A stretch of DNA of 64,000 nt from the NCBI RefSeq assembly GCF_024623785.1, contig NZ_JANKBZ010000009.1, forward strand, positions 186,001-250,000, given 5' to 3'. This document shows positions 1 to 64,000 of the stretch, one piece after another. A program made the translations under genes and the position numbers. The DNA comes from Archangium lipolyticum (GTDB lineage Bacteria > Myxococcota > Myxococcia > Myxococcales > Myxococcaceae). The notes under the pieces were generated by a model. It worked only from the letters and a program-made list of their open reading frames with translations, ran no database searches and was not told the DNA's origin. Every line of letters starts with the position of its first letter. Position 1 is the stretch's first letter.

Positions 1-1817
1 AAGGAGCCCTGGCGGCGCAGGTTGTTCTTCGGGTGGCCACCCCAGAACTTCACGCTCACCGTCTCGCCGCGGGTATAGGCGGCGCGTGCGTCCGCGACGA
101 GGCCACCGAAGCTCGCCAGCAGCGGCTTGTCGTCGTACACCACGCCCGTCTGCACCGTCGTCTGCTCGTTGCGCAAATCCCTCGGGGTGGGGCCCGGCGC
201 CACGGTGGCGCCCGTGCGCATCGCGAGGGTCAGCTTGTCCACCTCCTGCTGCACCGCCGCGAGCTGCCACGGACCGAAGTGGGTGGAGGCCCCCTCGTAG
301 TCCTGCTTCGCGTACTCCTCGCGCGTCGTCAGGTATCCCGCGTAGGCGTTGGACAGGCCGGCGATGATCACCTGGTCCACCCCCAGCGGCGAGAGCTGCG
401 CGAGCACCGACTTGCGCAGCCTCCGGCCCGCCATGGTGGTGGGCTCGAAGGGCACCGCCACCAGCGCCACGTTGCCCAGCTTCACCACCTGGAGCGGCAG
501 CACCTCGGGCGTCCACGGGTAGGGCTGCATCGTGCCCATCTCCAGCGCGATGGGTTTCTCCCCCTGGCATGGCGTGGTGAAGAGGGTGCAGTTGAAGACC
601 GTCCAGACGCTGTCGATGTCCTCGCACGTGGCGCCCTCGTAGCCGAAGCCGGGGCCGTCCTCGGCACCCGCCAGCATGGAGTCGCCGATGGCCGCCTCGC
701 AGGTGGTGTGTGCCAGGCCATCCGCGTATTGCGGCGCCACCTGCACCTCGTCCATCTTCACGTAGGCGTGCCGGTAGTCCACGCCGCCCGTCAGTGGCAC
801 CGTCGCCGAGTCGTAGAGCGTCTTCGCCAGCGTGTACTGCTTGCGGCCGGAGAGCTCCGTGCTCTCGAAGTCGTCGGCGCCGCCGCCGTTGGTGCCACCG
901 TGGATGTTGGGCGTCACGTCGCCCTCGTTGCTCTGCGCGAAGGCGGCCACGAAGGTGCGCTGCGCGGTGTAGTTCGCCCCCTTGTTCTTCTCGAAGAGGT
1001 ACGACGCGTAACCCTTGTTGTCGCCGCTGATGAGCAGGTTGTCGTTGCCCATGGACGTTCCATGGACCGCGAACCAGTTGATGAGCCCCACCTCGCGCCC
1101 GTCATCGCCCTGGAGCCGCAGCAGCGTCATGCGCTTGTCCGTGTCGTAGGCGGACTGGGCCCGCTCGGTGGAGGGGTTGCGCAGGTAGGCCTCGGGGGAG
1201 CGGTTGATGCTCGCGTCCAGCAGGTCGCCCGAGGCCACACGGATGCCGCCGGGGGCGAGGTTGTCATGGGCCCGGACGATGGACTGGTAGATGCCGTCCA
1301 CGATGGCGTCGAAGTTCTGCTTGTCGTAGCCGAGCACGGTGAGGTTGTAGAGCGCGTAGTGCGAGAAGCCCCCCGGGCCCGAGTGCGTGTGCGTGGCGCT
1401 CAGCAGCACGTTGTCATCCGTGTAGAGGGGGCCGTACCTCGCGCGCAGCCTCTCCACCACCTGCTGCCTCACGCCCTGGAACACCTGTCCGACGTCCGCG
1501 CTCACGAACACCGCGCGCTTGCCGTTGCAGGCCGAGGAGATGACGAAGGCCCGCGAGCGCAGGCGCTGGTGGATGCCCGCCGTCTTCTGGTCCACCATCG
1601 CGTAGCCCATCATCCCCAGCTCGGCGGCCGGGCCGGTGATGTCGTAGATGCCCGCGCCCACCTGGAAGCTCTGGTTGCCCGCGCATGGGTCGGCGAGCGC
1701 GTCGCTCCGTGTCGACAGGGCGTCCTCGTCCGGGGTGTCCGTGTCGCACGCACCCAGAGCGAGCGCGAGCGCCACGGCCGCCAGCAGGCGGGGGGAGGAG
1801 AAGAAACGTCGTTGCAT
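1..1817 (-). CDS. Neutral ceramidase, lipoprotein (3' end beyond window)
   Basis: Hydrolyses the N-acyl bond of ceramide outside the cytoplasm. The ATG at 1815-1817 opens a lipoprotein signal ending LALALGAC. The zinc-site motifs of the family are visible: ATHTHSGPGG near residue 130 and INWFAVHGTSM near residue 250. The nucleophile loop reads NEGDVTPN, so residue 302 is Thr where characterised ceramidases have Ser. About 605 residues are in the window; the C-terminal beta-sandwich continues past the left edge. It is divergent from the gene starting at 1992, with a 174-base shared upstream region. Family assignment is firm; activity with Thr302 is unproven. Confidence 0.9.
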   Translation of the reverse strand, partial: MQRRFFSSPRLLAAVALALALGACDTDTPDEDALSTRSDALADPCAGNQSFQVGAGIYDITGPAAELGMMGYAMVDQKTAGIHQRLRSRAFVISSACNGKRAVFVSADVGQVFQGVRQQVVERLRARYGPLYTDDNVLLSATHTHSGPGGFSHYALYNLTVLGYDKQNFDAIVDGIYQSIVRAHDNLAPGGIRVASGDLLDASINRSPEAYLRNPSTERAQSAYDTDKRMTLLRLQGDDGREVGLINWFAVHGTSMGNDNLLISGDNKGYASYLFEKNKGANYTAQRTFVAAFAQSNEGDVTPNIHGGTNGGGADDFESTELSGRKQYTLAKTLYDSATVPLTGGVDYRHAYVKMDEVQVAPQYADGLAHTTCEAAIGDSMLAGAEDGPGFGYEGATCEDIDSVWTVFNCTLFTTPCQGEKPIALEMGTMQPYPWTPEVLPLQVVKLGNVALVAVPFEPTTMAGRRLRKSVLAQLSPLGVDQVIIAGLSNAYAGYLTTREEYAKQDYEGASTHFGPWQLAAVQQEVDKLTLAMRTGATVAPGPTPRDLRNEQTTVQTGVVYDDKPLLASFGGLVADARAAYTRGETVSVKFWGGHPKNNLRRQGS

Positions 1818-1991
1818 GGGGGCTCCTGTATCGGTTTCTGAGAATTGTCGGCCCGAGCCCACCCCGATGGCAGTCCCCTTCGCCCGCCGCGATGCGTCGA
1901 GAGGGGCTTCTGTCCACCACAGGCACCTCGGACCCGGGCCGCCCGCTTCTTCCATGGAATACGGGGCACGCTCCCCCGTCCGGAGAGACAT

Positions 1992-2768
1992 ATGAATCGG
2001 TTCCTCGGCTTCGCATCCTTCGGTCTGTCCGCCCTGGCGCTCGCGGTCACCCTCCTGGGCTCTCGTGGTGAGACGGAGGCCCCCGCCCCCTCCCGCGAGC
2101 CTCCGGCCGCAGCCGCTTCACCCCAGGAGTTGGAGGCGCTCGAACGGCGGGTGAAGTCCCTCGAGGACTCCGCGCTGAGCCTGTCCCAGCGGTTGATGCT
2201 GCTCGAGCAGCGGCCGGTGGCCGCCTCCGATGGGGGCCTGGTGGCCGCGGTTCCTCCGTCCCTGGCCGCCGAGGTGGAGCAGCTCCGCACCGAGGTGCGC
2301 GGGATGATCGCCGGCGAGGCCTTGAGCTCCGAGGGCGGGCGCGAGTTCCTCAAGGGCATGGTGCGCTCGGTCCAGGACGAGATGCGCACCGAGCAGCGCG
2401 AGCTCCGCCAGCAGCAGTTCCAGCAGGCGCAAGCGCAGGCGCTGGCGGGACGCTCCGAGCGCCTGCGGCAGTTCGCCACCGACGCGCGGTTGAGCTACAG
2501 CCAGGAGCAGGAAGTCACGCGCCACATGGACAACGAGGCCGCCCAGCGTCAGGCGCTCCTCGACGCGGTGCAGGCGGGCAACAAGTCGCCCCAGGACCTG
2601 CGGCGGGAGATCCGCCAGCTGCGTGACCAGACGGACAAGGAGGTGAAGTCCCTCCTCGATGAGACGCAGCAGGCGAAGTACGACGAGATGCGCCGCGAGG
2701 AGCGGCAGCAGTCCCGTCCCGGCGGCTGGCGGGGACGGGGTGACGGCGAGCAGCGCGGGAACCCGTAG
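1992..2768 (+). CDS. Spy/CpxP-like periplasmic coiled-coil protein
   Basis: A 258-residue exported protein of unknown exact role. The ATG at 1992 has GGAGAGA seven bases upstream and opens a single hydrophobic segment (about residues 3-23), which acts as a signal or membrane anchor. The next part is a heptad-rich coiled coil (about 45-75). The C-terminal half (about 150-240) is highly charged and helical, with the QQAKYDEMRREE ending typical of LTXXQ/Spy-like chaperone proteins from myxobacteria. An upstream in-frame extension to 1845 lacks a signal and is unlikely. A hairpin terminator follows directly, so it is probably monocistronic. The Spy relationship is inferred from shape and composition, not strong identity. 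Confidence 0.7.
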   Translation: MNRFLGFASFGLSALALAVTLLGSRGETEAPAPSREPPAAAASPQELEALERRVKSLEDSALSLSQRLMLLEQRPVAASDGGLVAAVPPSLAAEVEQLRTEVRGMIAGEALSSEGGREFLKGMVRSVQDEMRTEQRELRQQQFQQAQAQALAGRSERLRQFATDARLSYSQEQEVTRHMDNEAAQRQALLDAVQAGNKSPQDLRREIRQLRDQTDKEVKSLLDETQQAKYDEMRREERQQSRPGGWRGRGDGEQRGNP

Positions 2769-2776
2769 GCACCCGG

Positions 2777-2825
2777 GCCCGGGGCCTCACACTCCTGCCG
2801 TGAGGCCACTCCCCGGGCTTGTTAC
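2777..2825 (+). terminator. Hairpin terminator after the Spy-like gene
   Basis: Outer arms GCCCGGGG (2777-2784) and CCCCGGGC (2811-2818) pair perfectly. Inner arms CCTCAC (2785-2790) and GTGAGG (2800-2805) extend the stem with a five-base bulge. It begins nine bases after the stop codon and is followed by TTGTTACTGT, a weak U-rich tail. Confidence 0.6.
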
Positions 2826-2857
2826 TGTCCGGCGCTTCTCTTCAAGGAGCGTCCGTC

Positions 2858-4138
2858 ATGGTTCGATTCCCAGGAAGGTCGTGGTCGAGATTCCTCGTCG
2901 CGTTGAGTGCCCTCGCGCTGTCCGCGTGCGTGTCTCCGCTCGGACGGCAGATGAAGCCGGTGGAGGCGCTCCTGCGCGAGCAGGTGGACTCCCAGAAGAT
3001 TCCGGGGGCCGTCGTGCTCCTCCAACGCACCGATGGCTCGGACTCCTATGTGAAGGCCATCGGTCACCTGGACCGCGAGAAGGGGGCGGCGCTGCGCGAG
3101 GACGCCCTGTTCCGCATCGCGTCCATGACGAAGCCCATCACCAGCGTCGCCGTGATGATGCTGGTGGAGGAGGGCAAGCTCGGCCTGGATGAGCCCATCT
3201 CGAAGTACCTGCCCGAGTGGCAGAACGTCCAGGTGCTGGCCGCCCCGCCGTCCACTCCGGGCGGGAGCTACAGCACCGTGCCGGCCCAGACGCCCATCAC
3301 CGTGAAGCAGCTGCTGACGCACACCTCCGGCATCTCGTACCGCTTCATGGGCCCGCCGCTCGGTCCCCTCTACCAGCAGGCCGGTATCACCGACGGCTTC
3401 GAGCACACCTCGTTGACCCTCGCGGATCAGTCGCGCGCCCTGGCCGCGCTGCCCCTCGAGCATCAGCCGGGCGCGGCCTACTCCTACGGCCTCAACACGG
3501 ACCTCCTCGGCTACCTCGTCGAGCAGGTCTCCGGAGTGCCGCTGGACCGGTTCTTCCAGGAGCGCCTCTTCACGCCCCTGGGGATGAAGGACACGTACCT
3601 CTTCCCGCCCGAGGACAAGGCCACCCGCATGCCCGCGCTGTACCGGCGCGCCGCCTCGGGTGCGCTCGAGCGCGTGCCCGAGACGGGCACCAACGTGGTC
3701 GAGGGTTTCTTCACCTACGCGCCGGACTTCCAGACCACCGGCAACAAGGGCTTCCGCTCGGGCGGCGCGGGGCTGGTGTCGACGGCGAGCGACTACTCGC
3801 GCTTCCTCCAGATGATGGCCAACGGCGGGGAGCTCGGCGGCGTGCGCCTGTTGAAGAAGGAGACCGTCGAGCAGATGACCCGGAACCAGATCGGCGAGCT
3901 GCGCGCGGACTTCGTCGGCACCGGTTTCGGTCTCGGCTTCGCGGTACAGGAGGATCCCGCGCTCGTGGAGAAGCAGGGCCCGGTGGGGAGCTACTTCTGG
4001 TCCGGCATCTTCAAGAGCCACGCCTGGGTCGACCCCCAGAACAAGCTCGTGGGCGTCATCATGGTCAACATGTGGGACCAGACCTCCGACACGCCCAACG
4101 ACATCTTCCTCCGCATCTACTCCGCCCTGAAGGAGTGA
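2858..4138 (+). CDS. Serine hydrolase of the beta-lactamase / class C family, lipoprotein
   Basis: A 426-residue exported esterase or peptidase of the AmpC/penicillin-binding fold. AAGGAG lies eight bases before the ATG at 2858, and the signal ends LALSAC, marking a lipoprotein. The catalytic SxxK is S89-M-T-K92 (RIASMTKPITS). The second motif is Y208-S-Y-G-L-N, and a C-terminal SHAWVDP segment sits where the KTG-like strand is expected. Length and motif spacing match the EstB/LpqK-type 'beta-lactamase' Pfam family rather than true beta-lactamases. The substrate cannot be told from sequence. It is convergent with the hydrolase ending at 4157. Confidence 0.9.
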   Translation: MVRFPGRSWSRFLVALSALALSACVSPLGRQMKPVEALLREQVDSQKIPGAVVLLQRTDGSDSYVKAIGHLDREKGAALREDALFRIASMTKPITSVAVMMLVEEGKLGLDEPISKYLPEWQNVQVLAAPPSTPGGSYSTVPAQTPITVKQLLTHTSGISYRFMGPPLGPLYQQAGITDGFEHTSLTLADQSRALAALPLEHQPGAAYSYGLNTDLLGYLVEQVSGVPLDRFFQERLFTPLGMKDTYLFPPEDKATRMPALYRRAASGALERVPETGTNVVEGFFTYAPDFQTTGNKGFRSGGAGLVSTASDYSRFLQMMANGGELGGVRLLKKETVEQMTRNQIGELRADFVGTGFGLGFAVQEDPALVEKQGPVGSYFWSGIFKSHAWVDPQNKLVGVIMVNMWDQTSDTPNDIFLRIYSALKE

Positions 4139-4156
4139 GGCGCGTCCGCGCCCCGC

Positions 4157-5176
4157 TCAGGCCGGCTGCTCCTCCGGGGGCAGCTGGAGGGGCTCGATGC
4201 GCGAGAAGGCATCGACGATGGAGCGGATGATGGCGGAGCGCCCGGTGGCGAAGGCGCTCATGTGTCCGCCCGGGAGGTAGCGCAGCTCGGCCCCCCGCCA
4301 GTGCTGAAGCAGGCGCAGCGTGGAGGACGAGGGGACGAAGCCATCCTGGCGCGCGGCCACGAGGATGGCGCGGCGCGGGTTGGACAGCGGAGGCAGCGCG
4401 GTGGTGGCCGCCGCGGAGAGCAGCTCGGAGAGCCGCTGGCGCGCCGCCTCGGCTCCCCCGGTGGTGCGGCCCAGTACCTCCCAGTCGGGGACGGCGGACA
4501 GCACGCCCTCGGTGTAGACGGGAGCCGCCGAGTGCGCCGCGGCCAGGGGGATGACGGCCGCGGGCAGCGGGAACATGGCGGCGGCGTAGGCGGCGATGCT
4601 TCCCCCCATGCTGTAGCCGGAGATGCCCACCTTCGGGTGTCCGCACGCCAGCAGCCAGCCCAGCAGCGCCGTGGCCTCCACCGCCGTGGCGCGGAACATG
4701 AGCAGCAGGTCCGCCACCGTGCGCACCGACGCTCCCTTCTGTCCGGGCGGGCGGCGCGAGCCGTAGTAGGGATTCTCCAGCAGCAGCGCGCCCACCCCGT
4801 GCCGGGCCAGCTCCCGCGCGATGAAGCGGCGCAGGCCGAAGCCCTCGTCCCCGGAGGCGGCCAGGAAGACGCACACCGGCGGACGTGGGCCGGCATCCCC
4901 GGGCAGCAGCAGCTGGAAGCGCGCCTCCCGGCACGCCTCCGGCAGCGAGCCCACCGCGGCGGGGCTGGGGAAGCGGCCCTCCCGTACGAGCAGCCGCCCC
5001 TCGCGCCGCGCCTGGCTCATCGTCACCTCGGCCAGCTCGGGGAAGGCGAAGCCCTGGGGGCCTCGGGTGAGCTTCTCCAGGAGCGCGTTGGAGCCCCAGC
5101 CCTCCTCGAAGAAGCGGGGCTGGCGCGTCACCAGGAATCGCGCGGCGAGTGCGTCCAGCCAGTGCATGCGGTTCAT
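4157..5176 (-). CDS. Alpha/beta hydrolase related to ABHD18 (DUF2048)
   Basis: A 339-residue alpha/beta hydrolase. The chosen ATG at 5176 starts MNRMHWLDALAARFL; an upstream extension to 5227 is possible but looks non-coding. The nucleophile elbow is G187-Y-S189-M-G. The block LLLENPYYGSRRPPGQ (about 131-146) followed by VADLLLMF and the PVYTEGVLSAVPDWEVL segment are the conserved signatures of the ABHD18/DUF2048 family, which is best known from eukaryotes. The catalytic His is probably in LPGGHMSAF near the C-terminus. No signal peptide is present, so it is likely cytoplasmic. A lipid substrate is a guess from the family. Confidence 0.8.
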   Translation of the reverse strand: MNRMHWLDALAARFLVTRQPRFFEEGWGSNALLEKLTRGPQGFAFPELAEVTMSQARREGRLLVREGRFPSPAAVGSLPEACREARFQLLLPGDAGPRPPVCVFLAASGDEGFGLRRFIARELARHGVGALLLENPYYGSRRPPGQKGASVRTVADLLLMFRATAVEATALLGWLLACGHPKVGISGYSMGGSIAAYAAAMFPLPAAVIPLAAAHSAAPVYTEGVLSAVPDWEVLGRTTGGAEAARQRLSELLSAAATTALPPLSNPRRAILVAARQDGFVPSSSTLRLLQHWRGAELRYLPGGHMSAFATGRSAIIRSIVDAFSRIEPLQLPPEEQPA

Positions 5177-5243
5177 TCTCGGGCTCCAGGGAAAGGCCGC
5201 CGCATCCTGTCCGCGTCCGGGCGGCATTCCAACCGGAACCCGC

Positions 5244-5274
5244 GAGGCGGCGGGGGCCGTGTCACCCCCGCCTC
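5244..5274 (-). terminator. GC hairpin downstream of the metallophosphoesterase gene
   Basis: GAGGCGG plus CGGGGG (5244-5256) pairs with CCCCCGCCTC (5265-5274), with one small bulge. It lies 12 bases beyond the stop codon of the minus-strand gene ending at 5286. There is no U-run, so it may slow polymerase or protect the 3' end rather than act as a strong intrinsic terminator. Confidence 0.4.
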
Positions 5275-5285
5275 ATGGGCTCGCG

Positions 5286-7160
5286 TTACTTCAGCTCGCG
5301 GACGACGGTGTCCGGGGGCTCGGGCGCGTCCGCCACGGACTCCAGCGTGTCGGCGGGCGGCACCGGCGCCCGGGGGCGCATGTAGGCGGGCTGCCGGGTG
5401 GGGTCGTCCACCGGGCCCGGAGGCGTCTCCATCGACATGGCCGAGACACCGGACGTCTGGGGCGCCGCCGCGGGCAGCGTCTTCGTCAGTGTGAGGCTAT
5501 CGCGCACGGTGCCGCTCGGGGTGATGAACTTCGCGGACAGCGTGCCTCCATCCACCGTCACGTCGAGGTAGCCCGCGTTGGTGTTGTCGCGGAAGGCCGT
5601 CCAGCTCGGCTGCGAGCCGGGGAAGGCGCGCAGGCTGGCGCCGCCGCTGCCCACCACCATGTAGACGATGCCGCGCGTGCCCGAGGCCGCCACCGCGTCA
5701 CCCTTCATGGGCTTGGAGCGCTCGTAGTTGTGGTCATGGCCGGTGAGGACCAGGTCCACGCCGTACTGCTCGAAGAGCGGGGCGAACTCGCGGCGCATCT
5801 TGAGCTGCGAGCCGTGCTCGCCGCTGCTCCACGTCGGGTGGTGGAAGAAGACGACCTTCCAGGGCCGCTTCGTGGCGGCCAGGTCCTGGGCGAGCCAGCT
5901 CTTCTGCGCGGCCAGCGTGCAGCGGTCGGACGTGGCCAGGCCGATGACGCAGTTGGAGTCGAGCGAGGCGAAGTGCACCGGACCCCAATCGAAGGAGTAG
6001 TAGCGCTCGCTCTTCTCGGGGTTGTTGGCCGGCAGGTAGAAGTTGTCGAGGTAGGGCTGGCCCTGGTTGGTGACGTACTCGTGGTTGCCCGGCGCGGGGA
6101 AGATGGGCGTGGCGCGCAGCAGGGCCGCCATGGGCTTGAACATGTGGTCCTGGAAGTCCGCCTCGGTGCCGGACTCGTACGCGTTGTCGCCGAGCGCGAG
6201 GAGGAACTCGCCGGCGCGCGAGGGTTGCGCGAGCAGCTTGAGCACCTGGCTCTGCGCCGTGCCGCCGGTGCCGAAGTCACCCATGGCGGTGAAGCGCACG
6301 CGCGTCGTCTCGGGGCCGGTGGCCGTCTTGAACTGGCGCACGCCGGCGACGGAGCCGCATGCCTCGACGACGTAGCTGTACGTCCTGCCCGGGAGCAGCC
6401 CATCGAGCTTCACCGCGTGCCGCCAGCCGGCCACCGTGGCGGTGGCGGTGCGGGAGATGTCCGAGCCCTCGCCGAAGCGGACGAAGGGCGTACAGGACAC
6501 GCCGGTGCGGAAGGCCACGAGCGCGCTGGTGGGGCCCACGCTCTGCAGGTACGGCAGGCGGGGCAGCGCCGCCCCCGAGTCCGTGGTGGGCACGGTGGGA
6601 GAGGGTGTGGCGTCATCGGCACAGACGCGGGACTCGGTGATGGAGGCCCAGTCGTTGACGGTGTTGCCGTTGACGGTGACGCGCAGGTAGCGGGCCTTGC
6701 GCGCGGTGAAGCGGTACGTCTGGGCCGCGGTCGTCAGGGTGCTGTCGGCCGCGTACGCCTGGGTGAAGGTGGTGCCGTCCTCGGAGGTGGAGAGGATGAA
6801 GTGGTTCTGGCGCGTGTCGCCCTGGTGCCAGGCGATGGCCGCGCCCGCGATCGACTGCGAGGTGCCGAGGTCCATCGTCAGCCACGCACCCTTGCCCGGG
6901 CCACTCCAGCGCGTGCCCGTGTCGTCGTCCTGGGTGTTGGCGGCCACGCTGCCGGCGCCGTCATCGCCGCTGGCGCTCGTGCCGGCGGTGGTGAGCATGC
7001 GGCAGTTGGTCACGGTGAGCCCGGCCGCGGTGTCGTGCACCTCCCGGGGCGCTGGCGTTTCGGCCACCGTCGGGGAGGGCGGGGGAGTGGAGGGGGATTC
7101 ACAGGCCGTGGTGAGCAGGGCACCCACCAGACAGGAGGATGAGAGGATTCGCTTGTGCAT
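5286..7160 (-). CDS. Purple-acid-phosphatase-like metallophosphoesterase with F5/8 discoidin domain, lipoprotein
   Basis: A 624-residue secreted phosphoesterase. The signal ends ALLTTAC (lipobox). A discoidin (F5/8 type C) carbohydrate-binding domain spans about 50-185, with DDDTGTRWSG and SIAGAAIAWHQGD. A fibronectin-like PAP N-domain covers about 195-285, and the catalytic calcineurin-like domain about 285-520. All metal motifs are present: MGDFGTGG, LALGDNAYESG, PAPGNHEY, VVFFHHPTWS and LTGHDHNYERS. The proline-rich C-terminal tail (about 540-624) is low complexity. A hairpin covers the ribosome-binding site. It probably releases phosphate from extracellular organic esters; substrate specificity is not deducible. 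Confidence 0.9.
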   Translation of the reverse strand: MHKRILSSSCLVGALLTTACESPSTPPPSPTVAETPAPREVHDTAAGLTVTNCRMLTTAGTSASGDDGAGSVAANTQDDDTGTRWSGPGKGAWLTMDLGTSQSIAGAAIAWHQGDTRQNHFILSTSEDGTTFTQAYAADSTLTTAAQTYRFTARKARYLRVTVNGNTVNDWASITESRVCADDATPSPTVPTTDSGAALPRLPYLQSVGPTSALVAFRTGVSCTPFVRFGEGSDISRTATATVAGWRHAVKLDGLLPGRTYSYVVEACGSVAGVRQFKTATGPETTRVRFTAMGDFGTGGTAQSQVLKLLAQPSRAGEFLLALGDNAYESGTEADFQDHMFKPMAALLRATPIFPAPGNHEYVTNQGQPYLDNFYLPANNPEKSERYYSFDWGPVHFASLDSNCVIGLATSDRCTLAAQKSWLAQDLAATKRPWKVVFFHHPTWSSGEHGSQLKMRREFAPLFEQYGVDLVLTGHDHNYERSKPMKGDAVAASGTRGIVYMVVGSGGASLRAFPGSQPSWTAFRDNTNAGYLDVTVDGGTLSAKFITPSGTVRDSLTLTKTLPAAAPQTSGVSAMSMETPPGPVDDPTRQPAYMRPRAPVPPADTLESVADAPEPPDTVVRELK

Positions 7161-7163
7161 CGT

Positions 7164-7185
7164 GGGGCCTCAAACGGAAGGCCCC
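7164..7185 (-). promoter_or_regulatory. Hairpin over the ribosome-binding site of the phosphoesterase gene
   Basis: Arms GGGGCCT (7164-7170) and AGGCCCC (7179-7185) are perfect inverted repeats separated by eight bases. On the minus strand the last arm contains the GAGG that would serve as Shine-Dalgarno, three bases before the ATG. The structure could therefore hide the start site; regulation is inferred only. Confidence 0.4.
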
Positions 7186-7256
7186 GACAGGCATTCCTCG
7201 CCGCGCCTGGGCTTGCGTGCGCTCGGCCGCTGGGCTGCCGTGGGACCCCGCTCCTC

Positions 7257-7973
7257 TCAACGAGGGCCCACCGTGCCATCTCCCGTCACGAGGAAGGGCC
7301 GCAGGAAGTCGTCCGCCAGGGAGGCGATGAGCCCGAGGGAGCTCACCAGCTCGTGGCCGTCGTCCACCTCGACGAGGCGGACGTGGCGTTTGCCGTGTGC
7401 CCAGGTGCGTGAGTACGAGAGCAGCGTCGTCGTGTCCTGGCGCCCGTGGATGAGGAGCGTGGGGACGCGCACGTCCGGCCAGCCGCCCGAGCGCGAGTCG
7501 ATGGTGTCGATGTCGTGGAGGAGGCCGGCGTGCACGCGCGCCTTGCGCTTCTCCGCGTAGTCGGTCGTCTCCAGCCAGCCCGTTGCCTCCCACTGGCGCA
7601 GACCCTGCTCGCCCACGTTGCGCCGCATCTGCTCCGGGGAGCGCAGGGCCGGCGCCAGCAGCACCAGCGCGCACACCCGCGCGTCCTCCTCCGCCACGCG
7701 GCAGGCCGTCAGTCCGCCCAGGCTCGAGCCGAAGAGGATGGCCCTGTCCCGCTCACCGCCGATGGCGTCGCGCACCGTGCGCATCATCGCGCTCAGGCTC
7801 AGGTACTCGAGCGAGGGTTGCCGCAGGTTCAACCGCTCCAGGTGGATGCCCTGGCGCGCGTAGTGCCCGGCGAGGGCCACACCCTTGGCGGACTCCGGCC
7901 CCGAGGCGAAGCCATGCAGGTAGAGCCAGCGCGGGCCGGTGGAAGGCGGGGCGGGAGTGGAGGCGACGTTCAT
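7257..7973 (-). CDS. YqiA/UPF0227-type alpha/beta hydrolase
   Basis: A 238-residue cytoplasmic hydrolase. The start is placed at the ATG 7971-7973 ([10 protein letters not shown]) because upstream in-frame sequence overlaps the next gene's control region. [15 protein letters not shown] is the oxyanion-hole strand typical of YqiA esterases. The nucleophile elbow is FGSSLGG, the acid is in LLIHGRQD and the catalytic His in VDDGHEL, so the triad is complete. E. coli YqiA hydrolyses acyl-CoA and short esters; the same activity here is inferred. It is divergent from the SDR gene at 8050 with about 76 bases between them. Confidence 0.85.
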
Positions 7974-8049
7974 GGCGGCGCACTCTATCCGACACCCTCC
8001 CGGCGCAGGGGAGCGCGCGATGCGGCCGGAAGGTGCTATGCCCGGGGTC

Positions 8050-8841
8050 ATGACTGCTCCCGTGGCGCTCATCACCGGCGGCTCGCGAGGCGTGGGCCGC
8101 GCCCTCTCCCTGCGACTCGCGAAGGCGGGTTACGACATCGTCTCCACCTACCGGCGAGACGCCGAGGCCGCCGAGGCCCTGGCGAAGGAAGTGGAGGCCC
8201 TCGGCCGCCGCTGCCGCACCGTCATCGCCGACCAGCTGGAGCCGGCCAGCCTCCATGCCGCCTTCGACCTGGTGCAGCAGGAGTTCGGCGGGCTGGACGT
8301 CTTCGTGGCCAACGCCGCCTCCACCGCCTTCACCCCGCTGATGCAGATGAAGCTCCACCAGATGGACAAGACGTTCAACGTCACGGTGAAGAGCTTCGTC
8401 CTGGGCGCCCAGCGCGCCGTGCCGCTGATGGAGGGCCGCAAGGGCCGCATCGTCATGGTGTCCGGCATGGACTCGCGCATGCCGCTGCCCTTCCACGGCT
8501 TCCTCGGCGCGATGAAGGGCGCCATGGAGATATTGGTGAAGTACCTGGCCGCCGAGCTGGCCTCCACCGGCATCCGCGTCAACGCCGTCAACCCGGGCTA
8601 CATCGACACCGACTCCAGCCGCTTCTACATGGGCGACGCCTGGACCGCGCTCGAGGCCAAGGTGAAGGAGAGCGTGCCGGTGGGCTACGTGGCCAGCGCG
8701 GATGAGATCGCCAAGACGATCGAATGGCTGTGCTCCGAGGGCTCCTCGTACATCAACGGCCAGACGCTGGTGGTGGATGGGGGACTGGAGGTGAACTACG
8801 CCATGCAGTTCGCCAGCGTCCTCACCCAGTCCTCCAAGTGA
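8050..8841 (+). CDS. SDR-family oxidoreductase (FabL-like) lacking the usual catalytic tyrosine
   Basis: A 263-residue Rossmann-fold protein. The NAD(P) loop is [11 protein letters not shown], followed by the NAA motif (VFVANAAS) and the C-terminal [12 protein letters not shown]. The C-terminal half ([16 protein letters not shown]) resembles FabL-type enoyl-ACP reductases. The active-site segment reads [20 protein letters not shown]: Lys156 is kept, but Leu152 occupies the place of the catalytic Tyr, and there is no Tyr nearby. The start is either ATG 8050 or ATG 8038, with GGAAGG at 8028-8033. Its stop overlaps the GTG of the acyltransferase gene, so the two are co-translated and a role in lipid metabolism is likely. 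Confidence 0.8.
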
Positions 8842-9569
8842 GATACGCCGCCACGCTCTGGTTCTGGGCCGTCTTCGGGCTCACCGCGGTACCGGGGTTC
8901 CTGCTGGGCGTGGTGCTGTGGTTGGTGACGCTGCCGTTCGACCCGGAGCGGCGCGTGCTGCACGCGTACGTGTGCCACTGGTGCTTCCAGTACCTGCGCG
9001 CCTGGCCGGGGTGGAGCGCGCGGGTGGAGGGGCGGGAGCTGCTGCCCGAGGGCCCGTGCGTGCTGGTGGCCAACCACCAGTCCATGGCGGACATCCTCGC
9101 GGCCATGGGCCTCTTCCACCCCTTCAAGTTCGTCTCCAAGGCCTCGCTCTTCCGGATTCCCCTGCTGGGATGGATGATGAGCCTCCTGCGCTACGTGCGG
9201 GTGGAGCGGGGGCGGCCCCAGTCCATGCGCGGGATGCTGGACGTCTGCCGGGCCTGGCTGGGGCGGGGCATGCCGGTGCTCCTCTTTCCGGAGGGCACCT
9301 ACGGCGAGGCGGGCCGGCTGCTGCCCTTCCGGCGCGGCGCCTTCCGGCTGGCCCAGGAGGCGCGGGTGCCGGTGGTGCCGGTGGTGATTCAGGGCACCAC
9401 GGACCTGGTGGAGGGCGACGGCCCGTGGATGAACCCCCGCGCGCGCGTGTACGTCCGGGTGCTGCCGCCCGTCCGCCCGGAGGACTTCGGCTCGGACGAG
9501 GGGGTGCTCGCCGATCGTGTCCGGGGCCTCTTCCTCCAGGCCCTGGGTTCTCATGACTCCTCGGGTTGA
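8838..9569 (+). CDS. plsC: 1-acyl-sn-glycerol-3-phosphate acyltransferase (PlsC family)
   Basis: A 243-residue membrane acyltransferase that esterifies lysophosphatidate or a similar lysolipid. It starts at the GTG 8838-8840, overlapping the SDR stop (GTGA). One hydrophobic segment spans about residues 5-30. The catalytic NHQSMAD (HX4D) is near residue 80, the substrate-binding FPEGTYGE near 155, and [11 protein letters not shown] near 180. Order and spacing match PlsC. Coupling with the SDR gene suggests the two act on the same acyl intermediates, which is inference. Confidence 0.88.
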
Positions 9570-9586
9570 GATAAACACGTCCCCCC

Positions 9587-10378
9587 ATGCCCACGCGCCT
9601 GCGGCTCTACCAGGTCGATGCCTTCACTTCCCAGGTCTTCGGCGGCAACCCCGCCGCGGTGTGCCCGCTCGATGCGTGGCTGCCGGACGAGGTGCTCCAG
9701 GCCATCGCCTCGGAGAACAACCTCTCGGAGACGGCCTTCGTCCTGCGAGACGAGGTGCGCGGCTGGCAGATCCGCTGGTTCACCCCCACGCAGGAGGTGG
9801 ACCTGTGCGGTCATGCGACGCTGGCGTCGGCCTACATCCTCTTCACGCGCCTGGCGCCGGGGCTTGAACGGGCGCAGTTCAACTCGCGCTCGGGGCCGCT
9901 GGTGGTGACGCAGCTGGAAGGGGACTGGATGGAGATGGATTTCCCGGCCCGGCCGCCCCAGCCGTGCGCGGTGCCGGAGGGGCTCGTCGAGGCCCTGGGC
10001 GCCGAGCCGCGGGAGACGCTCCTGTCGCGTGATCTGCTGGCGGTGTTCGACAGCGAGGAGCAGGTGCGGGCGCTGGCGCCGGACATGGCGAAGCTGGCGC
10101 AGCTGGACTACTTCGCGGTGACGGCGACGGCGCGAGGCTCGGAGGCGGACTTCGTCTCGCGCTTCTTCGCGCCGCGGGTGGGCGTGCCGGAGGATCCGGT
10201 GACGGGCTCGGCGCACTGCACGCTGGTGCCGTACTGGGCGGAGAAGCTGGGCAAGCAGCAGTTGCTGGCGCACCAGGTGTCCCTCCGTGGCGGCGTGCTC
10301 CAGTGCGAGGACCGCGGCGAGCGCGTGGGGATCGCCGGACAGGCGGTGCTGTACCTCGAGGGACACATCATCTTGTGA
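9587..10378 (+). CDS. PhzF-family isomerase
   Basis: A 263-residue protein of the diaminopimelate-epimerase fold. It opens with LYQVDAFTSQVFGGNPAAV, the family hallmark. The catalytic Glu lies in SENNLSETAFV (about residue 46), and the second-half motifs DLCGHATLASA and PEDPVTGSAHC are present. Most PhzF homologues outside phenazine clusters have unknown substrates, and no phenazine genes are nearby. It follows the acyltransferase after 17 bases on the same strand and is probably the last gene of that transcript. A dispersed repeat lies just after the stop. Confidence 0.9.
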   Translation: MPTRLRLYQVDAFTSQVFGGNPAAVCPLDAWLPDEVLQAIASENNLSETAFVLRDEVRGWQIRWFTPTQEVDLCGHATLASAYILFTRLAPGLERAQFNSRSGPLVVTQLEGDWMEMDFPARPPQPCAVPEGLVEALGAEPRETLLSRDLLAVFDSEEQVRALAPDMAKLAQLDYFAVTATARGSEADFVSRFFAPRVGVPEDPVTGSAHCTLVPYWAEKLGKQQLLAHQVSLRGGVLQCEDRGERVGIAGQAVLYLEGHIIL

Positions 10379-10382
10379 CGCC

Positions 10383-10416
10383 CCCTCTCCCTTTGGGAGA
10401 GGGCTGGGGTGAGGGT
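10383..10416 (+). repeat. Dispersed palindromic repeat, copy 1
   Basis: CCCTCTCCC, loop TTT, GGGAGAGGG, then CTGGGGTGAGGGT. It lies five bases after the PhzF stop. The same unit recurs at 34634, 39098, 43133 and 48203 (REP-like element). Confidence 0.85.
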
Positions 10417-10574
10417 CTTCCCCTACCGTTCGCTCCGGGTCCTCGGTGTAGGCCCCATTCTCACCGTTGGCACCGTGCCCGGTGGCGTGCACACTGCGCG
10501 CCGCCTGAACGTACGAGCAGGCAGCGGAACCCACCGCTTCCGGCTCGTGGCGGACACAGGAGGGGAGCGCACGG

Positions 10575-11819
10575 ATGCGCCTGCTGCACACTTCGGACTG
10601 GCACCTCGGGCATACGCTGTACGACACCTCGCGAGAGGCCGAGCACTCGGCCTTCCTCGAGTGGCTGCTCGACACGCTCGAGACGCAGAAGGTCGACGCG
10701 CTCCTGGTGGCGGGCGACATCTTCGACACCGCCAACCCCAGCGCCGAGGCCCAGGCCTCCTGGTACCGGTTCGTCGCCCAGGCGCGCCGGCGCTGCCCCC
10801 GGCTCGACATCGTCGTCATCGGCGGCAACCACGATTCGGCCGCGCGCCTGGATGCGCCGGATCCCCTCTTCGCCGCGCTCGACGTGCGCGTGGTGGGCGG
10901 GCTGCCCAGGTCACGCGGCTCGATGGACCTGGAGCGCCTGCTGGTGCCTGTGAAGGACGCGCAGGGCAAGGTGGGCGCGTGGGTCGCGGCGGTGCCGTAC
11001 CTGCGGCCCGCGGATCTACCGCTCGTGGCCGAGGAGGTGGGCGACAGGCTCGTCGAGGGCGTGCGCTCCATCTACGCCGAGGTGCTGGAGGGCGCGCGCT
11101 CCAGGCGCAAGGCCGGACAGGCCCTCGTGGCCATGGGCCACTGCTACATGGTGGGCACCGAATTGTCCGCGCTCAGCGAGCGCAAGATCCTCGGAGGCAA
11201 CCAGCACGCCCTCCCGGTGGACCTCTTCCCCGAGGACGTGGCGTACGCGGCGCTCGGGCACCTGCACAAGGCGCAGCGCGTGGGTGGACGCGAGGGCGTG
11301 CGCTACAGCGGCTCGCCCCTGCCCCTGTCCCTCTCCGAGGCCAGCTACGCGCACCAGGTGCTGCTGGTGGAGCTGGACGGCGAGTCGCTCTCCTCCGTGA
11401 GGCCGCTGCACGTGCCTCGCCGGGTGGAGATCCTCCGGGTGCCCGCGCGCGACGTGGCCACGCTGGATGACGTGGTGCAGCAGCTGGAGGCCCTGCCCGA
11501 GCTGGAGGCGGAGACCCCCGATTGGCGCCGCCCCTACCTGGAGGTGTGCGTCGCGCTGCCCCGCCCCGAGCCCGCGCTGCGCCGCCGCGTGGAGGCCGCG
11601 CTCGAGGGCAAGGCCGCGCGCCTGGTGAAGCTCACCCCCGCCTATACGGGCACGGGCAACGCGCTCGCGGATGGCCGGCCGGGCCTCTCCCTCAAGGAGC
11701 GCACCCCCGAGGACGTCTTCCGCGCCCGCTACGCGCGTGACTACACCGAGCCGCCGGAGCCCGCGCTGTTCGAGGCCTTCCACTCGCTGCTCACCCAGGT
11801 GCAGGAGGACGCGTCGTGA
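10575..11819 (+). CDS. sbcD: SbcD, nuclease subunit of the SbcCD (Mre11-Rad50-like) complex
   Basis: A 414-residue Mn-dependent nuclease that with SbcC opens hairpins and blocked DNA ends. Phosphoesterase motifs appear in order: HTSDWHLGHTLYD at residues 5-17, LVAGDIFDTANPS near 50, IGGNHDSAARL near 85, and later GHCYMVG and YAALGHLHKAQ. The C-terminal capping region follows from about 280. GGAGG upstream of the ATG fits. Its last four bases overlap the SbcC start, so the two proteins are translationally coupled. Confidence 0.96.
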   Translation: MRLLHTSDWHLGHTLYDTSREAEHSAFLEWLLDTLETQKVDALLVAGDIFDTANPSAEAQASWYRFVAQARRRCPRLDIVVIGGNHDSAARLDAPDPLFAALDVRVVGGLPRSRGSMDLERLLVPVKDAQGKVGAWVAAVPYLRPADLPLVAEEVGDRLVEGVRSIYAEVLEGARSRRKAGQALVAMGHCYMVGTELSALSERKILGGNQHALPVDLFPEDVAYAALGHLHKAQRVGGREGVRYSGSPLPLSLSEASYAHQVLLVELDGESLSSVRPLHVPRRVEILRVPARDVATLDDVVQQLEALPELEAETPDWRRPYLEVCVALPRPEPALRRRVEAALEGKAARLVKLTPAYTGTGNALADGRPGLSLKERTPEDVFRARYARDYTEPPEPALFEAFHSLLTQVQEDAS

Positions 11820-14800
11820 GGATTCTCGCCATCCGTGGCCGCAACCTGACGAGCCTCGCGGGCGACTTCGCGCTGGAGCTGGACCAGCCGCCGCTCGACA
11901 AGCTGGGGCTGTTCGCCATCACCGGCGCCACGGGCGCGGGCAAGAGCACGCTGCTGGACGCCATGTGCCTCGCCCTCTTCGATCGCACGCCCCGGCTGAG
12001 CGATCGCGGAGGCGCGCCGGTGGGCCGTCCGGACGAGGACGAGGAGGCGCGGCTTCAGGCCAACGACGTGCGCGGCATGCTGCGGCGGGGCGCGGGCGAG
12101 GGCTTCGCCGAGGTGGACTTCCTGGGCAAGGATGGCAGGCGCTACCGCGCGCGCTGGTCTGTGTGGCGGGCGCGCAACCGCGCCGAGGGCCGCTTCCGTC
12201 CCCAGGAGATGAGCCTCACCGACGCGGCCACCCAGCAGACCTTCGGGCGCACCAAGTCCGAGGTGCTCAAGGCCATCGAGGAGCGGCTGGGCCTGTCCTT
12301 CGACCAGTTCCGCCGCTCGGCGCTGCTGGCGCAGGGCGAGTTCGCCGCCTTCCTGCGCGCGGATGCCAACGAGCGCGCGGAGCTGCTGGAGCGGATGACG
12401 GGGACGGAGGTGTACAGCCGGGTGTCCATGGCCGCGCACCAGCGCCACAAGTCGGCGCAGGAGGAGTTGGACGCGCTGGAGAGGGGCGTGAAGGCCATTC
12501 CCCGTCTGCCGGACGAGGAGCGCGCGGCGGTGGAGGAGAGCCGCGCCCGCGAGGAGTCGGCGCTGGTGGAGGCCCGGGCGGTGCAGGCCCGGGCCGAGCA
12601 GGCGCTCCTCTGGTACACGGAGCGCTCGCGGCTGGTGGCACAGGAGGCGGATGCGGAACGGGCCCTTCAGGGCGCGGCGGAGGCGCTGCGGGCCGCGGAG
12701 CCTCGGAAGGCGGAGCTGGAGCGGGTGCGTGCCGCGGAAGTGTTGCGTGCTCCGCTGAACCGGGCGGACGAGGAGGCGCGGCGCCTGGCGGACGCGGAGT
12801 CGGCGCTGACGGCGCGGCGCGCGGAGGCGGAAGCGGCACGGGCCTCGGAGCAGGTGCGCGAGGAGGTGCGGGCGAAGGCGGAGGCGCGGGCGAAGGCGGC
12901 GGTGGATGCGGAGGCGGCCGCGCGCCCGGCATTGGAAGAGGCGGTGAAGCTGGACGCGGCGCTCGAGCGCGCGCGGAGCGATGCCCAGGAGGCAACGCGG
13001 AAGCTGGACGAGGCCCGGGAGGCCGAGCGGCGGGCCCAGGAGGAGGTGGCGCGGGTGGCGCGGGATGAGTCGTCCGCGCGCTCGGAGGTGGAGTCCGTGC
13101 GGACCTGGCTCACCGAGTACGCACGCCTGGAGGCGCTGGCTCGCGAGTGGCCTCGGTGGGACGCGGAGCTCACCCGCTATGGCCGCGCGGCGCGGGAGGA
13201 GGCCACGGCCCGCGAGTCGCTCGCGAAGGTGAGTGCCCAGGCTGGCGCGCTGAGCGCGGACGCCGAGCGCCGTCGTGAGGAGCGCCGGAAGGCGGGCGAG
13301 TCCGTGCAGGCGGCGGAGGCCACCGTGGCCAGCGCCGAGGCCGCGCTGGGGGTGGATGCCGGTGCGGAGCGGCGGGCCCGGCGGGAGTCGCTGCTGTCGC
13401 GGCAGGAGGGGCTGCGGACGCTGACGGAGGCGCGCAAGGGCGCGAGCGAGGCGGCCCGCGCCGAGCAGGAGGCCACCGAGGAAGCCGCGAGTGCCCGTCT
13501 GGAGCAGGGCGCCGCGACGGCCGAGGCCGAGGCCGCGAAGGTGCGCCGCATCGAGCGGGAGGCCGCGCTGAAGGAGGCACGGCGGGCGCTCACCGAGGCC
13601 CGGGCGACGCTGGACCTCGCGGAGCACCGCGCGGAGCTGCGCGATGGCCACCCCTGCCCGCTCTGTGGTGCCACCGAGCACCCCTACCGCCGCTCCGGCA
13701 CCGCTCTGGAGGGGCTCGCCACGAAGGCGCGGGAGCGCGTGGAGGCGCTGGAAGGGGAGCTGAAGGCCGCGGTGCAGGAGGAGGCCTCGGCCAGCGCGCG
13801 CGCGTCGGCGGCGGGCCCACGTGCGTCCCAGGCGGAGACCCGGCGTGAAGCCGCGGCGAAGCGGCGGCTCCAGCAGCGCGAGGCGTGGAGCCACTCCCGC
13901 GCGAAGCTCCCGGGCGCGCTGCCCCCGGAGGACGTGGAGGCGCCGGACGTCGAGGCCTGGCTGGCGTCGGCGCTCGCGGAGGCGAAGGACCAGCTGGCCT
14001 CGCTGAAGGCCGAGGAGGAGATGGCGGAGAAGCTGGCCCGCGAGGCGAAGGAGGCCCGGGCCGCGCTGACCGTGGCGCGTGAGCGCCTCGACGCAGTGGA
14101 GAAGGTGCTGCGTCAGTCGGAGGAGGCACTGCGCCAGAACACCGAGGCCCAGGCCGCCGCCACCCGGGACGTGGAGCAGGCCACGCGCGTCCGCCAGGAG
14201 GTGCTGGCCGGGCTGGCGGCGCCCTTCAAGGACTCGCAGCGCTGGGAGGAGTCGCTGACGGCCGACCCGGCGAGCTTCCGCGCGCGCTGCGCGAAGTGGG
14301 TGACGGAGTGGAACACCCGCGAGCAGGCGCTCCGCGAGGCGGAGGCGCGCGTGGCGCAGGCGGAGAAGAACCGGGGTCCCGCGGAGACCCTCGCCAAGGA
14401 GCGGAGCTCCCAGGCCGAGCTGTGCGCACGGGAGCTGGCGCGGCTGGAGTCCGCGCTCCAGGAGACGCGGGCCGCGCGCGCGGCGGTGCTCGGAGGGCGT
14501 TCCACCGCCGAGGTGCGTGCCGAGCTGAAGCGGGAGTTGGAGGAGTCCTCCCGCCTCTTCGAGTCCGTGCGCACCGACGCCGAGAAGGCGAAACAGCAGG
14601 CCGCCGCCGCCGCCGCGCGCGTCGAGGAGGCGGTGCGCGCCCGTGAGTCCGCGAGCGCGGCCAGGGCCGAGGCCGAGGCGGCGCTCTCGTCGCAGCTCTC
14701 CGCCCGGGGCCTCACGCTCGAGTCCGTGCGGGCCCTGCTCGCGCGGGATGCCGCCTGGTGCGCGGCCGAGGAAACCGCGCTGACGGCACTCCGCCAGGCG

Positions 14801-15601
14801 CACGAGCACGCGCTCTCCGTACGCAAGGAGCGCGAGGGCCAGCGCACCCGGCACGAGTCCACTGGCCTCCCGTCCATCGCCGAGGCGGATGCTCCGAAAG
14901 CGTGCGAAGACGCCCGCGCGGACACCGAGGCCCGGCGCCAGGCCGCCGCCACCCTGAAGGCCCGGCTCGACCAGGATGACGAGGCCCGCCGCCGTCAGGG
15001 CGAGCAGGCCCGGCTCCTGGAGGAGTTGCAGCGCGCCAGCGGCGTGTGGCGCACGCTCAGCGAGCTCATCGGCTCGCACGATGGCCGCAAGTTCAAGGTG
15101 TTCGCCCAGAGTCTCACCCTGGATGCGCTCCTGCACCACGCCAACGCGCACCTCGAGGAGCTGGCCCCTCGCTACCGCCTCATGCGCGTGCCGAAGTACG
15201 ACCTGGACCTCCAGGTGGTGGATCAGGACATGGGCGACGAGGTGCGCGCCGTCTCCAGCCTCTCGGGCGGGGAGAGCTTCCTCGTCTCGCTGGCGCTCGC
15301 CCTGGGCCTCGCCTCGCTCTCCTCGGAGACGACCCAGGTGGAGACGCTCTTCATCGACGAGGGCTTCGGCACGCTCGACCCGGAGACCCTGGAGGTGGCC
15401 CTGGCCACGCTCGATGCGCTCCAGGCCACCGGCCGGCAGGTGGGCATCATCTCCCACGTGTCGGGACTGGCCGAGCGCATCGGCGTGCAGGTGCGCGTGG
15501 TGAAGCAGGGCGCCGGGCGCAGCCGGCTCGTCGTGATGGGCGAGCCGGGACTCCTCGCCTCCCTGGTTCCCGATGCGAGGCCCTCGGCGTCGGTGGGGTA
15601 G
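11816..15601 (+). CDS. sbcC: SbcC, ATPase/SMC-like subunit of SbcCD
   Basis: A 1261-residue Rad50-type ATPase, starting GTG within GTGA of the sbcD stop. The N-terminal Walker A is ITGATGAGKSTLL (about residues 36-48), with a Q-loop-like LLAQGEFAAFL near 175. Two long Ala/Glu/Arg-rich coiled-coil arms flank a zinc hook, C614-P-L-C617, in HPCPLCGATEHPY. The C-terminal ABC signature SLSGGESFLVSLA is near 1148, Walker B LFIDEGFGTLD near 1177 and the D/H-loop ISHVSGLAERI near 1215. Every element of a functional SbcC is present, and length is slightly above the E. coli protein. Confidence 0.96.
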   Translation: MRILAIRGRNLTSLAGDFALELDQPPLDKLGLFAITGATGAGKSTLLDAMCLALFDRTPRLSDRGGAPVGRPDEDEEARLQANDVRGMLRRGAGEGFAEVDFLGKDGRRYRARWSVWRARNRAEGRFRPQEMSLTDAATQQTFGRTKSEVLKAIEERLGLSFDQFRRSALLAQGEFAAFLRADANERAELLERMTGTEVYSRVSMAAHQRHKSAQEELDALERGVKAIPRLPDEERAAVEESRAREESALVEARAVQARAEQALLWYTERSRLVAQEADAERALQGAAEALRAAEPRKAELERVRAAEVLRAPLNRADEEARRLADAESALTARRAEAEAARASEQVREEVRAKAEARAKAAVDAEAAARPALEEAVKLDAALERARSDAQEATRKLDEAREAERRAQEEVARVARDESSARSEVESVRTWLTEYARLEALAREWPRWDAELTRYGRAAREEATARESLAKVSAQAGALSADAERRREERRKAGESVQAAEATVASAEAALGVDAGAERRARRESLLSRQEGLRTLTEARKGASEAARAEQEATEEAASARLEQGAATAEAEAAKVRRIEREAALKEARRALTEARATLDLAEHRAELRDGHPCPLCGATEHPYRRSGTALEGLATKARERVEALEGELKAAVQEEASASARASAAGPRASQAETRREAAAKRRLQQREAWSHSRAKLPGALPPEDVEAPDVEAWLASALAEAKDQLASLKAEEEMAEKLAREAKEARAALTVARERLDAVEKVLRQSEEALRQNTEAQAAATRDVEQATRVRQEVLAGLAAPFKDSQRWEESLTADPASFRARCAKWVTEWNTREQALREAEARVAQAEKNRGPAETLAKERSSQAELCARELARLESALQETRAARAAVLGGRSTAEVRAELKRELEESSRLFESVRTDAEKAKQQAAAAAARVEEAVRARESASAARAEAEAALSSQLSARGLTLESVRALLARDAAWCAAEETALTALRQAHEHALSVRKEREGQRTRHESTGLPSIAEADAPKACEDARADTEARRQAAATLKARLDQDDEARRRQGEQARLLEELQRASGVWRTLSELIGSHDGRKFKVFAQSLTLDALLHHANAHLEELAPRYRLMRVPKYDLDLQVVDQDMGDEVRAVSSLSGGESFLVSLALALGLASLSSETTQVETLFIDEGFGTLDPETLEVALATLDALQATGRQVGIISHVSGLAERIGVQVRVVKQGAGRSRLVVMGEPGLLASLVPDARPSASVG

Positions 15602-15605
15602 GGCC

Positions 15606-16544
15606 TCAGCTCAGCGGGCCGGCCAGGCTCGCCAGGTAGCGGTCCAGCGTCTGGGAGAAGCTGGGGTCGTCGTTGACGAAGGCGAGCCCCACGCCTCCTT
15701 TATACGGATCATCCACCACGTGCACCACCAGGGCGTCTCCCTGGAGGCGCTCGCCGTTGGGCAGCTTCACCAGCACCGTCACCACGCTGTCCACGGGCGG
15801 GCGGTGCGCCGTGCGCACGAAGAGGCCCCCGTTGGAGATGTTCGTCGCGTGCTCGCGCACGAAGTCCAGCTCCGTGCGGAACTCCATCTCCAGCTTCACC
15901 GCGAAGCGGCGGCCCCGGCGCTGCGTGTCGAACGTCTCGTAGACCTGGCCGGCGGGCCTGTCATCCGTCTCCGCCGGCTCGGGTTCAGGCTCGGGCTCGG
16001 GAGCGGTGGGCTTCGCGGCCGGCGCGGCCTCCTCGGGCTCGGGGGTGGAGTCCGTCGCGGCCCTGGCCGTGTCTTCGAAGAAGGCGATGGGCACGGAGGC
16101 GGGCCCCGGTGGAGGCCCGTCCGGGATGGGCTCGCGCACGGCGAGCTGCTGCAGGTGCCCGTGCAGCACGATGGCCGCCGCCTCGAAGTCCTCCAGGGCG
16201 TGCGTGTCCGGCCCGGTGAGCGCGCCCTCGCGGAACGCATCGCGCTGCGCCTTGGGCAGGCGCCACAGCTCCACCAGCGTCCCACCGCTCTGCTGCACCT
16301 GCTCCGTCAGCGCCTCCACCGCCGCTCGCGGGTAGCTGGGCACCTCCACCTTCAGCTCCAGCGACGCCTCCGCCTCTCGCAGGGCCACGACGATGCCAGG
16401 CGGCTTCGGCGAGGGCAGCAACGCCCCGAGCCCCTCCACCAGCTCCCGCACCCGCTCCGCACGGGCCGAGCCGTTCCACAACGCCGCGAGACCGAACACT
16501 GGCACGTCGACGGAGGATAGCCGAGCCTGCCTCCCCTGGGTCAT
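15606..16544 (-). CDS. PilZ-domain protein with acidic/proline-rich linker
   Basis: A 312-residue protein. The C-terminal PilZ domain (about 205-312) has the c-di-GMP motifs RRGRRF and NISNGG in correct spacing and matches the TIGR02266 family common in myxobacteria. The N-terminal part (1-150) has no recognised domain. Residues 160-200 are a low-complexity Glu/Pro/Ala linker (PEPEPEPEPAE). It is a likely c-di-GMP effector, possibly for motility or surface polysaccharide; the target is unknown. The start at ATG 16544 has only a weak AGGA upstream. Convergent with sbcC, with four bases between stops, and divergent from the lipoprotein at 16750. Confidence 0.8.
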   Translation of the reverse strand: MTQGRQARLSSVDVPVFGLAALWNGSARAERVRELVEGLGALLPSPKPPGIVVALREAEASLELKVEVPSYPRAAVEALTEQVQQSGGTLVELWRLPKAQRDAFREGALTGPDTHALEDFEAAAIVLHGHLQQLAVREPIPDGPPPGPASVPIAFFEDTARAATDSTPEPEEAAPAAKPTAPEPEPEPEPAETDDRPAGQVYETFDTQRRGRRFAVKLEMEFRTELDFVREHATNISNGGLFVRTAHRPPVDSVVTVLVKLPNGERLQGDALVVHVVDDPYKGGVGLAFVNDDPSFSQTLDRYLASLAGPLS

Positions 16545-16749
16545 CTATCGTGTATTTCCTGTTAATGGCCGTTCTGCAACCGGACAGCTGCAAATGTTCC
16601 AGGCGCCTGGACACCTACCATGCGGGCATCAGTCAACTGGAGACATGCGCCTAGACTCCCACCTCAACAAAGGAGGAGTGCAATCGTAGGCTTCGCGGAA
16701 TGCAGTCCCCCTCTTACCACCTCCTCACTTCCGCGGGTTTCGATTTGCT

Positions 16750-19700
16750 ATGAGTGTCCCTTCCAGATTCCTTGCGGCCGCTCTGCTCGTGGCCGCTCTC
16801 GTTACGGGTTGTCCGGGTCCAGGAGTCGATCCGGGCGAAGATGATGCCGGTCATGTCGACCCCATTCCCACCGACGACGGTGGCACCCCAGACGCCGGTG
16901 ATGGAGGTTCTCCCGACGGTGGTGGCCAGAATCCCGACCAGGTCGAGATTCCGGTGCCCAGCACTCGCGATCCGAACAACAACAAGATCGACACCGACTG
17001 CGACGGCCTGTCGAACGCGGAGGAGTGGGGCAACCTCTACGCGCCGGGCAGCCTGAAGACGAAGCCGGGCGTGCGCGACTCGGACGGCGACGGCCTGCGC
17101 GACGGCGTCGAGGTGGGTCGCACCACCAGCAGCTTCAATACGACCGCGGAATGCCTGGCCCTCTTCATCGCCGACGCGGACCCGGCCACCCGGACCAACC
17201 CCACCAACCCGGATACGGATGGTGACGGCCTGAAGGACGGCCTGGAGGACACCAACCGCAACGGCAGGAAGGACCCGGGTGAGACGGACCCGGCCAACCC
17301 GGACACGGACGGAGATGGTCTGCTGGACGGCGCCGAGGACGCCAACCTCAACGGCGTGCTGGACCTGGGCGAGACCGACCCGCGCCTGCGTGACATGGAC
17401 GGCGATGGACTCTCGGACAACATCGAGCTGAACGTCACCCGCACCGACCCGCGCAACCCCGACACGGACAACGACACCTGCAAGGACGGCGCGGAGGACA
17501 TCAACGGCAACGGCCAGAAGGACCCGGGCGATACGGATCCGCTCAACGGCAAGGACTGCGGCACGGGCACCCGGCCGGACTCGGACAACGATGGCCAGCC
17601 GGACGACGTCGAGGATCGCAACGGCAACGGCATCGTGGACCCGGGCGAGACCGACAAGAACAACCCCGACACGGACGGTGACGGGCTGAAGGACGGCGTG
17701 GAGGACAAGGACCACAACGGCGCGGTGGACTCGGGCGAGTCGAACCCCCTCTCCAAGGACTCGGACTGCGACGGCCTGCTCGATGGCCCCAACCAGGGCA
17801 CCTTCCTGGGCGAGGACGTCAACGGCAACGGCCTGAAGGATCCGGGTGAGACCGACCCGTCCAAGCGCGACACCGACGGCGACGGCCTGCTGGACGGCGT
17901 GGAGCGCGGTGTCACCACCGCCGCGGCTCCCGTCACCAATTGCGGCTACTCCGGCGACCAGGACCCGGGCACCAAGACGGACCCCCTGGACAACGACTCG
18001 GACAACGACGGCATCGCCGACGGCGCCGAGGACGCCAACCAGAACGGCCGCAAGGACCCCGGCGAGCTGGACCCGAAGAATGGCGCGGATGGCGCCGTCA
18101 ACACGCCGGCCGGCCAGGCCTGCTCCGCCAACAACCTGCGGCAGGTGACGTTCCGCGAGGACAGCGGCGGTGACGTCCGCCTGGCGCTCCGCCCCGAGTT
18201 CCAGGAGGTGAAGCAGATCGTCGTGAACGGCGGCGGCAAGGGTTTCGTCGGCTATGACGACACCCACAAGGTGGCGTTCATCGCCTTCAAGCGCGGGCAG
18301 GCGGGCACCTCGACCACGGCGATCGGTGACGAGGCGTACGTGCGCGGCCTGTTCAATCCGTCGGTGACGTCGACCACGATCACCACCCAGACCTTCACCA
18401 CCTGGGACAACCACCCGGCGGTGCTGGCCTACTATGACCAGCCCGCGACCACCAACCTGCGCGACTACGCCAACACCATGGCCAACTCGCTCGTCGGTGC
18501 GGGCGCTGGCACGCTCACGGGCGGCTCGGGCGTGACCGGTCCGTACAAGATCCAGGCGCAGTACGTGCACCGCTCGAACTCGAGCGTGCTGGTGGTGCTG
18601 GCCATCACTCCCGCCAACCGCTTCGTGGAGCCGGGCCTCTTCGTCATGAGCGACACCGCGGGCGGCACGGCGCTGGCCCAGTTCGGTGACGCGGACGCGG
18701 TGCAGTGCGAGACCTTCACCACGGGCAACGGCATGGCCGACTTCCTCTTCGTGGTGGACGACAGCGGTTCCATGGAGACGTCCCAGAACGCGCTGGGTCA
18801 GGCCGCCACGGCCGTGGCCAACCGGTTGAGCAACTCGCAGCTCGACTGGCGCATCGCCATGGTGAGCTCGTCCTACACCCAGACCGGCTATGGCATCCCC
18901 AACGCCGGAGTGTTCCGCGGCTTCACCAACAACATCGATCAGTTCAAGGCGTGGTTGGTGAAGGGCGCCACGTGCCCCGACCCCACCCAGGGGTGCTGGA
19001 TCGGCATCAGCGGCTCCAGCGACGAGAAGTCCCTGCACAGCGCGCGCGGCGCGGTGGACCACATGACCAATGCCGGCACCGCCGCCGCCCAGAAGTACCG
19101 TCCGGGCGCGAAGCTGGTGGTCATCATCCTCACCGACGTGCGTGACACGAACGACAACACGCCCGTCAGCACGTACATCGACTACTTCAAGGGCGCGAAC
19201 CCCACCGGCCAGCTCATCCAGATGCACGGCATCATCTGCGACCCGGCCGGCGGCGGCGAGTGCTACCCGGGCGAGCCCATCAACGATCAGCGGCACATCG
19301 AGGTCATCCAGGCCACGGGCGGTGTCACGGGCAGCATTCGCAGCGCCACGTCCATCCAGAACACCATCAACACCATCATGGACAGCGCGATCGCCTCCTC
19401 GGGCTACCGCACGCTCAAGCCGCCCATCGGCGCCTCGGTGCGTGTGGCGGTGGCGTCGGTGAGGGATCCCTCGCAGTGCAACGCGAGCGACCTGCCGCGC
19501 AGCCGCGTGAACGGCTTCGACGTGGACGGCGTCAGCCAGGCGCTGGCCTTCTACGGTGCGTGCCGTCCCGCCGCCGCGGGCTCGACGCAGGCCGCCATCT
19601 CCTACCGCTACTGGTCCGACCTCACGCCGAACAAGGATGGCAACCCGCCGCCCTGCTCGGGCGACACGGGCTACTACGACCCGACGCAGGCGGACTTCTG

Positions 19701-20100
19701 CAAGAACAACCTGGTCTGCAACCGGCAGACGAACCGGTGCGAGTGCCCGTCGAACTGCGGTGGCGGGGGCTCTCCGGGCCAGGTGTGCAACACCAGCAAG
19801 GACGTGTGCGGCTTCGTCTGCGCGGCGGACTGCGGTGGGGCGTGCGGCAGCTTCCAGCAGTGCAACACCAGCACCTGCTCCTGCCAGTGCGTGGCGAGCG
19901 CCACCTGCGCTCCGGGCTTCAAGTTCAACGCCGCCAGCTGCAGCTGCGTCTGCGACACGGCGGCGCTCAACTGCGGCTCCACCTACCAGGCCGACCCGAA
20001 CTCCTGCTCGTGCGTCTGCAAGGACAACTGCGGTGGCAGCTGCACGGGCAGCACGACGTGCAACATGAGCACCTGCCGCTGCGAGGGGAAGATCGGCTAG
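16750..20100 (+). CDS. Large lipoprotein with thrombospondin type 3 repeats, VWA domain and Cys-rich tail
   Basis: A 1116-residue surface lipoprotein (signal ending LVTGC, Cys21). Residues about 75-450 contain at least eight calcium-binding repeats of the form NPDTDGDGLKDG-ED-N-NG--DPGETDP, as in TSP3 and OmpA-linked proteins. A region of unknown fold (about 455-655) precedes a von Willebrand factor A domain with the MIDAS motif VVDDSGSM near residue 670. The tail from about 980 is rich in Cys (CECPSNCGGGG, CSCQCV, CSCVC), resembling stacked EGF-like knots. The architecture suggests Ca-stabilised adhesion or a cell-surface scaffold. A strong terminator follows, so it is a single-gene transcript. 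Confidence 0.85.
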   Translation: MSVPSRFLAAALLVAALVTGCPGPGVDPGEDDAGHVDPIPTDDGGTPDAGDGGSPDGGGQNPDQVEIPVPSTRDPNNNKIDTDCDGLSNAEEWGNLYAPGSLKTKPGVRDSDGDGLRDGVEVGRTTSSFNTTAECLALFIADADPATRTNPTNPDTDGDGLKDGLEDTNRNGRKDPGETDPANPDTDGDGLLDGAEDANLNGVLDLGETDPRLRDMDGDGLSDNIELNVTRTDPRNPDTDNDTCKDGAEDINGNGQKDPGDTDPLNGKDCGTGTRPDSDNDGQPDDVEDRNGNGIVDPGETDKNNPDTDGDGLKDGVEDKDHNGAVDSGESNPLSKDSDCDGLLDGPNQGTFLGEDVNGNGLKDPGETDPSKRDTDGDGLLDGVERGVTTAAAPVTNCGYSGDQDPGTKTDPLDNDSDNDGIADGAEDANQNGRKDPGELDPKNGADGAVNTPAGQACSANNLRQVTFREDSGGDVRLALRPEFQEVKQIVVNGGGKGFVGYDDTHKVAFIAFKRGQAGTSTTAIGDEAYVRGLFNPSVTSTTITTQTFTTWDNHPAVLAYYDQPATTNLRDYANTMANSLVGAGAGTLTGGSGVTGPYKIQAQYVHRSNSSVLVVLAITPANRFVEPGLFVMSDTAGGTALAQFGDADAVQCETFTTGNGMADFLFVVDDSGSMETSQNALGQAATAVANRLSNSQLDWRIAMVSSSYTQTGYGIPNAGVFRGFTNNIDQFKAWLVKGATCPDPTQGCWIGISGSSDEKSLHSARGAVDHMTNAGTAAAQKYRPGAKLVVIILTDVRDTNDNTPVSTYIDYFKGANPTGQLIQMHGIICDPAGGGECYPGEPINDQRHIEVIQATGGVTGSIRSATSIQNTINTIMDSAIASSGYRTLKPPIGASVRVAVASVRDPSQCNASDLPRSRVNGFDVDGVSQALAFYGACRPAAAGSTQAAISYRYWSDLTPNKDGNPPPCSGDTGYYDPTQADFCKNNLVCNRQTNRCECPSNCGGGGSPGQVCNTSKDVCGFVCAADCGGACGSFQQCNTSTCSCQCVASATCAPGFKFNAASCSCVCDTAALNCGSTYQADPNSCSCVCKDNCGGSCTGSTTCNMSTCRCEGKIG

Positions 20101-20124
20101 CTCGCGTAGGTAGCTGAAGAGCCG

Positions 20125-20172
20125 GGGCCGGAAGCCGCTGATGTCCCAGCGGCCTCCGGCCCTTGCTTTTTT
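20125..20172 (+). terminator. Intrinsic terminator of the TSP3/VWA lipoprotein gene
   Basis: Arms GGGCCGGAAGCCGCTG (20125-20140) and CAGCGGCCTCCGGCCC (20147-20162) form a 16-bp stem with a single A-C mismatch and a six-base loop. They are followed by TTGCTTTTTT (20163-20172). This is the clearest rho-independent terminator in the window and insulates the next gene. Confidence 0.93.
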
Positions 20173-20262
20173 CGGGGCCGGGTTCTTCCCGGGGCCGCCA
20201 CTTGCTACGCTTCCAGTCCCCGCGTAGGGGTCCAGCCCAGGCGAAACGAGGTAGCGAGCTCC

Positions 20263-23200
20263 GTGACCAGTCCCGCACGCATGAAGACCCTCGCGGCCTT
20301 CGTGCCAGCCTCGTTGGTGCGTGGGCTCCTCCAGGACCCTTCCCGCCCTCGAGAGGGGGCGCGCACGGACGGGCCGGCGGTGGTCCTGTTCGCCGATCTC
20401 TCCGGCTTCACCCAGCTGGCCGAGTCGCTGGAGCGCAAGGGCCCGGAGGGGGCGGAGCGTCTGGCGGGCTGCCTCGACTCCTGCTTCGCGGTGCTGGTCT
20501 CCGCCATCCTCGACCATGGCGGGGACGTGCTCCGCTTCGCGGGGGACGCGGTGCTCGCCGCATGGGAGGCCGCGTCCGACGAGGAGCTGCCGCGGATGGC
20601 CCACCAGGCGGTACGGGCCGCGATGGAGATGCAGGCCGGGCTCGAGCGGCTCGAGTTTCCCGGAGGTGGGCGGCTGCGGCTGCGGGTGGGCATGGGGGCG
20701 GGCGAGGTCCGCTTCTTCGACATCGGCGGCGTGGGCGAGCGCTGGGAGTTCCTGGCCGCCGGGCTCCCGCTGCTGGAGATGGCGCGGGCGGAGGGGCTGG
20801 CGCGGCCCGGGGAGATCCTCCTCTCCGCCTCGGCCTGGAGACTGTTGGAGTCACGGGCGCGGGGCGAGCCGCTGCCCGGTGGGGAGTGGCGGCTGCGCTC
20901 CGTCGAGCCGCTGCCGCCGTCGCATCCCGGGCCCGCCGAGCCGCCGCCCCACCTGGAGCCACGGCTGCGCGCCTACGTGCCCGAGGTCGTGCGCCGCCGC
21001 CTGGAAGCGGGGCACACCCAGTGGCTCGCCGAGTTCCGCAACGTGACGGTGCTGTTCGTGAACCTGACGGACCCGGAGGTGGCGGCGGGGATGCGCCAGG
21101 CGGAGTTGCAGCGGGCGTTCCGCGCCATCCAGGAGGCGCTGGCGCAGTACGGGGGCTCGCTCAACCAGGTGGTGGTGGACGACAAGGGCGTGGTGAACGT
21201 GGCGGCCTTCGGGCTGCCGCCACTGGCGCACGAGGACGACGCCGCGCGCGCCACCCTGGCGGGCCAGTGCATCCAGGCCTCGCTGCGGGCGCTGGGGGTG
21301 GCGCACCGCATCGGCATCACCAGCGGCCGGGTGTTCTGCGGCGTCTACGGCAACGCGCGGCGCCGCGAGTACGTGACGCTGGGCGACGTGGTGAACCAGG
21401 CCGCGCGGCTGATGCAGGCGGCGGGGGAGGGGCAGGTGCTGTGCGACGCGGCGACGGCGCGGCTGGCCTCGTCCCGCGTCCGTTTCGAGCCGCTGCCTCC
21501 CGTGCGCGTCAAGGGCAAGACGCAACCGCTCGAGGTGTACCGGCCCGAGGAGCGGGTGGTGGCGCGGGACCTGCCCGGGGCGAGCCCGGATGCACCCATG
21601 GTGAACCGGGACGTCGAGCGGGGCCACCTGGCCGAGGCGATGCGCGCGCTCGTCGAGGAGGGGAGGGGCGGAGTCGTCTTCATCGAGGGCGAGCCCGGCA
21701 TCGGCAAGTCCCGGCTGCTGGCCCACCTGCTGCGGGGCGCGGAGCGGGCCGGGCTCACGCCGTGCTTCGGCGCGGGCGAGGCGCTGGAGCCCTCCTCCAC
21801 CTATCTCGCGTGGCGCGCGCCCCTCTCGCGGCTGCTGGGACTGGAGGGGCTGCCGGACGTCGCCACCCGCACCGCGCGGTTGATGGAGCACCTGCGGCGC
21901 TTCCCCGAGGTGCAGGCCTGGGCCCCGCTGCTCAACGCGGTGCTGCCGGTGGCGGTGCCGGACAACGAGGTGCTCCAGTCCATGAGCGGCGCCACCCGCG
22001 CCGAGAGCACCCGGGAGCTCGTGGTGCGGCTGCTGCTGGAGGCCGCCGGCTCCCGCCCGTTGCTGCTGGTGCTCGATGACGTGCACTGGATGGATTCCTC
22101 CTCCTGGGCGCTGGCGGTGGCGGCGCGGCGGCAGGTGGAGCGGCTGCTGCTCGTCCTCTCCGGGCGGCCCATGGGCGAGAGCGCCCCTCCGGAGTACCGG
22201 CTGCTGCGCGAGCAGCCCGAGGCGGTGTTCCTGCCCCTGGAGCGGATGACGCAGGAGCACGTGCTCGACCTGGTGTGCCAGCGGCTGGAGGTGCGGTACC
22301 TGCCCCGCGAGGTGGCGGAGCTCATCCGCGAGCGGGCCGAGGGCCACCCCCTCTTCAGCGAGGAGTTCGCCTACGCGGTGCGCGACTCCGGGCTCTTGCG
22401 AATCCAGGGCGGCGAGTGCCGGATGGCGGAGCGCGGTGTGCCCCGGGCGCTCGGCCTTCCCGGCACGGTGCAGGGCATCATCACCAGCCGGTTGGATCTG
22501 CTCTCGCCGCCGCAGCAGCTCGCCATCAAGGTGGCCAGCATCCTGGGCAGGAGCTTCACCTTCCAGGAGCTCTCCGAGGTGTACCCGGTGGAGGAGGACC
22601 GGGCGCTGCTGCCCGTGCACCTGGAGGCGCTCGTCCGCATGGAGCTGGTGGTGGAGGCGCCGCGCGAGGCCGGGCCCGCGTATGCCTTCAAGCACGCCCT
22701 CATCCAGGAGGCGGCGTATGCCCTGATGACCTTCGCCCAGCGCAGGTTGCTGCACCAGTCGGCGGCCCTCGCGCTGGAGCGCAGGTGGGCGGTGGACGGC
22801 GGGAGCCTCTTCCCGCGTCTGGCCCACCACTGGCGGATGGCGGAGGAGCCGCGCCGGGCGCTGGAGTACCTGGAGCGGGCGGGTGAGGAGGCCTTCGGCA
22901 AGGGGGCGTGGCGCGAGGCCATCACCTTCTATACGCAGGCGCGGGAGCTGACGGAGGGGGTGGGGGCGGGCCTGGTGGCGCCCGACGACGTGCGCCGCGC
23001 CCGCTGGTGCGCGCGGCTGGGCGAGGCCTTCTATTTCGGCCTGGGTGACCTGGAGCGCAGCCGGAGCTATTTCACGGAGGCGCTGCTGCTGCTGGATCGG
23101 CCGCTGCCCTCCTCGCGGGGAGGCTGGCTGGTGCGCGCGGTCCGGGAGTCACTCCGGCAGCTCACCCACGTGGCCGCCCTGCACCGGTTGCGGCCCCGGA

Positions 23201-24432
23201 CGGAGGATGACCGCGAGCGGCTCGCGCTGGCGGCACGCATCACCTCCCTGGTGGGCCGCGAGCGCTCCATGTCCCTGGACACGCTGGGCTGGTTCACCGC
23301 CGCGCTCGCCGCCATCAACGACGCCGAGGCCGCGCGCCAGCCGGTGCCCGCTTCCCAGGCCTACTCCGGACTGGGCTCGCTGGCCGGCATGGCCCGGTTG
23401 CACCCGCTCGCCCGGCGCTACTTCCTGCGGGCCCGCCACACGCCGGACTCCTCTCACGTCGCCTATGGCGACTACCTCGAGGGCTCCTACCTGCTGGGCT
23501 TCGGCCGCTGGGAGGAGGCCTTCGGCCGGGCCGAGCACTGTCTGGACATCGCCCGGTGGATGAACGACCGCGTCAGCGCGGAGCTGGGCTACACGGTGAT
23601 GGCGCTGGGCACGGACCTCAGTGGCGAGCCCGCCGCCGCGCAGCGCTTGCGCGAGGCCCAGCTGGAGGCGGCGCGCGCGGCGAGGAACCTGCAACTCCAG
23701 GTGTGGACGCTCACGGATCTGGCCTCGACGCTCTTGTGTCTGGGACGGCTGACCGAGGCCCAGGCGCGGCTGTCCGAGGTGGAGCTGATGCTCTCGGGCA
23801 ACGTGCTGCCGCTGCTGCTCGTGCACTTCAGCGGCATCCGCGCGCTCGCCGCGCTGAGGGCCGGAGATCTCACCCGGGCGCGGGCCGAGTCGCGGCAGGC
23901 GCTGGGGTTGATGAGCAAGAAGCTGGCGTCGAGCCTCATCATGCTCCCCTCGTACTCGGGGTTGGCGGAGACGTGCCTGGCGTTGTGGGAGGAGGCACGG
24001 CGCACGGCGGCTCCCGAGACGCGGGAGTGGTCCGCTCGCGCGGCGGAGGCGTGCCGGGCGTTGAGGAGCCTGGCGCGCATGTTCCCCGTGGTGGGGACGA
24101 GGGCCCTGCGCCTGGAGGGCGTGTGGCTGTCGCTCGCGGGCAGGCCGTCGCGCGCCGCCAGCCGCTTGCGCCGCGCGCTGGCCGTGGCCCGGAGATACGG
24201 GATGCCCTACGACGAGGGGCTGGCCCATTACGAGCTCGCTCGCGCCCTGTTGGACCCGGCGCTTCGGACCCGGCACCTCGTCGAGGCGCGCGCACTCTTC
24301 ACCCGGCTGGGGTGCGCCCATCATCTGAGGGCGACGGAGACGTTGGCTCTCCAACTCGGACTCGGTGGCGCGCTCACCGCGAGCGAGGCGGCGAGCCGTG
24401 AGGATTTGACCCGCACGGGAAGTGGTGGCTAG
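20263..24432 (+). CDS. Soluble-adenylyl-cyclase-like protein: two class III cyclase domains, AAA ATPase, TPR region
   Basis: A 1389-residue cytoplasmic signalling protein. Cyclase domain 1 (about 38-200) has both metal aspartates, in LFADLSGFT and RFAGDAVLAAW. Domain 2 (about 260-430) has lost these but keeps the ribose/transition-state residues in LGDVVNQAARL (Asn and Arg). This is the complementary C1/C2 pseudo-heterodimer arrangement of mammalian sAC. An ATPase module follows with Walker A GEPGIGKSRLL at 476-486 and Walker B LLLVLDDVHWMD near 605, then a TPR-like helical region to the end. The GTG at 20263 has GAGGT ten bases upstream; an ATG at 20281 is the alternative. It ends 50 bases before the RiPP-like genes on the same strand; a regulatory link is inferred. 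Confidence 0.88.
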   Translation: MTSPARMKTLAAFVPASLVRGLLQDPSRPREGARTDGPAVVLFADLSGFTQLAESLERKGPEGAERLAGCLDSCFAVLVSAILDHGGDVLRFAGDAVLAAWEAASDEELPRMAHQAVRAAMEMQAGLERLEFPGGGRLRLRVGMGAGEVRFFDIGGVGERWEFLAAGLPLLEMARAEGLARPGEILLSASAWRLLESRARGEPLPGGEWRLRSVEPLPPSHPGPAEPPPHLEPRLRAYVPEVVRRRLEAGHTQWLAEFRNVTVLFVNLTDPEVAAGMRQAELQRAFRAIQEALAQYGGSLNQVVVDDKGVVNVAAFGLPPLAHEDDAARATLAGQCIQASLRALGVAHRIGITSGRVFCGVYGNARRREYVTLGDVVNQAARLMQAAGEGQVLCDAATARLASSRVRFEPLPPVRVKGKTQPLEVYRPEERVVARDLPGASPDAPMVNRDVERGHLAEAMRALVEEGRGGVVFIEGEPGIGKSRLLAHLLRGAERAGLTPCFGAGEALEPSSTYLAWRAPLSRLLGLEGLPDVATRTARLMEHLRRFPEVQAWAPLLNAVLPVAVPDNEVLQSMSGATRAESTRELVVRLLLEAAGSRPLLLVLDDVHWMDSSSWALAVAARRQVERLLLVLSGRPMGESAPPEYRLLREQPEAVFLPLERMTQEHVLDLVCQRLEVRYLPREVAELIRERAEGHPLFSEEFAYAVRDSGLLRIQGGECRMAERGVPRALGLPGTVQGIITSRLDLLSPPQQLAIKVASILGRSFTFQELSEVYPVEEDRALLPVHLEALVRMELVVEAPREAGPAYAFKHALIQEAAYALMTFAQRRLLHQSAALALERRWAVDGGSLFPRLAHHWRMAEEPRRALEYLERAGEEAFGKGAWREAITFYTQARELTEGVGAGLVAPDDVRRARWCARLGEAFYFGLGDLERSRSYFTEALLLLDRPLPSSRGGWLVRAVRESLRQLTHVAALHRLRPRTEDDRERLALAARITSLVGRERSMSLDTLGWFTAALAAINDAEAARQPVPASQAYSGLGSLAGMARLHPLARRYFLRARHTPDSSHVAYGDYLEGSYLLGFGRWEEAFGRAEHCLDIARWMNDRVSAELGYTVMALGTDLSGEPAAAQRLREAQLEAARAARNLQLQVWTLTDLASTLLCLGRLTEAQARLSEVELMLSGNVLPLLLVHFSGIRALAALRAGDLTRARAESRQALGLMSKKLASSLIMLPSYSGLAETCLALWEEARRTAAPETREWSARAAEACRALRSLARMFPVVGTRALRLEGVWLSLAGRPSRAASRLRRALAVARRYGMPYDEGLAHYELARALLDPALRTRHLVEARALFTRLGCAHHLRATETLALQLGLGGALTASEAASREDLTRTGSGG

Positions 24433-24435
24433 CCT

Positions 24436-24480
24436 TTCCCCCAAGCCGCCTCCACGTGGAGTCGCGGCCGTGAGGGGGAA
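24436..24480 (+). promoter_or_regulatory. Leader able to pair with the ribosome-binding site of the small proline-rich gene
   Basis: TTCCCCC at 24436-24442 is the exact complement of GGGGGAA at 24474-24480, which is the Shine-Dalgarno region ending two bases before the ATG at 24483. Between them TCCACGTGGA (24451-24460) is self-complementary. Translational control is inferred; a search for conservation in homologous loci would test it. Confidence 0.4.
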
Positions 24481-24482
24481 CA

Positions 24483-24758
24483 ATGAAAGAGCTGCAGATC
24501 GTCGGGGATGACGGACAGGTGTACCGGATGTCGGGGACTCCGGAGCGCATGAGCGTGGCGTCAGACCCCAATCCGAAGCCCACACAGCCGCCCAAGCCCA
24601 CGCAACCGCCCACGCCGGAGAAGCCCGGGCCAGGCCCCGGTGAGCGCGAGCCCGATACCGACACGCCTCCGGCGGTTCCCATCGTCGTCCCGACGAGCAA
24701 GGCGGGTTACCGGACGTCGGGACAGGGCCGTCCCTCGCACTCCGGCACGAATGGTTGA
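24483..24758 (+). CDS. Candidate RiPP precursor: 91-residue proline-rich peptide upstream of YcaO-TfuA
   Basis: I do not recognise this peptide as a known family. It begins MKELQIVGDDGQVYRMSG, a strand-turn-strand-like N-terminal block that could act as a leader. Residues about 28-56 form a Pro-rich spacer with a direct KPTQPP repeat, and residues about 57-91 (ending AGYRTSGQGRPSHSGTNG) are rich in Ser, Thr and Gly. It has no Cys and no signal peptide. A strong GAGGGGGAA precedes the ATG. Its stop lies inside the YcaO gene (eight-base overlap), so it is translationally coupled to the modifying enzymes. This context is what suggests a precursor; a small accessory protein is the alternative. 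Confidence 0.65.
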   Translation: MKELQIVGDDGQVYRMSGTPERMSVASDPNPKPTQPPKPTQPPTPEKPGPGPGEREPDTDTPPAVPIVVPTSKAGYRTSGQGRPSHSGTNG

Positions 24759-25968
24759 GACACCCAAGCGATTCCAGGCGGGAACCCACCGCCTGGTGTC
24801 GCCCGAGGAGACGGTGGCGCGGCTGCGCCCCCTCCTGCCTGTGATGGGCATCACCCGGGTGGCCAACGTCACCGGGCTGGACACCATCGGCATTCCGGTG
24901 GTGATGGTGTGTCGGCCCAACTCGCGCTCGCTGGCGGTCTCCCAGGGCAAGGGGTTGGACCTGGCGTGCGCGGAAGCCTCCGGGCTGATGGAGTCGGTGG
25001 AGTCCTACCACGCCGAGCGCATCACCTCGCCGCTCAAGCTCGCCAGCCATGACGAGCTGCGCTTCACCCATGCGCTGGCGGATGTCTCCGCGCTTCCCCG
25101 CTCGTCGCTGGGCGCCTTCCATCCCCGGCTCCGGCTGATGTGGATCGAGGGGCAGGACCTGCTGAGGGACATGCCGGTCTGGGTGCCCTTCGAGCTGGTG
25201 CACACCAACTACACGCTCCCGTTCCCACCCGGCAGCGGCGCGTTCCTGCCGAGCTCCAACGGGCTCGCCTCGGGCAACCACCGCCTGGAAGCCATCAGCC
25301 ACGGCCTGTGCGAGGTGGTGGAGCGCGATGCGACCTCGCTCTGGCTGAAGCGGGACGCTGAGGGACGGCGGCGCACGCGGGTGGCGCTGGAGACGGTGGA
25401 CGACGCGGCGTGCCGGCAGGTGCTGGAGCGGTACGAGCGCGCCGGAATCGAGGTGGGCGTCTGGGAGATGACCTCGGACGTGGGAATCGCGGCCTTCTTC
25501 TGCGCCATCGTCGACAAGGCCCAGGAGTCGCTCCGGCCGTCCTGCGCCGCGAGCGGCATGGGCTGTCACCCGGCGCGTGGGGTGGCGCTGCTGCGGGCCC
25601 TCACCGAGGCGGCCCAGAGCCGGTTGACGATCATCGCGGGCTCGCGGGACGACATGGACTCGCGGCTCTACCAGAACGCGCGGGAGGCGGAGTGGCCCCG
25701 GCGCCTGCGTGACTGGATGGGAGAGGAGGGCCCGCGGCGGAGCTTCCGGGACGCGCCCGACGGGGCGGGCCAGTCGTTGGACGAGGACCTGGCCTGGGAG
25801 CTGGAGCGCCTGCGCGCCGTCGGCATCACCGAGGTGGTGGTGGTGGACCTGACCCGGCCCGAGTTCCAGATACCGGTGGTGCGCGTGGTGGTGCCCGGGT
25901 TGGAGGCGCTCTCCACGCTGCCGGGGTACGTGCCGGGCGCCCGTGCGCGCGGCGGGAGGTGGACGTGA
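24751..25968 (+). CDS. YcaO-domain protein (TfuA-associated, probable thioamide-forming ATPase)
   Basis: A 405-residue YcaO enzyme, which uses ATP to activate peptide-backbone amides. The ATP/Mg motifs are visible: EASGLMESVES (E75, E81, E84) and EAISHGLCEVVERD (E180, E188, E191, R192, D193). The C-terminus ends VVPGLEALSTLPGYVPGARA rather than in the PxPxP of azoline-forming YcaOs, which fits the TfuA-partnered class. There is no fused or adjacent E1-like (ocin-ThiF) partner. The ATG at 24751 overlaps the precursor-like gene, and the stop overlaps the TfuA start (GTGA). Backbone thioamidation is inferred from the TfuA pairing known in thioviridamide-type clusters and methanogens. Confidence 0.9.
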   Translation: MVETPKRFQAGTHRLVSPEETVARLRPLLPVMGITRVANVTGLDTIGIPVVMVCRPNSRSLAVSQGKGLDLACAEASGLMESVESYHAERITSPLKLASHDELRFTHALADVSALPRSSLGAFHPRLRLMWIEGQDLLRDMPVWVPFELVHTNYTLPFPPGSGAFLPSSNGLASGNHRLEAISHGLCEVVERDATSLWLKRDAEGRRRTRVALETVDDAACRQVLERYERAGIEVGVWEMTSDVGIAAFFCAIVDKAQESLRPSCAASGMGCHPARGVALLRALTEAAQSRLTIIAGSRDDMDSRLYQNAREAEWPRRLRDWMGEEGPRRSFRDAPDGAGQSLDEDLAWELERLRAVGITEVVVVDLTRPEFQIPVVRVVVPGLEALSTLPGYVPGARARGGRWT

Positions 25969-27323
25969 AGGTCTTCGTGTTCACCGGGCCCACGCTCTCC
26001 GAGGAGGACGTGCGGCGCGAGCTCGACGCCACGTGCCTGCCGCCAGCGGCCCAGGGGGACGTGTACCGGGTCTCGCTCGAGCGGCCGGGGGCCATCGGCA
26101 TCATCGATGGCTACTTCGAGCGGGTGCCCTCCGTCTGGCACAAGGAGATCCTCTGGGCGCTGAGCCAGGGCATCCACATCTTCGGGAGTGCCAGCATGGG
26201 GGCGCTACGGGCCGCGGAGCTCGCGCCCTTCGGGATGGAGGGGGTGGGCACCATCTATGAGGCGTTCCGGAGCGGTGAGCTGCGGGACGACGACGAGGTG
26301 GCGGTGACGCACGGTGCCGCCGAGGATGGATACCGCGTGCTCACCGAGGCGATGGTGAACATCCGGGGCACGCTGCGGCGCGCGGAGGAGGAGGGGGTAC
26401 TCCGTCCGGCGACGAGGGCCGGGCTGGAGCGGATGGCCAAGAGTCTCTTCTACGCCGAGCGGGCCTGGCCGACGCTCCTGGCGGGCGCGAGGCGCGAGGG
26501 CCTGCCGGAGGACGAGGTGGCGGCGCTGCGCGCCTGGCTGCCCCGGGGACGCGTCGACCAGAAGCGGGAGGACGCGCTGGCGATGTTGCGGGTCATTCGC
26601 GAGCGGCTGGCGGAGGAGCCGGGACCGAAGCAGGTGCGCTTCACCTTCGAGCACACCGATGCCTGGGAGGAGATGCGGCATCGCGCGGCCCGGCTTCCGC
26701 TGGGAGGCCGTGGAGACGGGCCGGGGATGGAGGAGGCGCTGCTCGAGGAGCTCCGCCTGTCCGGGAACTACGCGCGGGCGGCCCGGGGCGCGCTGGGGCG
26801 TGCGCTGGCGCTGGAGGAGGCGCGGCGTCAGGGGCGGCGGAGCGACGAGGCGTCCCTGGGCCGCGCCGAGCTGGACCTCCGCCGCGAGCACGGTGTCCTC
26901 ACGCCGGAGGGGCTCACCCGGTGGCTCGAGGAGAACGGGGTGGAGGACTTCCAGCGCCTCCTGCGTGACGAGGCGGACGTGCGCTGGGTGCACGACGTCC
27001 TCGGGTTGGAGCTGGAGCGCTGCCTGCCGGACCACCTGCGGGTCTCCGGCGAGTACGCGGCCCTGGTGGCCCGTGCGCGTGACAAGCTGCGAGTCCTCGG
27101 TGCGCACGAGCCGGAGGGCGCGGAGCCCGGGATGACGGAGGAGGCGCTGTGGCGCTGGTACTTCGTCACGCACCTCGGCCGCCCGGTGCCGGACGACCTG
27201 GAGCACTACGCGCGCACCGCTGGCTTCGGGGAGGTGCGGTCGCTGCGGCGGGCCGTGCGGCGGGAGCTGCTGTACGCGCGCCGGCGGATGGAGGAGGGGC
27301 CGGAGTCCTCCGGCGGCGCGTAG
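25965..27323 (+). CDS. tfuA: TfuA-like protein with C-terminal helical extension
   Basis: A 452-residue partner of the YcaO protein, thought in characterised systems to supply sulfur or allow thioamide formation. The GTG at 25965 has GGGAGG five bases upstream. The TfuA core (about 1-215) shows VFVFTGPTLSEEDV, the GIIDGYFERVPSVWHKEI block and FGSASMGALRAAEL, all conserved in the family. From about residue 230 a long charged helical domain of unknown function follows, including GLTRWLEENGVEDF and LWRWYFVTHLGRPVPDD. That extension could bind the precursor; this is inference. It is the last gene of the precursor-YcaO-TfuA set and is convergent with the lipoprotein ending at 27324, with no spacer. 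Confidence 0.88.
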   Translation: MKVFVFTGPTLSEEDVRRELDATCLPPAAQGDVYRVSLERPGAIGIIDGYFERVPSVWHKEILWALSQGIHIFGSASMGALRAAELAPFGMEGVGTIYEAFRSGELRDDDEVAVTHGAAEDGYRVLTEAMVNIRGTLRRAEEEGVLRPATRAGLERMAKSLFYAERAWPTLLAGARREGLPEDEVAALRAWLPRGRVDQKREDALAMLRVIRERLAEEPGPKQVRFTFEHTDAWEEMRHRAARLPLGGRGDGPGMEEALLEELRLSGNYARAARGALGRALALEEARRQGRRSDEASLGRAELDLRREHGVLTPEGLTRWLEENGVEDFQRLLRDEADVRWVHDVLGLELERCLPDHLRVSGEYAALVARARDKLRVLGAHEPEGAEPGMTEEALWRWYFVTHLGRPVPDDLEHYARTAGFGEVRSLRRAVRRELLYARRRMEEGPESSGGA

Positions 27324-27704
27324 TCACTGGATGCAGGTGATCTGCTCGTTCTGCACGGCACAACCCTGACAGGTCTGCGCCGTCCAGGTGCCCGAGGTGC
27401 AGCGCAGCGCCTCATCCGGGTTGCCCACCGCGCACTGGCCCTTGTTCTCGCTCGTGGCCGGGCAGGCATCGCCCGCCTGTGCGCGCGAGAAGTCACACGT
27501 CAGGCTGCCATTGCTCTCGGTGCAGCCGCTCGGGCCGCTGCAGGGAATGGCGCGGAGCTTGCCGCTCTCGCACCACAGGGCCTCGGAGGTGCTGCTGCAG
27601 GTGGCGCTGTTGTCCGGAGCGCAGTCGTCACCCGCCTCCATCTTTCCACAGGCGGTGAGGGCGAGGGACGCGAGCAGGGTGACAAGGGAGGGAAGAGCCT
27701 TCAC
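27324..27704 (-). CDS. Small Cys-rich lipoprotein
   Basis: A 126-residue lipoprotein of unknown function. The start is a GTG at 27702-27704 with GGAG eight bases upstream. The signal ends LASLALTAC. The mature part has about twelve Cys in a pattern such as GDDCAPDNSATC, CESGKLRAIPC and CTSGTWTAQTC, suggesting two or three short disulfide-bonded repeats. Similar Cys-rich lipoproteins are frequent in myxobacteria. It lies convergent to the TfuA gene and divergent from the YceI gene. No catalytic motif is visible. Confidence 0.75.
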   Translation of the reverse strand: MKALPSLVTLLASLALTACGKMEAGDDCAPDNSATCSSTSEALWCESGKLRAIPCSGPSGCTESNGSLTCDFSRAQAGDACPATSENKGQCAVGNPDEALRCTSGTWTAQTCQGCAVQNEQITCIQ

Positions 27705-27840
27705 GCGAGGAGCTCCAGTCGTGGGTGGGGGAACGCGGTGGGCACGGTAGCAGCGCCCTCCGCGCGGCCAGAGCACATCCGGCGCCGATGTTAGAGTCGC
27801 GTGCCTCTGTTTGACACTCATCCCCAACACGGAGCCTTCC

Positions 27841-28590
27841 ATGCGGAGCCGATTCTCCCTCTTCCTGTCCGCGACGCTGCTCGGCGCGGCCGCCCTTTCT
27901 GGTTGTGGCACCACCCCCACCGAGGACCGGGAGCGCATCACCTTCCCCGCTCGCGGTGACTTTCCCGGCGGCACCAGTGGCTTGGAGTCCCTGTCGCCCG
28001 GCACGCGCACCTACGCGCTCGACACGGACCTGGAGAAGAGCCACCTCTACGTGCAGATCTTCACCGCCTCGCTCGGGCACGACCACGTGGTGCGCGCCAC
28101 GGATTGGGCGGGCACGGTGCGGTTCGACCCCTCCAACCTGTCTGGCTGCTCGGTGGAGGTGACGGTCCAGGTGGAGGGGTTGGATCCGGAGCGTGACGAG
28201 ATGCGCGACCTCACCGGCCAGGACCGTGTCCCCGAGGGCGACCGGGAGTCGATCCGCGAGAACCTCCGGGCGGAGGATCAGCTGGATCTGGCCAGGCACA
28301 AGACGATCCAGTTCACCTCCAGGTCCTGCACCCTCACCGGAGAGCGGGGCGAGGGCGGACACCCGGTGGTGGAGGTGACAGGCGACATGACGATGCGGGG
28401 CGCGACCCACGAGGTGAAGCTGCCGCTGGAGGTGGCGGTGGACGATCAGCGGGTGGCCGCACGCGGGGTGCTGACGACCCGCCACACGGAGTTCGGCTTC
28501 GAGCCGTATTCGATGGCGGCGGGGCTCTTCAAGAACAAGGACGAGCTCTTCTTCGTCATCGACGTGCGCGGGCAGCGCGCGGCCCCGTGA
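27841..28590 (+). CDS. YceI-family lipoprotein
   Basis: A 249-residue envelope protein; the signal ends AAALSGC. The YceI lipocalin-like barrel runs from about residue 58 to the end, with YALDTDLEKSHLYVQI, ASLGHDHVV, VTGDMTMRGATHEVKLPL and HTEFGFEPYS as family landmarks. YceI proteins bind isoprenoid lipids in the periplasm. The insert carrying DLTGQDRVPEGDRESIRENL is longer than in E. coli YceI. The start has GGAG six bases before the ATG. It precedes a membrane-anchored cytochrome c after 72 bases; YceI genes often lie near respiratory genes, so co-function is plausible. Confidence 0.85.
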   Translation: MRSRFSLFLSATLLGAAALSGCGTTPTEDRERITFPARGDFPGGTSGLESLSPGTRTYALDTDLEKSHLYVQIFTASLGHDHVVRATDWAGTVRFDPSNLSGCSVEVTVQVEGLDPERDEMRDLTGQDRVPEGDRESIRENLRAEDQLDLARHKTIQFTSRSCTLTGERGEGGHPVVEVTGDMTMRGATHEVKLPLEVAVDDQRVAARGVLTTRHTEFGFEPYSMAAGLFKNKDELFFVIDVRGQRAAP

Positions 28591-28662
28591 GCCGGGCCGG
28601 GGGGATGGGTCGAGACCGGGAATTCAGCTAAAAAGGGCCATTCCCCCCCGTAGAGGATGTGA

Positions 28663-29664
28663 ATGATGAAGAAGGTCGTCGTGGCGGGTCTCGCCGTGCT
28701 CTTGCTGGTGGTGCTGGGTGCGGCGGGCTTCGTGCTGGGAGTGATGCCGCGGTCGCGCCCGGCCTCGACCCGGAAGGTGGAGGCCACCCCGGAGAAGGTC
28801 GCGCGGGGCCGCTACCTCGCGGAGAACGTCTTCGTCTGCTTCCACTGCCACTCGCAATCGGACATGAGCCTCTTCGGGACGCCCTCGAAGCCCGGCACCC
28901 TGGGCGGTGGAGGCCAGTGCTTGAGCCCGGAGATGGGCTTCCCCGGCACGATGTGCATGTCCAACATCACGCCGGATGCCGAGACGGGTCTGGGCCAGTG
29001 GAGCGATGGAGAGATCATCCGCGCCATCCGCGAGGGCGTGAGCCGGGATGGCCGGGCGCTGATGCCGATCATGCCCTACCGCCTCTACCGGGAGATGTCC
29101 GACGAGGACGCGGAGGCACTCGTGGCGTACTTGAGGTCCATTCCGGCCATCCGCAATCCCCTGGCGAAGACGCGGCTCGACTTCCCGATGAACGTCCTCA
29201 TCCGCTTTTCGCCCGAGCCCCTGGAGACGGCCGTCACCGCGCCGGCGCGCTCGGACACGGTGGCCTACGGCCGGTACCTGACCACCGTGGGAGGTTGCGT
29301 GGACTGCCACACGCCCACCGACGAGAAGCGCGAGCCGCTGCCAGGAAAGCACTTCGCCGGAGGCCAGGTGTTCGGGCTGGAGAACGACGCCCTGGTGCGC
29401 AGCTCGAACCTCACTCCGCACGAGACGGGAATCGGGGGGCTGAGCCGGGGCACCTTCATCGCGCTCTTCAAGCGCCACGCGCTGCCCGAGGCGCGGCGCC
29501 AGGTCGCCCCGGAGCGCAACACGGTGATGGCCTGGCTGGCCTACGCGGGGATGACGGAGGAGGACCTGGGCGCCATCTACGACTACCTGAAGACGCTGCC
29601 CCCGGTGGACAACGACGTCCTGCCGTGGAGCACCCCGCCTGTCGTGGCGCCCGCCACTCCGTGA
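28663..29664 (+). CDS. Membrane-anchored di-haem cytochrome c
   Basis: A 333-residue protein with one N-terminal membrane helix (about 4-28) and the soluble part exported. Two haem-binding sites are seen: C59-F-H-C62-H63 and C212-V-D-C215-H216, each in its own cytochrome c domain. Candidate Met ligands are in MPIMPYRLYREMSDED for the first domain and NTVMAWLAYAGMTEED for the second. The arrangement matches the small subunits of alcohol/aldehyde dehydrogenase-type cytochromes, but no dehydrogenase partner is adjacent. The start may be either of two consecutive ATG codons (28663 or 28666). Confidence 0.88.
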   Translation: MMKKVVVAGLAVLLLVVLGAAGFVLGVMPRSRPASTRKVEATPEKVARGRYLAENVFVCFHCHSQSDMSLFGTPSKPGTLGGGGQCLSPEMGFPGTMCMSNITPDAETGLGQWSDGEIIRAIREGVSRDGRALMPIMPYRLYREMSDEDAEALVAYLRSIPAIRNPLAKTRLDFPMNVLIRFSPEPLETAVTAPARSDTVAYGRYLTTVGGCVDCHTPTDEKREPLPGKHFAGGQVFGLENDALVRSSNLTPHETGIGGLSRGTFIALFKRHALPEARRQVAPERNTVMAWLAYAGMTEEDLGAIYDYLKTLPPVDNDVLPWSTPPVVAPATP

Positions 29665-29744
29665 ACCGAGCCGAGGAGCCGCGTGTGGTGGTGAGCGCGG
29701 ACTCGGGCTCGCTGTCTGTCTTTCGGGTGAGCGGCAAGCGAGGG

Positions 29745-29769
29745 GCACCGGGTGGGGTACACCCGGTGC
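29745..29769. terminator. Perfect inverted repeat between convergent genes
   Basis: GCACCGGGTG (29745-29754), loop GGGTA, CACCCGGTGC (29760-29769). The ten-base arms are perfect, and it sits between the stops of the cytochrome c (+) and DUF2914 (-) genes. Neither side has a U-run, so it is a likely shared 3' end structure but not a proven terminator. Confidence 0.5.
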
Positions 29770-29787
29770 TCGATCGCGCCCGTGGGG

Positions 29788-30180
29788 TCAGCCGGAGACT
29801 TCGGCCTTGAAGGAGGCCGAGCCAAGCTCCGCGCCATCGGCACCGACCACCTTCACGGTCCAGGAGCCGGAGTCACCCGCGCGGAAGGTGCGGTAGGCGT
29901 GGGTGCGGTAGGACGCGCGAGGCACCTTCAGCTCCGTCTTGGAGACCTCCTGGCCGTCCTTGGACCAGACGACGGTCACGGTGCCGACTTCCGCACCAGT
30001 GAGCTTCGTGGCGGCGTAGATACGGGTGTTCGGGGCGACGGTGAAGCTGTCGGAGGCGCCGGTGATCTCATACTTCTCGATGCCGGTACCGACCTTCACC
30101 TCGGCGGTGCCAGCGGCGAAGGCGGAGGTGGTGAGCAGCAGGAAGGGCAGCAGGTACTTCATCCAGGCGTTCTTGGACAT
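29788..30180 (-). CDS. DUF2914-domain periplasmic protein
   Basis: A 130-residue exported protein. The ATG at 30180 follows GGAGACACC and opens a signal peptide ending LLTTSAFA-A. The mature part carries the DUF2914 pattern: ENTR-like PNTRIYAATKLTGAEVG, then VVWSKDGQEVSK, SYRTHAYRTFRAGDSGSW and a final SASFKAEVSG strand, consistent with a small beta-sandwich. Function of the family is unknown. A further ATG at 30162 (MKYLL) is possible but leaves the ribosome site far away. Confidence 0.8.
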   Translation of the reverse strand: MSKNAWMKYLLPFLLLTTSAFAAGTAEVKVGTGIEKYEITGASDSFTVAPNTRIYAATKLTGAEVGTVTVVWSKDGQEVSKTELKVPRASYRTHAYRTFRAGDSGSWTVKVVGADGAELGSASFKAEVSG

Positions 30181-30238
30181 GGTGTCTCCTCGGGTGAGGG
30201 ACACCGACGCTAATCCAGGCCCCTGACGCGTCGAGCTT

Positions 30239-31996
30239 TCAACGAACTGGTTGGAGCCCCACGGGAGTCGAGTCCGTGCGGAAGACGGGGTAGAGGTTGA
30301 GGCGCGTGTCGTTGGCCGGGTGGCGCTCGTAGAAGAAGCGCAGGCGGGCGCGGGGGTTGCTGGCGAACTCCTTGTTCTTCAGCTTCTCCTCCCAGGCGGC
30401 CTTGACGGCGGGGTCCTTCGCCAGCAGCTCGCGGGCGAAGGGCTCCAGGATGTAGTCCTCGACGTACTCCTTCTGCTCGAAGTGGTTGTTGAAGAAGCCC
30501 CAGGAGAGCAGGGAGTCCGGTCCGAGCGGCTCGAGCAGGTGCGCCACCAGGGGCGCGCTCTTCTGCGCCGCCGGCACGTAGAGCGTGCCCTTGGGGAGCG
30601 GTTGGGTGTCCTTCTTCCAGTCGCCCTTCACGGAGAGCACCTGGTGGCCCTCGACGGAGGCGGGGCGGAGCTTCGCCTCGGTGGCGCGGAACACCTCCAC
30701 CTGGGCCGAGGGCACATCCTGGCCGAGCCGCTGGAAGCGCAGGCCGTGCGTGGTCAGCTTCTCCGCCACCCAGGCAGCGTGCGCCGGGGGAATCAGGTAG
30801 CCGCCGGTGGGCAGCGTGGCGGTGAGGCCCGGGCGCAGCTCCTCGTAGTAGGGAATCGTCCACACCTGCGGCTTCGTGTCGTCGTAGCGGATCCACGGCT
30901 GGCCGGACACCTCGGAGGGCATGCGCTCGTAGGCGTAGCCGCGGAAGGAGATGGGGCGGCTCTTCTCGGTGTTCTCCCAGAGGAGCACCACCTCGCGGAC
31001 CTTGCCGGACTCTGCCTCGGCGTCAGCGGCCTTCCGCGCGGCCATCAGCGTCTGGCCGTCCCGGGCGACGAGCCGCAGCAGGCCCTCCAGCACGTGACGC
31101 GTGGTGGCCACGCGGTGGGCGTAGGGCTTCCAGGAGTGCGTCTCCACGAGGATTCCGTAGCGCCGGTTCACCGCCCAGTACGGGTGGCTGAAGCGCGGGG
31201 GAGACACGCCGTAGCTCACGCCGGAGGCGGGGTCATCGTTCTCCCGGAAGGAGGGGTAGAAGGCGAGGGGCAGGTGGCCCTTGGACTCCAACTCGGTGAA
31301 GAGCTCCTCGCGCAGCTTCGTGCCCAACGTGCGCAGGGCCTCGGGGCCCGTCTTCTGCGGCTCCATCTGCACGCTCACGTCGTGCTCGAATTTGGCGCCA
31401 TCCGTGACGTGCAGGTCCACGTAGAAGAGGGGGTCCCAGGAGTGCAGCAGCTTCAGCACCGCGACCATCTCCGGGGCATCCGCCTTCACGTAGTCGCGGT
31501 TGAGGTTGAGGTTCTGCCCGGTGACGCGCCAGCCCATCTCCTCGGGGCCCACCTGGTTGGGGCGGTTGTTGGGGCCGAAGCGCTCGTGGCCATCCACGTT
31601 GAAGACGGGCAGGAAGACGGCCGTCACCTGCTTGAGCGCGCCCGGCAGTGCCTTGCCGTCGAGCATGTCCCTGAGCAGCCAGAAGCCGGCGTCCTTGCCG
31701 TCGATCTCCCCGGCGTGGATGCCGCCCTGGAAGAAGACGACGGGGCGGCCCTTCTTCGCGGCGGCGGCGGGAGTGAGGGTGCCATCCGCGCTCGCGACGA
31801 GCACGAGCATGGGACGGCCCTCGGGCGTGGTGGCGAAGGTGTCGCAGCGCACCTTGCCGGGGTAGCGCTTGGGGAAGGCGCGGCAGAGCGACTCCACCTC
31901 CGCGTAGCGGCCGGTGCGGATCCATCCGCTCTGCTCGGCGACGGTGGTGAGGGGGGCCTGACTGAGAGCGAGTGTGAGGAGTACGGGCAGGAGCAT
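30239..31996 (-). CDS. M14-family zinc carboxypeptidase-like protein, secreted
   Basis: A 585-residue exported metallopeptidase. The start at ATG 31996 opens the signal MLLPVLLTLALSQA. The M14 domain covers about residues 20-330: GGIHAGEIDGKDAG supplies the first zinc His and Glu, and FYVDLHVTDG the second His. ETHSWKPY is near the position of the catalytic Glu loop. The C-terminal 250 residues form an additional beta-rich domain of unknown role found in related myxobacterial and Xanthomonas proteins. It probably trims extracellular peptides, fitting a predatory lifestyle. Confidence 0.85.
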   Translation of the reverse strand: MLLPVLLTLALSQAPLTTVAEQSGWIRTGRYAEVESLCRAFPKRYPGKVRCDTFATTPEGRPMLVLVASADGTLTPAAAAKKGRPVVFFQGGIHAGEIDGKDAGFWLLRDMLDGKALPGALKQVTAVFLPVFNVDGHERFGPNNRPNQVGPEEMGWRVTGQNLNLNRDYVKADAPEMVAVLKLLHSWDPLFYVDLHVTDGAKFEHDVSVQMEPQKTGPEALRTLGTKLREELFTELESKGHLPLAFYPSFRENDDPASGVSYGVSPPRFSHPYWAVNRRYGILVETHSWKPYAHRVATTRHVLEGLLRLVARDGQTLMAARKAADAEAESGKVREVVLLWENTEKSRPISFRGYAYERMPSEVSGQPWIRYDDTKPQVWTIPYYEELRPGLTATLPTGGYLIPPAHAAWVAEKLTTHGLRFQRLGQDVPSAQVEVFRATEAKLRPASVEGHQVLSVKGDWKKDTQPLPKGTLYVPAAQKSAPLVAHLLEPLGPDSLLSWGFFNNHFEQKEYVEDYILEPFARELLAKDPAVKAAWEEKLKNKEFASNPRARLRFFYERHPANDTRLNLYPVFRTDSTPVGLQPVR

Positions 31997-32030
31997 GGCG
32001 GCCCCTACTGAGCACACCGCCCGTCCTCGC

Positions 32031-32981
32031 TCAACCCCGACGAGCCGCGTCGTGGCGGACGGTGAGGCTCTCGCCCACGGCGAGCACGTGGAGCGGCTCG
32101 CGCGGAAGCTGGCGGCGGTTCCACTCGGCGTCCAGCCGCTGGGGCGGCTCGTCCAGGGGCTCGTCGGTGAGCTTGAAGGTGCCCCAGTGCATGGCGAGGA
32201 ATCGCCGCGCCCCGAGGTCCTCGTAGGCCTGCACCGCCTGCTCGGGGTTCATGTGTTGCTTCTCCATGAACCAGCCCGGGTCATACGCGCCAATGGGCAG
32301 CATGGCCGCGTCCAGCCCGGGGAAGCGCTGGCCTATCTCCTTGAAGCCGTCGAAGTACGCGGTGTCCCCCGAGTGGTAGACGCGCGCGCTGGAACCCTCG
32401 ACGACGAAGCCGCCCCAGAGCGTCTCGTTGGTGTCGTTGAGGCTCCGGCGGCTCCAGTGCTGCGAGGGGACGAAGTGCACCGTCACCGGGCCTACCTTCG
32501 TGGAGCCCCACCAGTCGAGCTCGGTGGCCGGAGGCGAGCCGTTGCGGAAGTAGTGCGCCACCCCGAGCCCCGTGATGACGGGTGCGCCCACGCGTAGGAC
32601 GGTGGGCATGTCCAGGTGGTCGTAGTGGTTGTGGGACACCAGCGAGGCGGCGATGGGGGGCAGCTTCTCCATCGGGACGCCCGGGGCCACGTTGCGGCGG
32701 ATGAAGCCGGTGATGGTGTCGCGCAGCGCGGGGTCGATGAGGAGCGATACGCCGTCGAGCTGCACCAGCCAGCTCGCGTGGCCCAGCCAGGTCAGGCGCG
32801 CGCCCTCGCCGGGCGCGGGCGGAGTGGCGAGCACGGTGAGGTCCGGCTCCACGCGGCGCACCGGGGCGTGTTCCGGGCTCTTGCGGCGCCTGCCCGCCAG
32901 CTTGTCTCCGACGGCCCATTTGAAGACGGTGCCGAACGGATGCGGGCCACTGCCGTCCAGGTTCTTGAATCGTACCGCCAT
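32031..32981 (-). CDS. MBL-fold metallohydrolase (NAPE-PLD/UlaG-like)
   Basis: A 316-residue cytoplasmic hydrolase. The metal motif HNHYDHLD (HxHxDH) is in ASLVSHNHYDHLDM near residue 118. Further ligands are in FVPSQHWSRR, YHSGDTAYFDGF and LAMHWGTFKLTDEP. WLGHASWLVQLDG near residue 67 is the first-strand signature of the NAPE-PLD-like group. This suggests a phospholipase-D-like or lactonase action on lipids, but substrate is unknown. The start ATG at 32981 is divergent from sthA; the stop is 34 bases from the M14 gene start on the same strand, so the two may share a transcript. Confidence 0.85.
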   Translation of the reverse strand: MAVRFKNLDGSGPHPFGTVFKWAVGDKLAGRRRKSPEHAPVRRVEPDLTVLATPPAPGEGARLTWLGHASWLVQLDGVSLLIDPALRDTITGFIRRNVAPGVPMEKLPPIAASLVSHNHYDHLDMPTVLRVGAPVITGLGVAHYFRNGSPPATELDWWGSTKVGPVTVHFVPSQHWSRRSLNDTNETLWGGFVVEGSSARVYHSGDTAYFDGFKEIGQRFPGLDAAMLPIGAYDPGWFMEKQHMNPEQAVQAYEDLGARRFLAMHWGTFKLTDEPLDEPPQRLDAEWNRRQLPREPLHVLAVGESLTVRHDAARRG

Positions 32982-33134
32982 GAGGCTCTCCGGAGGCCCT
33001 TGAGAAGGTGGGGCCCACCCCTGTCATGTTCCGTCGGCCCCCCGGATGCAAGGGGGACGGGCGGGGGGGCTTGGTCCCTCCCTTTTACCGGGTGATTTCT
33101 TTGCCGGATGCACGGGCTCGGGAAATATCCGGCC

Positions 33135-34532
<1,398 letters not shown>

Positions 34533-34633
34533 CGGGGTTGAATCCCGCCGGGCCTCGGATATGGGACAGGACAGGGGCGCGAGGTGCGCTCCGGGTAGAA
34601 GCTCGAGGTACGGAATGCGGGACGGTGACGGAT

Positions 34634-34667
34634 ACCCTCACCCCGACCCTCTCCCGGAGGGAGAGGG
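34634..34667 (-). repeat. Dispersed palindromic repeat, copy 2 (inverted orientation)
   Basis: ACCCTCACCCCGA then CCCTCTCCC, loop GGA, GGGAGAGGG. This is the reverse complement of the other copies. It ends 13 bases before the ECF sigma start codon, so it forms the 5' leader of that gene. Confidence 0.85.
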
Positions 34668-34680
34668 AGGGGGAGGGGGG

Positions 34681-35244
34681 ATGTTGAATCCAGGGGTCGT
34701 GGAGGCGCTGGTGGGAAATCACCGGCGCTTCTTGAGCTTCCTCGAGAGCCGGGTGGGCAGCCGGGCGCTCGCCGAGGAACTGCTGCAGTCCGCCTATGTG
34801 CGGACGCTGGAGAAGGGCGGTGACCTCCAGGAGGGCGAGGGGGCGGTGGCGTGGTTCTACCGGCTGCTGCGCAATGCGCTGGTGGACCACTACCGCCGGA
34901 ACGCCGCCGAGGGCCGTGCGCTGGAGCGGGAGGCTCGCGAGGCCTCCGAGGTGGGTGAGGATCCGGAGCTGACGCAAACGGTTTGCGCGTGCATCCATGA
35001 CCTGCTGCCCGCGCTGAAGCCCGAGTACGCCGAGATGGTGCGTCAGGTGGACCTCGAGGGGCGGAGCGTTCCCGAGGTGGCGCGGGAGTCGGGCATCACC
35101 GCGAACAACGCGGGGGTGCGGCTCCACCGGGCGCGCCAGGCACTGAAGAAGCAGTTGGAGCGGAGCTGCGGCACGTGCGCGGCGCACGGGTGCCTGGACT
35201 GCACCTGTGGAAGGCCGGGCGGGGGCTGCGAGACACCCGTCTGA
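34681..35244 (+). CDS. ECF sigma factor with C-terminal cysteine-rich domain, CorE-like
   Basis: A 187-residue sigma-70-family factor. Region 2 spans about 10-75 (ALAEELLQSAYVRTLEKG and WFYRLLRNALVDHYRR), and region 4 about 105-155 (PALKPEYAEMVRQVDLEG and VPEVARESGITANNAGVRLH). The tail holds six Cys (163, 166, 171, 174, 176, 183) including a C-T-C motif. Myxococcus xanthus CorE-type sigma factors have such a metal-sensing Cys-rich tail and need no anti-sigma factor; none is adjacent here. A P1B metal ATPase gene lies 1.2 kb downstream, supporting a copper or related metal response. The CorE equivalence is inference. ATG 34681 follows GGGGAGGGGGG. Confidence 0.85.
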   Translation: MLNPGVVEALVGNHRRFLSFLESRVGSRALAEELLQSAYVRTLEKGGDLQEGEGAVAWFYRLLRNALVDHYRRNAAEGRALEREAREASEVGEDPELTQTVCACIHDLLPALKPEYAEMVRQVDLEGRSVPEVARESGITANNAGVRLHRARQALKKQLERSCGTCAAHGCLDCTCGRPGGGCETPV

Positions 35245-35326
35245 CGCAGTACCCTTCGAATGGCCGCGCTGGTGACGCTGAGCCTCTGCTGAAAGCGGCT
35301 ACGTCCACCGACCTCGGAGTTGCTCT

Positions 35327-36304
35327 TTGTCCATCGACATCGTCGTCCCGGTTGCCCCCAAGGACGTCTCCAAGCTTCCGTCCTGTCTGCGGGGGATCGT
35401 CCGGCACTCCCGGACCGCCATCCGGAGGATCTACGTCCTCTCCGAGCAAGCCCCCGTTGTCGAGCCCCTGCCCGGTGGAATTCCGGTGCACCACGCTCCC
35501 GAGTCGTGGTTTCCCTTCACGAAGCAGGACATCAGCCGGGTCCTCGCGGCGCGCGGCTGCCCCTACCCCAGTGGCGGCTGGTACTACCAGCAGCTGCTCA
35601 AACTGTATGTCTTCCGGGCCATTCCAGGGCTCTTGCCCGAGGTGCTCATCCTGGACTCGGACTATGTCTTCCTCCAGGACGTGCCCTTTCTGAGCGAGGA
35701 CGGGCGCGCTCTGTTGGCCATGGGTTACCCCTTTACGTGGCTGCTCGGCACCCGGCGGTACCCGTCCACGGTGGAGCATGTGCATGCGGAATTCGCCCGG
35801 AGGTTCGTCCCCGGCTGGAGCCACCAGCACCCGTTCAGTGGCATGCAGCACCACATGCTCTTCCAGGCGGACATCCTCGAGGAACTGCTCTCCCTCGCGG
35901 AGCGGGCGCATGGGCTGCCAGCCTGGCGGGCCTTCATGAAGCAGGTGTCGGTGGAGAAGTGGAACGCGGCCTCGGAGTATGTCCTCTACCACCACTTCGC
36001 CCTGGGCAGGCACCCCGAGCGCGTGGCGCTCCGGCACCTACGGGCCTCCGACATCATTCACGACGCTGACGACGCGCGAGGAGGCCAGGCGCACTTCGAC
36101 CGCTTGATGGCGCGCGGAGACTTGCAGGCCGCGGGCTGCCACGCCTTCCTGGGTCTGCGCGAGCGCCTGGAGACGATGGACTACATTCCGCCGCGGTTGC
36201 GCACGCGAATGCTCGCCGCGGACTCGCTCGTCTACGCGCTGCATCTCGAAGAGGGGTTGCTTCAATTGGAGTGCGTGGGTGAGCTGGTTCGGCGCGTGGG
36301 GTAG
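35327..36304 (+). CDS. DUF6492/glycosyltransferase-like protein
   Basis: A 325-residue protein starting at TTG 35327, with GGAG seven bases upstream. It opens [20 protein letters not shown], the first strand of a GT-A-like fold, and has a DxD-type motif in [14 protein letters not shown] (about residues 104-117), preceded by [14 protein letters not shown]. The rest contains [14 protein letters not shown]. These features match DUF6492 proteins often found in sugar-transfer loci. No signal peptide or membrane helix is seen. It sits between the ECF sigma factor and the metal ATPase; a link with metal response is not obvious. Confidence 0.6.
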
Positions 36305-36465
36305 AGGCAGGTCTCCTGGTTGGAGTACCTGGTGGCTGTCAGAGGCCCGCTTGGCGGGTTGAAAGCCCAGGTCACCTCCCGGACCGGAATCCGGGCGCGG
36401 AGCATGACCACTGTAAGAGTCTGGCGGGCGCTCCGTCAGCCCGGGTGAAAGGAGCAGTTCCTTCA

Positions 36466-39087
36466 ATGGCCCACGAGCACACCCATTCGCACGACCCCCA
36501 TGCCGCCCACTCGCACGGCCCGCCCCCCGAGGCCTCGGGCAAGGTGCTGGACCCGGTCTGCGGCATGACCGTCGACCCCGCGAACGCCAAGGGTGGCAGC
36601 CACGTCCACAAGGGCGCGACCTACCACTTCTGCAACCCGAAGTGCCGGGAGCGTTTCGCCGCCGAGCCCGAGAAGTACCTCCCGAAGGACCCGGTGTGCG
36701 GGATGTCGGTGAACCCGAACGCCCCCAAGGGCGGCACCCACGTCCACGAGGGGAAGACGTACTACTTCTGCAACCCGAAGTGCCGGGAGCGCTTCGCCGC
36801 CGAGCCCGTGAAGTTCCTCGAGGCGAAGGGGGAGCCGGAGCCGGTGGAGGCTCCGCCGGGCACGATGTGGATCTGCCCGATGGACCCCGAGGTCCGCCAG
36901 GACCACCCGGGCGCGTGCCCCAAGTGCGGCATGGCGCTGGAGCCGGAGCAGCCGGTGATGATGACGGCGCGCACCGAGTGGGTGTGCCCGATGCACCCGG
37001 AGGTGGTGCAGGACCATCCGGGCACCTGCCCCAAGTGCGGCATGGCGCTGGAGCCGCGCACGGTGCTGCCCGAGGAGCAACCGGACCCGGAGCTGCTGAG
37101 CATGACGCGGCGGTTCTGGGTGGGCGTGGTCCTCTCGTTGCCGCTGCTCTTCCTGGGCATGTCGGAGATGATTCCGGGCCAGCCGGTGCAGCGCGCCTTC
37201 GATGCGAGGCTGCTGGCGTGGGTGCAGTTCGCGCTGGCGACGCCGGTGGTGCTCTGGGGTGGCTGGCCCTTCTTCGAGCGTGGGTGGGCGTCGGTGAAGA
37301 ACCGGCACCTCAACATGTTCACGCTCATCGCCATCGGGACGGGGGCGGCGTACCTCTTCAGCGTCTTCGCCACGGTGGCGCCGGGGCTGCTGCCGCATGC
37401 CTTCACGGGCCATGGCGGCGCGGCGCCCGTGTACTACGAGGCGGCGGCGACCATCACCACGCTGGTGCTGCTCGGACAGGTGCTGGAGCTGCGCGCCCGG
37501 CGTGCCACCTCGGGAGCGCTGCGCGCGTTGCTCAGCCTCGCCCCGGCGGTGGCCCGGCGCATCCACGCGGACGGCCGGGAGGAGGACGTCTCGCTGGAGC
37601 AGGTGAAGGTGGGGGACTCGCTGCGCGTGCGCCCCGGCGAGAAGGTGCCGGTGGACGGCGTGGTGCTGGAGGGCGAGAGCGCGGTGGACGAGTCCATGGT
37701 GACGGGTGAGTCCATCCCGGTGGAGAAGGTGCCCGGGGCGCGCGTCACCGGAGGCACGGTCAACGGGACGGGCAGCCTGGTGATGAAGGCCGAGCGGGTG
37801 GGGCGGGACACGCTGCTGTCGCGCATCGTGCAGCGGGTGGGCGAGGCCCAGCGCTCGCGTGCGCCGATTCAACGGCTGGCGGACAAGGTGGCCGGGGTGT
37901 TCGTGCCGGCGGTCATCGCGGTGTCGGTGGTGACGTTCCTCGTGTGGGCCTTCGTCGGCCCGGAGCCGCGGCTGGCGCACGCGCTGGTGAACGCGGTGGC
38001 GGTGCTCATCATCGCCTGCCCGTGCGCGCTGGGACTGGCGACGCCGATGTCGGTGGTGGTGGGGACGGGCAAGGGGGCCGGGGTGGGGGTGCTCATCCGG
38101 GACGCGGAGGCGCTGGAGCTGCTGGAGAAGGTGGACACGCTGGTGGTGGACAAGACGGGGACGCTGACGGAGGGCAAGCCGAAGCTGGTGTCGGTGGTGG
38201 CGGCGGAGGGCGTGGACGAGGCGCGGCTGCTGCGGCTGGCGGCGAGCCTGGAGCGGGGCAGCGAGCACCCGCTGGCGGCGGCGGTGGTGGCGGGGGCGGA
38301 GGAGCGCGGTGCGGTGCTGGTGGGGGCGCAGGGATTCCGCTCGGTGACGGGCAAGGGCGTGACGGGGCGGGTGGACGGTGCGGAGGTGGCGCTGGGCAAC
38401 GTGGCGCTGTTCGAGTCGCTGGGGGTGGACGCTGGGGGGCTGCGGCCTCGGGCGGAGGAGCTGCGGCGCGAGGGGCAGACGGTGATGTACGTGGCGGTGG
38501 ACGGGAAACCGGCGGGGTTGCTCGGGGTGGCGGACCCGGTGAAGAGCACCACGAAGGAGGCGCTGACCACGCTGCACCGGGAGGGAGTGCGGGTGGTGAT
38601 GCTGACGGGGGACAGCCGCACGACGGCGGAGGCGGTGGCGCGCCAGCTGGGCATCGACGAGGTGGTGGCGGAGGTGCTGCCCGAGGGGAAGGGCGATGTG
38701 GTGAAGCGGCTTCAGGCCGAGGGCCGGACGGTGGCGATGGCGGGTGACGGGGTGAACGATGCACCGGCGCTGGCGCAGGCGGACGTGGGGATCGCGATGG
38801 GGACGGGGACGGACATCGCGATGGAGAGCGCGGCGGTGACGCTGGTGAAGGGGGACCTGAGGGGAATCGCGAGGGCGAGGAAGCTGAGCCGGGGGACGCT
38901 GGGGAACATCCGGCAGAACCTCTTCTTCGCCTTCATCTACAACACGATGGGAGTGCCGATCGCGGCGGGGGTGCTGTACCCGTTCTTCGGGCTGTTGCTG
39001 AGCCCGATGTTGGCGGCGGCGGCGATGAGTCTCTCGTCGGTGTCGGTGATCGGCAACGCGCTGCGCCTGCGCAAGCTGGACCTGTAG
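36466..39087 (+). CDS. copA: Copper/silver-type P1B ATPase with duplicated YHS and heavy-metal-binding domains
   Basis: An 873-residue metal-exporting ATPase; ATG 36466 is preceded by AAAGGAG. The N-terminus is His-rich ([16 protein letters not shown]), followed by two YHS domains (about 24-62 and 70-108, each with DPVCGM and [10 protein letters not shown]) and two short metal-binding domains (about 130-188, each [19 protein letters not shown]). The catalytic body follows: transmembrane metal site C518-P-C520 in [13 protein letters not shown], phosphorylation site D562-KTGT, SEHPLA, and [10 protein letters not shown]. This is the CopA/CopB group. The duplicated soluble domains are unusual. 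The substrate Cu+ is the most likely from the CPC motif. Confidence 0.92.
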
Positions 39088-39097
39088 ACCCACCCAC

Positions 39098-39131
39098 CCC
39101 TCTCCCTCTGGGAGAGGGACGGGGTGAGGGT
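39098..39131 (+). repeat. Dispersed palindromic repeat, copy 3
   Basis: CCCTCTCCC, loop TCT, GGGAGAGGG, then ACGGGGTGAGGGT. It begins 11 bases after the ATPase stop. Confidence 0.85.
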
Positions 39132-39217
39132 CTGCCGGCCCGCTCGCCCGTCCAGCCCGGACGTGAAGAGACCACGAGGAAGCGTGCACTCCTCGGGCGT
39201 CTCATTAGACTGAGCCC

Positions 39218-40300
39218 ATGTTCTCTTCTCGTGAAGAAGGGCGCGCTTCCGGAGCGCCCTCGGGACTGGTCTCGGTGGTCCGGCTCCCGCAGAGCTGGTT
39301 CATCCTCTGCACCTCGCGCGAGCTGGGCCGCAAGCCGCTCGCGCGCATGCTGCAGGGCACGCCGCTGGTGCTCTTCCGGACCGAGACGGGCAAGCCGGCG
39401 GCGCTGGTGGATCGCTGCCCGCACCGCAACGTGCCGCTGTCGATGGGGCGCGTGGTGGGGGGCCAGTTGCAGTGCGGCTACCACGGCTGGCGCTTCGACG
39501 GAGCGGGCCAGTGCCGGGCCATTCCCGGCCTCATTGGCGAGCCCGGGGCGAAGTCCCGCTGCTCCACCTGGCACGCGACGCGAGAGCAGGAGGGCTTCGT
39601 CTGGGTGTACTCCACCCCTGGTGTCGAGCCCACGCACGAGCCCTACCGCTTCCCGCTGCTGGACGCCCACGGCTACAGCACGGTGCGCCGCACGCTGAGG
39701 GCGAAGGGCTCGCTGCATGCGTTGCTGGAGAACACGCTCGACGTGCCGCACACGGCCTTCCTGCACGGGGGCCTGTTCCGCACGGAGAAGAAGCGCGCCG
39801 AAATCGACGTCGTGGTGCGCCGGGGCGCGGACCGGGTGGAGGCCGAGTACATCGGCGAGCCGCGTCCGGAGGGAGTAGCGGGCAAGCTGCTGGCGCCTGG
39901 GGGCGGCGTGGTGCAGCACTTCGACCGCTTCCTGCTGCCGTCCATCGCGCAGGTGGAGTACCGCCTCGGGGACGACAGCCACCTGCTCGTCACCTCGGCG
40001 ATGACGCCGGCGGACGACTGGGACACATGGGTGTACGCGGTCGTCACCTTCCGCATGCCCCTGCCGCACTGGCTGGTGAAGCCCTTCATCACGCCGGTGG
40101 CCCTGCACATCTTCGGGCAGGACGCGCGCATCCTCGAGCGCCAGACGGAGACCATCCGCCGCTTCGGCTCGGAGACGTTCGCCTCCACCGAGGTGGACGT
40201 GCTGGGCCCGCCCATCCTGCGCCTGCTGCGCCAGGCCGAGCGCGAGAAGGCGGCCACCTCGGCGGAGGTTCAGGAGACGCGGCTGAAGATGCAGGTGTGA
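39218..40300 (+). CDS. Rieske-type aromatic ring-hydroxylating oxygenase
   Basis: A 360-residue non-haem iron oxygenase alpha subunit. The Rieske [2Fe-2S] ligands are C67-P-H69 and C86-G-Y-H89 (RCPHRNVPLSMG and CGYHGWRFDG). The mononuclear iron site is in ENTLDVPHTAFLHGG (about residues 171-185, two His), as in VanA/PaO-like enzymes. No beta subunit or dedicated reductase is adjacent, which fits the two-component class. The substrate is unknown. The gene has its own start region after the repeat and is on the same strand as the P1B ATPase and the DUF2378 gene. Confidence 0.9.
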   Translation: MFSSREEGRASGAPSGLVSVVRLPQSWFILCTSRELGRKPLARMLQGTPLVLFRTETGKPAALVDRCPHRNVPLSMGRVVGGQLQCGYHGWRFDGAGQCRAIPGLIGEPGAKSRCSTWHATREQEGFVWVYSTPGVEPTHEPYRFPLLDAHGYSTVRRTLRAKGSLHALLENTLDVPHTAFLHGGLFRTEKKRAEIDVVVRRGADRVEAEYIGEPRPEGVAGKLLAPGGGVVQHFDRFLLPSIAQVEYRLGDDSHLLVTSAMTPADDWDTWVYAVVTFRMPLPHWLVKPFITPVALHIFGQDARILERQTETIRRFGSETFASTEVDVLGPPILRLLRQAEREKAATSAEVQETRLKMQV

Positions 40301-40421
40301 ACGAATCGGCTGCGCGGCAGCGGACAATCCGGGACCTTCGGGGCTCGCGGAGTTTCCACCAGCGCACACAGGGGGGGGAGGGGGGTGGCCGGAAGACGGA
40401 GGGCATTGTCACCCTTCCGCC

Positions 40422-41027
40422 ATGCCCTCCTCAGTGCTGGCCAATGAGAAACTGCTCTTCGCCCAGTCCGTGGATGCCCTCTTCGTGCGAGCCCTGGGGC
40501 CGCACCTGACGCGGGAGGGTCGGCGCCGGTTGAAGGAGCTGGGCCTGGACCTGAACGAGCCGCTGCGGCCGGCCTACCCGCTGGAGCAGTGGAAGTCCTT
40601 CCTGCGCGTGGCGGCGAGCGACGTGTTCCCGGCGGCCTCGCCGCGGGAGGCGTGGTTCAACCTGGGCGAGCGCTACCTGCAGGGCTACCGGCAGACGGCG
40701 CAGGGGCGGGCGAGCATGGCGCTCGTGACGCGGCTGGGGCCGCGGCCCACGCTGGAGCGCGTGCCGCACAACGTGCGCGCGGGCAACAACTTCAACGAGG
40801 TGCGGGTGGAGGAACTGGGCACCCACGCGGCCACGCTGTGGATGAAGGACGTGACCGCGGACAATCCCTTCTTCGCCTGTGGCTTCCTCTCCGAGACGCT
40901 GCGCTCGGCGGGAGCGGGTGACATCTCGGTGGACCCGGTGGCCTTCGACGGCACGGCGGCCACCTTCCGCCTCACGTGGACCCACGCGGCCACCCGTGCG
41001 GCGGCCGTGGGGCTGACGCGGCGCTGA
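40422..41027 (+). CDS. DUF2378 (TIGR02265) myxobacterial protein
   Basis: A 201-residue protein of a paralogous family known mainly from myxobacteria. It shows the pattern FVRALGPHLTREGRRRLKELGLDLNEPLRPAYP near the start (conserved key residues G, L, LG-DL) and TADNPFFACGFLSETLRSAG near residue 145-165. No signal peptide or catalytic motif is visible. Function is unknown. The upstream region contains a run of eight then six G bases (40371-40385). It is convergent with the dehydrogenase gene ending at 41035. Confidence 0.8.
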   Translation: MPSSVLANEKLLFAQSVDALFVRALGPHLTREGRRRLKELGLDLNEPLRPAYPLEQWKSFLRVAASDVFPAASPREAWFNLGERYLQGYRQTAQGRASMALVTRLGPRPTLERVPHNVRAGNNFNEVRVEELGTHAATLWMKDVTADNPFFACGFLSETLRSAGAGDISVDPVAFDGTAATFRLTWTHAATRAAAVGLTRR

Positions 41028-41034
41028 GACCGGC

Positions 41035-42204
41035 CTACGCGGTGAGGACCACGCGCAGGCAGTGGTCCTTCTTCTTCTTGAACATGTCGTACGCCCGGGG
41101 GGCCTCGTCGAGCGCCATCCGGTGCGTGGCCACGAAGGAGGGGTCCACCTCGCCGCGTTCCACGTGGCCGATGAGCCGGTCCAGGTAGCGCTGGGCATGC
41201 ATCTGCCCCATGCGCAGCGTGAGGCCCTTGTTCATCGCCGCGCCCATGGGGAACTTGTCCACCAGGGCGCCGTACACGCCCATGATGGAGACGATGCCAC
41301 CCTTGCGGCAGGCCTGGATGGCCTCGCGCAGCACGTAGGGGCGCTCCGTCTCCAGCCGCATGGCCTGCTTCACCCGGTCATAGGCGCCCTCGTACCCGAC
41401 CTCGTGGGCCTCCATGCCCACCGCGTCGATGCACGCATCCGGGCCCTGGCCGCCGGTGAGCTCCTTGAGGGCCTCGGGGATGTTGACCTTGGTGTAGTCG
41501 AGCACCTCGGCCTGGCAGTGCTCGCGCGCCACGGCGAGCCGGTCCGGCAGCCGGTCGATGGCGATGACGCGCCCGGCACCCAGCAGCCAGGCGCTCTTCA
41601 TGGCGAAGAGGCCCACCGCGCCGCAGCCCCACACGGCCACGGTGTCGCCGTGCTGGATGTTGCAGAGGTCGGCACCCATGAAGCCGGTGGGGAAGGCATC
41701 GGAGATGAAGAGGGCCTGCTCGTCGCTGAGCCCGTCCGGCACCTTGCGAGGCCCCACGTCGGCGAAGGGCACGCGGATGTACTCGGCGTGGCTGCCCGCG
41801 TAGCCGCCCATGAGGTGCGAGTAGCCGAAGATGCCGCACGTGGCGTGCCCCCACATCTTCTCCGCCATGGCTGGCTTGGGGTTGGAGTTGTCACAGAGGG
41901 AGAACTGGCCCTTCTTGCACCAGGCGCAGTCACCACAGCTGATGACCGAGGGGACGATGACGCGGTCTCCCGGCTTGAGGTGCTTCACCTTGCTGCCGAC
42001 CTCGACGATCTCCCCCATGAACTCATGGCCGAGGATGTCGCCCTTGAGCACCGAGGGGATGTAGCCGTCGTAGAGGTGCAGGTCGGAGCCGCAGATGGTG
42101 GTGGCCCGCACCTTCACGATGGCGTCCCGAGGATTGAGGAGCGAGGGATCTGGGACCGTCTCCACCCGCACGTCGTTCACACCCGTCCAGCACACGGCCT
42201 TCAT
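41035..42204 (-). CDS. Zinc-dependent alcohol/formaldehyde dehydrogenase (MDR family)
   Basis: A 389-residue medium-chain dehydrogenase. Catalytic zinc ligands are in TICGSDLHLYDGY (Cys) and GHEFMGE (His-Glu). The structural zinc has four Cys in CGDCAWCKKGQFSLC. The NAD loop is VWGCGAVGLFAMK. The shape matches the glutathione-independent formaldehyde dehydrogenase/FdhA-like branch, which often oxidises aldehydes. It is downstream of the SRPBCC gene with 31 bases between, on the same strand, so both are probably co-transcribed. The natural substrate is not clear. Confidence 0.9.
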   Translation of the reverse strand: MKAVCWTGVNDVRVETVPDPSLLNPRDAIVKVRATTICGSDLHLYDGYIPSVLKGDILGHEFMGEIVEVGSKVKHLKPGDRVIVPSVISCGDCAWCKKGQFSLCDNSNPKPAMAEKMWGHATCGIFGYSHLMGGYAGSHAEYIRVPFADVGPRKVPDGLSDEQALFISDAFPTGFMGADLCNIQHGDTVAVWGCGAVGLFAMKSAWLLGAGRVIAIDRLPDRLAVAREHCQAEVLDYTKVNIPEALKELTGGQGPDACIDAVGMEAHEVGYEGAYDRVKQAMRLETERPYVLREAIQACRKGGIVSIMGVYGALVDKFPMGAAMNKGLTLRMGQMHAQRYLDRLIGHVERGEVDPSFVATHRMALDEAPRAYDMFKKKKDHCLRVVLTA

Positions 42205-42235
42205 GGTTCTTCCTCCATCCTCTTGGTGCGTGTCC

Positions 42236-43024
42236 TCAGGAGCGCGGCGCCAGCGTCCGGCCCAACCCGGAGCGGTGGCCGTGGGGCTGGGAGTCGACGG
42301 TGGCCACCTCGCCCGTCTCCATCAGCTGCTTGAACTGACGCAGACCTCGGGAGAGATGCTGCTTGGGCTCATCGCCGAGCAGCTTCGCCACCACCGCGGC
42401 CGCCCGGCCTCCGGGCACGTGGTAGCGCAGCTCGAGGTGCACCACGGTGCCACGGCCGGCCGGTGCGTCCTCGAAGCGGACGGTGCCGGTGTGTTGAATC
42501 ACGGAGCCGGGCATGGTGCGCCAGACGATGCGCTCGCCGGGCCGGTCCTCCGTCACGCGGGACTCCCACTCGACGACGGAGCCCGCGGGCCCCTGGTACA
42601 CCCAGTGACTCTTGTCGTTCTCCAGGTTCCGCACGGAGAGCAGGTGGGGGATGAAGCGCGGGTGCTTCTCGAAGTCGCGCCACGCCTGGTACAGCTCCTG
42701 GCGGGGCTTGAGGATGGTGGTGCTCAGCTCGAAGGCGACACCCGGCTTCTCGCCCGGCACCTCCGTCATGCCCATGAGGGCGAGCGCGCGGCTGCGTCCC
42801 GTCAGTCCCCGGTGCACGAGCGAGCCGCCCACCACGGCGAGGAGGATGGCCGGCACGGTGCGGCGCCGCAGCCCATAGCCCACACAGCCGAGTCCCACGA
42901 CGAGGGAGATGAGCCGCTCTCCGGGGCTGACGTTCACCCCCTTGGTGCCGTGTTGGAGCGAGGGGTCGAGCTGGGGCTTGTGGGCCCCCCGGGTCGAAAT
43001 CAGTTCGCTTTCCTGCAGCATCAT
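42236..43024 (-). CDS. Membrane-anchored SRPBCC-family protein (COQ10-like)
   Basis: A 262-residue protein. The start at ATG 43024 has AGGAGG nine bases upstream; a second ATG follows immediately. Residues about 28-72 match a DUF2892-like pair of membrane segments (SPGERLISLVVGLGCVGYG and AILLAVVGGSLVHRGLTG). The SRPBCC (START-like) lipid-binding domain spans about 90-235, with AWRDFEKHPRFIPHLLSV and GGRAAAVVAKLLGDEP, as in polyketide-cyclase/COQ10 proteins. This combination of DUF2892 and SRPBCC is common in Deltaproteobacteria. It is the first gene of a pair with the dehydrogenase. Confidence 0.8.
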   Translation of the reverse strand: MMLQESELISTRGAHKPQLDPSLQHGTKGVNVSPGERLISLVVGLGCVGYGLRRRTVPAILLAVVGGSLVHRGLTGRSRALALMGMTEVPGEKPGVAFELSTTILKPRQELYQAWRDFEKHPRFIPHLLSVRNLENDKSHWVYQGPAGSVVEWESRVTEDRPGERIVWRTMPGSVIQHTGTVRFEDAPAGRGTVVHLELRYHVPGGRAAAVVAKLLGDEPKQHLSRGLRQFKQLMETGEVATVDSQPHGHRSGLGRTLAPRS

Positions 43025-43132
43025 CCGGGCGTTCCTCCTACATGCGGTGCAGGAAGCTCTACATGCTCGTGGATGGGACCCACTGCCCCGCTGGACGAGA
43101 TGGGTGTTCACTGTCATCGGGTTGCGCATGCT

Positions 43133-43167
43133 CCCTCTCCCCCTGGGAGAGGGCGGGGGGTGAGGGT
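43133..43167 (+). repeat. Dispersed palindromic repeat, copy 4
   Basis: CCCTCTCCC, loop CCT, GGGAGAGGG, then CGGGGGGTGAGGGT. It lies between the start of the SRPBCC gene and the stop of the PAS gene (both minus strand). Confidence 0.85.
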
Positions 43168-43202
43168 CGTGGGCTCGGTGCCCCGATAGCCGAGCGACCT
43201 GA

Positions 43203-44876
43203 CTAGCCGTCACCCTGTGCGGCGCTGCCGATCAACCCCACCGCGTTCCGCTCGCCGCGTTCTGCCTCGGAAACCTGCTCTTGCAGCACGAGACTGGTCC
43301 GTTGTCCGTGGAGGGCAGGCTCACCCATCGCCACGCGCGAGACATTCCGGGGGCGGCGGAGGCCCGAGGGCGCGGGAGCCACGTCCGCGCGAGGATCCAC
43401 CTCGACGCTCAAGGCGGGAGTCCGCCCCGACAGGTCCTCCAGCACACCCAGCACGCGGAGCTGCCCCTGGGCGTCGGCACTCGCCCGGGTCCGGAGTGAG
43501 TGCCGCCGTTCGGAGCCATCTGGTGCCAGCACCCGGTACGTCAGGGACACCTCCCCCAAACCCGTGGCGCAGCGCGCGAGGGCCTCGGACACCCCCGGCT
43601 GGTCGTCCGGGTGGACGCGGGAGAGGAAGGACTCCATCGGCTCCTCTGGGGCGAGCGACTTGAGCGCGAAGGAAGCGGCGGCTCCACGTTCCCAGCGCAG
43701 GCGCCGCTCCGGCAGCCGCAGGTCCCACAGCGTCAGCGACGCGGCCGACAGCGCCTCCAGCACGCGCGCCTCGTTCTGCCGCAGCGCCTCCTCGAGCAGC
43801 TTCAGGTCCGTGATGTCGCGCGAGATGCCGAAGAGGCCGAACACCACACCGGCCTCGTCGCGCAGTACGCCCTTGGTGGACAACCACACCCGCTTGACCG
43901 GCCCGGGCTCCGAATCCGACTCCTCGTAGGTGAAGGTCTGCCGGAAGGCGAGCACCTCGCGGTCATGGGAGAGGGTTGCGCGGGCCGCCTCGGGCGACCA
44001 CAGCTCGGCGTCGGTGCGGCCGATGATGGCCTCGGCGGGCTTGCCGATGAGCCGGGCCCCGGCGGTGTTGATGCGGGTGTACCGGCCCTGGAGGTCCTTG
44101 GTGTAGATGGCGTCCGTGGCGCCCTGCAGCACCGCGTTGAAGAGGGCGCTGGCGCGCCGGGCGGCATCCGAGGTCCGGTGGTGCGAGGTGACGTCGCGCA
44201 GGTAGACGAGCACCCCGCTGTCCGAGGGCACCGCCGTCACCTCCAGGTGGAGGCCGTTGAAGCGCTCCTCGAAGTCCACGGGGGCGCCCGTGGCCAGCGC
44301 GCGCTGCACCTGGGAGCGCAGCATCGAGCCGGGCTCCTCGGCGTACTCCTGCCAGAGGTTGCGGCCCACGAGGAGCTGGCGCCGCTTGCCCAGCAGCCGC
44401 TCCGCGGCCCGGTTGACGTAGACGAAGCGGCACTGCCGGTCGAAGGCGAGGAACGGGTCCGGCATGCACTCCATGAAGGAGAGCACCTTCTCCTCGAAGG
44501 CGGCGGTCTCGCTCACGAAGCGCTCGGTGTCCGTCACGTCCGACAGCCACACCGCCAGCAGTCCTTCCTCCACGCGCGCGGCCCGGGCCATCACCCGGCG
44601 CGCGTCCAGACCCCGGCCCAGCGCGAGCAGGTGCGTGCCCGTCACGCCCGTGGCGAGCACCTGGCCCCAGGTCTTCACCGCCTCGACGAGCTCCGGCCGC
44701 CGTGCCAGCAACCGCCGGCCGATCAGGTTCTCCTCGAGCAGCGCCTCGGAGGCCGGGTTCGCGTACTCGCAGAGGAAGTCCTCGGGAGCGCCCTCCACGC
44801 CGCCTTCCGGGCGAAGGGCGAGGAACCCATCCGGGTTGATCGCCTCGATGGCGTAGCGGCTGCTGGGGGGAAACAT
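43203..44876 (-). CDS. Multi-PAS sensor protein without output domain
   Basis: A 557-residue cytoplasmic protein starting ATG 44876 behind GAGGAG. A degenerate PAS lies at about 10-120, and three recognisable PAS/PAC units follow: about 140-240 (FMECMPDPFLAFDRQCRFVY), about 245-365 (GATDAIYTKDLQGRYTRIN then GLFGISRDITDLKLLEEAL), and about 375-495, PAS_3-like (MESFLSRVHPDDQPGV). The last 60 residues have no known fold. No kinase, GGDEF, or DNA-binding domain is present, so it must act on a separate partner. Ligand is unknown. It is divergent from lhr. Confidence 0.85.
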   Translation of the reverse strand: MFPPSSRYAIEAINPDGFLALRPEGGVEGAPEDFLCEYANPASEALLEENLIGRRLLARRPELVEAVKTWGQVLATGVTGTHLLALGRGLDARRVMARAARVEEGLLAVWLSDVTDTERFVSETAAFEEKVLSFMECMPDPFLAFDRQCRFVYVNRAAERLLGKRRQLLVGRNLWQEYAEEPGSMLRSQVQRALATGAPVDFEERFNGLHLEVTAVPSDSGVLVYLRDVTSHHRTSDAARRASALFNAVLQGATDAIYTKDLQGRYTRINTAGARLIGKPAEAIIGRTDAELWSPEAARATLSHDREVLAFRQTFTYEESDSEPGPVKRVWLSTKGVLRDEAGVVFGLFGISRDITDLKLLEEALRQNEARVLEALSAASLTLWDLRLPERRLRWERGAAASFALKSLAPEEPMESFLSRVHPDDQPGVSEALARCATGLGEVSLTYRVLAPDGSERRHSLRTRASADAQGQLRVLGVLEDLSGRTPALSVEVDPRADVAPAPSGLRRPRNVSRVAMGEPALHGQRTSLVLQEQVSEAERGERNAVGLIGSAAQGDG

Positions 44877-45106
44877 GGGGGACTCCTCACCCTGGGAAGT
44901 AAGCACGGGCTCTCCTGGCCGCTGGCGGAGTGGGTCGGGTTCGGGGTCCCGAGTGGGGAAGAGGAGACAGTCCCATGTCGGCGCTTGTGCAGTGCTGTAC
45001 GTGTGCCCTGTCTTCACGCGAGGTCCGTGCAGTGACGCTGGACGAGCAGGCGGGCGGATGCGTTGACGCTCCTCCTAAACCGGTGTTCAGTCTGAGGGAG
45101 AGCGCC

Positions 45107-49483
<4,377 letters not shown>

Positions 49484-49522
49484 CATCGAGCGCTCCTGTC
49501 GTTCGGCCGGAGGATGCTCTGC

Positions 49523-50615
49523 GTGAAGGGCCTTGCCTTTTGTTTGACCCTGCTGCTGGCGTTCTCCGCCTCCGCCAACTCCCTTGAGGATGCCCTGTGC
49601 AGGACGACGTCCCTGTCCGTGGCACGGATGGAGAACTCGGAGAAGCTGTGTCGCTCGTTCTCGCGGGCCCTCGCGAAGCTACCGGCGACGATGACGGATG
49701 ACGCCAAGGCCCTACTTACCCCCGAGAACCTTGCTCTCATGGGGACCCTGACGGTTGCATGGATCGGGTCTCAAGGTGTTCCGGTCGTTGGCGAAGTGGT
49801 GGACGCCGCGCTGCTCGCACTCGGTGTGACGCTCCTGGCTGGGCAAGCAGTAGAGCTCACACAGTTCCTGTGGACCTACGTGAACCGGGCCATGACAGCC
49901 AGGGACGCGGCTGCTCTCGACGAAGCAGCCACATACCTGGCGCGAGCCCTCTCGTTGGTGGGCATCAACGTCGTGGCCTTCATCCTGACGAAGAAAGCCA
50001 TGGCGAAGGCGCCCCGGGGACCACCGCCGCCGCCCGGGGAATTCGCATTGCCTCAAGGGGTCCGCATTGCCGCGGGGTCGATGGAGCGGGCACCCTCTTC
50101 GGCGAGCGCTCCCGCGGTCCTGATGGCGGGAGGGGCGGGTAGCGGGCGTGAGCCCCCCGAGCGCGAGGGCCGCCCACCCAAGAAGCCGGACCCCACTGCC
50201 TTCGACAAGTGGATCCAGCAAGCCGAGCGAAAGCCGGCCTTCGAAGAGCCGGGAGCAGCTTCTGACTTCCAAAAGAAGCACGCGGGAACGCAGGAGATTC
50301 TGGTCGAAGGGGGGAGGAAAGCAGATCTGGGCGGACGGCGCTCGTGTCAGCGATGCGCACCTGCTCGAGACCAAGTACATCGAAAAGCCTGGGATGAGCC
50401 CCTTCATCGAAGGATCTGCATGCAACGATGACATCAGGCAGATCATCCGAACAAAGCAGGAGAAGGAGTTCGGACGGTATGCCGCGGTCATCTTGGACCC
50501 TGCTACTCCCGCCGTAGGGCTCGAAGTGATTGTCAATGATGCCCGTGCTCTCCCTTTCTTTCGGGAGTTGATGAGCGAGCTTGGGATTCCAGGCAGAGTC
50601 GTGGTCAAGCAGTGA
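49523..50615 (+). pseudogene. REase-fold polymorphic toxin, split by a +1 frameshift in a G6 tract
   Basis: The first frame (GTG 49523 or ATG 49514) encodes a signal peptide (LAFCLTLLLAFSASA), a hydrophobic region (about residues 70-160, including VAWIGSQGVPVVGEVVDAAL), a Pro-rich linker and the start of a C-terminal domain. At GGGGGG (50309-50314) the frame shifts. The second frame then runs WADGARVSDAHLLETKYIEK to the stop at 50615, ending ELGIPGRVVVKQ. That tail has an Asp plus ExK motif (ETK) as in restriction-endonuclease-fold toxins of myxobacteria. Removing one G restores a single reading frame of about 363 residues. It could be a sequencing error, a real mutation or phase variation. 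Confidence 0.7.
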
Positions 50616-50629
50616 CCAGGAGATGCAAG

Positions 50630-51001
50630 GTGAATTACTTCATCATCGTCAAGACGGGGTGGGTCTTTACTGCGCAGGAGTTCTCGAAACAACTGCGTGA
50701 TCGGTGGCCGGTGAGCCTGATCAAGGAGGTTCAAGATCCCCGCGATAGTGAAGCCCTGGAGTTCGAATTGCCGATGGAAAATTCAAAAATCTATGGTTCG
50801 CTCAACAGAAAGGGAAATGCCGTCATCTTCATTGGTAGCCTCCAGGATTGCGCGGAGTTCACTCAATGGTGCCGTTCGTTCATCCCTCCTTCCGAGGAGG
50901 TTGTCTTCTGTGATGAGTCGATGAGCATCAACTTCGAACTGGCCGCTGGAATGAGCCCGGCCGATATCGTTCAGGCAATGCGCGCTTCCGAATATGGATG
51001 A
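50630..51001 (+). CDS. Probable immunity protein for the upstream toxin
   Basis: A 123-residue cytoplasmic protein without signal peptide, starting at GTG 50630 with AGGAG seven bases upstream. It directly follows the toxin gene (15 bases after its stop), which is the usual place for an immunity gene. It begins NYFIIVKTGWVFTAQEFSKQL and contains AVIFIGSLQDCAEFTQWC. Codon use is AT-richer than elsewhere in the window, indicating transfer. I do not assign an immunity family; the role rests on context. Confidence 0.6.
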   Translation: MNYFIIVKTGWVFTAQEFSKQLRDRWPVSLIKEVQDPRDSEALEFELPMENSKIYGSLNRKGNAVIFIGSLQDCAEFTQWCRSFIPPSEEVVFCDESMSINFELAAGMSPADIVQAMRASEYG

Positions 51002-51010
51002 GGTGACTGC

Positions 51011-51259
51011 TCAGGGCTTTGGGGGGAGCAAACCCTCCTGAGCAGCGTAGCGCTTCGTAGTCTGTATCTCCTCCTCCAGGAGGACATTCGGATCGGGTTG
51101 CAGCCCGGCGAGATAGAGCAGGTTGTGAGTGAATGCAGGGCATTCATCAGCGAGCGCTCGGTGCAATCGCAATTGCTCAGGGTTCCCACGCTCGCGCTCA
51201 CCGGCTTTCCTGGCCGCCTCGAACTTCTGGACCAATTCTTCAAGGCTGGGATGTGCCAT
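51011..51259 (-). CDS. Small hypothetical protein
   Basis: An 82-residue protein starting at ATG 51259 (MAHPSLEELVQKFEAARKAG) with GAGGTGGAG upstream. It is mostly charged and helical, and ends with YAAQEGLLPPKP. No domain is recognised. It faces the immunity gene tail to tail with nine bases between. Coding potential is supported by GC-rich third positions in this frame. Confidence 0.5.
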   Translation of the reverse strand: MAHPSLEELVQKFEAARKAGERERGNPEQLRLHRALADECPAFTHNLLYLAGLQPDPNVLLEEEIQTTKRYAAQEGLLPPKP

Positions 51260-51298
51260 GCGCTCCACCTCACAGCTTGTTTCTTCTCAGAGGCGGAC

Positions 51299-51331
51299 GG
51301 GGAGGCGGGGGACACATCCCCACGCCTCCCC
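51299..51331 (-). terminator. Hairpin 3' of glpV
   Basis: GGGGAGGC (51299-51306) pairs with GCCTCCCC (51324-51331), and GGGG (51308-51311) with CCCC (51318-51321). It lies 18 bases after the glpV stop. No U-run follows on the minus strand, so it may be an attenuating or protective structure. Confidence 0.45.
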
Positions 51332-51348
51332 CGGGTACCGCGGGGCGC

Positions 51349-53142
<1,794 letters not shown>

Positions 53143-53146
53143 CGGG

Positions 53147-53425
53147 TTACCCCCATCGTGCAATGAAGACCATGAACAGCAACGACAGACCTACGGCGAA
53201 CCAGACGGAAGCATCCGTCACCCCCACCCAGGCCAGGTGGATGAAGGCGCTGCCCAGCAGCCCGACGAAGAGGCGGTCTCCCCGGGTGGTGGTCATGGGC
53301 AGCAGCCCCTTACGGGGCAGGGAAGGGGAGCGCATTCCCCAGACGGTGTAGACCGCGAGCAGCAGCGCGATGACGATGAAGAAGCTGGCCGTCGGCGCCG
53401 TCCAGGCCATCCATTCGAAGTCCAT
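53147..53425 (-). CDS. glpU: DUF2160 small membrane protein of the glycerol transporter
   Basis: A 92-residue protein with three hydrophobic segments (about 12-30 SFFIVIALLLAVYTVWG, 50-66 and 70-88). The first block MDFEWMAWTAPTASFFIV and the Asp/Arg around TTTRGDRLFVGLLGSAF are conserved in DUF2160 (GlpU). Its role in the transporter is unknown. It starts three bases after the glpQ stop. Confidence 0.85.
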   Translation of the reverse strand: MDFEWMAWTAPTASFFIVIALLLAVYTVWGMRSPSLPRKGLLPMTTTRGDRLFVGLLGSAFIHLAWVGVTDASVWFAVGLSLLFMVFIARWG

Positions 53426-53428
53426 GGC

Positions 53429-54222
53429 TCACACCCTCCCCAGGGCGAAGCCCTTGGCGATGTAGTTGCGGACGAAGTAGATGACGACCGCGCCCGGCAC
53501 GAGTGTCAGCACGCCGGCCGCGGCCAGCACACCCCAGTCCATACCCGCCGCGCTCACCGTGCGCGTCATGGTGGCCACGATGGGCTTGGCCTCCACCGAC
53601 GTCAGCGTGCGCGCCAGCAGCAGCTCCACCCAACTGAACATGAAGCAGAAGAACGCCGTCACGCCCACGCCCGAGCGGATGAGCGGCAGGAAGATGCTCA
53701 GGAAGAAGCGGGGGAAGCTGTAGCCGTCGATGTACGCCGTCTCGTCGATCTCCCGCGGTACTCCGGACATGAAGCCCTCCAGAATCCACACCGACAGCGG
53801 CACGGTGAAGAGCATGTGGGCCAGGGCCACGGCCCAGGGCGTGTCGAACAGGCCGATGCTCGAGTAGAGCTGGAAGAAGGGAAGGAGGAACACCGCCGGA
53901 GGCGACATGCGGTTGCTCAGCAGCCAGAAGAAGAGGTGCGAGTCCCCGAGGAAGCGGTAGCGCGAGAAGGCATAGGCCGCGGGCAGCGCCAGCAGCACCG
54001 AGAGCACCGTGTTGATGCCCACGTACGTGAGCGAGTGGACGTAGCTGCTGCTCCAGTCCGCGTCGGTGAAGATGACGGCGTAGTTGGCCAGCGTGGGGTT
54101 GCGCGGCCAGAGCGTGAAGCCTCCGAGGATCTCCTCGTTCGTCTTCAGCGACATGCCCACCAGCCAGTAGATGGGGATGAAGCTCAGCAGCAGGTAGAGC
54201 GGAACCACGAAGCGGGAGAGCC

Positions 54223-54226
<4 letters not shown>
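53429..54226 (-). CDS. glpQ: Glycerol-type ABC transporter permease (second)
   Basis: A 265-residue membrane protein with six predicted helices. ATG 54226 overlaps the glpP stop (ATGA). The coupling-helix EAA-like motif is in EGFMSGVPREIDETAYIDGYSF, which binds the ATPase. It is of the MalG/UgpE class. Together with GlpP it forms the channel. Confidence 0.92.
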
Positions 54227-57285
<3,059 letters not shown>

Positions 57286-57458
57286 CCGGTGTATCCCCTC
57301 AGATGCGTGTGCCGTGAGCGACCGCGGGCGCGCATCGTAGGGAGAAGGTTCGCGCGGGGTCCAGAGAACAACCGAGCGGCCAGGGGCGTCTGGACGCACC
57401 CGCCCATGCGGTTCTAGCGTCCGGCGCGAACCACACCTGCATCTGAGGACAATTTTTC

Positions 57459-59621
57459 ATGATTCGCCGTCTTGCCTTCCTGGGGCTGTTGGGCCTCTCC
57501 ACCTGTACCTTCCCCGAGGAGCTCCTCGGGCCCACGGGCACGGTGCGGGGCTCGCTGACCCCCTTCCGTCTCCAGTCGACTCCCGCCGCCACCGTCTCGC
57601 CCGCGCTCCTGAAGGACGCCGGTCTGCGGCGGAAGCTCTCCCAATCCATCGGCCAGGCCGTCGCCGCGAAGAAGGGCATCCAGCGCGCGGAGCTCACCAC
57701 GGGCACGTCCACCGAGGGCGACTCCATCCCCGGTGACGTCATCGTCCGCTTCGAGGAGGCCCACCTCCCCGAGGCCGCCGCGCTCGCCCGTGTGCACCTG
57801 CCCGGCTACCGCGCGGTTCACAAGGGTCATATCTCCGAGTACCTGCACGTCATCGGCTACGCGCCCCTCGAGCGGCGCGCCATGAAGGCCGGGGAGACGG
57901 GCGGTCTGGTGCGGCAGGTGGCGAAGCTGAGCGGCGTGCGCTACGCCGAGAAGAACGGGCGCGTCCAGGCCCTCGCCACGCCCAATGATCCGGGTTACTC
58001 GCGCCAGTGGCACTACCCGATGATGAACCTGCCCGCCGCCTGGGACGTCACCACGGGCTCCTTCAACTCCTCCACGGGCATCAGCAACGTCGTCATCGCC
58101 GTGCTGGACTCGGGCATCATCCGGCACTCCGACCTGGACAGCCGCGTCCTGCCGGGCGCCGACCTGGTGTCGGATACCACCTCGTCCCTGGATGGTGACG
58201 GGCGCGACGCCGACCCCACCGACCAGGGCAAGGACCAGCCCAACGGTGGCTCCTCGTACCACGGCGCGCACGTGGCCGGCACCATCGCCGCCGCGACGAA
58301 CGACGGCCGGGGCGTGGCCGGCATCTACTGGGGCGGCCGCGCCATCCTCCCGGTGCGCGTGCTCGGCAGTGGCAGCGGCTCGTTCGCCGACATCGCCGCG
58401 GGCATCCAGTGGGCCACGGGGGTCAGCGTCCCGGGTCTGCCCGTCAACAAGTACCCCGCCAAGGTCATCAACATGAGCCTCGGTGGACAGAACAGCCCCA
58501 GCCAGTCGCTCCAGGAGGTCATCGACGCCGCCGTGGCCAAGGGCGTCATCATCGTCGTCGCCGCGGGCAACTCGAACATCCCCGCCAGCCAGTTCTCGCC
58601 GTGCAACCAGCAGCGCGTCATCTGCGTGGGTGCCACGCGCTTCAATGGTCAGCGCTCCAGCTACTCCAACTACGGCAGTGGGGTGGACGTGATGGCCACC
58701 GGTGGCGAGACGGCCGAGGACCTCAACGGCGACGGCAAGCCGGACGGCGTGCTGTCCACCATCCTGGATGATGACGGCCAGGCCGTCTGGGCCTACTACC
58801 AGGGCACCAGCATGGCCGCTCCTCACGTGGCCGGCATCGTGGCCCTCATGAAGGACGTGAACCCCGCCCTCAGGCCGGCGGATGCGGAGCAGATCCTCAA
58901 GGACACCGCCGACCCGTCCAGCCAGTGCTCCGAGGGCTGTGGCGCCGGCCTCGTCAATGCCCAGGCCGCCGTGCTGCGGGCCATGGGTGAACAGCCGGAC
59001 CCCAACGCGCCGCCGAGACTCGGCGTGGGCTCCAACCAGCTCTCCTTCCCCCCGGGTGGAGGCACCCAGCAGCTCATCGTTCGCAACGTGGGGGGCGGCA
59101 CGCTCACGGTGACCGCCGCGGCCAGGGGCTCGCAGCTCTCCGCGCTGTCCTTCCCCGAGGGCAACAGGCTCACCCTGCCGGCCTATGCGTCGGACGCGCT
59201 CCCGGTGGCCGTCAACACCGCGGGGCTGGCCAATGGCAACTACGAGGCCCGCATCGCTCTCACGGGCAGCAACGGGGAGAGCACCGAGGTGCTGGTGAAG
59301 ATCCAGGTGGGCACCACCCAGGACAAGGACGCCGTCATCGCCTTCGCCTACGTGGACGACGCCGGTGAGTGGCAGGTGGATGACGAGGGCGTGGCGCTGG
59401 TGCCCGCCTCCGGTGGTTACGCCTACAGCGTGGATCTCACCCCGCGCACCTACTTCGCGCTGGCCACCATCGACGACGATGGGGACAACGAGTTCTTCGA
59501 GGATGGGGAGCGCGTGGGCTTCTGGCGCGATGCCACCAACATCGAGCCCATCCTCCTGCTGGAGGATGACACGGTGAGCGGCGTCAGCTTCACCCTCGTG
59601 CCCTACCGTTCGGAAGAATAG
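57459..59621 (+). CDS. Subtilisin-like serine protease (S8), lipoprotein
   Basis: A 720-residue secreted protease; signal ends LLGLSTC. An I9-like propeptide region (about 60-165) has GDVIVRFEEAHLPEAAAL and precedes the catalytic domain (about 170-515). Catalytic triad: D217 in IAVLDSGI, H268 in HGAHVAGTIA, and S451 in GTSMAAPHVAG; the oxyanion Asn is in VVAAGNSN. C-terminal domains (about 520-610, 620-720) are beta-rich; the last part has DAVIAFAYVDDAGEW and TIDDDGDNEFFEDGE. Likely for extracellular protein degradation. It is divergent from the glp operon with a 173-base spacer. Confidence 0.93.
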   Translation: MIRRLAFLGLLGLSTCTFPEELLGPTGTVRGSLTPFRLQSTPAATVSPALLKDAGLRRKLSQSIGQAVAAKKGIQRAELTTGTSTEGDSIPGDVIVRFEEAHLPEAAALARVHLPGYRAVHKGHISEYLHVIGYAPLERRAMKAGETGGLVRQVAKLSGVRYAEKNGRVQALATPNDPGYSRQWHYPMMNLPAAWDVTTGSFNSSTGISNVVIAVLDSGIIRHSDLDSRVLPGADLVSDTTSSLDGDGRDADPTDQGKDQPNGGSSYHGAHVAGTIAAATNDGRGVAGIYWGGRAILPVRVLGSGSGSFADIAAGIQWATGVSVPGLPVNKYPAKVINMSLGGQNSPSQSLQEVIDAAVAKGVIIVVAAGNSNIPASQFSPCNQQRVICVGATRFNGQRSSYSNYGSGVDVMATGGETAEDLNGDGKPDGVLSTILDDDGQAVWAYYQGTSMAAPHVAGIVALMKDVNPALRPADAEQILKDTADPSSQCSEGCGAGLVNAQAAVLRAMGEQPDPNAPPRLGVGSNQLSFPPGGGTQQLIVRNVGGGTLTVTAAARGSQLSALSFPEGNRLTLPAYASDALPVAVNTAGLANGNYEARIALTGSNGESTEVLVKIQVGTTQDKDAVIAFAYVDDAGEWQVDDEGVALVPASGGYAYSVDLTPRTYFALATIDDDGDNEFFEDGERVGFWRDATNIEPILLLEDDTVSGVSFTLVPYRSEE

Positions 59622-59739
59622 TCCGGCCCGAGGCCCGGGCGGGCGGGGAGGGGCGCACTCCGTGCTTCCTCCCCTTCCGGGCTGGCGGAATGTCGACACT
59701 CCTACGTCACGAGTATTTCCCGGTACGCCGCTCGTGCGC

Positions 59740-60381
59740 ATGCTCGGGGGAGCCTTGTTCTCCTCCGAGCCCCGCACCCTGTTGCAGACGTTGAAGGCGG
59801 AAACCCGCCCCCATCATGAGCGCGCCGAGCGTGTGGTGCGTCTGATGGAGCCCCATCTCACCCTGGCCGGGTACCGGCGCCACCTGGAGGCGCTCTACGG
59901 CCTCCATGCCTCGCTGGAAGCACTCCTCGCCGCGCGGCTGGCGGGTCTCTTCCCCTCGCTGCGCCTGGACGAGCGCTGGAAGCTGCCCCTGCTGGCCGAG
60001 GATCTCCGGGCGCTCGGTCACGACGAGTCCTCGCTGGCGCGGCTGCCCCTGCCCGCGAGCCCGCCCTCCCTGCCCGGCGTGCCCGAGGCGCTCGGCTGCC
60101 TCTACGTCCTGGAGGGCTCGACGCTCGGAGGCCAGCTCATCCTGCGACACCTCCAGCGCCACTTCGAGGGCGTGGCCGCGGGCGGCTTCGTCTTCTTCCG
60201 GGCGTATGGCGAGTCCGTGGGACCCATGTGGAAGGCCTTCGGGGAGGCCCTCGTCCGGGCCTGCCCGGATCCGGCGCTCGCCCCAAGGGTGGTGCGGGGC
60301 GCCCAGGACACCTTCGATGCCTTCGAAGGCTGGCTCCGCGAAGTCCACGAGGTCCATGGTGATGCGTCCTCCCGTCTCTGA
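59740..60381 (+). CDS. bphO: Biliverdin-producing haem oxygenase
   Basis: A 213-residue enzyme that opens haem to biliverdin, the chromophore of the phytochrome encoded next. The chosen start is ATG 59740; a GTG at 59662 with GGGGAGGGG upstream would add 26 residues lacking homology. KAETRPHHERAERV (about 19-32) carries the proximal His (H25/H26), and YVLEGSTLGGQLILRHL (about 124-140) is the distal-helix signature. It overlaps bphP by 20 bases, so the two are co-expressed. Confidence 0.9.
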   Translation: MLGGALFSSEPRTLLQTLKAETRPHHERAERVVRLMEPHLTLAGYRRHLEALYGLHASLEALLAARLAGLFPSLRLDERWKLPLLAEDLRALGHDESSLARLPLPASPPSLPGVPEALGCLYVLEGSTLGGQLILRHLQRHFEGVAAGGFVFFRAYGESVGPMWKAFGEALVRACPDPALAPRVVRGAQDTFDAFEGWLREVHEVHGDASSRL

Positions 60382-62599
60382 AGCCGATCTCTCCCAGTGT
60401 GACCGCGAGCCCATCCACCTGCTGGGGGGCATCCAACCACATGGGGTGTTGCTGGCCTTCTCCGAGCCGGATCTCACCCTCCAGGTGGTGAGCGCCAACA
60501 CCGAAGCCCTGCTGGAGCGTTCGCCGGAGTCGCTCCTGGGTCGGTCCCTGGCGGAGGTGCTCCATCCGTCCTCGCTCGTCCTCCTCTCCCGGGCCCTGTC
60601 GTCGCACTTCCCCACGGGAGGGCTGCGCGTCGAGGCCGCGGGCCGCTACTTCGTCGGCCTGCCGCACCGCAGCGATGGCCTCACCGTGCTGGAGCTGGAG
60701 CCCGCCGCCGAGCTCACCAGCGAGGAGGAGTCGCTGGCCATGGTGGACCTGCTCCTCTCGCCGCTCTCCCGCGCCCAGGGCCCGCAGGGGTTGCTCCAGT
60801 CGGCGGTCGATGCGGTGCGCGTGCTCACCGGCTTCGACCGGGTGATGGCTTACCTCTTCGACGCGGACTGGCACGGCGAGGTGGTGGCGGAGAGCCGCGA
60901 CGAGGCCATGGACAGCTTCCAGGGCATGCACTTCCCGGCCAGCGACATTCCCGCCCAGGCCCGCGCCCTCTATACGCGCAAGACCCTGCGCCTCATCGCC
61001 GACGCGCGAGCCGCGCCGGTGCCCCTGGTGCCCTCGGTCCTCCCTTCCCTGGGGCGGCCGTTGGACCTCTCCCACTCGGCCCTGCGCAGCGTGTCACCGG
61101 TGCACCTGGAGTACCTCGCGAACATGCGGGTGGCCGCCTCCATGTCCGTGTCGCTGGTGCGGGAGGGCCGGCTCTGGGGCCTCATCGCGTGCCACCACCG
61201 CGCTCCGCTCCTCGTGCCAGCCGCCACGCGCCGCGCGTGTGACGTGCTGGCCCGCCTGGTGTCGCTGCAGCTCGCGTCCGAGGAGCGCGCCGCCGCGGCC
61301 GCCGAGCTCGCCCGCCGCGCCGAGCTCCAGTCCCAGCTCGTGGGGCGGCTCTCCGCGGAGGCGGGGACACTGCGGACGGCCCTTCCCCGTCAGGGTGACC
61401 TCCTCCTCGGCCTCACCGGCGCGGGCGGCGTGGCCCTGCTGCTCGGCGAGGCCCCCCTGCTCGTGGGGGCCACGCCCTCCCTCGCGGAGGTGGACGCGCT
61501 GGCACAGTGGCTCGCCGCGCAGCGCTTCGAGGGCGCCTTCCATACGGACCGGCTCTCGCGGCTCCACGAGCCGGCCGCCGGGTACGCGGACGTGGCCAGT
61601 GGTCTGCTCGCGGTGCGGTTGGACGAGAACGCGCCCCGCTTCGTCCTCTGGTTCCGTCCCGAGGTGGCCCGCACCGTCACCTGGGCCGGCAATCCCCAGA
61701 AGCCGGTGGTCCCCGGGCCCGGGGCCAGCCGCCTGCACCCGCGCGCCTCCTTCGACGCCTGGCAGGAGACGGTGCGCGGGGTGAGCGTCCCCTGGGCCGC
61801 CGCGGACGTGGCCGCCGCCACGAGCTTCCGCGGCGCCCTGGTGGGCGTGCTGTTGCGCCAGGCCGCCGCCCTCGCCAGCTCCAACGCGGAGCTGGATGCC
61901 TTCAGTGGCACCGTGGCGCATGACCTCAAGGAGCCGCTGCGGGGCATCCAGCAGTACGTGGGCTTCCTCACGGAGGACTACGGCGACCTCCTGGGAGAGG
62001 AGGGCCGCAAGCAGCTCGAGGAGGTGCGGTGGCTGGCCGGGCGGACCCAGGGACAGCTGGACGCCCTCTTCGAATACAGCCGGGTGGGGCGTGTGGAGCT
62101 GGCCTGGGGCGAGGTGGACATGGGGGCGCTGGTGGACGAGGTGCTGCTCACCCTGTCCGCCCGCCTGCGGGAGAACCAGGTAGAGGTGCGGACTCCGCGT
62201 CCATTGCCCCGGGTGGAATGCGACGGGGTGCGCATCCAGCAGGTCTGGGCCAACCTCCTCATCAACGCCACCAAGTACCACCAGCCCGGGAAGCCGCGCT
62301 GGGTGGAGGTGGGCTTCGTCGCCCCGGGAGAGCCCCTGTCCGCACCGGCACGGCGGCGGCCAGATGAATACGTCTTCTTCGTGCGAGACAACGGCATCGG
62401 CATCCCCGAGCGGTTTCACGAGGCCATCTTCGAAATGTTCCGCCGGTTGCACCCCGCCCATGCCTACGGTGGAGGGAGTGGGGCGGGGCTGGCCATCGCT
62501 CGCCGGCTCGTTCGTTTGCATGGGGGCGAGATGTGGGTGGAATCCCTTCCCGACCAGGGCTCCACCTTCTTCTTCACCCTGGGAGAGAGGCCTCGGTAA
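60362..62599 (+). CDS. bphP: Bacteriophytochrome histidine kinase
   Basis: A 745-residue red/far-red light sensor kinase. ATG 60362 has GAGG nine bases upstream. The biliverdin-binding Cys13 lies in LSQCDREPIHLLGGIQPHG. PAS (about 15-115), GAF (about 130-310; PASDIPAQAR from 192) and PHY (about 315-500; tongue motif PRASF near 460) domains follow. The kinase core has phospho-acceptor H520 in VAHDLKEPLRGI and ATP motifs NLLINATKYHQ, DNGIGIP and GAGLAIARRLV. It contains no receiver domain; the response regulator is the next gene, starting at its stop codon. Confidence 0.95.
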   Translation: MRPPVSEADLSQCDREPIHLLGGIQPHGVLLAFSEPDLTLQVVSANTEALLERSPESLLGRSLAEVLHPSSLVLLSRALSSHFPTGGLRVEAAGRYFVGLPHRSDGLTVLELEPAAELTSEEESLAMVDLLLSPLSRAQGPQGLLQSAVDAVRVLTGFDRVMAYLFDADWHGEVVAESRDEAMDSFQGMHFPASDIPAQARALYTRKTLRLIADARAAPVPLVPSVLPSLGRPLDLSHSALRSVSPVHLEYLANMRVAASMSVSLVREGRLWGLIACHHRAPLLVPAATRRACDVLARLVSLQLASEERAAAAAELARRAELQSQLVGRLSAEAGTLRTALPRQGDLLLGLTGAGGVALLLGEAPLLVGATPSLAEVDALAQWLAAQRFEGAFHTDRLSRLHEPAAGYADVASGLLAVRLDENAPRFVLWFRPEVARTVTWAGNPQKPVVPGPGASRLHPRASFDAWQETVRGVSVPWAAADVAAATSFRGALVGVLLRQAAALASSNAELDAFSGTVAHDLKEPLRGIQQYVGFLTEDYGDLLGEEGRKQLEEVRWLAGRTQGQLDALFEYSRVGRVELAWGEVDMGALVDEVLLTLSARLRENQVEVRTPRPLPRVECDGVRIQQVWANLLINATKYHQPGKPRWVEVGFVAPGEPLSAPARRRPDEYVFFVRDNGIGIPERFHEAIFEMFRRLHPAHAYGGGSGAGLAIARRLVRLHGGEMWVESLPDQGSTFFFTLGERPR

Positions 62600-63045
62600 T
62601 GGAGAAGCAACGGCCCCTGCTGCTCGTGGAGGACAGTGATCCGGACGCCGAGGCGTTGCTTCGCGTGGCCCGCAGGATGCCGCTCTCCGCGCCCGTGGTG
62701 CGGGTGCAGGATGGCGAGTCCGCGCTCGACTACCTCTACCAGCGGGGGGCGTACGCGGAGGCACCCCGGCCCGTGCTGGTGCTGCTGGACCTGAACCTTC
62801 CCGGCATTGGCGGCAAGGAGGTGCTCTCCCAGCTCAAGGCCGACCCGGAGCTGCGCTCCCTGCCCGTCATCATCTTCTCCAATTCCAACCTCAAGCAGGA
62901 CGTGGATGGAGCCTACGCCGGGGGAGCCAACAGCTACCTCTTCAAGCCCGATGGGAGCGAGGAGATGAAGGAGGCCGCGCGAGCCCTGGAGTGTTTCTGG
63001 TTCAGCGCCGCGTTGCTGCCTGGCGCGGGGGAACCCACGGAATGA
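62599..63045 (+). CDS. Rcp1-like single-domain response regulator
   Basis: A 148-residue CheY-like receiver, probable phospho-partner of the phytochrome kinase. The acidic pocket is VEDSDPDAE, the phospho-acceptor is D64 in VLLDLNLPGIGG, and the switch Lys is in YLFKPDGSEE. There is no output domain, as in cyanobacterial Rcp1. Its ATG shares one base with the bphP stop (TAATG), and its end overlaps the next gene by four. Confidence 0.93.
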   Translation: MEKQRPLLLVEDSDPDAEALLRVARRMPLSAPVVRVQDGESALDYLYQRGAYAEAPRPVLVLLDLNLPGIGGKEVLSQLKADPELRSLPVIIFSNSNLKQDVDGAYAGGANSYLFKPDGSEEMKEAARALECFWFSAALLPGAGEPTE

Positions 63046-64000
63046 GCCTGCGAGTGCTCCTCGTCGATGACAGCCTGGCCGATCAGAGGCTGTTGCGGCG
63101 GGCACTCGAGAAGGACACCGAGGCCCGGTGGGAGGTGGAACTGGTCAGCTCCTCCGAGAGCGCGCTGGAGCGCCTGCGCCAATCTCCGCCGGTGGACGCT
63201 CTCGTGGTGGACTATCACCTGCCGGGCATGGACGGGCTGTCCCTGCTGCGCACGCTGCGCGAGGAATATGGCCAGCGGGCGCCAGCGGCGGTGTTCTTCA
63301 CCGGCAGCGGCAGCGAGCGCGTGGCGGTGGAGGCGATGAAGTCCGGCGCCCACGACTACATCCTCAAGGAGGGTTTCACCCCGGAGCGCCTGCGCCACAG
63401 CCTCCACAACGCCGTGGAGTCGGTGCGCATGGTGCGCGAGCTGGAGGAGCGCCGCCACCAGACGGAGCGCGCGGAGCGGGCGGCGCGCGAGGCCCTCGCG
63501 GTGCGCGACGAGTTCTTCGCCATCGCCACGCACGACCTCAAGGGGCCGTTGCAGAGCATCCTCCTGAGCACGCAGTTGCTGCGCCGCCAGCTGCCCGCGG
63601 AGGTGCGCAAGGGCGGGGTGGAGGCGCGCTTCGAGCAGATATTGCGCGGCACCCAGCGGATGGGAGAGCTCATCGACCACTTCCTGGAGGTGACGCGGGG
63701 CCAGGAGCGCCCCCTGCACAGGGTGCCGGTGGACCTGCTGGGGCTGGTGCGGACGAAGATGCAGGAGCTGGGGCCGCTGGCCTCGACACATCCGGTGCAC
63801 CTGCACGTGGAGGGCACGGACTTCCTGGGCCAGTGGGACGCGGCGAGCCTGGAGCGGGTGTTGGACAACCTGCTGAGCAACGCCGTGAAGTACAGCCCGC
63901 GGGGAGGCCCCATCGACGTGGAGCTGAGCGAGGAGTCTCCGGGGCCCGACGGGTGGGTGCGGCTGCGCGTGAGGGACCGGGGGATGGGGATACCGGCGGC
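63042..64000 (+). CDS. Receiver-histidine kinase hybrid (C-terminus beyond window)
   Basis: At least 319 residues. An N-terminal receiver domain (1-125) has D57 in LVVDYHLPGMDG. A coiled coil (about 128-155) leads to a kinase domain with H164 in FAIATHDLKGPLQS, and NLLSNAVKYSPRGG and RDRGMGIP of the ATP site before the right edge. The order (receiver then kinase) implies the protein passes signals from another kinase, probably the phytochrome, on to a further partner. It begins ATGA, overlapping the previous stop. Confidence 0.92.
   Translation, partial: MSLRVLLVDDSLADQRLLRRALEKDTEARWEVELVSSSESALERLRQSPPVDALVVDYHLPGMDGLSLLRTLREEYGQRAPAAVFFTGSGSERVAVEAMKSGAHDYILKEGFTPERLRHSLHNAVESVRMVRELEERRHQTERAERAAREALAVRDEFFAIATHDLKGPLQSILLSTQLLRRQLPAEVRKGGVEARFEQILRGTQRMGELIDHFLEVTRGQERPLHRVPVDLLGLVRTKMQELGPLASTHPVHLHVEGTDFLGQWDAASLERVLDNLLSNAVKYSPRGGPIDVELSEESPGPDGWVRLRVRDRGMGIPA

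Follow-up and report, generated by a model that had tools for sequence, protein, structure and literature searches.

Organization of the locus

The window (the whole 64,000-nucleotide stretch of DNA analysed here, from Archangium lipolyticum) carries a small gene, a YcaO gene and a TfuA gene on one strand, preceded by a signalling gene on the same strand. The following features are discussed below.

20263..24432, + strand: nucleotide cyclase-AAA ATPase-TPR protein of 1389 aa with an uncertain start codon, a candidate sensor/regulator (domain matches, recurrence)
24483..24758, + strand: candidate substrate/precursor gene, 91 aa (translation, leader recurrence)
24483..24536, + strand: leader block MKELQIVGDDGQVYRMSG, proposed recognition sequence (recurs at related loci L069 and L073)
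24567..24680, + strand: Pro-rich spacer with KPTQPP repeat, residues 29-66 (translation; the L069 and L073 spacers are likewise Pro-rich)
24693..24755, + strand: C-terminal tail TSKAGYRTSGQGRPSHSGTNG, a putative core judged solely by where it lies and by its Ser/Thr/Gly content
24751..25968, + strand: YcaO, 405 aa from the ATG at 24751, proposed ATP-dependent amide-activating enzyme (profile match, alignment with MJ1094, 6pe3)
25965..27323, + strand: TfuA, 452 aa from the GTG at 25965 (residues 3-216 align with the solved TfuA 6xp8)
26712..27005, + strand: putative SurA-like helical region of TfuA, around residues 250-347, a candidate for substrate binding (relatives' profiles, fold comparison)

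The re-called frames agree with an earlier note on this DNA in that the 91-codon gene overlaps YcaO by 8 bp and YcaO overlaps TfuA by 4 bp. The ATG at 24483 is preceded by a purine-rich stretch (GAGGGGGAAC), and no sigma-70-like promoter was found in positions 24200-27600. The signalling frame stops at 24432, 51 bases 5' of the small gene. The earlier note described the locus as minimal, a description we abandon because this signalling gene, which has a counterpart in the same sequence cluster at most related loci, probably belongs to it. The note had also stated that no RRE, protease or transporter gene is adjacent. No transporter scored above cut-off among the 10 neighbouring window frames scanned, and the protease part of the statement is correct for the immediate neighbours scanned but not for an M14 zinc-carboxypeptidase-like gene (30239-32017, opposite strand) about 2.9 kb downstream of the locus; as for an RRE, the second half of TfuA, described below, may act as a substitute. 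No ATP-grasp gene was recognised at the window locus. Assignment to a defence system was rejected, as none of YcaO, TfuA and the small protein has a PADLOC match; the window signalling protein matches cyclase (PycC) families only, and the signalling protein of related locus L070 has kinase-type matches among the matches listed (25 of 32 families).

A small protein with a recurring leader

The 91-residue protein lacks Cys and has a Pro-rich spacer with a KPTQPP repeat, as the earlier note had read from its translation. That note had also judged it unlike known precursors, and indeed no Pfam or NCBIfam model matches it, even with E values up to 1 allowed, the nitrile-hydratase-leader and Nif11 precursor models among them, both of which we take these collections to contain. 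No second copy was found in its own genome, where the next best match has an E value of 0.07.

A search for leader homologues beside YcaO-TfuA pairs, proposed in the earlier note, located the literal block in two other genomes (G078 and G076; loci L069 and L073), where MKELQ[IV]VG[DE]DG[QR][VL]YR[MV] is encoded 5' of YcaO at a distance similar to that in the window. These are the two nearest YcaO relatives, and in both the block adjoins YcaO. The phylogeny (built without L123, L124 and L128-L130, and omitting L065/L065b as repeats of L084/L084b) places the window YcaO with those of L069 and L073 in one clade (100/98), all three accompanied by the same small gene. A chance open reading frame is unlikely, because the leader block precedes YcaO in other genomes too. 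As in RiPP precursors, the small gene adjoins the enzyme and its leader is conserved among homologues. Eleven of the 18 leader codons differ from either of the two relatives (4 synonymously, 7 not), a ratio that alone is no sign of selection. The window tail is poorly conserved in the alignment, with neither the C-x-L-L-N-L motif described below nor a clear aligned core; its G-[FY]-[KR]-[ST]-[SA] stretch resembles GFKSS/GFKSA of L069/L073 by eye, a likeness to which the alignment gives no support.

A similar block lies 5' of YcaO in Azospirillum, Indioceanicola and one alphaproteobacterial MAG. One Azospirillum small gene encodes a similar motif early in its sequence, and either it or a homologue stands before YcaO on all 11 plasmid records that carry that YcaO. 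A pattern linking these leaders, composed post hoc with the sequences already in view, matched 25 times across 772 kb of sequence from 44 sources. Of these matches 21 fall within substrate genes of YcaO loci, and the one in the window is the leader of the 91-residue protein. Among 14 loci outside the family, the pattern detected a leader at 4.

A two-motif domain accompanies the enzyme

The precursor reading is supported by the recurrence of the leader near YcaO, but the Pro-rich 91-residue form is exceptional, occurring at 3 of 40 related loci as against 30 with proteins carrying a two-motif domain that contains a similar motif and ends in C-x-L-L-N-L-x-S-I. Of 96 family genomes, 26 contain this domain, and every one of them is among the 29 that carry this YcaO (E < 1e-60), a co-occurrence with a hypergeometric probability of 1.8e-20 when relatedness is ignored. 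The second motif opens with Cys in 15 of 16 aligned large-substrate domains, and two domain copies occur in one protein at L066, L046 and L082. The N-terminal parts of the large relatives are variable, with matches to FixG_C (0.0015, 0.0007) and T2SS-T3SS_pil_N (0.0029), all below cut-offs. On a Sinorhizobium plasmid (locus L139), outside the sequences that built the domain profile, the domain (E 5.6e-8) lies between an AAA-TPR match and YcaO.

Direct sequence statistics tie the window leader to these large substrates weakly. Against the large-substrate leader profile it ranks 55th of 67 rows among 14,039 ORFs, at 3.7 bits (E 57), and two unrelated window frames equal or exceed the score of the small gene. 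A profile made from the leaders of five other-group sequences, of which L118 had been selected by eye, likewise failed to single out the window gene.

YcaO, TfuA and a possibly SurA-like half

The YcaO protein matches PF02624 at 6e-86 and is nearest in the PDB to MJ1094 (6pe3), with which it aligns along MEsvE, EvvERD and RALTEaAQSR stretches that we take to be the YcaO ATP-site motifs. TfuA matches PF07812 at 3e-47 and its nearest PDB relative, 6xp8, at 3.5e-34, with a conserved, aligned ASMGALRA-type stretch. Membership of the McrA-glycine thioamidation equivalogs was rejected on scores under cut-off (TIGR03266, 246 of 365 bits; NF033432, 208.6 of 235.2 bits). Four YcaO matches occur in this genome, namely the window's own, a related one (C42) and two distant ones (C7 and C32). 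Three matches to the ThiS-type carrier family PF02597 score above cut-off in the genome, none of them on the window contig (C9).

About half of TfuA forms a second domain that the earlier note missed. TIGR04500 matches 3 of 8 related TfuA C-terminal halves (best 1.2e-12) and SurA_N_3 matches 1 of 8 (0.0011); the window's own half matches neither TIGR04500 nor a SurA model. When a low-confidence model of this half (mean pLDDT 61) was compared with known folds, SurA chains ranked first (Z 6.0, 3.4 Å over 97 residues), and no RRE-like row was noticed among the matches listed, a comparison that is not an RRE test. The C-terminal halves, searched as a profile against the PDB, matched three entries weakly, the best being a designed bundle (0.0073), and a model of the whole protein was dropped as too uncertain (mean pLDDT 60.5). 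The SurA-like half is a possible substrate-binding part and may stand in for an RRE.

A recurring signalling gene

The upstream protein combines Guanylate_cyc (1e-17), AAA_16 (2.7e-17) and, under cut-off, TPR_12 (6.4e-5) matches. Its best NCBIfam match is the TOMM kinase/cyclase model TIGR03903, whose 204.1 bits fall too far short of the cut-off of 705.75 for assignment to that equivalog. A same-strand gene of its cluster occurs at 29 of 40 related loci including the window (28 of the 39 others), 25 times upstream and 4 times downstream; the cluster is single-linkage, and its members may therefore have only some domains in common. At the kin loci examined the signalling gene encodes a Ser/Thr kinase-AAA-TPR protein. 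Of 12 further loci, L118, L119, L134, L137, L138 and L139 have AAA-TPR matches and L116, L135, L136, L141, L061 and L062 have no signalling gene; for loci outside the family the count of matches is 6 of 10.

Proposed function and alternatives

Taken together, these observations make it reasonably likely that the locus encodes a dedicated YcaO-TfuA backbone-modification system acting on a leader-bearing 91-residue substrate under the control of the upstream signalling protein. The small gene very probably encodes the substrate of the enzyme pair. In the mechanism we propose, the N-terminal block ELQIVGDDGQVYRM would serve as the recognition sequence to which the enzyme pair binds, probably aided by the SurA-like half of TfuA. 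By analogy with the YcaO and TfuA families, we infer that TfuA would release sulfide from a ThiS-type carrier while YcaO, at the cost of ATP, would activate one backbone amide close to the substrate C-terminus and exchange its oxygen for sulfur. The cyclase-AAA-TPR protein could sense a signal and set the timing of substrate production or modification. Which residue is modified, in which direction control runs and whether the product is kept in the cell or exported are matters on which we can only guess.

A different YcaO reaction, such as azoline/azole or amidine formation, with TfuA playing a merely structural role, seems rather improbable to us. Azoline-forming YcaO enzymes exist (PMC4603692), the window tail is Ser/Thr-rich, and the nearly invariant Cys of the large-substrate domains would suit such chemistry. 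However, the window substrate has no Cys, TfuA is present with its conserved ASMGALRA-type stretch, the nearest solved relative and the nearest NCBIfam model (under cut-off) are of the McrA-thioamidation type, and the 10 neighbouring frames scanned hold no match to E1-like or flavin dehydrogenase families at E 0.001. We also doubt that the small protein is an unmodified adaptor or regulatory subunit that docks through its leader while the true substrate, like McrA or uL16, is encoded elsewhere. The poorly conserved tail and the variable N-terminal parts of the large relatives would fit an adaptor, and uL16 is recognised through a broad tertiary surface with no leader (PMC13063428); yet the combination of conserved leader and variable tail looks precursor-like, paired domain copies fit a substrate better than an adaptor, and domain presence follows enzyme presence.

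Kinase/cyclase-AAA proteins are common in this genome (48 TIGR03903 matches, some two per frame), and no signalling gene was found at L069, L073 or half of the 12 further loci, so the upstream gene might be an unrelated chance neighbour. Its same-strand recurrence at related loci and the matches outside the family argue against this, and we consider such a coincidence unlikely.

Within the favoured reading of a dedicated modification system, the occurrence of a similar motif on quite different proteins, often near a signalling gene, suggests that a known system of protein modification has a further, new branch. A more speculative extension, which we hold only tentatively, is that one YcaO-TfuA clade spanning at least two phyla recognises a short beta-hairpin-like sequence as a portable tag on any carrier protein and would thioamidate backbone positions near it. 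Carriers would include the Pro-rich 91-residue peptide of the window, proteins with single or tandem tags, and proteins in which the tag ends one of several different N-terminal domains. Gating by cyclase- or kinase-AAA-TPR proteins would then make thioamidation a regulated modification of proteins inside the cell, not natural-product chemistry. The locus supplies three genes that lend themselves to joint testing, together with a specified recognition block, a TfuA half that may bind substrate and a signalling gene that recurs at related loci. Were the large proteins of those loci modified as well, thioamidation would extend, under regulation, to a wide range of proteins in bacteria.

Comparison with known systems

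Few thioamidated substrates are reported in the sources cited here, namely MCR, uL16 and RiPP precursors. The McrA thioamidation pair (TIGR03266/NF033432; 6pe3, 6xp8) supplies the closest NCBIfam models and solved relatives of both window enzymes, but both fall under the equivalog cut-offs and the proposed substrate is the neighbouring small protein, not McrA. The thiovarsolin genes varA-varY-varT form, like the window genes, a set of precursor, YcaO and TfuA, which suffices for thiovarsolin B, and the precursor contains imperfect repeats (PMC6511847). Unlike the signalling-linked window locus, it is described in a main text in which 'kinase' and 'cyclase' do not appear, and the portions of that text consulted mention neither a leader motif nor a SurA-like TfuA half (PMC6511847).

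Large kinase or cyclase-AAA proteins adjoin other peptide-modifying loci as they do the window genes, as in NHLP-Burk precursors with a large Ser/Thr kinase and the TOMM kinase/cyclase fusion TIGR03903 (Haft et al., 2010; PMC2887384, in the sections consulted). The window signalling protein, however, remains far below the TIGR03903 cut-off (204 bits against 705.75), and the small protein matches no leader model. Some ATP-grasp (graspetide) loci carry adenylate cyclases, and those of branch 6 carry YcaO with TfuA, although the available part of that report does not state that the two co-locate (PMC8939145), and the window locus has no recognised ATP-grasp gene. Rosaritide requires a SurA-like TIGR04500 partner, MirC, so that there, as proposed for the window TfuA, a SurA-like chaperone domain serves a peptide-modifying enzyme; MirC is a protein of its own that works with an ATP-grasp enzyme, whereas the window SurA-like part is fused to TfuA (PMC13097080, as excerpted). 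YcaO-TfuA clusters of a myxobacterial genus have been catalogued before, in a report that names Corallococcus as one genus represented in the dominant proteobacterial cluster families, that gives no substrate motif in the parts consulted and whose main text lacks the word 'kinase' (Malit et al., 2021; PMC8120280). The Corallococcus TfuA cluster families may include relatives of the window locus.

Gene organization of the window locus

The three-gene unit described in the earlier note stands, with overlaps of 8 bases between the small gene, a candidate substrate of 91 codons, and YcaO, and of 4 bases between YcaO and TfuA. Upstream on the same strand, 51 bases separate the end of the signalling frame from the small gene.

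Features of the window locus and its surroundings
16750-20100: large frame, 1116 aa; VWA match under cut-off, repeated Asp-rich DxDGD-type stretches by eye
20263-24432, plus strand: signalling frame, 1389 aa; cyclase and AAA matches, TPR match under cut-off
24483-24758, plus strand: small gene, an open frame running into YcaO
24751-25968, plus strand: YcaO, sound family member by Pfam
25965-27323, plus strand: TfuA, sound family member by Pfam
30239-32017, minus strand: M14 zinc-carboxypeptidase-like gene (1.1e-21), ~2.9 kb downstream of TfuA

The nearest solved relatives are MJ1094 (6pe3) for YcaO and 6xp8 for TfuA, to which the MEsvE, EvvERD, RALTEaAQSR, and GsaSMG stretches of the window enzymes align, and the top NCBIfam models for both enzymes are of the McrA-thioamidation type, with scores below cut-off. 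A family scan of ten more frames flanking the locus in the window gave, apart from the VWA match and the M14 gene listed above, matches to SMC-like, YceI, cytochrome c, DUF2914, metallo-beta-lactamase-fold, and ECF-sigma families; two of the ten matched no family.

From the enzyme families we infer that YcaO and TfuA would form thioamides in the small protein, with the choice of modified residue and the part played by the signalling gene equally conjectural. According to passages of two published studies, TfuA delivers sulfur from a thiocarboxylated ThiS homologue (PMC13063428; PMC8939145), and an excerpt of a third states that precursor, YcaO, and TfuA can be enough (PMC6511847). The window genome (75 contigs, 12.6 Mb) has three ThiS matches.

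Distribution of related YcaO-TfuA loci

YcaO was found at E < 1e-60 in 30 of 145 genomes of the window's order, 29 of them in its own family, Myxococcaceae. Stretches of ~8 kb per side, within the bounds of the contig and a 20-kb maximum, were taken around the hits and their genes mapped with a home-made codon caller. In a maximum-likelihood tree of 63 YcaO loci, one clade (97/95) holds 40 family loci, hereafter the related loci. The YcaO phylogeny that the earlier note had proposed places the window YcaO, inside this clade, with those of L069 (genome G078) and L073 (G076) at 100/98, and a small gene of the same kind is present at both: MKELQVVGEDGRLYRV, then a Pro-rich spacer and the tail GFKSSPVSISSFRAR or GFKSAPVSIASFRAR. 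Over the leader, the proposed recognition sequence, 11 of 18 codons differ between the window and either relative (4 synonymous, 7 nonsynonymous).

The window genome holds a second YcaO-TfuA locus, L066 (G000:C42:29414-37454), with a YcaO 64% identical to the window's and a kinase-AAA-TPR gene; ~7.5 kb downstream it encodes a protein in which two tag (two-motif) domains stand in tandem. Other small frames were noted by eye at cyanobacterial loci (L120-L124), where a Nif11-like frame ending MCCW lies directly before a related YcaO. At L062 (G010) a 48-codon frame ending TSICSYCTP, possibly a different precursor, lies ~300 bases before YcaO.

Putative large substrates with a two-motif domain

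Most related loci encode a larger putative substrate with a two-motif domain: a DLLxYAPDGxVYWV-like motif, ~60 residues, then C-x-L-L-N-L-x-S-I. Such a protein is on the YcaO contig at 30 of the 40 loci, at most ~1.1 kb before YcaO in 27 and ~7.5 kb downstream in three (L044, L054, L066); L074 matches the profile only from position 11. Three loci (the window, L069, L073) have the small gene instead, and three others (L055, L058, L059) a diverged form recognised by eye. L064 and L081 stop at contig edges, and in the same genomes the domain lies near the end of another contig. The substrate gene has apparently been lost at L050, with a transposase-like frame upstream of YcaO, and at L057, with just a remnant of the C-terminal motif, AVTCGALNLKSF, after a stop (both by eye). 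The architecture varies from single (L084b) to two copies (L066, L046, L082), and the domain also sits behind differing N-terminal parts (L078, L074, L060, L052, L051).

Across 96 family genomes the domain occurs in 26, every one among the 29 with this YcaO (hypergeometric 1.8e-20, relatedness of the genomes ignored). One copy (L128 in G076, ~5800-6390) has no YcaO inside its 12-kb stretch; that genome has two YcaO-TfuA loci elsewhere.

Possible relationship between the window leader and the large-substrate motif

Direct statistics linking the window leader to the first motif of the large substrates are weak. Searched against 14,039 ORFs, the first-motif profile places the window small-gene frame in row 55 of 67 (3.7 bits, E 57) and three held-out frames (L119, L073, L069) in rows 41, 45, and 48; two other window frames score 6.0 and 3.7. 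A profile of five leaders from other groups did not pick out the window small gene. A leader pattern composed post hoc, from sequences already seen, gave 25 matches in the six-frame translation of 772 kb from 44 sources, of which 21 fall within substrate genes at YcaO loci; within the window it matches the small gene only.

Intermediate sequences help, and are consistent with leader and large-substrate motif being the same element. With the large-substrate profile at E < 0.5, the only matching ORFs in L119 (alphaproteobacterial MAG, 0.23), L134 (Azospirillum lipoferum, 0.099), and L138 (A. brasilense, 0.086) are small genes directly before YcaO. Among 55 plasmid records, this YcaO is confined to 11 Azospirillum records. 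Homologues of the small gene from A. lipoferum occur in exactly these 11, each ~160-250 bases ahead of the YcaO match; for two of the records the leader sequence itself was read. The leader pattern occurs in four of 14 loci searched outside the family (L119, L134, L137, L138), always directly before YcaO, and is absent from the other ten (L116, L117, L118, L120, L121, L135, L136, L139, L140, L141). L118 has a stretch resembling the leader by eye. At L139 (Sinorhizobium terangae plasmid), a locus not used in the profile, the two-motif domain lies directly before YcaO (E 5.6e-8), preceded by an AAA-TPR match.

Recurrence of the signalling gene

Because such proteins are common in the window genome (48 TIGR03903 matches, with some frames matched twice), adjacency at one locus means little; the evidence tying the signalling gene to the locus is its recurrence across loci. 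Counting same-strand genes of at least 700 aa in the single-linkage cluster of the window protein, 29 of the 40 related loci, window included, have one. It ends within 1.5 kb upstream of YcaO in 25 (window included); in the other four it lies beyond TfuA and begins 2.4-3.1 kb from the start of YcaO. Eleven lack it, two of which (L064, L081) are cut by contig ends. By domain scan, the window protein is cyclase-AAA-TPR and the L070 protein Pkinase-AAA_16-TPR; those of L052, L066, L072, and L084b, judged by eye, start with a kinase-like stretch.

Among 12 further loci, six match the window or L070 signalling protein (L118, L119, L134, L137, L138, L139) and six do not (L116, L135, L136, L141, L061, L062). 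At L119 the gene is on the opposite strand with a Crp-like gene in between, and a Crp/Fnr regulator is annotated nearby in the A. lipoferum and Paracoccus kondratievae records.

Elsewhere in the window genome, G000:C49:35752-39597 encodes a full-length TOMM kinase/cyclase fusion protein (1086 bits, above the TIGR03903 cut-off), which suggests a separate TOMM cluster.

The second half of TfuA

Beyond ~residue 220 the window TfuA matches no Pfam family. TIGR04500 matches three of eight related C-terminal halves (best 1.2e-12) and SurA_N_3 one of the eight (0.0011); the window's own half matches neither model. In a fold comparison with an AlphaFold model built from two sequences (mean pLDDT 61), SurA chains came top (8pzv, Z 6.0; 2pv3, Z 5.3; 1m5y, Z 5.1; 97 residues each), followed by a glycosylase at Z 4.0. 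In a helical domain, fold matches of this kind are suggestive at most. Passages of PMC13097080 report that rosaritide synthetase depends on a TIGR04500 protein, one that bears a SurA-like chaperone domain.

Comparison with published systems

An excerpt of Malit et al. lists Corallococcus among the genera of dominant proteobacterial TfuA families. In the open-licence PMC literature, the passages among the matches listed neither tie YcaO-TfuA to kinase- or cyclase-AAA-TPR genes nor describe the two-motif domain or leader motif. The nearest published description there is a passage of PMC8939145, where adenylate cyclases and YcaO-TfuA are both mentioned in an account of genes found at ATP-grasp loci.
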